Shown here piece by piece: positions 1 through 35,710 of a stretch of DNA of 35,710 bases; position 1 is the first letter of the stretch; every line of letters begins with the position of its first letter. Origin of the DNA: Pirellulaceae bacterium (GTDB lineage Bacteria; Planctomycetota; Planctomycetia; Pirellulales; Pirellulaceae); NCBI GenBank assembly GCA_011087765.1, contig JAALLA010000020.1, forward strand, positions 2,175-37,884, in the 5' to 3' direction. The notes beneath the pieces were generated by a model. That model saw only the letters and a list, made by a program, of their open reading frames with translations, searched no databases and had not been told where the DNA came from. Made by a program: the position numbers and the translations under genes.

Positions 1-2798
1 TAGCGATAAGCGAACAAAGAATCGACTTTATGGTAGGCACGCACTGCTTTCGCATATTCCTCTTGATGGAAGAAAGTCTCACCGATCCGCCACTGAGCCA
101 TTGCGGCAGTCTCTGTTGATCCACAGTTTTCTGAAGCAACAATCGCCTCATAAATTGCCCTGGCATCTGACAAACGCCCCTCGTCTTCCTGACACCTACC
201 GATGACGAAATCAAATTCGTAAGCCATTTTAAAATCGGGGAACGTTTCCTTAGACTGTTCGGCAAGCACACCGGCTTCTACCCAGCGATTAAGGAAACCC
301 AAACATTGGGCTCGCCGTAGCAATACCCAAGGTTCTAAACTCACTTGAATCAGCTGAGCTGATGCATCTAAAGCACCAAATTCCTTTAGCGATTCGTTAT
401 ATTTCTTCTGTCGGTAGAGGGACTCTGCCAGCCAATATTGGGCCTTTTCGCGAGCAACCGGCTTATCCTTGGCTTTTTCTAACCGTGACTGAACCAACCG
501 GATTGAGTCTGTGAAACTTGTCCAATTCCCTTCACTCAGTGTTAGTTCTGCATAAAGCGACATGACTTTTGAGAGCAACTCATCCTGGATTTCGTCAATT
601 TTGATTAGCTTCGAAACGAGATTTTGCGCTGAATCCTTCTCGCCGTTTTTGAAATACGAACGTGCCACGCGATAGGCAGAATCGGACCAATATTTACTAT
701 CGGGGTGCTCATCAGCAATTTCCTGAAAGGCAGCTTGCCCCTCTTCTTCACGGTCGAGATCTACAAGAATCCAAGCCAGTAAATAGAGTGCTTCATCGTG
801 CTCGCTGGAGGCCTGCTCAGCTTGCAAGCAATGCTCAAGCAAAGATTCAGCTTGCTCTAAGTCAGCAACCGTCCCTATTTGTTGCAAAGCATAGGCCTTT
901 CGGAGCCGTGCCAAATTCCCCATGGTTGATTCACTATGTTCGCGAATTACCAAATCATAAATCTTGGAAGCCTCTTCAAATTCAGCATGATCTTCGCAGT
1001 ATTTCCCACGCGCCAACGCTGCTTCGAGCCCGAACTTGCTATTAGGGAACTCAGTCAATAAGCGTTCAAAGATACCATTGGCCGCGTCCGTCTCTTTTGA
1101 ATTCATCTTGAGCCAAGCTAATCCAGAAAGCCCGCGAGCAATGGTCTCTGGTCGCATACCATCTTCGATCATTTCTGAAAACCAAACCTCAGCCAGCTCG
1201 ACTTTCCCCGCGGAGTAGGATTTTTCAGCGACAAAGGATAGGGTTGTTTCAAATATTGATTCGCCAGCTGACTGCTCCTGCAGCTTCGTCACTTGAACCT
1301 TCGCGTCATCCCACTGATTACTCTCCACAAAACAAATCGCCAATTCAGCCATCGCTCGATTGACCTCGGGGCCAGTTTCTTCGACCGCAAGATATTCACG
1401 ATAGTGAGGAATCGCTTCGGCGTAATCTCCTAACCCGTAAAACGTAGTCGCTCGTGCGATTTGATATTTAGGGATTAGCTCTTGCTGCATTCCATCGAGC
1501 GATATTTTGTTCAGCTCAATCTTTGAATTCTCAAATTCCTCCACACCAAGGTGAGCCAGCGCTTTGAGATAATGCCAATTGATATCACGCGAACGGTTGC
1601 CTGAATAATTGTCCAACAGATCCCGAAAGATGTTGATTGCCGTCTGATACTCCTCCGCGGAATAGTGAATTCGCCCTTCTAATTCCAACACCTCAGGAAT
1701 GAGCGGACTATCTTTGTAGGCAACGCAAAATGTATCAATCAGTCGCAGCGCTGACGCGGTGTCCTTTCCTCGAACATCTATTTCAAGCGATTGTCGAATC
1801 GCATCATCAGCAAGGTGATTCTGGGGATAGCGTTCCCAAATCTTCTTCAGCCATTTCTTCGATAGATCAGACTGGTTAATCCGATCAGCCGCGATCGCAC
1901 CATCAAACCAAATTGCGACCTGCACCCTTTCTTGACACTCTGTTTCAAAAACCTCTTTGAGCAAGACCAAAGCTTCAGAATATTCGCTTAACTCATTATG
2001 ACTTCGTGCGAGCCAATAGGTTGCCTCCACTCTGAATGGCTCCGTCCCGGCCAGTCGTATAGCCGTACGAAAGCTATTCTTAGCAGTATCAAACTCCCGC
2101 CTGCCCAAATAAATGATCCCCAACTGTAAGTTACAGTCAGCTAATAAGCCGTCACAGTTTTGAGTAATCAGAAATTGATAAAATTTTACAGCATCTTCTT
2201 CATGACCTAATACCTGCAGTGACTTCGCCAAACCTAATCTGCAATTGTTCGACATCGGGCTCGTTGGGTAAATTCGCAATGCAGTCTCAAACGCTCGCTT
2301 GGCTAGTTGAGGCTCCTCCCTAATAAGTCGAATTTCACCGAGATACGCAAGCGCGTACTCATTGAGATCGTGCTGGGCGTGATTGAGGATAAAGTCTTCG
2401 AGCGAACGAATGGCAACATCGTAATTTGACAAACGGTAGGCCGACTCACCCAATCGAAACACAGCTCGCGACCGATAGGCATTATTTGGATGCTCTTGAA
2501 TAAAATTCTGATAGGCGCGAAAGGCACTCTGGTACTCTTCTTGCTTCATCAAAATTTCAGCAATAAAAAACCTGGCGGTAACGGACTCTTCCGATCCAGG
2601 ATATTTAAGTATCAACTGTCCGAAGGAATCAATCGCCTCATCCCAACTTTCCTGGGTGTAATAATTTGCAGCGATTGCGTAATCCACCTGAGCCGTTTGC
2701 GTCAAACCGAAGCTCGGCGAAGCAAAAACTACTGCGGTGCCAATAATTAATTGCAAATAGATTCGCCGACACGAATTCTGCTCAAATTTATCGTTCAT
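1..2798 (-). CDS. Exported TPR-repeat protein, C-terminus cut by window edge
   Basis: The reading frame is open from an ATG at 2798 to the left edge, about 931 codons with no stop, so the C-terminus lies outside the window. The N-terminus is MNDKFEQNSCRRIYLQ followed by a hydrophobic stretch (LIIGTAVVFASPSFG) that looks like a signal peptide. The rest is helical repeats of about 34 residues with the tetratricopeptide pattern, for example YYTQESWDEAIDSFGQLILK and, near the left edge, FHQEEYAKAVRAYHKVDS. TPR arrays mediate protein-protein contacts. In this exported form, related to YbgF/BamD-type repeats, a periplasmic or envelope scaffold is plausible, but no specific partner can be named. I see no Shine-Dalgarno sequence before the ATG. 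Confidence is high for the gene and repeat class and low for function. Confidence 0.85.
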   Translation of the reverse strand, partial: MNDKFEQNSCRRIYLQLIIGTAVVFASPSFGLTQTAQVDYAIAANYYTQESWDEAIDSFGQLILKYPGSEESVTARFFIAEILMKQEEYQSAFRAYQNFIQEHPNNAYRSRAVFRLGESAYRLSNYDVAIRSLEDFILNHAQHDLNEYALAYLGEIRLIREEPQLAKRAFETALRIYPTSPMSNNCRLGLAKSLQVLGHEEDAVKFYQFLITQNCDGLLADCNLQLGIIYLGRREFDTAKNSFRTAIRLAGTEPFRVEATYWLARSHNELSEYSEALVLLKEVFETECQERVQVAIWFDGAIAADRINQSDLSKKWLKKIWERYPQNHLADDAIRQSLEIDVRGKDTASALRLIDTFCVAYKDSPLIPEVLELEGRIHYSAEEYQTAINIFRDLLDNYSGNRSRDINWHYLKALAHLGVEEFENSKIELNKISLDGMQQELIPKYQIARATTFYGLGDYAEAIPHYREYLAVEETGPEVNRAMAELAICFVESNQWDDAKVQVTKLQEQSAGESIFETTLSFVAEKSYSAGKVELAEVWFSEMIEDGMRPETIARGLSGLAWLKMNSKETDAANGIFERLLTEFPNSKFGLEAALARGKYCEDHAEFEEASKIYDLVIREHSESTMGNLARLRKAYALQQIGTVADLEQAESLLEHCLQAEQASSEHDEALYLLAWILVDLDREEEGQAAFQEIADEHPDSKYWSDSAYRVARSYFKNGEKDSAQNLVSKLIKIDEIQDELLSKVMSLYAELTLSEGNWTSFTDSIRLVQSRLEKAKDKPVAREKAQYWLAESLYRQKKYNESLKEFGALDASAQLIQVSLEPWVLLRRAQCLGFLNRWVEAGVLAEQSKETFPDFKMAYEFDFVIGRCQEDEGRLSDARAIYEAIVASENCGSTETAAMAQWRIGETFFHQEEYAKAVRAYHKVDSLFAYR

Positions 2799-3159
2799 AT
2801 TACGTTAGTCCGCACGAACGCGATGGTTCGGCTATGGGTTGCAGAAACCAGCCAGCCACCCTTGCATGTAACGCTAGGGAAGACAATCTTCTGGCATCTA
2901 GTGGATTGGAAACCAATTCAAACCGCGAGTAGCGCGGTCGTCCATCCTCTTCATCGACGCTGCTGAGAGTGGGACTCGACCGGATATTGATCGCTAGCAT
3001 TCGCCGAACGCGTCAAGACTGGTGAAGTCTTCCGATTTGAGAAGCAGGGTAATTTAAAAACCAGCTTACTGCGCAGCACTTTAGCGAGCGGACGCGCTGG
3101 GGAATCACAATCATCCGAGGCATCCCTCAAACAGAGACCGCCCCTCGGAAAGAAAAATT
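2799..3159. other. Non-coding gap between greA and the TPR gene
   Basis: No convincing gene is present; a 66-codon frame on the minus strand has no recognisable features. There is a small inverted repeat around 3015-3032 (AAGACT/AGTCTT) and a weak one pairing 3115-3120 with 3143-3148 just after the greA stop, without a clear T-tract. The promoter of the TPR gene should lie in this gap, but I cannot place it. Confidence 0.4.
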
Positions 3160-3636
3160 CTACTGGTCGTAGGTAATCTCAAGTACTTTAAACTGCAAAG
3201 TACCTTTCGGTACTTCGATGTCGGCTAATTCACCCACTTTTTTCCCCAACAAACCTCTTCCGATCGGGCTTGTGATCAAATATTTGCCCGCATCGTAGTC
3301 TTCATCTCCATCGCCAACGAGCGTAATTTCTTCCTCGTCATCGAGATCGACATCCAACACTTTCACGGTTGCACCGAACGCAACCTTGTCTTTAGGAATC
3401 TGGTTAGGATCAACAATTTGAGCGCGTGACAGACGAGATTTTAATTCGGAAATCTTGCGGTGTAGATGAGATTGATTTTCCCGTTGAGCGTGGTACTCAG
3501 CATTCTCTTTGAGATCGCCTTCAGCCCGGGCTTCCGCAATTTTCTCAGCAATTGCAGGCATCTGCACGTTTTCCATCTCGTCAATTTCAGCCTTACGCTT
3601 GTTGTAGGCTTCTTGTGTCATGGGTACGCGTTCCAC
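3160..3636 (-). CDS. greA: Transcription elongation factor GreA
   Basis: GreA of 158 residues, the usual family length. It enters the secondary channel of RNA polymerase and stimulates cleavage of backtracked transcripts. The N-terminal antiparallel coiled coil spans about residues 8-75 and carries the tip motif [14 protein letters not shown], with acidic residues D41 and E44 in place for the catalytic magnesium. The C-terminal half (about 80-158) is the FKBP-like polymerase-binding domain ([16 protein letters not shown]). The start is a GTG at 3636, supported by an AGGAG about 8 bases upstream; the in-frame ATG five codons later has no such signal. It stands alone between two long gaps, downstream of a terminator. 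Confidence 0.95.
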
Positions 3637-3648
3637 TTTGCTCTCTCC
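3637..3648 (-). promoter_or_regulatory. Shine-Dalgarno of greA supporting a GTG start
   Basis: Read on the minus strand this is GGAGAGAGCAAA directly before GTG. The GGAG core at good spacing selects the GTG at 3636 over the ATG at 3621. Confidence 0.6.
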
Positions 3649-3680
3649 TGCTCACTGCATCCAACTTGAAACTGTCAAAC

Positions 3681-3727
3681 TAAAAAAGATTACGACCTAT
3701 CTATCCGAAAGACAGGTCGCAATCTTT
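3681..3727 (-). terminator. Intrinsic terminator after the M50/HlyD gene
   Basis: The arms at 3714-3727 and 3685-3698 form a 14-base stem with one mismatch around a loop of 15 bases. On the minus strand the stem is followed by a run of six T. This is the classical rho-independent form. It lies about 165 bases downstream of the stop of the M50/HlyD gene and just upstream of greA, so it separates the two transcripts. Confidence 0.8.
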
Positions 3728-3890
3728 CCTGATTATGCAGCATTCTAACCAATTAAGCAACTAGCCGCGGAAACAGCCGATAGCAAACAGAAGCGTTTCT
3801 CGAAAATTCCGGGACCACAATCGAGCATTAATCCGCTCAACCACGCGATCGAATTCGAATTTAGAGTTCAAGCCTTGGGGAAACTTAACA

Positions 3891-6140
3891 CTACAATTCG
3901 AATTGGAAAGTTTCATTGAATAGGCGGACAATTCGTTGCCCAATCGTCTTAGAACCAACACGAACCTTGGCGCGACCGGTACTCCCAGAAATGATTATGC
4001 GTTCCGAATTGGCGAGCGGAACACTCACTCGATACTTGGTACTCACGGGAACCAGACGCCCCTCGCTATCGGATTCAACAACAATACTGCCACCATGTTT
4101 TCCAGATAGTGACGGAGGTAACTCAACAAGCTCACTAGGCGAAATTCGATCGGTCACAGAATGGAAGATGGTTCCCGGAATTTGATTCAAACACAACTCA
4201 ACTTTTTGCTGTTGTTGAATAAATTCGATTTCAGATTGGTCCACCACAAGAACAGCTTCCATTTTTTCCAAGTTCGGTACAACCTGTCCCACAAAGGTCC
4301 CGGATTTGAGATAGGCACCAAGATTCTTTCGATCCAGTGGTGTACCGTTCCAGAAACCAAGTCCCTCCTGACCATCATCTCGCTCCCGAACCCTCCGCGG
4401 AGCAATAAAATAACCAGAGATCGGCGCCCTTATCGACAACCTCTCTCGGTCCATTAGCTTCCGCTCATAACTTGCATTGGAAGCTCGAACCGCGACCTCG
4501 GCGGACTGCCGACCTTGAGAGAATGCGGCGTCCACTGCTTCTGATTGCCGTATATTTTCCAGGCGAACATAGGAGGAAGCAAGCTGCGTTTTCATTCCGG
4601 CCAATTGCACATCGAGCTGTTTGCTCGTCAATTCAATTATTCTTTCACCTTCCCGAACATAAACATTCGGCTGCACATCTACCTCGCTAAGCACCCCTTC
4701 GACATCGACATAGACATTTCTAGCGTTCTGAGGCTGAACGTAGAATTTACAGTGAACGTAATGCGGCAACGGCAATGCAAGGACACCGAGAACGAGAACT
4801 CCGCAGGCAATCACCGAAGCCGTTAAATTCACTCGTTTGACCACACCTAACCTCCCGGGAATTGCAAAGAAACGGATCAGTTTTACAACTGGAATACCAA
4901 CTAAACCATAGATCGCCGAGAGGGCAATCAACTGCCCAATTAATTTAAAACCATAGGGTTCAAGCAAGCGATAGACAAACCAGAAAATTGAAAACGTGAT
5001 CAACCATCGATACAAAGCGGCTGCGACACTGTAAACAGCAAAAAACCATTTCCTACGAGTCGGTAAAAATGGATCTGACCGTGTTTCCATCCCCAACAAC
5101 ACTGCCCCGCAGGCACGTTGCAAAATCGCACTTGCCTTGGCGCGAAGATTAGGAATTTCAGTTAAATCAGAAAGAACGTAATAGCCATCATATCGAAGCA
5201 AGGGATTCGCATTGAACAAGACCGTGCTTACCGAACAAATAAAAACAACATTTAACGCAAGCTGATTGACTAATCCAGGGTGACTGAACCACCAGACAAA
5301 CACCGCAATTGATGCCAACATGAATTCAACATAAATTCCAGCTGCCGCAATCATTGCCCGCTTCCATTTATTCGATAGCAGCCAGGAATCACTTACGTTG
5401 ACATAGAGACACGGGGTTAACACCAACAGCATCAAACCCATTTCATGGCATTCTCCCCCGTACCGCTTGCAAGCCAGCCCATGCCCAAATTCGTGGAGAA
5501 CTTTGGTAACAGCTAAAACCAAAGCTAACCAAATCCAATTACTTGAATCAAAAAAACTTGCGAACGTGGGCAATTTATTTTGAAACGTTTCGAACTGGGT
5601 AAAAACCAGAGTCATGGCAGCCAACCATAAAAGCAAGGTCGCAATCATCGCCGGCATTGAAAAAAACCAACCAAGGTATCCGTTTAGGTAACCTAACAAG
5701 CGATCAGGATCAAATCCCCGATAACGTATCGCCAACACATTGGTTAAAGATTGAAATCTCTCCTGCTTCCGATTTTCTCGACCGCGGTTTGACAGCTCAT
5801 GCCCTTGAAAGGGCGCACTTGAAATCAAAAGGGAGTTGCGGTGCAACATGCTAATAAATTGATAGATCTCCTGAACCGTGATCTTTTGCGGTGTGAAACG
5901 CGCATCGAACTCAGCCTTCACCGTTTCCACACTAGTTTGTCCATCCAGCAACTCAAAGAGCATGTACTCTTCTTCTTCGAAACGATAATACTGCATCGTT
6001 AATGGATCTTTGATGACAACACAATCACGACCTTGAAATTGCTGCCGCTGAACGGCAACGTCGTTGCGCGTATGCATCGACAACGGTCGGCCAGCGATCG
6101 TTGTAGCAGCAGGGTGATCTTTCCCGGGTCTCGGCAACAT
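3891..6140 (-). CDS. PqqD-like / M50 site-2 protease / HlyD adaptor fusion membrane protein
   Basis: Protein of 749 residues from the ATG at 6140; a TTG at 6155 would add five residues. Visible order: PqqD-like winged-helix domain, about 25-110; first membrane helices, about 150-215; HEFGH (216-220), the HExxH zinc motif of M50 intramembrane proteases; NPLLRYDG (312-319), which supplies the third zinc ligand (Asp); more membrane helices to about 470; then a HlyD/biotinyl-lipoyl-like periplasmic part (NVYVDVEGVLSEVDVQP, a helical hairpin, then SIRAPISGYF). In other systems PqqD-like domains bind leader peptides, M50 enzymes cut substrates in the membrane, and HlyD proteins bridge inner-membrane exporters to TolC. 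A role in processing or exporting secreted proteins is inferred. It lies 32 bases after the upstream exported gene, so the two are probably co-transcribed. All M50 metal ligands are present. Confidence 0.88.
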   Translation of the reverse strand: MLPRPGKDHPAATTIAGRPLSMHTRNDVAVQRQQFQGRDCVVIKDPLTMQYYRFEEEEYMLFELLDGQTSVETVKAEFDARFTPQKITVQEIYQFISMLHRNSLLISSAPFQGHELSNRGRENRKQERFQSLTNVLAIRYRGFDPDRLLGYLNGYLGWFFSMPAMIATLLLWLAAMTLVFTQFETFQNKLPTFASFFDSSNWIWLALVLAVTKVLHEFGHGLACKRYGGECHEMGLMLLVLTPCLYVNVSDSWLLSNKWKRAMIAAAGIYVEFMLASIAVFVWWFSHPGLVNQLALNVVFICSVSTVLFNANPLLRYDGYYVLSDLTEIPNLRAKASAILQRACGAVLLGMETRSDPFLPTRRKWFFAVYSVAAALYRWLITFSIFWFVYRLLEPYGFKLIGQLIALSAIYGLVGIPVVKLIRFFAIPGRLGVVKRVNLTASVIACGVLVLGVLALPLPHYVHCKFYVQPQNARNVYVDVEGVLSEVDVQPNVYVREGERIIELTSKQLDVQLAGMKTQLASSYVRLENIRQSEAVDAAFSQGRQSAEVAVRASNASYERKLMDRERLSIRAPISGYFIAPRRVRERDDGQEGLGFWNGTPLDRKNLGAYLKSGTFVGQVVPNLEKMEAVLVVDQSEIEFIQQQQKVELCLNQIPGTIFHSVTDRISPSELVELPPSLSGKHGGSIVVESDSEGRLVPVSTKYRVSVPLANSERIIISGSTGRAKVRVGSKTIGQRIVRLFNETFQFEL

Positions 6141-6172
6141 AAAATAGAATTCCAAATTCTATAGATTTAGCA

Positions 6173-6859
6173 CTATTGACTCTTAACGTGCGTATGCTTG
6201 GTTTCGAAACCGCTTTCCTTTAACCAGCTTTGCCATGCATGTGCCTGCGGCTCGTCAGCAAGTTCGATGGTCAGCCAGTCTGGACATGAAAAAGTAGCGT
6301 CCAGATGATTTCCGTGGCTTTTTGACGTTACTTCACAACCAATCATTCTGAGCGTATTAATAATCTTTTTAGCCTTAGCTTCGTCATGCAAATGGACTGT
6401 CCGAGACGTTGCCATTCGAAAACGAACAGTTGGCAACTTGGTTTCTGATGAGGGATTCAATAAGACTGTTTCCATACCCCGATCTTTGCACCAGCTGGAC
6501 CATTGCTCCACCAATTGCGAGTTCGATAATTTCATCGATCGCCAATTAACACAACGATAAATGACATCGATATGGTTATCGTGTTTTCGAGATTTGACCT
6601 CGCAGCCAATTTTCTCGAGAGTTGAAATTGACTGTTCCGCCTCTTCTGACGTACTCGAATGAAGCGTCTTCCATGCCTCCACTCGATACCCCATTTTCAT
6701 AGCGCTCGATTTAACGGGTTTTGCTGGCACCAGTGAATTCGTTGTATTTAAATCTGGGTGCTTAGCAACAGACTCTTGCGCAATTATTTCCTGGGCTGAT
6801 GAAATTGCCTCAAAGGAAAATCCCAAGATTGCAATCCCAACCAATAATAAAACTTTCAT
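6173..6859 (-). CDS. Exported protein with two copies of an unnamed Cys/His domain
   Basis: Protein of 228 residues. Residues 1-22 form a signal peptide (hydrophobic core LLLVGIAILGF). The rest holds two copies of a domain of about 75 residues, at roughly 58-132 and 146-221. Both copies share IGCEV, then H-x-N-H-x-D (KHDNHIDV; SHGNHLDA), then a Cys and Trp (YRCVNW; FSCPDW), and end W-x-SW...G-x-ET. Each copy therefore has two Cys plus two His and an Asp, suggesting a disulfide or a metal site. I do not recognise a characterised family; similar single copies may be common in planctomycetes, but this is memory only. The start has AAAGGG seven bases upstream. It is the first gene of a likely operon with the M50/HlyD fusion, so an accessory role in that envelope system is inferred. 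Confidence 0.8.
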   Translation of the reverse strand: MKVLLLVGIAILGFSFEAISSAQEIIAQESVAKHPDLNTTNSLVPAKPVKSSAMKMGYRVEAWKTLHSSTSEEAEQSISTLEKIGCEVKSRKHDNHIDVIYRCVNWRSMKLSNSQLVEQWSSWCKDRGMETVLLNPSSETKLPTVRFRMATSRTVHLHDEAKAKKIINTLRMIGCEVTSKSHGNHLDATFSCPDWLTIELADEPQAHAWQSWLKESGFETKHTHVKSQ

Positions 6860-7077
6860 TACGATACCCTTTGGAAACCAGCGAATTTAAAGAACCCCAT
6901 CGTTTAGAAAGACTTGATTAAGGAATCCGGAAGAAACCGACAAGATGACCACGCATGCTAGCATCCCGTGGCGGGGAAAGCCCTTCCATCACTGACCTTC
7001 AGCAGCAGGAACGACATTGTAAAAAAAAGCCAGATTGCTTAACCTCCGGCGTCACAAAATTATTTTTCTGCAATGCC

Positions 7078-8076
7078 ATGAATCTAACTCCATTGCCAAT
7101 CGTTTCCGTTATTGTTCCTGTTTACAACGAAATCGATAATGTCGATTTGATGTATCACGAACTGCTGGAAGCAATGCAATCCCAGCCACGCCCGTTCGAA
7201 ATTGTTCTTGTCGATGACGGTAGCGTCGACGGCACAACTGCTAAGCTCGAACAAGTGGCTGAAAAAGATGAGCGAGTCAAACTAGTGGTGTTTCGTCGAA
7301 ACTACGGACAAACCGCCGCCATGCACGCGGGAATCCAAAATGCCACAGGGGATTACCTGGTTACCATTGACGGCGATCTCCAAAATGACCCCAACGATAT
7401 CCCCATGATGTTGGACAAACTGGATGAGGGGTTCGATCTGGTACACGGGTGGCGAAAAGACCGCAAAGATAAGCTCTTAAGTAGAAAAATTCCTTCGAGA
7501 ATCGCAAACCGGTTAATTTCGAAGGTCACTGAATTCCCAATCCACGATCTTGGCTGCACGCTCAAAGCGATGCGCTCAGAAATTGCCCAGCAAATTGAAT
7601 TGTACGGCGAAATGCACCGTTTCATTCCCATTCTCGCACATCAGCTTGGAGCGAAGAGTGTCGAAGTCGTCACCAACCATCGGGCGCGACAATTCGGGGA
7701 AACTAAATATGGAATCGGGCGGACATTCCGCGTGGTTCTCGATTTAATCACCGTCAAATATATGTTGAAATACTTTTCCAGCCCGATGAAACTCTTTGGC
7801 AAACTTGGGCTTTGGATTGGCGGAGCTGGCATGTTGTCTTGTGTCACGGCTGTTTTGATGAAACTATTTTCTGGGGTCGACATGACCGGCAACCCATTTT
7901 TGCTGATGGGGATTTTGTCTGCAATTTTGAGTGTGCAGTTTTTCAGTCTCGGGCTGATTGGTGAAGTCTGTGCGAGAATCTATTACACCCACGAAAAGCG
8001 TACGAATTATCAGATTCGCAATCTCGTAAATTTCCCGCCTGCCGATATCATTTCACTTCCGCGAAAAGCTGCTTAA
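7078..8076 (+). CDS. Family 2 glycosyltransferase, polyprenyl-phosphate type
   Basis: GT-A fold glycosyltransferase of 332 residues like GtrB, ArnC and dolichol-phosphate mannosyltransferase, which move a sugar from a nucleotide to a polyprenyl phosphate at the inner face of the membrane. Visible motifs are VSVIVPVYNE (residues 9-18), VLVDDGSVDGT (43-53), NYGQTAAMHAGI, and the metal-binding DGD at 98-100 in TIDGDLQNDP. Two C-terminal membrane helices (about 236-264 and 271-298) match the GtrB type. The frame stays open upstream to an ATG at 6955, but those 41 residues are unlike the family, so the ATG at 7078 is chosen; it lacks a Shine-Dalgarno sequence. It is transcribed divergently from the gene at 6173-6859. 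The sugar and acceptor are unknown. Confidence 0.9.
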   Translation: MNLTPLPIVSVIVPVYNEIDNVDLMYHELLEAMQSQPRPFEIVLVDDGSVDGTTAKLEQVAEKDERVKLVVFRRNYGQTAAMHAGIQNATGDYLVTIDGDLQNDPNDIPMMLDKLDEGFDLVHGWRKDRKDKLLSRKIPSRIANRLISKVTEFPIHDLGCTLKAMRSEIAQQIELYGEMHRFIPILAHQLGAKSVEVVTNHRARQFGETKYGIGRTFRVVLDLITVKYMLKYFSSPMKLFGKLGLWIGGAGMLSCVTAVLMKLFSGVDMTGNPFLLMGILSAILSVQFFSLGLIGEVCARIYYTHEKRTNYQIRNLVNFPPADIISLPRKAA

Positions 8077-8440
8077 TCGCCCAAGAACCCGTCGCGGCAA
8101 CCTCCGTTAATCGCGACAACCTCGGTTAATCGCGACAAAACCACCCTGCAAGTGCTTGCCTGCCGGTGCCGGTTTTCCCCCAACTTTTCGTGGCAATTCG
8201 ACAGCCGCCTCACCAACGGCCTGCAATCCTCCAGCCCGCCAGACATACGACTAGCTTAAGTTGCTAAAACCACTGCGGAAAACTCCCACGCGAGGAGGTA
8301 CAGCAGACCAACGAGCATCATTTTGAACATTACTGTTTTTACAAAAAAGACCAGTCGGAGTTGTTTGCCCTACTGCCTCGATCCAAAAAACCTTAAAACG
8401 AAGCCCCTGATAAACGCGATAATTTAACCACGAAACCAAC
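8077..8440. other. Non-coding gap upstream of queA
   Basis: No supported gene. It begins with a short tandem repeat (listed separately). The rest has no clear hairpin, Shine-Dalgarno sequence or preQ1-riboswitch pattern that I can recognise. The queA promoter is presumably here. Confidence 0.4.
8093..8142. repeat. Tandem repeat, 19-bp unit, about 2.6 copies
   Basis: Two full copies of a 19-base unit (CGCGACAACCTCGGTTAAT) lie at 8093-8111 and 8112-8130, with two mismatches between them. A partial third copy starts at 8131. They sit about 17 bases after the glycosyltransferase stop. The unit itself has no strong dyad symmetry. Origin by slippage is likely; function is unknown. Confidence 0.65.
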
Positions 8441-9514
8441 ATGAGTGCTGAACCGAATCTCGATCGTTTTCACCACGCTGATTACTACGATTACGAGCTA
8501 CCCAAAGAGCTAATTGCTCAAAACCCACTAGACAATCGTGAGGACGCGCGGTTGTTAACCGTCAACCGGGACCGTCAGGAAATTGACCACCGGCACATCC
8601 GCGATCTCAACCAGTTGATCAATCCTGGCGATTGCCTAGTACTGAACAACACCAAAGTCGTCCCCGCCAAGCTCGTTGGATTCCGAACGCTTACCCGGGG
8701 CCGATGGCAGGGCCTATTTTTAGAAGCAGACACGAATGGAAACTGGCGTGTCCTCTGCAAAACCCGAGGCAAGGCAAAACCTGGCGAAAAAATTACCCTG
8801 CAAGACAGACATGGCACGGAACGACTTCAACTGGAACTTGTCTCCCGCCTTGAAGACGGTTCGTGGGTTGTTCGCCCCGACACAGATGCTTCAACCGAAG
8901 ACACTCTTGAACTCATTGGACGCGTACCTCTGCCAAATTACATTCGGTCCGGTAATATGGTCGACGCTGATTTAAAGAACTATCAGACTGTATTTGCCAA
9001 AGAAGCGGGGGCGGTTGCTGCCCCCACTGCAGGCCTGCATTTGACAAAGTCGCTCTTATCAAAACTCATTGACAGTGGAGTGAAAATTGCCCAGGTCACA
9101 CTTCACGTCGGCATTGGAACTTTTCGCCCCGTCTCAGTAGACAATCTTGCTGATCATCAAATGCATTTTGAACGCGGTTCCATTGATGAAAAATCAGTGA
9201 ACCGAATCCAGCAAACTAAAGCAGACGGCGGGAGGGTAATTGCAGTGGGTACAACCAGCGTCCGAGTTCTGGAAACCGCTGCAAGTGATGGGACGCTGAA
9301 ACCCTGGGCGGGTGAAACGGAGTTGTTTATTCGACCTCCGTATCAATTTAAAGCCGTCGATGGCTTACTTACAAATTTTCACTTACCCCGAAGTACCTTG
9401 CTCGTCATGATCCGCACTTTCGGCGGTGACGAATTGATGCAGCAGGCTTACCAAGCCGCAATCGAAGAAAAGTATCGCTTCTTTAGCTACGGCGACGCGA
9501 TGCTAATCACCTAG
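8441..9514 (+). CDS. queA: S-adenosylmethionine:tRNA ribosyltransferase-isomerase QueA
   Basis: Full-length QueA of 357 residues. It transfers and isomerises the ribosyl group of S-adenosylmethionine onto 7-aminomethyl-7-deazaguanine at the wobble position of tRNA, giving epoxyqueuosine. Family signatures are in order: YDYELPKELIAQNPLDNRE, LNNTKVVPAKL, YQTVFAKEAGAVAAPTAGLH, LHVGIGTFRPV, HQMHFE, AVGTTSVRVLE, LTNFHLPRSTLLVM and the terminal YRFFSYGDAMLI. The ATG at 8441 gives the expected N-terminus; no Shine-Dalgarno sequence precedes it. It converges on the ketoacyl-synthase homologue with a 23-base gap. queG, the next pathway step, is 11.5 kb away. Confidence 0.97.
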   Translation: MSAEPNLDRFHHADYYDYELPKELIAQNPLDNREDARLLTVNRDRQEIDHRHIRDLNQLINPGDCLVLNNTKVVPAKLVGFRTLTRGRWQGLFLEADTNGNWRVLCKTRGKAKPGEKITLQDRHGTERLQLELVSRLEDGSWVVRPDTDASTEDTLELIGRVPLPNYIRSGNMVDADLKNYQTVFAKEAGAVAAPTAGLHLTKSLLSKLIDSGVKIAQVTLHVGIGTFRPVSVDNLADHQMHFERGSIDEKSVNRIQQTKADGGRVIAVGTTSVRVLETAASDGTLKPWAGETELFIRPPYQFKAVDGLLTNFHLPRSTLLVMIRTFGGDELMQQAYQAAIEEKYRFFSYGDAMLIT

Positions 9515-9537
9515 ACCAACCCTAGCTCGCATCGATA

Positions 9538-10791
9538 CTATCGTAAAACGACGGACGCAATCTGTCCGGTTGAGGAAAAACTCGATTTAAGAATGATGCC
9601 AGACTTAATTTGAGTGGTCTCGGACTGAACATTGATTTGAAAATCAGGATCGAGGTTTTCACAATTGATGGTCGCCGGGCAAACCCCGGCCTGCTTGGTA
9701 AGCACTCCGCCAATCAACTCAAGAATTGACGTGCCGGGGCCAGTATTTCCAAAATTACCTTTATGGGCCACGACCGGTGTGTCCGATCCAAAAATGTGAT
9801 TTATCGCTGTGGCTTCATCACGATCACCCCGAACACTGCCAGAGGCATTAGCGTTAATTAGGCCAACTGCCTGAGGTGATAGATCCGAATGTCGCAGGGC
9901 GGCTTGATAATTGTCTCCAATCGCGGTAGCGAATTCATCACAATTCACATCCCGATAAGAGCGGGACCAACCGGCAAGCGTCGCCAGCGGAGTAGCCCCC
10001 CGGGCCCTGGCGTGCTCGGCAGATTCCAAGACCAGTGCACCGGCACCCTCTCCAACTACCATTCCATCACGAGAGACGTCAAACGGACGAGAAGCCTTCT
10101 CCGGATCAGATACCCGTTTCGTCAGTTGCCCTGCGCCGCGACAGAGCATTGCCGTCAACGCCATCTGAGAGCCTGTGCCGCCCGTCAAAACGACGTCAAC
10201 GGCGTTACGGCGGATCAAATCAGCAGCTTCAATTAGGGCCAGTAATCCTGAGACCTCTCCCTGACAAATAGAATTGCTGGGGCCGCGGGCATCGAGAGCA
10301 ATCGAGATATGAGAGGCAGCCATATTCGGAAGATATTTTAACATCCAAAGGGGTTGGATTTCGCGAACTGCAAACTCTCCCCACCGATCATGCTGGTAGT
10401 CTTTGTCCACCGTACATTTTCGAAACACGTCCGCAACCTCCGCAGGATCAGCGAAAAATGTCTCGGTTCCGAAGACGGTGCCGATCCTTTCAGGCGTCAG
10501 GGCGGCTCGATCAATTCCCGCATGATCGATTGCCATTGACGCTGCAGCGCAACCAAATTGAATCGGCGCGCACATGATTTTGATTGCCTTCCTCGGTTTG
10601 ACGAACTGTTGAGCGTCAAACCCTCGAACCGGGGCGGCAATTCGAAACGGAGTATTAGAATCGGTAACCGGCTCTCGAACCGAGACTCCACTTGCCCCTG
10701 AAATCAATGAATTCCAAAAGGACTCAATACCAATTCCAATTGACGAAACAACTCCGACGCCGGAAATTACTACTTCTCGATTTGAATTCAT
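9538..10791 (-). CDS. Catalytically degenerate ketoacyl-synthase (FabF-like, chain-length-factor-like)
   Basis: Protein of 417 residues, normal for the FabF/KAS II thiolase fold: ISGVGVVSSIG at the start, FDVSRDGMVVGEGAGALVLE at about 237-256, PATIN near the end. The three catalytic positions appear lost. Ungapped comparison with E. coli FabF (GPSISIATACTSG) and the query GPSNSICQGEVSG puts Glu179 at the nucleophile Cys; a Cys three residues earlier does not align. NAHGTS becomes NANASG (N315 for the first His), and KSMTGH becomes KGNFGN (N349 for the second His, with the family Lys kept at 344). Such KS homologues usually partner an active KS, as chain-length factors do in type II polyketide synthases, or serve as decarboxylases or scaffolds. 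No active FabF-type partner is in the window. It follows the GNAT-like gene by 147 bases on the same strand. Confidence 0.85.
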   Translation of the reverse strand: MNSNREVVISGVGVVSSIGIGIESFWNSLISGASGVSVREPVTDSNTPFRIAAPVRGFDAQQFVKPRKAIKIMCAPIQFGCAAASMAIDHAGIDRAALTPERIGTVFGTETFFADPAEVADVFRKCTVDKDYQHDRWGEFAVREIQPLWMLKYLPNMAASHISIALDARGPSNSICQGEVSGLLALIEAADLIRRNAVDVVLTGGTGSQMALTAMLCRGAGQLTKRVSDPEKASRPFDVSRDGMVVGEGAGALVLESAEHARARGATPLATLAGWSRSYRDVNCDEFATAIGDNYQAALRHSDLSPQAVGLINANASGSVRGDRDEATAINHIFGSDTPVVAHKGNFGNTGPGTSILELIGGVLTKQAGVCPATINCENLDPDFQINVQSETTQIKSGIILKSSFSSTGQIASVVLR

Positions 10792-10938
10792 TCAGGACAA
10801 CTTAGACGGCGAAACAAATCGATTATTGATACGGCAGCACCGTCCCCCAGAACAACCGGCGAGCGACCCCGCAACTCTACATAAAGTCGATCCGCAGCGA
10901 TTCAACAAATAACAAAGTCTTAAAGAAACCCGAAAATA

Positions 10939-12069
10939 CTACGGTTCAAAGTCGTATATTCGATAAGTCTTGTCTCTTTTCACTCCACCCCGCTCAAGTG
11001 TTCCCCGCGAAAGCTTGTTCGACTCGAGCACCCAGGAAAACTCAGCCTCTTGAATGCCCCACTTAAGCACATCTGGCACCAAACGATTCATCAAGACTAA
11101 CCCAAGTCCCCAGCGTTGATATTCGGGAATAACATTGGTGCTAATCAGCCTGATTTTTTTAATCTTTTTGCGACCGAATAAAATTCTCAAAAACCCGAAT
11201 GGAAACAACCGGCCATCGATTTTCTTAATGATTGGATTGTAATCAAGCAAGCCAAAGACAACACCAACCGGCCTTCCTTCCACTTCAGCGATCGTTGTCA
11301 TTTCTGAAACAATCAACTGTTTTAAACCTCCAGCAGTCGCCTTCAATTCACCAGCGGACATGGGTGTGAACCCCCACTGCCCTGGAAGCGCAGCATTATA
11401 AATGTCTAAAAAGTTATCGACGTCCTCTCGAAATCGCTTTTTATCAATCGGACGAACGTCGACATTAAACCGCTTTCTCGCCTCTTCGGCAATGAACATC
11501 AATTTTGGGTCCAGTTCACTGAGCATATCGACATGCCCCAAAAATGCGAACAAGTCCTGTGATTTAACGAAACCATATCCTTCGACCAACCCACCATAAT
11601 AGGGCTTGTTGTAGGTCATCATGAATGTCGGAGGCGTGTGAAATCCCTCGACTAGCATGCCCCATTCGTAATTCTGCGACGGGTTCGCAGGACCTCTCAT
11701 TAAGAAAATTTCACGTTCAGCAAACCAAGCCTTGGCGGCATCAAACAGCGAGTTAGCGACAGCTTGATCGTCAATTGACTCAAAAAAACCAAACATTCCT
11801 CGCTGCTCTTTGTGGTACTCATTGTGAGCACGATCGATAATTGCGGCGATTCTCCCGACAATTTCACCATCCTTTTTAGCCAAAAAAGTCTGAATCTCTG
11901 CATTATCATAAAACGCATGAGGCTTGTAATTTAGCAGTTGCCGAGTATTGTCGATCAGTGGGGGAATCCAGTTGGGATCACCCTTGTACAACTTCCATGG
12001 AAACCGGATAAATGCCTTTTCCTGAGAGCGATTAGTAACAGGCTCAATTGAGATTGAATTGTGGTTCAT
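10939..12069 (-). CDS. GNAT-like acyltransferase family protein of unknown substrate
   Basis: Protein of 376 residues from the ATG at 12069; a longer frame to 12183 adds 38 residues unlike the family. It matches a widespread bacterial family annotated as N-acetyltransferase or YghO-like, recognised from FIRFPWKLYKGDPNWIPPL, GRIAAIIDRAHNEYH, FGFFESIDD and MRGPANPSQNYEWGMLVEGF. The C-terminal half carries a GNAT-like segment (RLISTNVIPEYQRWGLGLVL), which resembles the acetyl-CoA-binding motif. Substrate and pathway are unknown. It lies upstream of the degenerate ketoacyl-synthase on the same strand, so co-transcription is possible. No Shine-Dalgarno sequence is evident. The promoter region is shared with the divergent epimerase gene. 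Confidence 0.8.
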   Translation of the reverse strand: MNHNSISIEPVTNRSQEKAFIRFPWKLYKGDPNWIPPLIDNTRQLLNYKPHAFYDNAEIQTFLAKKDGEIVGRIAAIIDRAHNEYHKEQRGMFGFFESIDDQAVANSLFDAAKAWFAEREIFLMRGPANPSQNYEWGMLVEGFHTPPTFMMTYNKPYYGGLVEGYGFVKSQDLFAFLGHVDMLSELDPKLMFIAEEARKRFNVDVRPIDKKRFREDVDNFLDIYNAALPGQWGFTPMSAGELKATAGGLKQLIVSEMTTIAEVEGRPVGVVFGLLDYNPIIKKIDGRLFPFGFLRILFGRKKIKKIRLISTNVIPEYQRWGLGLVLMNRLVPDVLKWGIQEAEFSWVLESNKLSRGTLERGGVKRDKTYRIYDFEP

Positions 12070-12241
12070 TACAGAATTTTCAAAACAGGTGTACCGGATA
12101 AGTTTCGGTATAATGTATTCCTTTGTTGATCGCTTCAACAGACAGGTTCTAGCGATTAATAAAGCAAAATAGCAATCCGACATAGTTTATCTATCGAATT
12201 CCCTTCACCCTCGGCTTTTATCCCGTTTTTCGATTTAAGAC

Positions 12242-13216
12242 ATGAGAATTTTACTTACTGGCGCTACTGGTTTTCTAGGCAACAATATTGCGAGATCTCT
12301 TGTTAAGCAAGGACATTCCATCGTTGTGACGCTCCGCCACTCGTCAGATCGAAGAACGCTCGACGGCATACCTCACGAGGGAGTCAATATTGACTTTGCA
12401 TCCCCGGAGGACCTCTCGATCGCATTTGAAAATGTTGATGCAGTAATCCATTCCGCAGCATTGATACAAATCGGCTGGAGCAAGCTTGCGTTAAGTCGAA
12501 AAATCAATGTCGAGGCGACTATCCAAATTGCGGAAGCCGCGCGGCGACGAAACATTCGCATGGTACACATCAGCTCAGTCGATGCTTTAGGTCGGACTAC
12601 TGAATCAGAACTTGGGACCGAGTCACACCTCAATCCGCCTCAGCCGGGATGTTCCTATGTCATCAGTAAACGAGAAGCCGAAACCGCAATTATTCTGGAA
12701 GTCGCCAACGGACTCGACGCCGTCATCGTGAACCCTGGCTTCATGGTCGGCCCGTACGACTGGCGGCCGTCTTCCGGCGAAGTCATGCTGACGCTGAAAA
12801 AACAATTTATGCCCTTCGCCCCCGCCGGCGGCTGCTGTGTGGCGGATGTGCGAGATGTTGCCGATGGTGTCATCTCCGCGCTGCACCATGGAAATACAGG
12901 CCAACGCTACATCCTCGGAGGGATTAACATGCGCTATCTGGAATTGTTCCAGCAGATGGCAGCAGTCATGAAATGCCGGTCTCCCAAAGCAAAACTTCCT
13001 AATTGGTTAGCGTCTGTTGTTGGAAAATCAGGAGACTTGATTGGAAAAATTCGAGGTACTGAACCAGCAATCAATTCTGCCGCCACTGAAATGGGGCAAC
13101 TCTTCCACTATTTTGACAGTGAGAAAGCGAAACGAGAACTTGGCTATCAGATCGGCAGTGTGGAAAACGCCCTTCAAGACGCGTGGGACTGGTTTCAAGC
13201 CAACGGCTATGTTTAG
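12242..13216 (+). CDS. NAD-dependent epimerase/dehydratase (extended SDR, reductase-like)
   Basis: Extended short-chain dehydrogenase of 324 residues. The N-terminal nucleotide-binding loop is GATGFLG (7-13). Catalytic residues are visible: Ser in HISSVDALG (about 109-117) and the YxxxK pair Y139/K143 in SYVISK. The sequence is of the dihydroflavonol 4-reductase or HpnA type, which act on sugar nucleotides, sterols or ketones; the substrate cannot be read from sequence. OleD of olefin biosynthesis is also in this superfamily, but the other Ole proteins are not beside it. The ATG at 12242 begins right at the first beta strand (MRILLTG). It converges on the DUF1552 gene. Confidence 0.88.
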   Translation: MRILLTGATGFLGNNIARSLVKQGHSIVVTLRHSSDRRTLDGIPHEGVNIDFASPEDLSIAFENVDAVIHSAALIQIGWSKLALSRKINVEATIQIAEAARRRNIRMVHISSVDALGRTTESELGTESHLNPPQPGCSYVISKREAETAIILEVANGLDAVIVNPGFMVGPYDWRPSSGEVMLTLKKQFMPFAPAGGCCVADVRDVADGVISALHHGNTGQRYILGGINMRYLELFQQMAAVMKCRSPKAKLPNWLASVVGKSGDLIGKIRGTEPAINSAATEMGQLFHYFDSEKAKRELGYQIGSVENALQDAWDWFQANGYV

Positions 13217-13227
13217 ATTTCCGATTC

Positions 13228-13257
13228 ACCTCAACTGGTAAGCCCAGTTACTGAGGT
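13228..13257. terminator. Stem-loop between convergent genes
   Basis: CCTCA and ACTGG at 13229-13238 pair with CCAGT (13244-13248) and TGAGG (13252-13256), with a three-base bulge. It lies midway between the stops of the epimerase and DUF1552 genes. There is no clean T-tract on either strand, so it may act as a weak bidirectional terminator or transcript-end stabiliser. Confidence 0.4.
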
Positions 13258-13272
13258 TCAAAGAATCCTAAA

Positions 13273-14565
13273 CTATGAATTCAGCCCGGTCATCGTTCCC
13301 GTGCCCGTGGCGAATTGGCTTTCCTCGAGTCCCATTTGCTGCATCAGACTGACAAACAAATTGGGAAGCGGATAGTTCCTGCGCTGATCAAATGCCAAAT
13401 GCTGACCATGCTTAAATCCTCCACCAGCCAACATCACTGGCATGTTCTTGTTACTGTGGTTCGAAGCATTTCCCAAATTACTCGTCAGCAACACAGAAGT
13501 GTGGTCAAGTAAATCTCCGTCGCCATCGCCAGTCCGCTGAAGCCCACGCAAAAAATCTCCCCAAGAGGCGATAATGGCCGACTCAACGATCGCCAGTTGC
13601 TCCAGCTTTTCTTCGTCCAGACCGTGATGGCTCAACCCATGATACCCCTGCTCCACTCCCGGAATTGGAACCACACCCGAAGAACCGCCAAGATGATAGA
13701 CGATGAATCGAGTTGAATCGGTTTCAAGAGCAAGACGGATAACATCGCTCATTAGGTTTTGTTGTCCAATAAAGTCTCGACTATTTTGAATATCTATCGG
13801 CCGGTTCGCCTCCACTTCCGGTTTCAATTTTTCGGCCCACGCTTCAGAAGAAGCCATTCGCTTTTCTAAATTCCTAACACTTGAAAAGAATTGATCCAAA
13901 CGGTCCCGGTCGGACCGCCCAAGTTCCCTTTGCAATCGTTTTGCATCCTCTTCCACGAGGTCCATGATGCTGCGACCTTCGCGCACCAAAATAGCCTGCT
14001 TTTTTCTTTCCGCTCGAGTGCCATTGGCGAACAGCTGATCAAAAACCGCTGCAGGAGACGATACCGCAGGCACCATCGCTCCATTCTCGGTGTAAGCGGG
14101 ACTGTCGTTACCGGAACTACTCAGTACGAGCGATGGAAATCTTGTCTCCCCGCCAAGAAACTTAGCAAGATATTGATCAATCGAAATCGAGTTTTTTGCC
14201 CGCCCCGAACTTCCCATCGGATTGGCAGTCAAGATACACGCCTCCGCTCGATGCCCGCCTCCCACTCCCGGATGGGAAGTGCCCGAAATCACAGTGAACT
14301 GGTCACGCAAATCATCAATCGCTTTCAAATATCGACTTGCCGAATAATTCTTCCCTGCCTCTGTCGGATTTAAATTAGCCGCATGGAGTCCAAGCCCAAG
14401 AGTCATCGCCACGAATCGTTTGGGGGGTAAGGACAAATTATCCGAAGCATACGCCGGTGCCATCGCACCCAGAAATGGCAGCGTCATGGCGACGCCCGCG
14501 CCCCGCAATACAGACCGGCGATCAAGCTGTTGACGAAAATTAAAATGGACTCGTTTGTTACGCAT
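13273..14565 (-). CDS. DUF1552 exported protein
   Basis: Protein of 430 residues from the ATG at 14565, which has an AGG about seven bases upstream; a TTG at 14598 is the longer alternative. The N-terminus carries [20 protein letters not shown], a twin-arginine-type export signal. The body matches DUF1552: [59 protein letters not shown] and a late segment [21 protein letters not shown] resembling DUF1501/sulfatase-like folds. These proteins are abundant in planctomycetes and their biochemical role is not established. They are usually encoded beside a large cytochrome-type DUF1587/1592/1588/1585 partner; no such partner is here. It is followed on the minus strand by an intergenic stem and the convergent epimerase gene. 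Confidence 0.9.
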
Positions 14566-14650
14566 TTTCAACCTGCAAGATAAACGAAGCGTTCCCAATC
14601 CAAGAAGTGCTCTTAATAAAAAGGCCCCTTAAAGCCACCCTCTCAAAGAA

Positions 14651-14685
14651 ACAAGAAGCCGGAAAGCCCAATTGACCTTCCGGCT
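14651..14685 (-). terminator. Terminator-like hairpin after the Ni-SOD gene
   Basis: Arms at 14676-14685 and 14657-14666 form a 10-base stem (one G-T pair) with a 9-base loop. On the minus strand it is followed by TTCTTGTTTCTTT, T-rich but interrupted. It starts 38 bases after the nickel superoxide dismutase stop. Confidence 0.6.
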
Positions 14686-14722
14686 AATGACCTAAACTCT
14701 GCTAGACGACAAACGCAGTTCG

Positions 14723-15250
14723 TTACTTATCACCTTCAAACTGAGGCTCTTTCCCTTCATAGGCACGATAAAGATCATAAATTGACTTCTTTAACGCCTC
14801 TGCAGTGGCTGGATTGCTATCCTGCTTGCACTTCATGGCGGCAACAAGAACTTTATGAGCCGTCGCAAGCTGGCCAACGTATTCTTTGCTATCTGCTTTA
14901 ATACGCTGGGTCAAAAAGTATTGTGAAATAATATGTTGCGTGTTGGTCGCGTGCGTTTCTTTGGTCGTGACCCACCGCATCGCCTGATTAATTCCTTTAC
15001 CGGTCGGTGGATCGCCATTCAACCCACCAGCAAACTCATTGATACTCTTAATTGCCTTGGCAATTGTCTTGGTATCTTCCAGCATTTGCTCAAACCGCAT
15101 TTGATCAGCATAAATGCCACACGGAACCTCGCAGTGAGGAACCGGGGCCTTAGCAACTTTTGGAGTCGAAACAACTGGTTCACTCGCAACCACAAACCCG
15201 GCCACTAAAACTGCCGACGCAACGGCGAACATTGCAAATGTATTTTTCAT
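14723..15250 (-). CDS. sodN: Nickel-containing superoxide dismutase with export-type leader
   Basis: Protein of 175 residues that disproportionates superoxide. The diagnostic nickel hook HCEVPCGIY is at residues 39-47; after maturation the His becomes residue 1 and the two Cys become residues 2 and 6, which bind nickel together with the His1 amine. The following helical-bundle sequence fits the family length of about 117-140 residues. The leader is unusually long: KNTFAMFAVASAVLVAGFVVA looks like a Sec signal with a possible cut after VVA at 22, leaving about 16 residues before His39. A second cut would therefore be needed to expose the His amine. The start at 15250 has AGGA at good spacing; a longer TTG frame to 15301 is rejected. 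No maturation protease (SodX) gene is adjacent. Confidence 0.92.
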   Translation of the reverse strand: MKNTFAMFAVASAVLVAGFVVASEPVVSTPKVAKAPVPHCEVPCGIYADQMRFEQMLEDTKTIAKAIKSINEFAGGLNGDPPTGKGINQAMRWVTTKETHATNTQHIISQYFLTQRIKADSKEYVGQLATAHKVLVAAMKCKQDSNPATAEALKKSIYDLYRAYEGKEPQFEGDK

Positions 15251-15482
15251 CGTTTTCCTATCTAAATTCAAATTAGCTTTTTTGATTGAACCCAAACTCA
15301 ATCCTCAGGTAAGAGAACAGTGTACCATCTTTATGAGAAAACAGACCGACGGCAAGATTCGTTTTTACCGTGATTAAATTAAGTAATATCATTTGATTGA
15401 TCGCCACACGTCTTCCAAGTTTTTGGTTAAATTACTTACAAATGCTTTTAAACTGGCAATTCACTATCCAAAGTCACCACTC

Positions 15483-16454
15483 ATGTTATTAAAAACAATT
15501 AACGCTTCGCTAATCATTTTAATATCAATTTCTGTATTTTTGTTTTTCAACGAACCTGCCGTCGCTCAAGAAAAAAGAACGAAACGTCCAACCTCCCCGA
15601 GTATCCAATGGTTCAATCAACCCAAACCATCACAAACCAAACTACCGCCCAACACGCAACATCTCAGCCTCCCAAGCAAACTCGTGAATCAAAAAATTGG
15701 TTTTTGCATTTATCTTCCACCGAACTATTCCGCCAGTCAAAAACAATACCCCGTGATCTACACGCTTCACGGTAACGGCGGAAATGAATTTACTTGCCTT
15801 GACTCGATCGCGTTACTCCATCAGGGAATTAAGTCTGGCAAATGGCCCGAAATGATTATGGTACTTCCCAATGGAGGAAGAAGTACATTTTACAAAGACT
15901 CTGCTGACGGCAGATTTCCAATCGAGTCGATCTTCATTGACGAATTGATTCCCTTCATTGATTCAAACTATCGGACCATCGCTGGACGGGAGGGTCGTTG
16001 TATTGAGGGATTTTCCATGGGTGGAAGAGGGGCGACTCGACTGGCGATGAAGCATCCTCATCTTTTCTGCAGTCTGTTTTGCCAAGCCGGGAATGTTCCG
16101 CGACTTCTTGAAACCTTCGATGCAGCAACTCTCGCAGAGCGGAAGACGATGCTACTCGGGGAAAATCGAGAGACCTGGGAAGCCGACGATGTTTATGCAA
16201 TCACGCAAAAGAATACCGACGCAATTAAACGAAACGTCAGAATTAAGATCGCTTGCGGCACTGCTGATAATGGACATCTCGAAACTATTCGCGATTTTCA
16301 CCAACACTTAATCCAATTGGGTGTCGACCATACCTACCTTGAAATCGAACAGCTGGGGCATAAACGCTCGAAAATGATGTCGACATTCGAATCAACCTGG
16401 TTCGATTACCACGTCAAGTCACTCCAACTTGCCAGTCAATCCGAACAACGCTAA
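15483..16454 (+). CDS. Exported alpha/beta-hydrolase, esterase D family
   Basis: Protein of 323 residues from the ATG at 15483, which directly starts a signal peptide (MLLKTINASLIILISISVF, cut after AVAQ at about 29). A TTG-led extension to 15393 is unlikely. The mature part is a putative esterase (PF00756-like): YPVIYTLHGNGG (oxyanion region), MIMVLPNGG, the nucleophile elbow GFSMGG with Ser178, a candidate acid Asp262 in GTADNGH, and His293 in QLGHKRS. Relatives act on acyl, feruloyl or enterobactin esters; the substrate here is unknown. It is divergent from the Ni-SOD gene. No Shine-Dalgarno sequence is seen. Confidence 0.87.
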   Translation: MLLKTINASLIILISISVFLFFNEPAVAQEKRTKRPTSPSIQWFNQPKPSQTKLPPNTQHLSLPSKLVNQKIGFCIYLPPNYSASQKQYPVIYTLHGNGGNEFTCLDSIALLHQGIKSGKWPEMIMVLPNGGRSTFYKDSADGRFPIESIFIDELIPFIDSNYRTIAGREGRCIEGFSMGGRGATRLAMKHPHLFCSLFCQAGNVPRLLETFDAATLAERKTMLLGENRETWEADDVYAITQKNTDAIKRNVRIKIACGTADNGHLETIRDFHQHLIQLGVDHTYLEIEQLGHKRSKMMSTFESTWFDYHVKSLQLASQSEQR

Positions 16455-16710
16455 ATCGTGTTCACTCGATGATTCTGCTGCGCGGTTTAAAACGCACCTC
16501 TCGTCACCCCTCCAAAGTTCTAAACCGTCACTGTTAAGCTGTGCTGGTTGTTCCTATTACCTAAAATCTCCAAAGCCTGCCGGAGGAATGGCATCTGACA
16601 GCGCGTACGATCGAATCAAACGTAACGGTTTATTCGTCCGATAAACAAGGTACGCCGCTGATAGTGCAACCGACACTCTAATCAAGCTCACGAATCCCAA
16701 GGGCTATCCT

Positions 16711-17259
16711 GTGAAACCGATTTCCACTCTTCAATACTTGCGACTGGCCAATCTTTCCACTCCTGGATGCGATCGGCAAATCTACAAATTGATCAAGCAA
16801 AATTCATTTCGCTCGATCATTGAATTTGGTTTGGAAGACGGAAACCGTTGCATCTCAATGCTCAAAGTTGCTCAGAAATATGCCGGCTCAATGAGCATTC
16901 GATACACGGGAGTCGATGCCTTCGACGCCCGAAAGGAATCACAAGCCAACCTCCCTTTGATTCAAATACACCGTAAACTGCAAGAAATCGAAGCTAAGAC
17001 TCAGTTGGTTCCCGGCGATATCGCCTCGTCCATTCCACGCATTGCGAACTCACATGTTCGAACCGATTTGATTGTCATCTCCGCGGGATTCGATCCAGAG
17101 TCTCTTGAAAACAACTGGTTTTATTTCCCGCGAATGCTCCACTCAGGCTCCCTTGTCCTGGTTCAAAAAAACGACAACGCGTCGTTTGAAGTGCTCAACC
17201 GCCACCAAATCGAAAAAATCACAGAATCAAATGCGAGCACGCGTCGCCGAGCTGCCTAA
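16711..17259 (+). CDS. Methyltransferase-like Rossmann-fold protein
   Basis: Small protein of 182 residues, starting at a GTG with AAGGG about seven bases upstream. The order of elements resembles class I SAM-dependent methyltransferases: SIIEFGLEDGNRCISML (about 35-51, motif I-like), YTGVDAFDAR (second strand end), LVPGDIASSIP and TDLIVISAG. The glycine loop is weaker than in typical enzymes (EFGLEDG instead of E-G-G-G), so it may have diverged or bind another ligand. The C-terminus is basic (TRRRAA). Nothing identifies a substrate. It precedes the FabH-like gene on the same strand with a 270-base gap. Confidence 0.6.
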   Translation: MKPISTLQYLRLANLSTPGCDRQIYKLIKQNSFRSIIEFGLEDGNRCISMLKVAQKYAGSMSIRYTGVDAFDARKESQANLPLIQIHRKLQEIEAKTQLVPGDIASSIPRIANSHVRTDLIVISAGFDPESLENNWFYFPRMLHSGSLVLVQKNDNASFEVLNRHQIEKITESNASTRRRAA

Positions 17260-17529
17260 CCAACAAAGACTTAAGACTTACATAAAAACCAACGCAAACG
17301 ACACAATTACAGCTACACAAGATCTACACCGGTAACGACAAAACCAAGAGAATCCAGGGATTTCATGTCATTTTCTACACTCAGTCCACTTTTTACGACT
17401 CGATCAAGACTGGGATCCTAGGCGGGGCACCTTCGCGAGCCCCCACAATTTTGGTAGATTTTTCGTTCTGATTCACGAATCCCACACAACAGCAAGGCCG
17501 GTTTTGGTACCGCCGGATCAAGGTAAACA

Positions 17530-18534
17530 GTGAAATATGCAGCCGTCGGGCCAATCGCCGTTCACTTACCCGAACGAATCGAATCCAATGCAGATCTAGT
17601 CGCCGACAATCCCAGGTGGGACATGGATCTCATTGCATCCAAAACTGGAATTTATAATCGGCACGTCGCAGGTCCCGATGAGTGCTCTTCCGATCTCGGT
17701 GTCAAAGCAGCAGAGAAATTATTCGAAGAGTACTCCATTGATCGTTCCTCAATCGACTTTCTCTTTTTCTGCACACAAACACCCGACTACCCACTGCCGA
17801 CGACCGCCTGTTTGATACAAGATCGCCTGGGATTACCGACAAACTGTGGAGCGCTTGATTTCAACCTTGGCTGCAGTGGTTATGTTTATGGACTTTCGCT
17901 TTGCGATGGTCTTATTCGGTCGGGTGCCGCAAAACGCATCCTGTTCATCACTGCTGAAACTTATACAAAGTTGATCGATAAACAGGACCGAACACTTCGA
18001 ACCATTTTTGGAGACGGCGCAGCGGCAACCTTGATCGAATCCAACGACGAGCCTTCTCTGTGGGCCTTTAAATTTGGCACCGATGGAAAGGGTGCGAATA
18101 CATTGTTAGCAACCGAAAATGGTTTTAGAAATTCTGAAGATGCGATTAGTCCGCGACATCGACGGCGCTGGAAGAGCGATCTCTACATGGATGGGCCCGC
18201 ACTCATCAATTTCACCGTGGGCCAGATCCCCGGCATGCTTCAGGAAGTGCTCAAAGACGCTAACATGACCAGCGAAGACCTAGGCTTCTACCTGTTCCAT
18301 CAAGCAACCTACAAAATGCTCAGCCAATTACAGCAGGTGATGGAAGTCGAAGAATCGAAAGTCCCAATCTTACTCAAAGACCTCGGCAACACGGTTTCGT
18401 CCACTTTGCCGATTCTAATCAACCAAATGCGCGACCGCGGAGACATGACTCCAGAAATGAAAAACCTGCTGGTTGGATTCGGCGTTGGTTGGTCATGGGC
18501 GGGATGCGTTTGGCAGGATATCGCCAGACCATAG
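17530..18534 (+). CDS. FabH-like 3-oxoacyl-ACP synthase III
   Basis: Protein of 334 residues with the thiolase fold of KAS III. The complete Cys-His-Asn triad is visible: C115 in FNLGCSGYVYGL, H257 in FHQATYKML and N287 in LGNTVSST. These enzymes condense an acyl-CoA with malonyl-ACP to start fatty acid or specialised lipid chains. FabH-typical FGDGAAATLI (160-169) is present. The segment SKTGIYNRHVA matches the family's SxTGI-R region. It may be a specialised paralogue rather than the housekeeping enzyme, since no other fab genes adjoin in an operon. The start is a GTG with AAGG six bases upstream. It converges on the FabZ-like gene, 22 bases away. Confidence 0.9.
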   Translation: MKYAAVGPIAVHLPERIESNADLVADNPRWDMDLIASKTGIYNRHVAGPDECSSDLGVKAAEKLFEEYSIDRSSIDFLFFCTQTPDYPLPTTACLIQDRLGLPTNCGALDFNLGCSGYVYGLSLCDGLIRSGAAKRILFITAETYTKLIDKQDRTLRTIFGDGAAATLIESNDEPSLWAFKFGTDGKGANTLLATENGFRNSEDAISPRHRRRWKSDLYMDGPALINFTVGQIPGMLQEVLKDANMTSEDLGFYLFHQATYKMLSQLQQVMEVEESKVPILLKDLGNTVSSTLPILINQMRDRGDMTPEMKNLLVGFGVGWSWAGCVWQDIARP

Positions 18535-18556
18535 TTTTCAAAACCGGACGACACCT

Positions 18557-19036
18557 TCAATTTCCGAGTGCCACGCCTTTGATCACACCGTCCGCGACGA
18601 GCGTTTCACCCACGAACCCCTGGAACTCAGCGGTAAAAAGGACATTTCTGCGGACTTTGCCTTTTCGCAGCATGACCGTCAGACGATCACCGGGAACCAC
18701 CGGCACCCGAAACCTAATACTCTCGAGCCCACCCAGTCCGACGTAACCGTCGTCAACCATTTTGTTGGTGAGAGCAAAATAAGACGATAACTGAGCCGCA
18801 CATTCGCAAATCAAAACGCCCGGCATCAAAGGCTTTCCAGGGAAATGGCCGCGGACCCAAAACGAATCCTCGCTGAGATCGATGTAGCCGACGGCAATAT
18901 CTGGCGAACAATAGAGAATGCCGTCCAATAACAGCATCTCAAAACGATGCGGATTGATCTTTCGGATACCGTCTGCATCAACGAGCACCTTGTCATGATC
19001 GATCTCTGAAAAATCTAGAAATGATTCTTTTGCCAC
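18557..19036 (-). CDS. FabZ/FabA-like 3-hydroxyacyl-ACP dehydratase
   Basis: Hotdog-fold protein of 159 residues. The catalytic pair sits in WVRGHFPGKPLMPGVLICEC: His64 and Glu78, as in FabZ. The upstream INPHRFEMLLLDGI matches the family's substrate-tunnel motif. FabZ-type enzymes dehydrate 3-hydroxyacyl-ACP to trans-2-enoyl-ACP in the cytoplasm. The start is a GTG with only a distant AGG. It is tail-to-tail with the FabH-like synthase, so the two are neighbours without sharing a transcript. It could belong to a specialised lipid or polyketide route instead of bulk fatty acid synthesis. Confidence 0.9.
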   Translation of the reverse strand: MAKESFLDFSEIDHDKVLVDADGIRKINPHRFEMLLLDGILYCSPDIAVGYIDLSEDSFWVRGHFPGKPLMPGVLICECAAQLSSYFALTNKMVDDGYVGLGGLESIRFRVPVVPGDRLTVMLRKGKVRRNVLFTAEFQGFVGETLVADGVIKGVALGN

Positions 19037-19537
19037 TTGAATCTAACCTGAATTCGAAAATTCCATAAACATTAAAAATTAAATTAGGCCACCCGGCGGA
19101 CGTTATTTTGTCATCGGTCAATTGGCACCCGAAAACTTCCCTTATTTTACCAAACACGGCGAATTTTAAGCTCAGACTGGTAAATCAGTAGTAATTTTCG
19201 GTTTCTTCGGTACTCAATTGGAAAGGCAATCAAATGCCTAAACCGCCTCTTTCCCCTAATCATAATTTCCGGTCGCGGACAAATACATCTCAAACCGCGT
19301 GTTTCAGTCAGTTTTCTATGACTAATTTTGCAACTTCCGCTCACCCAAAATGCACCAGGTATCCCGGAAACGAATGACCTTATTTGGGTTTCAGAACGAC
19401 CCATCCAAGAAAAAAAGGTTGGCAGAATTAATCCTGCCAACCCAGACTTACAATTTATCTTACAGAGGTTCCCGAAAATTCAATTGGTCGGGAGCCTTGG
19501 AACGGCCTTTGCAACCGCGATTCGGACGTCATCCCTC
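19037..19537. other. Non-coding gap holding a terminator and the dehydratase promoter region
   Basis: Short open frames on both strands here have no recognisable protein features. The only clear element is the hairpin at 19407-19442. The AT-rich part just above 19036 probably contains the promoter of the dehydratase gene. Confidence 0.45.
19407..19442 (-). terminator. Intrinsic terminator after the cyclophilin gene
   Basis: GGTTGGCAG and CTGCCAACC (19417-19425 with 19434-19442) form a perfect 9-base stem with an 8-base loop. On the minus strand it is followed by seven T and more T-rich bases. It lies about 95 bases after the cyclophilin stop. Confidence 0.88.
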
Positions 19538-20059
19538 TCAAGCTTGAACGACCGTCGCCGACTTAATGGTCACGTCTTCGTCAGGACGGTCCGAGCCATT
19601 GGTCGACACTCCACCGATCGCTTCGACCACGCTCATTGATTCAGGCGTTGCTTGCCCGAATACCGTGTATTGTCCATCGAGGAAATCTTGAGTACCCAGG
19701 CAGATGAAAAATTGAGAACCGGCTGAATTGGGGTCACTTGAGCGAGCCATCGAAAGTGTACCGGCCAAATGTGGCGTGCTATTAAACTCAGCGTCGACAT
19801 TGTAGCCCGGGCCACCGGTTCCCGACCCCTGAGGACATCCTCCTTGAATCATGAAACCTGAAATCACACGGTGGAAAATTAAGCCGTCGTAGAATCCAAT
19901 TTTTGCAAGCCCCATAATATTCTTGCAGTGCTCGGGAGCAGCCTCTGGGTTCATATCCAAGACAATCAACCCATGCGATGTATCGAGATGAACCTGGTAG
20001 TTGTTATTATCAAAATCAACATCTGCGATCGCGGCTTCGACTTCTGCTTTTCGACTCAT
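19538..20059 (-). CDS. Cyclophilin-type peptidyl-prolyl cis-trans isomerase
   Basis: Protein of 173 residues from the ATG at 20059 (MSRKAEVEAAIADVDF); a GTG-led extension to 20116 is less likely. The cyclophilin core is clear: PEHCKNIMGLAKIGFYDGL, catalytic Arg in FHRVISGFMIQGG, then GTLSMARSSDPNSAGSQFFI and YTVFGQA. It catalyses proline isomerisation during folding. There is no signal peptide, so it is probably cytoplasmic. A purine-rich GGAGAGAG lies about 9-16 bases before the ATG. Transcription ends at a strong terminator. Confidence 0.94.
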   Translation of the reverse strand: MSRKAEVEAAIADVDFDNNNYQVHLDTSHGLIVLDMNPEAAPEHCKNIMGLAKIGFYDGLIFHRVISGFMIQGGCPQGSGTGGPGYNVDAEFNSTPHLAGTLSMARSSDPNSAGSQFFICLGTQDFLDGQYTVFGQATPESMSVVEAIGGVSTNGSDRPDEDVTIKSATVVQA

Positions 20060-20408
20060 TTGAGACTCTCTCCGAGCATGGATTGGTTGTGTTAACTCTC
20101 GGCTGGATTGTCTCACAGCTTTGGCTCGATGGCAATTGGGACCCGCGCGTCCTGGCCGGCAGAACGTACGGCTTTTACAAAAAAAAAACGCCGCAAAATG
20201 CGGCGTTTCTCAATCTTGTTGCCCCTATGCTCTCAAGACTGAACTCTGCTCATCTCAAAGAGAAAAGCCGAATTGGTAAGGAAAAGCCACCCCATTAGGT
20301 CAAACTGACGACTTTTCTTTTCTTTTTTATTAACGCTCACGCGTCGTTTCTATTACGAACTCTGGAGACAATTAGTTCACCAATCATCTCAATTCTTATT
20401 CGTCAGAT
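20060..20408. other. Non-coding gap with terminator, upstream of the cyclophilin gene
   Basis: It contains the terminator at 20179-20207 and otherwise no gene I can support. The part near 20060-20170 should hold the cyclophilin promoter. The part from 20208 to 20408 would be an unusually long 3' untranslated region of the small secreted protein gene. Confidence 0.4.
20179..20207 (-). terminator. Strong intrinsic terminator after the small secreted protein gene
   Basis: AACGCCGC (20187-20194) and GCGGCGTT (20200-20207) form a perfect GC-rich 8-base stem with a 5-base loop. On the minus strand a run of about ten T follows. It is about 200 bases after the stop at 20409. Confidence 0.88.
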
Positions 20409-20876
20409 TTATTTGTTGACCATCTGAGCTTGATAGGGGTTCTTAATCCAAGTCATCTTGTCTTTTGATTTATCTTTCTTTTTACTCTCCGCCTTCGCAG
20501 GTGCAGAATTTTGTTTGAAAAATGGGTTCGAAATGCTTAGAGGCTCGGGTTTCATCCCCATTTCTACAGGCATAATCCCCGCCGGCGCTGCATACGGACT
20601 CACCCCATAAGGTCGCTTGACTACGTGACTGTAGTAGACAGGCGGGAATCTTGCAAAGAAAGGCGCTTGCTCCCTGCGAAATTCACGACTGAGGGAATTG
20701 TCAGGATACCGACCGTATCCAAAATAGCCATACCGATAGATATCGTTAATGCAGTTCGCATTGTTAATTCCAACGCCAAATTGATAACCTTGCCCAATCG
20801 TTTGGCCGTTCACATTTGATTCTGAGAGCATAAAGATAGCAGTCAAAACTATCCCCGCTGTAAGTAATCGTCTCAT
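20409..20876 (-). CDS. Small secreted protein of unknown function
   Basis: Protein of 155 residues from the ATG at 20876, which has AGGA about seven bases upstream; the longer frame to 20906 is not needed. The signal peptide is MRRLLTAGIVLTAIFML with a probable cut after NVNGQ. The mature part is rich in Tyr, Gly and Pro (YRYGYFGYGRYPDN; YSHVVKRPYGVSPYAAPAG) and ends in a lysine-rich tail (ESKKKDKSKDK). I see no catalytic motif. Such Tyr/Pro-rich secreted proteins recur in planctomycetes, but I know of no assigned role. It is transcribed divergently from queG. Confidence 0.75.
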   Translation of the reverse strand: MRRLLTAGIVLTAIFMLSESNVNGQTIGQGYQFGVGINNANCINDIYRYGYFGYGRYPDNSLSREFRREQAPFFARFPPVYYSHVVKRPYGVSPYAAPAGIMPVEMGMKPEPLSISNPFFKQNSAPAKAESKKKDKSKDKMTWIKNPYQAQMVNK

Positions 20877-21048
20877 TGGTAATCCTTTCCTCGATACCTT
20901 TAGCATTTGGTATATTTCTTAAACGAGGCAAACTAAACGCAAAAATGTGCATCCCGGTCGCCGGATTACTCCACACTAAATGCAGCTGAATCTGTTACAA
21001 CCCTTAAAGTCAAATGTGTTGGCAATATTTTTCAAACAATAAACCGGC

Positions 21049-22197
21049 ATGAACCCTAACCAATTGACACAATCGTTAAAACAGGAAGCGACCCGAGTCG
21101 GGTTCGACATCTCCGGTGCTTGCCCGGCCGTTACCCCCGCAGGATTCCACCAGTTCGTGGACTGGCTAGATCACGGCTACGCCGGGGAAATGAACTACTT
21201 GAACGATCGAAAAGAGGCTTATGAACACCCGTCTCATGTGTTGCCGGGCGCTACGAGCTTATTAATGCTTGGCCTCAATTACCAAACTTCAGCTCCAAGT
21301 GGGTCGCCACCTGGAACAGGAAGAATTGCTCGTTATGCATGGAGTAACGTGGACTACCACGACCTCGTCCATAAAAAACTGAAACAACTGAAGAAGTTTG
21401 TGAAGGATCTCGATCCTTCGATTGGTGTCCGGGGGGTTGTCGATACCGCTCCCTTATTGGAGCGCGAGTTTGCGGAACTAGCAGGAATCGGCTGGCGAGC
21501 CAAAAATACTTTATTGATCAACAAAACTGCGGGAAGCTGGTTTTTCCTCGCGGCGCTGCTGCTGGATGTACCGCTTCAATACGATGAACCGATCACGACC
21601 AACCATTGCGGAACCTGTACCGCATGTATTGATGCGTGCCCTACCGATGCTTTCGTGGCCCCCCACGTCCTCGATGCAACGCAGTGCATCAGCTATTTGA
21701 CCATCGAACACCGGACTGCTGTTCCGCTGCCCCTGCGTTCCCAAATGCAGGATTGGATTCTGGGCTGTGATATCTGCCAAGAGGTTTGCCCCTGGAATCG
21801 CAAGGCACCGCTCAGCCACGAAAGCGAACTCAAACCTATCGACGGCCATAACCCAATCGAATTGCGTTCCCTCTTTGAAATTACCGATGAACAATTCCGG
21901 GCCCGATTCAGAAAAACCCCACTCTGGCGTCCCAAACGAAGAGGAATTTTACGTAATGCAGCAATCGCTCTGGGCAATAAACCACATCCAGACAACCTCA
22001 TTGCGCTCGCGCTTGGAATTTCTGATTGCGAACCACTGGTCCGCGGCGCAGCAGCCTGGGCTTTGGGGGAACATCGTTACAGCGCAGCTGACGAGATACT
22101 CAGAAAAGCAGATGGTCAGGAATCGCTAGACGAAATCCGACAAGAAATTGCTGACGCAATTTTGCGAATCCGTACAGACAAACCACCTTTAGATTGA
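21049..22197 (+). CDS. queG: Epoxyqueuosine reductase QueG
   Basis: Protein of 382 residues, cobalamin-dependent, which reduces epoxyqueuosine in tRNA to queuosine, the last step of the pathway. The N-terminal cobalamin-binding part includes RGVVDTAPLLERE with the conserved Asp132 and GIGWRAKNTLLI. Two 4Fe-4S clusters are marked by HCGTCTACIDACPTDAF (C187, C190, C193, C197) and by C213 plus GCDICQEVCPWN (C240, C243, C247). The C-terminal part (about 285-375) is HEAT-like, as in longer QueG proteins. The ATG at 21049 gives the normal N-terminus; no Shine-Dalgarno sequence is evident. queA, the preceding step, is upstream in the same window but in a separate unit. Confidence 0.97.
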   Translation: MNPNQLTQSLKQEATRVGFDISGACPAVTPAGFHQFVDWLDHGYAGEMNYLNDRKEAYEHPSHVLPGATSLLMLGLNYQTSAPSGSPPGTGRIARYAWSNVDYHDLVHKKLKQLKKFVKDLDPSIGVRGVVDTAPLLEREFAELAGIGWRAKNTLLINKTAGSWFFLAALLLDVPLQYDEPITTNHCGTCTACIDACPTDAFVAPHVLDATQCISYLTIEHRTAVPLPLRSQMQDWILGCDICQEVCPWNRKAPLSHESELKPIDGHNPIELRSLFEITDEQFRARFRKTPLWRPKRRGILRNAAIALGNKPHPDNLIALALGISDCEPLVRGAAAWALGEHRYSAADEILRKADGQESLDEIRQEIADAILRIRTDKPPLD

Positions 22198-22302
22198 AGA
22201 TGGTGCCGCGATCTTCTTGGAAACTGCAGCTCCAACCCTCAGCAAGAAAACATCGCGGGGACTATCCATTCCCGGGGCTCCTGAATTATCTGCAAGGTAA
22301 CG

Positions 22303-23601
22303 CTATACCTGCTTCTGCTCGCTTATCAAATGATAATTATGTTGATCGTGATGAGCCTTGCGTATTTCTTCGATGTCTTCGATTCGCTCGAAAAATGCAT
22401 CAAGAACGATTGGGTCGAACCGACTTCCTCGTTCCGATAGCATGATCTCGAGACACCGTTGAATTGGGAACTTTGGCTTGTACGGTCGCTCGCTACACAA
22501 AGCATCGTAAACGTCTGCGACACAACAAATCCTACCCTCAATTGGAATATCATCTCCCTTCAGACCTTCCGGATATCCGGTGCCATCCCATTTCTCATGA
22601 TGAGTTCTTGCAATCGTTGCGGCCAACTCCAACATCGGCGAATCAACACCTTCCATGATAAATCCACCCATAGAGGTATGCCGGCGAACCCGTTCGACCT
22701 CAGCATTAGCAAGTGGCTCCATGATCTCCATGCCAAGCCCACAATGAGTTTTCATTACTTCGAACTCTTCGTTGTTCAGACGGCCCGGATTCAAGAGCAC
22801 TGAGTCGGGAATCCCGATCTTACCGACATCATGCAGCTGCGCGGCCAAGTCGATTTCGCGACAGTATTCCGAACCAAATCCTAACTGCTGGGCGATGACC
22901 GCGCTGTACTTACCCACACGAATAACATGTTCACCCGTTTCATTATCGCGGTATTCCGCTGCACGCGCGAGACAATGAATGATCTGCTCACGAGACTTTT
23001 CAATCTGGCGTGTCCTCTCGCGAACCTGCCGCTCTAGCTCAACCGCATAATTGGTAAGGTGATCATGGTGACGTTTAACCATCAGTGCATTTTGCACACG
23101 CAAAATCAGATCACTCGGATCAACGGGCTTACTTAGAAAATCGGTCGCACCGAGCTGCAACGCATCTCGCTTGATTTGATTCTCAGAATTAGCACTCAAA
23201 ATAATGAAGGGCACGTGTTGGATATACTGCGTCTTCTGCCTGACTTTTAAGAGATCCAGCCCAGTGATGAAGGGCATCATAATGTCCAGTAAAACCACAT
23301 CGGGTTGCTCCCTGTCAATTGCCTCCAAAGCTTCCCGCGGATCAGTCAATGTAACGAAATTTTCATATCCATCAGAAGAGAGAAATCGCCGCACGACTCG
23401 AATCACCAACTCTTCGTCATCAACGATCATAATCTTCGATTTCCGAAGAGCCGCTTCATTCGGTTTCAAGCTCTTCGGATCGAGAGGTGTTCGCAATGGC
23501 AACGAAGCCTCCAAACCTGATTGAACCGGTTGAGATTCTGAGGTGACAAAAGGCATTGAGAGAGCCGCAGATTCGGCCGACAGTTCGGGAAATTGGTCCA
23601 T
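22303..23601 (-). CDS. Response regulator with REC and HD-GYP domains (RpfG-like)
   Basis: Protein of 432 residues from the ATG at 23601; a TTG at 23622 is the longer alternative. The receiver domain (about 55-175) has IMIVDDEE and the phosphoacceptor Asp106 in VVLLDIMMP, with LSKPVDP near its end. A short coiled coil (about 190-210) leads to the HD-GYP domain: HDVGKIGIPDSVLLNPG (HD at 257-258) and HHEKWDGTGYPEGLKGDDIP (from 334), with all signature residues. This predicts an active cyclic-di-GMP phosphodiesterase controlled by phosphorylation. The sensor kinase is not in the window. A GGDEF/HD-GYP protein lies directly upstream on the same strand. Confidence 0.94.
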   Translation of the reverse strand: MDQFPELSAESAALSMPFVTSESQPVQSGLEASLPLRTPLDPKSLKPNEAALRKSKIMIVDDEELVIRVVRRFLSSDGYENFVTLTDPREALEAIDREQPDVVLLDIMMPFITGLDLLKVRQKTQYIQHVPFIILSANSENQIKRDALQLGATDFLSKPVDPSDLILRVQNALMVKRHHDHLTNYAVELERQVRERTRQIEKSREQIIHCLARAAEYRDNETGEHVIRVGKYSAVIAQQLGFGSEYCREIDLAAQLHDVGKIGIPDSVLLNPGRLNNEEFEVMKTHCGLGMEIMEPLANAEVERVRRHTSMGGFIMEGVDSPMLELAATIARTHHEKWDGTGYPEGLKGDDIPIEGRICCVADVYDALCSERPYKPKFPIQRCLEIMLSERGSRFDPIVLDAFFERIEDIEEIRKAHHDQHNYHLISEQKQV

Positions 23602-23893
23602 GTCAATACGTTTCAAAAGCAAGGATTCTAAATGTTAACTGACAGTTGGCACTCAAGAAGCTGACAGCGGTAAACACGGGGGATCTGAAGCTGACGCTCG
23701 AAAGTGTTACGCGCAGGTAAAAATTTTCAATTTGTATCTCGAAATATATTGAAACCAGCACACATTACGTTTCAAGAAATCAAATAATATTAATCGCAAC
23801 GAGTGCAAAATTTTTATTAAAGTGCCGACGGATCGTTTCCTAGGACGACGAACCCACCAAGCAAATGGCCCATTCCCTCGGGTCAACCGAGCG

Positions 23894-26338
23894 TTAAACC
23901 ATTTCCCCCGTCGAATCTGCCATTGCATCGAGTGGATTCACTAAGTGCCCAGCTTTCCAATTACGGCATTCATGAATCACTTCATTAGCAAGCTTTAAAA
24001 CACGCTCGATATCCTCGTCCTCCGACTCAATTGCGACACTCAACCGATTCGTTACCTCATTCACTCCATCCCCTTTGAGCGTCTCGTCTTTAAGTAAATC
24101 TACCGTTCGTTTGATACCTTCGACATCTTCCAACTCAATCGCTTGAAATAGCTCTACGATGTGGGTCTCCATGGAATCAGTTATCGGGGGAATGGCTTCC
24201 AGTGATTCCTGCGGAGTGATTGAATGCCCCTCCTGCAGGTAAGTCAGCAATTCTTTTACAACATCCACGTCAAACTGAGCTGGTGTATTCTTGACAATTT
24301 CCTGGAGCGCTTCAAAATCGGACATTGGTGCTCGATAAACCCGCTCGTCGGTCATCGAATCAAAGGCATCACAAACGTCAATGATCCGACCGGCTAAGGG
24401 AACAGGGTCGTTAATATCACAATCCGATTCGCCGCGATTGTGAAAACAATTGTGATGCGCCTCAATTACACTCGCAATTTTATCGGAGCCAAAGGCGCTT
24501 CGAACAATCTCAACTCCGATCTGATCGTGCTTCTCCATGACCGTCCACTCATTAGCTGTGAGTGGTCCTGGCTTATTCAAAATAGAATCCGGCACACCAA
24601 TTTTCCCAATGTCGTGTAACAATGCTGCAATCTCAAGCCGATAAAGATCGCGTTTGCCAAGCATCCGTTCACCGACTCCAACACACAGGTCGGCGACTCG
24701 AATCGAATGTTGTGCGGTGGTGGAGCAACGAAACGAAAGGGCTGACAGCAAACCGGTTACCGCCGAGTATGGAATCTCTTTTGTAAATTCTTCCCGAGTC
24801 AAACCGGATTGAGAATCTTCTTTCGAAAAATTAACCGGCCGTTGATCGAATCGTACAATTTGATTACGCCCATTCTTTTTAGCGTCGTACAGACTCTCGT
24901 CCGCCTGATCGAGCATGTGCTGAGGATCCATGGCACCGAAATGCCGGGAAGACACACCGATACTCGCCGTGAAATCAACGCCGTCAACCTTCGAATTCTG
25001 CACCTCAGAACGAATTCGTTCCGCGATTGCCATACATTTTTCGAATTTCACGCCCGTCAACAAAACCACAAACTCTTCGCCACCATACCGACAAACCAAA
25101 CCATACGAAGATACAATTCCCCGCAATAGCTCACCCAAATTTTTCAAAACCTCATCACCAATGGAATGGCCGTGGTTATCATTAATCTGCTTGAAATGAT
25201 CGACATCGATCATCATGACGGCAATGTCTCCCGTTCCGCTATCATTCCAGTCCTTCTCAAACCGACTGAAAAATGCCCGTCGGTTAAGGCACTTAGTTAG
25301 AGGATCAAAGGAAGCCAGGAAGTTAAGTTTTTCATTTTGTCGTTCTACTTCGTCACGCGAACTTCTCAAGGAAAGAATCACGCGAGCAAGTTCTGCGTTC
25401 TTGTTTTCAATCGCCGTGACATCGTCGAAACTCACCAAGGCACCACGAATCGAATTCCCTTTTCCTTTAATTGGTGTCGCATTTACGACGAATTTCCGAA
25501 TCGGCGACCCTAACATTTTTAATTGAATAATTTCACCGCACACGCGTTCCTTCGTTTTTTGGCAAATAACCCAGGGAAAGTTCGAACCTAAAGATTCATT
25601 TTCGGGAGCCCAATTAAAATCATCCAACTTGGTCCCCAAAACCTTGTCATCTTTGACATTAATGATTCTTGCAAATGCTTCATTGAGGTGGGCAATTTCT
25701 CCACCGGGCGCAATCAAGACAAGACCTTCCGCGAGCGTATCCAAAGCTGATTTAACGCGGTCAGGAACCACGTTAGAAGGATTAAGATAGTTAAATGTCT
25801 TTCCAAGAACCGCCCAAGCCATCAGGGTGATACTGCTAAATAGAAACAGCACAATTCCAAACGGATAAACCGGAAACCCAAAAGCTCGTTTTACATCCAT
25901 TTTCCGAAAGACGACTTCCAATTGGGCCCATTTTTTCCTGTTTAAAAATACGGGCGCCGAAAACACCTGGAGGTCTTGAGGCTTGTTACGCGAAACATAG
26001 GTCTCATGAAGTTTGTCAGTCGACGTTAGATAGCCGCCGTCAACTCCTCGCTTCAATCCAATCGAAACCAAGTCCTTCTCCACCGCCACTGAACGTCGAA
26101 ATAGAACCGACAGCTCTCCCATCCGCTTCGTTTCAGCCAAAGTTGTAACGTCAACAATCAGCAGCTTAACTAGACTGGTCCGTGATTTTATGATCTGGTT
26201 TTGAGGATTTGGGACCAATTCAAGCGTAATCGCGAGCAACACAAGCGCAGACACACCCAGACCTAGGGTGAGGGCTAATCTAGCTGATGATTTAATTTTG
26301 AACATAGATTTGCCGATTCGCAAAACGCAAGGAAACAC
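23894..26338 (-). CDS. Membrane GGDEF diguanylate cyclase with degenerate HD-GYP domain
   Basis: Protein of 814 residues from a GTG at 26338, preceded by AAGG; an ATG at 26305 would remove 11 residues. Order: membrane helix (about 20-42), extracytoplasmic region (about 43-155), second helix (158-178), PAS-like domain (about 195-310), short coiled coil, GGDEF domain (about 335-495) with RYGGEEF at 417-423 and SFDPLTKCLNRRAF, then an HD domain (about 520-690) with HDIGKIGVPDSI (HD at 575-576), and a helical tail. GGEEF predicts cyclic-di-GMP synthesis. The inhibitory I-site RxxD before GGEEF is absent (SSYG). In the HD part the expected HHE-WDG-GYP is replaced by HHNCFHNRGE (from 628), so phosphodiesterase activity is doubtful. 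Confidence 0.92.
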   Translation of the reverse strand: MFPCVLRIGKSMFKIKSSARLALTLGLGVSALVLLAITLELVPNPQNQIIKSRTSLVKLLIVDVTTLAETKRMGELSVLFRRSVAVEKDLVSIGLKRGVDGGYLTSTDKLHETYVSRNKPQDLQVFSAPVFLNRKKWAQLEVVFRKMDVKRAFGFPVYPFGIVLFLFSSITLMAWAVLGKTFNYLNPSNVVPDRVKSALDTLAEGLVLIAPGGEIAHLNEAFARIINVKDDKVLGTKLDDFNWAPENESLGSNFPWVICQKTKERVCGEIIQLKMLGSPIRKFVVNATPIKGKGNSIRGALVSFDDVTAIENKNAELARVILSLRSSRDEVERQNEKLNFLASFDPLTKCLNRRAFFSRFEKDWNDSGTGDIAVMMIDVDHFKQINDNHGHSIGDEVLKNLGELLRGIVSSYGLVCRYGGEEFVVLLTGVKFEKCMAIAERIRSEVQNSKVDGVDFTASIGVSSRHFGAMDPQHMLDQADESLYDAKKNGRNQIVRFDQRPVNFSKEDSQSGLTREEFTKEIPYSAVTGLLSALSFRCSTTAQHSIRVADLCVGVGERMLGKRDLYRLEIAALLHDIGKIGVPDSILNKPGPLTANEWTVMEKHDQIGVEIVRSAFGSDKIASVIEAHHNCFHNRGESDCDINDPVPLAGRIIDVCDAFDSMTDERVYRAPMSDFEALQEIVKNTPAQFDVDVVKELLTYLQEGHSITPQESLEAIPPITDSMETHIVELFQAIELEDVEGIKRTVDLLKDETLKGDGVNEVTNRLSVAIESEDEDIERVLKLANEVIHECRNWKAGHLVNPLDAMADSTGEMV

Positions 26339-26559
26339 TCCCGAACCTTTTAGGCTTGTTAAATCTAGCTGCCATTTGTGATTTATGACGGGACCGAAAA
26401 AGTAAATTTATCGAATGGACTGTCTTTGCGGTCGAAAAGGGTGACTGGCTAAACGGGCGCGGCATTACCGATTAGGCCTACAAAAGGAACCACAACGAAG
26501 ATTAGGCTGGAAAAGTACAGCACCGCCGCACTCATTGACCCCCTGCGCCAGTTGCTGTT

Positions 26560-29500
26560 TTAATTAAAAAACCCATCAACTTCGTCCTGCTTCTTCTCAC
26601 CATTTTTAGAGGCATAGCTCTCGAGAACTGGAAGTGGATCGATCATCTGCCACGAGGGCAATTGGGCAAGTGCGAGTGCCATTAAAGCACTTCCCCTTAA
26701 AGTCCAGAACACATAACCGAGCGTACCGAGAGTTGTGAGCGCACCGACGGTCATTTTTATGTCCTCGAGGCTCGTCTCATAGCGGTCTGCCTCCTTCAAT
26801 TGATCAATGAGGTATTCGGTATTCATCGAAATGCCCATGATACTATTTAATTCAAGATTGCGAATTTCAGATTCTTCCACGACCATCTCGGAAGCAGGAT
26901 TTTGAAGCAGCATTCGCAAAACATCGGCCGCGCGATTCCGATCCGAAACAAGGCTGACGTACTCTTCAATTGGCTCGGGAACGAATTTAACAAAAGCCTC
27001 GCGATTGGACGCATCTTCTTCTTGCTGCAAAAACCGCCTCTCTCTTCTTGCCGCAATTGCATTGGTGATCCCGAGATACTCGTCGTTGTTTTCATCGGTT
27101 TCGTCAACCTGCCTTTCGACATTTGTCAACGGATTCACATTCCCCAGACCTGTAGCAGCTTTCACTAGGACACTAACCGTCGTAGCCTCACCATCCGCGA
27201 CTCCGTCGCTCGGAACGTAAGTAAAAGTATCAACCCCAAAGAAACCAGCATTCGGCACATAGACAAACGAACCATTTGGATTCAACAAAACCGTACCGTT
27301 GGCAGGGGGATCTACCAAAAGTGCCACAATCGAATTGCCCTCTACATCACGGTCGTTGGCGAGCACACTCTGGAATGAACTCAATACCCGCCCGGTCGTT
27401 ATGGAATATTCATCTAAGCCGCCCACAGGTGCATCATTCACCGGGTTAACTTGAATTTCAACTTCAGCAATGGAACTCGTTAAGCTGCCATCATCCAATT
27501 GATACGTAAACTTGTCACTCAAGGTCTCCGACCCATCGTGTAGGTAGACAAAGCTCCCATCCGAATTCAGCTCCACAGTGCCGTTCACAGGAGAATCCAC
27601 CAATCGAACGCTGATGTCGGAACTGTCCGAATCTGAGTCATTCCCGAGCAGTTTTTCATCATTCGCTGAAAAACTGGTGCCTTCATCAAGCGAGAAAAAA
27701 TCACCCTGTGCAACAGGAGCGTCATTCACCGGGCTAATCGAAATTACAAAAACTCCACCCGTTGCCACTCCTGCTCCATCGTCAACGAGAAATTCAAAAC
27801 TGTCTGAAAGCGACTCCGATCCGTCGTGCACATAACTGACTCGCGCTTGATTGAGGTCATCCTGAGTGAAAACACTGGCTGGGATACCTCCCACTTCCAG
27901 AGTTCCCTTTACGGGAGCATTGACTATGGAATAGACCAGGAGATCATCCGACTGTTCTTCATCGACGGCCCGCAGAAACGATGCGTCAATTACCGCTGCA
28001 CCACCCTCCGAGACAGGCAATGCTGAATTTACAATCAAATTTTGTTCGTCATTTAAGTTGTTGAGCTCGACCAATACGTTCGTAGAATCGGATAGTCCCT
28101 GACTATCAACCACCTCTACTAACAAATCTAACGAGGGTGCCAATTCGTAATTGAGGAGCGAATCATCCACAACCCTCACCTCGCCAGTCACCTCGTTTAC
28201 GTCCAGTATTCCAACTCCAGTTCCACCGATTACCTGATAATTCAACACATCATCGGCGTCGACATCAATTGCAGAAAGCACTCCAACCGTAGTTCCGTTA
28301 ATTGAATTTTCGTCAATTGAGAAATTCTGATTAGTAAATTCGGGAGTTTCGTTTAGATCGAGCAATGAAACCAAAATCATTTCGTCGACAAACAATCCTT
28401 GCAGGTCGGTACTGCGGACAACCACTTGGTACTGGGCCTTGGTTTCAAAATCCAGCACGGCACCTTGAATCAGCAATTCGTCGTTATTAGCCCCGCCAAT
28501 TGAGAAATACTCAGCATCGCCTCCGGTGACAACTGAATAGACAAATTGATCACCAAGATCCTCATCAACGCTAACCAACACTCCTAAACTTGCCCCGCCA
28601 GAGGTGTCTGTGTTTTCTGCAATCGACACAGCATTGAGATTAATTCCCGTCGGAGAATCATTTAAGTCTCGCACAGAAATGGAAATGGAATTGTCAAAAA
28701 ACGCGCCCGCTTGATCGGTGACTCTTAACACGAGGTCATAGCTCGACTGTCGTTCAAAGTCGAGAATTCCATCTTCTAATAATAATTGGTCTCCCAGAAC
28801 ACCGCCAATTCGAAACAGGTCTTGATCCCATCCCCCGATGACAGTGTAGACCAGGGCATCATCGAGATCGGGATCATTGCTTGATAACTGACCGACAATG
28901 TATGGCCCACCTGTGTTGATTGGGTCGGTGTCGGTGTTTTCGTCAATCGAAGAATTACTTAGAATCAGGTCGGTCGGACTGTCATTGACGGGAACCACTT
29001 GGATTTCCTGATTGACTATTCCCGAATCAAGTTCACCATCACTGACTTGAAAGCTGATCAACCTACTCGCCGGGTTGGGCGACTCACTAGTATTTTGATA
29101 AGTCACGCTTCGAAGTGCCAACTCGTAATTCTCAATGGTGTCCGTTCCTTGTAGCTGTAGCGTCCCGGAACTCGAGTCCCAAATTCCAAAAATCGTTGAT
29201 TGCCCGCCGTCGAAATAATCAAGCCGATCCTCTCCAGATTGATAATTAGTGGAAATGGAGATCGTCGCCGACTCTATCAGTTGGTCATCAACATCGGAAA
29301 TTACGATCGAATCCCACACGGCAACCATTCCGTCATTTTCATGGTAAACCAGAGGTTCACTGCCGCCAGAGTCAATCACGGGAGCATCGTTTACCGGAAC
29401 GACACCAAGCTGCATATTCTTTACCACCGTCTCGACATTGGCTTCATCAATCGCCCACGAGAAAACATTCGCCGTCAAAATATCATTCGGGGTTGCGACT

Positions 29501-32500
29501 GCCCCTCCCCCGGTAAGGTCTGAATAAAAAACCCCGGTATCACCGGTAAACAAAATCTTTCCTTCACCATGTGATCTCAAGACCATCGTCGGATTACCCG
29601 AATCTTGATCGACAGCCAGAACTTGATCACCCTCCTGCAAACTGGCGGCATCAAACGAGGCGGTGACTGCATAGGCCAAAAACGTGTCTAACACCTGACC
29701 AACTGAACCGAACGCTCCATTCATAATCGGGTTATCATCATCACTAATTACCCACGTCGTTCCCGCATCTAAGGTCGTTAGTCCATAATATTCATTGAGG
29801 GCATCCGTAGACGCTTGCTCACCGGTCGAAATCAGCACACCGCCATTGAGTACCCACTGATCAATCGCATTGAGCTCTTCAGTGGTCAGCCGTCCATCGT
29901 CAATTGCGCCACCGAAATATATCTCCCCTTGTGATAGATATTCTGCATCGATCGTATAACTCGGACCACCAATAACGATCGAAGAAGAAACAACGCCGCC
30001 CGGACCAAAATTCGCGGATTCCGTTAAAATTGCTTCGGCTTTTGAAAAGAAGTTACTTCCAAGACTTCGGTAGCCCGGTTCACCGGCCAGAACATTAACC
30101 GACAAGCTGCCGTTGTTAACATAGAACTCAAATGAGCCATACAATCCATTACTGGCATCCGGCTCGGGAAGAAACTGAAGCAGTCCAGCATCAATCTGGT
30201 TCTTAGAAACAACATCGCCGTTTTCCAGTGGTGTTCCATTAAGCACTAAATCACCATCTAAAGGCAACGATGTGATTGTGATTGTGTCAATCATATTTCC
30301 TAAGAAACCGGTAAAATCAAAATCACTGGACGAAAACACATAAGGCGTGTCTTCGGGGGTAGAAACGTACCCCTCATTTTGATCGGTTACAAAAACATTT
30401 ATCGCGCCATAGCTGGTATCGACACCACCGTTAGCAACTCCATCGCTGTCACTCAACTCAAACTCAACAACTCGCACCCCAAACTCAGAGCTTGTTGTTG
30501 CAAACGAAATGTTGTGGATCAACAAGGCCACATTTTCAGTCGTTGCCCCTGAACTAAACTGAATAGCAATTGAAGATGAATTAACGTTGGTCAGCGCACC
30601 CACGGAAACTCCCTGGACACTAATCAGGGAACCGACTTCTAAACCGTTGGATAAACTTACATCGGAAATCTCAAGGATTCCGATTTCGTCTTCGGCGGCA
30701 AAACTGAGCCCTTCGATTAGTAAGCTACCGCCATTGAAATTGGTAATCAGATCTGGATCATAAATCGAGACAGCTACACTTGCATCTAATACACGAGCTT
30801 CGCCATCGTTAAGCGAAACAAGTGAATCACCAGAAAAATAATTCATTGCGGGCGCATCATTCGCAGCCATCACCGCGACGCTTCGCGCCTGCGTATTTGA
30901 AATCGATTCGCTATCAAAAACAGTAAATTCCACCGTCCGAGCATCCTCATTCGGACTTTCACTGATATTTCGATAATCGATTTCCCGCAAAGCTGTCTGA
31001 TAGTTTTCAACGGTGTCGGTACCGCTCAAAGTCAAGATTCCAGCGACGCTATCCCATAATCCGGAAATCTCGCCAAACCCTGTAAACATTAGCACGTCAG
31101 CATTCGGCGAATAATTGTTTACAATCGCTACCGTTGCGGAATGCAGATGCTCGTTATCAACATCAGTGAGTGTAATCGTTGAACTGACCGACACCCTCTG
31201 AAACCCCTCAACAAACTCCACCGGTGCGGTTTCTATGCCAGAAATGACCGGCACATCATTGACCGGCAAAATGGTTTGGGAGACGGATTCACTCGCAACA
31301 CTAAACGGACTCAAGCCACCGGTTTCAGCAACACTGACGCCAAACGTCCCGCTGAGCTTTCCGTCCGTTTGATCCCACGCATGAAATACTAAACCTCCAG
31401 ACGGACCGAAATAATCGGGCGAGGGAACAAATCGAACCAAAGCGTTCGCATCTAAAACCACAGCGCTTGCAGCAGACACATCCTCGAAATTGACCCAACC
31501 ATTCCCAACTTCAAACTGCCACCTACCGTTCGTCCGATCTGTGGCAACGACTGCGATGCCCTCGACGGCACCCGCATCGATGTCCGTAATTCTGTCACCA
31601 CCCGCTGAGGCAATTATTTCTGCAACAGACGATCCTGCGGGATCAAGCGCATCCTCAAAAACCTCAGGTAAAAACATATCACCGGCATCGTCCAAAACCG
31701 GGGCGTTGTTATTGGGCGTATAGTCGATCTCCAGAGTCGGAGCAGTTCCACTCTCGGAGCTGTGAAAGGTAACTGTGCCGTTCCCAGGCAACGAACTACC
31801 AAGCAAAATCCCCTGATTTGCTCTCGCTCCGGTTAGCCAATCATCCAACAGTTGTGTCACGTCCCAGCTATAGAACAAACCCGGATCTGAATATGCAATC
31901 GCCTCGGCATCGTAATCCGCACCGGCCGAATCCCAAACTACTCCGTTGGTTCGTTGATTCCACGTCGCCCCTGTACCGCCAGCATCTAACTCCCAGGGAT
32001 TGACCACGGAAAACAACTCAATCCCGAAGTTATCCAAGGACTCGACACTCTGCAACAACAAAGACGCCGAATTAATGGTTACGTTGTTCGGGATAGTTCC
32101 CAAATCAAATTCAATCAAAGATCGAACATTTCCGTCACCTCCTCCGGTTTTGGATACTTGCAGGGTTGTTGCCGAACCAAGCGGGCTATCAGGAGACGCC
32201 TGGGCAATGTACGTGTCTTTATTGCTGGTGATTTGGAGGCTCTCCAGCGTGTGCGCCCACGCTTTTTGAGTCTGTGCGGTAAAAACTATCTGGCTGTCAA
32301 TTTGTCCCGTTCTATATTCAAGCGTCCAATCTCCCCCCAATTCTCGAAATCCTGTAAGGTCGTTACTGGCCCCAATATCTCGATTGGTGATTTCCCCAAG
32401 TCGGTCAACAAAAGCTTTACCCTCGATACTTTCAGCTAAGTCACATCCATAAAGTAAAACATCTCCTCCGAATGCCAGCCCAGTAGTCCAACTGGAGAGA

Positions 32501-33087
32501 TGACTTTCATATTCACTTAAATTTTTGGCGTTGACCGAACTGTTCCCCAATTGAAGCTGGCCATCGCTACCATGAGATATAACGTGGATTGCGTCGTAGT
32601 GTTCTCGCCCATCGAGAAATTCCGTGATCTGTTCAATTCCATCCGCATCTTTGGCTAAGATCGCAATATCGAAATCGATGTTGCCCGAAGTCTGCGTTTG
32701 GATATCATCGACGAGAGAATCAACATCTCCAACATGACCATCGATAACGACCAGCTGTCTAGCATTCGATGGCTTCGTAACCGTATCGATTGGGTCGTTT
32801 GAAAACTCGTCAAATGACTCAATCACTGTAGAAATAAAATCACTTTCAAACCCAGCTATGGGAGTGACGTCAAGAGCGATCGCATTATCATCCTCGTCTG
32901 AAGTCACCGACTCTAAAATTTCCTGCGCGCATGCAACCAGTGGCGAAGCATCGTACAGAATTCGGTCCTCGAGCACGACGAGTTCAACGTTTGAAACTAA
33001 AGGAGAGGATGCTCCCGCAGGCCGTATTGGCATGGATGGCATGGCGTCAACCGTTAAATGAAAATCACTGTGAGCCTTAGCGGTCAT
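26560..33087 (-). CDS. Giant LEPR-XLL/DUF4347/cadherin-repeat surface protein
   Basis: Protein of 2175 residues. Order: N-terminal LEDRILYDASPL at 39-50, a LEPR-XLL-type motif common on giant planctomycete proteins; DUF4347 domain about 108-282, with HVISHG (His172) and LLYGCDLAE (Cys215); DNRLRE-type beta domain about 285-458 (WNQRTNGVVWDSAG); cadherin-like and tandem-95 repeats with NDAP-type junctions; a repeat pair sharing GTDT-ENY--ALR near 690 and 1320; an alpha/beta insert at about 1005-1225; three cadherin domains; CSPG/VCBS-like repeats (VYLHDGSETLSDKFTYQLDDG) to about 1980; then a charged region and a C-terminal hydrophobic segment ending QLPSWQMIDPLPVLES. Acidic D-rich loops suggest calcium binding. 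No classical signal peptide is seen. It is divergent from the TolC-family gene. Cell-surface location is inferred. Confidence 0.9.
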   Translation of the reverse strand: MTAKAHSDFHLTVDAMPSMPIRPAGASSPLVSNVELVVLEDRILYDASPLVACAQEILESVTSDEDDNAIALDVTPIAGFESDFISTVIESFDEFSNDPIDTVTKPSNARQLVVIDGHVGDVDSLVDDIQTQTSGNIDFDIAILAKDADGIEQITEFLDGREHYDAIHVISHGSDGQLQLGNSSVNAKNLSEYESHLSSWTTGLAFGGDVLLYGCDLAESIEGKAFVDRLGEITNRDIGASNDLTGFRELGGDWTLEYRTGQIDSQIVFTAQTQKAWAHTLESLQITSNKDTYIAQASPDSPLGSATTLQVSKTGGGDGNVRSLIEFDLGTIPNNVTINSASLLLQSVESLDNFGIELFSVVNPWELDAGGTGATWNQRTNGVVWDSAGADYDAEAIAYSDPGLFYSWDVTQLLDDWLTGARANQGILLGSSLPGNGTVTFHSSESGTAPTLEIDYTPNNNAPVLDDAGDMFLPEVFEDALDPAGSSVAEIIASAGGDRITDIDAGAVEGIAVVATDRTNGRWQFEVGNGWVNFEDVSAASAVVLDANALVRFVPSPDYFGPSGGLVFHAWDQTDGKLSGTFGVSVAETGGLSPFSVASESVSQTILPVNDVPVISGIETAPVEFVEGFQRVSVSSTITLTDVDNEHLHSATVAIVNNYSPNADVLMFTGFGEISGLWDSVAGILTLSGTDTVENYQTALREIDYRNISESPNEDARTVEFTVFDSESISNTQARSVAVMAANDAPAMNYFSGDSLVSLNDGEARVLDASVAVSIYDPDLITNFNGGSLLIEGLSFAAEDEIGILEISDVSLSNGLEVGSLISVQGVSVGALTNVNSSSIAIQFSSGATTENVALLIHNISFATTSSEFGVRVVEFELSDSDGVANGGVDTSYGAINVFVTDQNEGYVSTPEDTPYVFSSSDFDFTGFLGNMIDTITITSLPLDGDLVLNGTPLENGDVVSKNQIDAGLLQFLPEPDASNGLYGSFEFYVNNGSLSVNVLAGEPGYRSLGSNFFSKAEAILTESANFGPGGVVSSSIVIGGPSYTIDAEYLSQGEIYFGGAIDDGRLTTEELNAIDQWVLNGGVLISTGEQASTDALNEYYGLTTLDAGTTWVISDDDNPIMNGAFGSVGQVLDTFLAYAVTASFDAASLQEGDQVLAVDQDSGNPTMVLRSHGEGKILFTGDTGVFYSDLTGGGAVATPNDILTANVFSWAIDEANVETVVKNMQLGVVPVNDAPVIDSGGSEPLVYHENDGMVAVWDSIVISDVDDQLIESATISISTNYQSGEDRLDYFDGGQSTIFGIWDSSSGTLQLQGTDTIENYELALRSVTYQNTSESPNPASRLISFQVSDGELDSGIVNQEIQVVPVNDSPTDLILSNSSIDENTDTDPINTGGPYIVGQLSSNDPDLDDALVYTVIGGWDQDLFRIGGVLGDQLLLEDGILDFERQSSYDLVLRVTDQAGAFFDNSISISVRDLNDSPTGINLNAVSIAENTDTSGGASLGVLVSVDEDLGDQFVYSVVTGGDAEYFSIGGANNDELLIQGAVLDFETKAQYQVVVRSTDLQGLFVDEMILVSLLDLNETPEFTNQNFSIDENSINGTTVGVLSAIDVDADDVLNYQVIGGTGVGILDVNEVTGEVRVVDDSLLNYELAPSLDLLVEVVDSQGLSDSTNVLVELNNLNDEQNLIVNSALPVSEGGAAVIDASFLRAVDEEQSDDLLVYSIVNAPVKGTLEVGGIPASVFTQDDLNQARVSYVHDGSESLSDSFEFLVDDGAGVATGGVFVISISPVNDAPVAQGDFFSLDEGTSFSANDEKLLGNDSDSDSSDISVRLVDSPVNGTVELNSDGSFVYLHDGSETLSDKFTYQLDDGSLTSSIAEVEIQVNPVNDAPVGGLDEYSITTGRVLSSFQSVLANDRDVEGNSIVALLVDPPANGTVLLNPNGSFVYVPNAGFFGVDTFTYVPSDGVADGEATTVSVLVKAATGLGNVNPLTNVERQVDETDENNDEYLGITNAIAARRERRFLQQEEDASNREAFVKFVPEPIEEYVSLVSDRNRAADVLRMLLQNPASEMVVEESEIRNLELNSIMGISMNTEYLIDQLKEADRYETSLEDIKMTVGALTTLGTLGYVFWTLRGSALMALALAQLPSWQMIDPLPVLESYASKNGEKKQDEVDGFFN

Positions 33088-33463
33088 CGAATGACAGCTA
33101 CCAAACCCAACTTGCTCAAACTAGTCCGTTGTAAAGCTGTATGAATCCGGCAGACAAGGATACATCTTCCGTTTCGGAAAGAGCTGACAATTGGCGAAAC
33201 AATTCCAAAAACTGAGCAGAGCGGCGGTAATAGCATGACTAGTCGGAAACCATCAAATGTTCATTATTGCCACTGCGAAACGATTGAGTGTCATAGATTC
33301 ACAAAAGCGGACCCTGGCTTGTGAAGCTTTACCGATTATCCGTTTTAAGACACTGATAGCCCGAATTTCTAGCTGCACTTCCGTAAGAAGATTGGTTAAT
33401 ACCGACGCATTTCAACGAAACATAATAGTAACTGTCGTATGCAATAAAACGTTGGAGCCTGTT
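33088..33463. other. Divergent promoter region between the giant surface protein and TolC-family genes
   Basis: No gene is supported. Both flanking genes start outward from this gap, so it should hold two promoters. A stem at 33298-33325 (TTCACAA pairing with TTGTGAA, extended by GC after a two-base bulge) could be an operator or RNA structure. I cannot assign promoter boxes with confidence. Confidence 0.4.
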
Positions 33464-35710
33464 GTGACGTTTATTCGGAAATGGATAACCAAACCAAAAA
33501 TGCGTCCTGCGTTTGCGCTTGTTTCGACCGTATTTCTAGCAAATTCACTTTGCCTTTGCTCTTCAGTGTCAGCTCAAGAGACAATTCCTAAAGTACGCAA
33601 CCAGCTGCGAGCGGGGAGTAGAACCAAGGCGTTTTTAAATCTCGACTCAAAACAAATCCAGCTAAAATCGTTACCCCAACTGGCTGCACCACAAAATCCA
33701 GACAACAAACAACCAACCCCGCTGAAACAGCAACCAAATTCGATATCGGTTTTAAACGTTAGTCAAAAAATCCCTGGGCAAAACCGTAACCAGATTAGTT
33801 CCATCGATAGCACTTCTCAACCAACTCTTCAATCAAAATCATCTAGTAAGTTCGACAACACTGGGATGCTAAAATCGCAACCCTCAATCAATACCATTTC
33901 TGCAAAAAAGCATTCAGCCGGCCACCTCCCCAGACTCGCACCAATTTTTAAAAACCTGCCAGACACTTCCTTTGCACCTTCCGCACCTAAACGAAGAAAT
34001 TTCATTGCTGGAAAATCCAACGCGGTTACCCAAACGCAGGAACAGGAATCGATCGAGTTGAACGACTTTCTGGGAACCAAAGACACACCAATACAGCAAA
34101 GCAATCCGGATTCACTTGTCGAGGGAAATACCTGGTGGAAGTCCAAAGTGGTTTCGCCACTCGTTGACAACGCAACCGAACAACCCGTTGACACAAACAG
34201 TTTGGTTTACGCCACCCTCCAGAACTCTCCTAGAATCCGCGCTATCAGCCAACGGCCTTTGATTCTCGAACAGCAAATCGTGGAAGCAGAAGCAGATTTT
34301 GACCCGCTCACCTTCGTGAGGAGCCAGTTTGAAGATCGAGTGGATCCGGTTGGAGATACGCTATCAACAACAATTGACAATTCAAGCTTCCTCAAAGATC
34401 ACACCTGGACCGGTGATTTCGGTATTCGAAGAAAGTTGAAAACCGGAGCGTCCTATGAACTTAGTGAACGCTTGGGCTTTCAAAATAGCAACTCCAGCTT
34501 TTTCACACCTCAAGACCAAGGCACTGCAACACTTGCCCTCAATGTAAACCAACCACTCATGAAAGGGAGAGGCAAATATTACAACGAAAGCCAAATCCTG
34601 ATTGCGCAAGCAACCAGCGGCGCTGCGTGGGATACTTTTACCGCGGAACTGCAAGATGAGATACAGAAAACCATTTCCGCTTACTGGGAACTTTACTTTG
34701 ACCGCAGCGTCTACCTCCAGAAACAGCGCAATGTCGCCCGAGGAGAATACGTTTTAGAAATACTTGAAGGCCGTAAAGAGCTTGATTCCCTGCCGAGCCA
34801 AATAACGAGAGCGCGGTCTGCCGTTAAATCACGACAGACCGACCTAGCCAATGCACGACGTGACATCCGTGATTCTCAAACAGAACTGAGACGCCTCACC
34901 GCGGATCGAAACTGGCAAGCAGAACAAACCACAGAAATGCTTCCCACAGAAACCCCCAACACTACGGGAATCGACATCGAACTCGAACAGGTTGTGTTTA
35001 AAGCCTTAGAGAATCGCCCTGAAATTCGTGAAGCAATGGCGCGGGCAAAAGTCAAATGCATTGATCTCAACATCAGCGAAAATGAACTACTACCAGAATT
35101 GTCTCTTTTACTCGGAACCTACGTTAGTGCACTCAAGGGAGACTCCGCAATCGGGCAAGCCATTGTGGATCAATTCGGACAAGTGACGCCAGGCTATTCC
35201 GTCGGTCTCGAATTTAAGATGCCCTATCGAAACCGAGCCGCAAAAAGTCGCGTGACGCAAAGTAAGCTGGAGCTTGCTAAGATTAAGGCGGTTGTCGATG
35301 AGAAAATCCTCAACGTTGTCGCTGAATCCCAAATTTCCCTTCGTCGCGTCACTTCAGCAAAAGAAACCCTCGACGCTGCTTTACAAGCAATTGTCGCCGC
35401 CAGAGCGGATCTCGAGCAGAGCTTCAGACGATGGGATTCATTCGCACTTATCGAGGGCGATTTCGCGGATGGACAAACGCCAACGACAGCACTCGATCAG
35501 TTATTGGATTCGCAAGAACGACTAACCAATGCCGAGCTCGTTTACGCGGAAGCGGAACTGGAGCTGAAATCTTCCGAAGTCCAACTCCAGCGAACGATGG
35601 GTACGCTCCTAATTCATGAGAACATTAATTTTAATCAGAGCAATTCCAACGGTACTCCAGAATTAAATATCCAACGGCAGGAGAAACCGCAGGGACAACC
35701 ACAGATTTCG
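33464..35710 (+). CDS. TolC-family outer-membrane efflux/secretion protein, C-terminus cut by window edge
   Basis: The frame is open from a GTG at 33464 (GGAG six bases upstream) to the right edge, 749 codons, with no stop. An in-frame ATG at 33500 is the alternative. A signal peptide follows (RPAFALVSTVFLANSLCLC, cut near VSAQ). Residues about 40-240 are low-complexity, rich in Gln, Asn, Ser and Pro. The TolC-type part starts near 244 (NSLVYATLQNSPRIRAISQRP) and shows the long alpha-helical hairpin pattern twice, with LNVNQPLMKGRG, ISAYWELYFDRSVY, FKALENRPEIREA and TALDQLLDSQERLTNAE. TolC proteins form trimeric channels through the outer membrane, docking with HlyD-type adaptors. The divergent neighbour is the giant secreted protein, a plausible cargo. 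Confidence 0.88.
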   Translation, partial: MTFIRKWITKPKMRPAFALVSTVFLANSLCLCSSVSAQETIPKVRNQLRAGSRTKAFLNLDSKQIQLKSLPQLAAPQNPDNKQPTPLKQQPNSISVLNVSQKIPGQNRNQISSIDSTSQPTLQSKSSSKFDNTGMLKSQPSINTISAKKHSAGHLPRLAPIFKNLPDTSFAPSAPKRRNFIAGKSNAVTQTQEQESIELNDFLGTKDTPIQQSNPDSLVEGNTWWKSKVVSPLVDNATEQPVDTNSLVYATLQNSPRIRAISQRPLILEQQIVEAEADFDPLTFVRSQFEDRVDPVGDTLSTTIDNSSFLKDHTWTGDFGIRRKLKTGASYELSERLGFQNSNSSFFTPQDQGTATLALNVNQPLMKGRGKYYNESQILIAQATSGAAWDTFTAELQDEIQKTISAYWELYFDRSVYLQKQRNVARGEYVLEILEGRKELDSLPSQITRARSAVKSRQTDLANARRDIRDSQTELRRLTADRNWQAEQTTEMLPTETPNTTGIDIELEQVVFKALENRPEIREAMARAKVKCIDLNISENELLPELSLLLGTYVSALKGDSAIGQAIVDQFGQVTPGYSVGLEFKMPYRNRAAKSRVTQSKLELAKIKAVVDEKILNVVAESQISLRRVTSAKETLDAALQAIVAARADLEQSFRRWDSFALIEGDFADGQTPTTALDQLLDSQERLTNAELVYAEAELELKSSEVQLQRTMGTLLIHENINFNQSNSNGTPELNIQRQEKPQGQPQIS

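Follow-up and report, generated by a model that had tools for sequence, protein, structure and literature searches.

CzcE, CopK and CopM are periplasmic metal-binding proteins of efflux operons. CnrX-type periplasmic metal sensors are helical. The HMA domain binds metal, has a ferredoxin-like topology and is often repeated. CusF is a small all-beta, OB-like barrel that uses Met, His and Trp. CusF and SilF, the Cu(I)/Ag(I) chaperones of CusCBA and SilCBA, are small periplasmic proteins encoded beside an HME-RND pump. According to an excerpt of PMC8277102, CusF is a nonessential chaperone for metal ions, and Cu+ passes from it via CusB to CusA. Planctomycetes carry several heavy-metal pumps per genome, and our searches of the open-licence literature found no described periplasmic chaperone for these pumps. 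Our analysis revealed a new, previously undescribed Cys/His family of small secreted planctomycete proteins with one or two domains. It is a concrete candidate for such a chaperone, offering a predicted four-residue site, a candidate disulfide and many loci that can be compared.

The window analyzed is a stretch of 35,710 nucleotides from a Pirellulaceae bacterium. The two-copy Cys/His protein is encoded on its minus strand at 6173..6859, as a 228-residue reading frame from an ATG, and the gene is single copy in this genome. Residues 1-22 (6794..6859, minus strand) resemble a signal peptide, with Met-Lys followed by a hydrophobic run (12-residue averages of 2.5-3.0). Domain copy 1 (residues 56-134; 6458..6694, minus strand) contains H67, C86, H93, H96, D98 and C103. 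Domain copy 2 (residues 145-224; 6188..6427, minus strand) contains H156, C175, H182, H185, D187, C192, H222 and H224. These boundaries are from HMM envelopes in L001, transferred to window coordinates, and from an AlphaFold2 model. The copies align without gaps, with 36% identity across 74 residues. Their Smith-Waterman score is 166, and none of 10000 shuffles scored as high (mean 27, sd 5, maximum 62). Copy 2 ends in H-x-H, which copy 1 lacks, and copy 1 has an additional Cys (WC) absent from copy 2. The original prediction, an exported protein with two copies of a constrained domain, holds in most respects. The signal-like N-terminus is consistent with export, and the motifs listed in the original prediction (IGCEV, H-x-N-H-x-D, a second Cys before Trp, and W-x-SW...G-x-ET) are all in register in both copies. 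The length of about 75 residues needs correction, as the repeat is nearer 80.

AlphaFold2 returned confident models for window domain 2 (pLDDT 93.6, 62 sequences) and for the two-domain protein (pLDDT 93.1, 50 sequences). The predicted topology is beta-alpha-beta-beta-alpha-beta (E-H-E-E-H-E) with two helices. Strands in the domain model comprise residues 2-14, 33-38, 43-55 and 76-79, the model number being the domain number plus one. H39 and H42 (model numbering) lie at the ends of a hairpin made by strands 33-38 and 43-55, and C32 is therefore expected opposite C49. Strands 2-14 and 43-55 are equally long, so that H13 is expected opposite D44. Three His and one Asp (H12, H38, H41 and D43 in domain numbering, which is used below) would thereby share one end of the sheet, with the two Cys (C31 and C48) at the opposite end. 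We deduce this placement from where the strands begin and end and from the order of strands typical of ferredoxin-like folds, not from measured distances. Each domain of about 80 residues may be a ferredoxin-like unit, one end of which holds a probable H3D metal site. The four polar residues are all intact in 164 of 172 domains, in line with the constraint proposed earlier. Among five near-complete domains without H12, three also miss the HxxH loop (p 5e-5, a value that ignores kinship). The sequences with these joint losses are partly related and perhaps represent about two events. For this and the other co-loss table, rows with more than 20 gaps were removed, which left 171 of the 172 domains.

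Comparisons with known folds and families gave no close match. Foldseek with one domain found only generic ferredoxin-like matches, including SPOR and ACT, at E values of 0.06 or worse. CutA folds were likewise among the weak structural matches of the domain. The two-domain model matched pairs of ACT domains or designed ferredoxins, with E values of about 1e-4 and TM scores of about 0.2. VIA gave Z scores of at most 4.7 and nothing at Z of at least 5, which leaves relatives possible. Searches of Pfam, NCBIfam and PDB profiles with the whole protein, 26 aligned members and their profile returned matches at chance level only, and neither SPOR nor ACT was matched by Pfam in the window protein or the 26 members. 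Assignment to a known fold family was rejected on the generic Foldseek folds and the best PDB profile E value of 0.06.

The systems introduced above differ from the family in defined ways. The family resembles CusF and SilF in small size, a predicted periplasmic location and genes that often neighbor an HME-RND pump. However, the Cys/His domain is predicted to be a mixed fold with an H3D set, and the ATPase nearby is of the P1B-4 type; membership was rejected on the two helices of the confidently predicted E-H-E-E-H-E topology. Like CzcE, CopK and CopM, the proteins are small and apparently secreted and accessory to metal efflux, but no sequence relation to these was found in Pfam, NCBIfam or PDB. 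A predicted ferredoxin-like topology, probable metal binding and repetition are shared with HMA. Unlike HMA, the Cys/His domain is predicted to be exported, has no CxxC loop, uses other residues and has no Pfam match; in Pfam, neither the window protein (searched to E 1) nor any of the 26 members (to E 0.1) hit an HMA model. HMA membership was rejected, since a His (H12) and no Cys stands where strand 1 ends.

The family is found in planctomycetes. The protein query matched 25 of 99 genomes in the set of relatives. The 26-row domain profile matched 115 of the 241 genomes in the window bacterium's family, 53 of 397 in the class and 8 of 392 in the phylum, all eight inside the class. Each of these four counts includes the window's own genome. 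A GTDB contig scan with a narrower alignment, which detects close relatives only, returned 36 loci, every one with a planctomycete title (Rhodopirellula, Rubripirellula, Stieleria, Roseiconus, Alienimonas and MAGs). Searches of viral contigs and plasmids found no relative of the repeat protein, and a phage or plasmid origin was rejected. The profile search confirmed the existence of single-domain relatives, which the original prediction had proposed to look for. Their reading frames are mostly 103-135 residues long, and the other members have two domains. Literature searches in open-licence PMC, judged by titles and the beginnings of abstracts, yielded nothing on the Cys/His family or on planctomycete M50/HlyD fusions; excerpts of the planctomycete genome paper PMC11588811 were checked as well.

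Gene neighborhoods indicated an association of the two-domain form with heavy-metal pumps. We scanned 116 loci: 36 named loci, not selected for length, and 80 regions fetched with up to 8 kb on each side, picked among the matches listed with long reading frames favored. They contain 101 distinct family reading frames, 49 with two domains and 52 with one. A CusA/CzcA-type heavy-metal RND pump lies directly upstream on the same strand (within 1.5 kb) of 40 of the 49 two-domain frames, compared to 11 of the 52 single-domain frames. The pump ends 181-993 nt upstream of the family members linked to it. About 0.03 of the 49 would be expected by chance, given 143 pump matches in 25 genomes totaling about 199 Mb. 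In the scan of named genomes alone, which was not length-picked, the pump is directly upstream of four of nine distinct two-domain frames. Clustering of neighbors at the 36 named loci separated two settings. In the first, single-domain genes adjoin lysS, often with lolC/E and lolD, in a housekeeping stretch; overall, 41 of the 52 single-domain frames have no pump beside them and 17 have lysS as a neighbor. In the second, the genes lie directly 3' of a TIGR00914 pump, together with an adaptor, an outer-membrane channel and a heavy-metal P-type ATPase. At L194 (7047-8240), two adjoining two-domain genes, four tandem domains in all, stand behind a single heavy-metal pump.

The linked transporters give some clues to the metal; the residues of the pump itself singled out no particular one. 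An example pump reaches 846 bits with the TIGR00914 model, for which the cut-off is 701, and the best PDB relatives of the pump are CusA and ZneA. Linked pumps carry the motifs GELVDDAIVD[VI]EN (61 of 61) and HLISHM (58 of 61). By alignment, HLISHM falls in a loop near M672 of CusA. The GELVDDAIVDVEN motif occurs in most heavy-metal RND pumps found in the window's genus (L225, L232-L260), both with and without the domain protein. GELVDDAIVD[VI]EN is also found in pumps without the domain, and is thus not a marker of the association. A P1B ATPase is present on the same strand at 28 of the 49 two-domain frames, with SPC in all 28 and HEGST in 26. In an excerpt of PMC8880997, SPC together with HEGST are given as P1B-4 motifs. 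A nearby ATPase of the P1B-4 type suggests Zn, Co or other divalent ions.

We consider it probable that the repeat protein binds metal in the periplasm, as an accessory to heavy-metal efflux that the window's lineage has come to re-use alongside an M50/HlyD exporter. Across many planctomycetes, the two-domain form accompanies the CusA/CzcA-type pump, its adaptor, the outer-membrane channel and the P1B-4-type ATPase. We infer that it may catch ions released into the periplasm, and either hand them to the pump or buffer them for it, a task like that of CusF for CusA but with another fold. The single-domain frames away from pumps and the share of four in nine among the named genomes count against this reading.

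Nine two-domain frames have no pump upstream. One (L104) is linked to the M50 fusion, and at another (L150) the contig ends just upstream. L168 has an outer-membrane efflux protein upstream, and the pump of L115 is further downstream. At L111 (1716-8531), the frame is preceded by a MacB-type ABC exporter and its HlyD adaptor, so that exporters bearing HlyD recur beside the Cys/His family; L108 has the same neighbor clusters, and L107 is also among the nine. At the remaining two, L181 and L185, the two-domain gene is followed on the same strand by genes for an ECF sigma factor and a zf-HC2 anti-sigma-like protein. Families were scanned at L181, and L185 agrees with it in gene order and protein lengths. 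At both (L181:7566-9341 and L185:6866-8633) the zf-HC2 gene overlaps the sigma factor gene by 4 nt, and the order resembles that of metal-responsive sigma/anti-sigma systems. The domain could accordingly be a periplasmic metal sensor that regulates expression, as CnrX does in CnrYXH, or a step of the M50 protease. Like CnrX, the family is probably periplasmic, occurs near metal pumps and, at these two loci, adjoins sigma and anti-sigma-like genes. In the tree, the group neighboring the window clade (92/85) is made up of these two proteins and those of L168 and L190. However, the arrangement was seen at two loci, both from a single genus (g335), the window gene has no sigma or anti-sigma neighbor, and the mixed alpha/beta domain differs from the helical CnrX. 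A sensor function is therefore possible but unlikely.

The efflux-accessory reading must also account for the position of the window gene, which is not beside a pump; the only full-length pump over the cut-off in its genome is on a different contig. The neighbor is a fusion gene at 3891..6140 on the minus strand, with a PqqD-like N-terminus, an M50 core (HEFGH, NPLLRYDG) and an HlyD adaptor. The gap between the two genes (6141..6172, minus strand) is 32 bases, exactly as first reported, when counted from the fusion ATG at 6140-6138; it is 17 from a TTG at 6155. The fusion matches PF02163 (E 1.4e-8) and, below the cut-offs, HlyD_3 (E 1.1e-3) and TIGR03859 PqqD (E 6.6e-4). Its PqqD/M50 part matches NF041824 daptide_HExxH (E 9.4e-53), a likeness of this neighbor only to daptide/YydH-type M50 maturation proteases. 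However, the match of 180 bits is below the curated cut-off of 300, and the fusion is joined to HlyD. Two full-length paralogues of the fusion (3891-6155 when counted from the TTG) exist in the same genome, with 38% and 26% identity, and genomes of the genus have up to seven fusion matches each. The repeat gene and the fusion are likely on one transcript; no promoter-like match was found on the minus strand in 3600-7200. On the other side of the repeat gene is a divergent glycosyltransferase 2 gene (6955..8076, plus strand; PF00535, E 3.8e-35). The glycosyltransferase is an old neighbor of the fusion, and the repeat gene sits between them.

Comparison within the genus bears on the history of this arrangement. 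The repeat gene is present in 12 of 28 genomes, and in 11 of the 12, all in one subclade, it adjoins the fusion (11 of 28 overall). Orthologues of the repeat protein are 73-89% identical in seven genomes of the genus and 48-57% identical in three more. In the twelfth genome, G025, the repeat gene is between a heavy-metal pump and the ATPase (L190), and its fusion (L130) has the glycosyltransferase alongside and no repeat gene. Most genomes without the repeat gene still carry a fusion orthologue. Among 24 further fusion loci in the genus, 13 lack the repeat gene, 10 have it and one (G004) is cut by a contig end. At the 13, the glycosyltransferase is divergent at the 5' side of the fusion with nothing between in seven, on the other side in three and not within the fetched stretch in three. 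Fusions are at least 58% identical to that of the window in genomes with the repeat gene and at most 55% in those without; the G004 fusion is 60% identical. This split fits one gain or one loss of the repeat gene. Fusions with and without the repeat gene differ by few fixed changes, none convincing as a metal ligand.

Phylogenetic analysis suggested that the duplication preceded this event. In a tree of 60 two-domain proteins, whose bootstrap values were not fully settled, the 12 M50-linked rows form one clade (100/99); two of the rows (L104 and L009) are identical and probably from one genome. This clade groups with the pump-linked protein of G025 and three others (99/97). The domain tree used 91 of the 172 domains and 80 columns, after exclusion of rows with over 20 gaps and of near-copies (identity above 85% under the same label). 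In it, domains 1 and 2 of the window clade group with domains 1 and 2, respectively, of other two-domain proteins, with two and three label changes. The domain duplication is thus probably older than the relocation beside the fusion. In the window's genus, a two-domain copy would have come between the glycosyltransferase and the fusion.

Within this subclade the link to the M50/HlyD fusion in the original prediction stands, but it does not extend to the family as a whole: fusion adjacency was seen for none of the 100 other distinct family frames examined outside the subclade. The repeat protein was rejected as a general M50/HlyD partner, given the 13 of 24 fusion loci without it and the family members elsewhere without a fusion. 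The domain could still be a substrate-recognition or peptide-binding module of the exporter, with His and Asp in structural roles. The repeat gene has been kept beside the fusion in 11 genomes, down to about 50% identity, and the ferredoxin-like fold is common to the SPOR and ACT ligand-binding domains, both of which are among the generic Foldseek matches. However, 13 genomes of the genus with data have a fusion orthologue (about 50-55% identity) lacking the repeat gene alongside, and the relatives that neighbor metal pumps, at which no M50 fusion was detected, conserve the same His and Asp residues. We regard this explanation as improbable, and favor the efflux accessory.

Retention of the repeat gene beside the fusion while both proteins diverged argues that the window copy probably now serves the exporter-protease, or reports metal status to it. 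The captured accessory and the PqqD-M50-HlyD fusion might even constitute a metal-gated or metal-supplied intramembrane protease/exporter, which is a speculative proposal with a low probability of being correct. In that case, the pair of H3D domains would supply metal to, or sense it for, an apparatus for trimming a substrate and exporting it via the HlyD adaptor. The position of the repeat gene in this one lineage provides a first handle on the role of the abundant M50/HlyD fusions. Pumps work without the repeat protein alongside, in keeping with the nonessential status given to CusF (PMC8277102), and the window copy could act in trans. Genus genomes without the repeat gene contain seven pumps with 67-76% identity to that of G025, and none of the seven has such a protein within 1.5 kb, which indicates that the pump does not require it. 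Nine of the 11 M50-linked genomes have another kind of pump, about 51-53% identical to the pump-linked ones and without the repeat protein beside it; in G013 and G019, respectively, a pump at 47% and none were found.

The Cys residues are less conserved than the polar set. C31 is present in 159 of 172 domains and C48 in 125. C48 is also missing in 12 of the 13 domains without C31 (Fisher p 5e-7, a value that ignores kinship). This co-loss, and the facing positions of C31 and C48 in the model, suggest a disulfide more than a Cys metal site; it would be a cross-strand disulfide at the end of the domain away from the H3D set. Both roles put forward at first, metal binding and a disulfide, are candidates that the residue pattern and the model support. 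The paired Cys would also fit a disulfide-stabilized periplasmic structural unit without a ligand, but this is the least likely explanation, as 34 of 171 near-complete domains have lost C48 but not C31, while H12, H38, H41 and D43 mostly remain, so the polar residues are constrained more strongly than the disulfide. Many pump-linked first domains have Ser at C48 and Cys at position 4, indicating that Cys chemistry varies across the family.

A further feature, consistent with a metal-binding efflux accessory, is found outside the domains. His-rich stretches, defined as at least five His per 20 residues, occur in 35 of 40 pump-linked two-domain proteins, in five of nine other two-domain proteins, in none of 52 single-domain proteins and in none of 11 window-clade proteins. 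All 11 of the latter have at most one His per 20 residues. The window copy keeps both predicted core sites, and its lack of a His-rich stretch counts against the accessory reading. Elsewhere in the window, 26560-33087 encodes a 2175-residue protein with DUF4347, CBM96, cadherin and bacterial Ig domains, which has GGDEF/HD and response-regulator/HD genes as neighbors.
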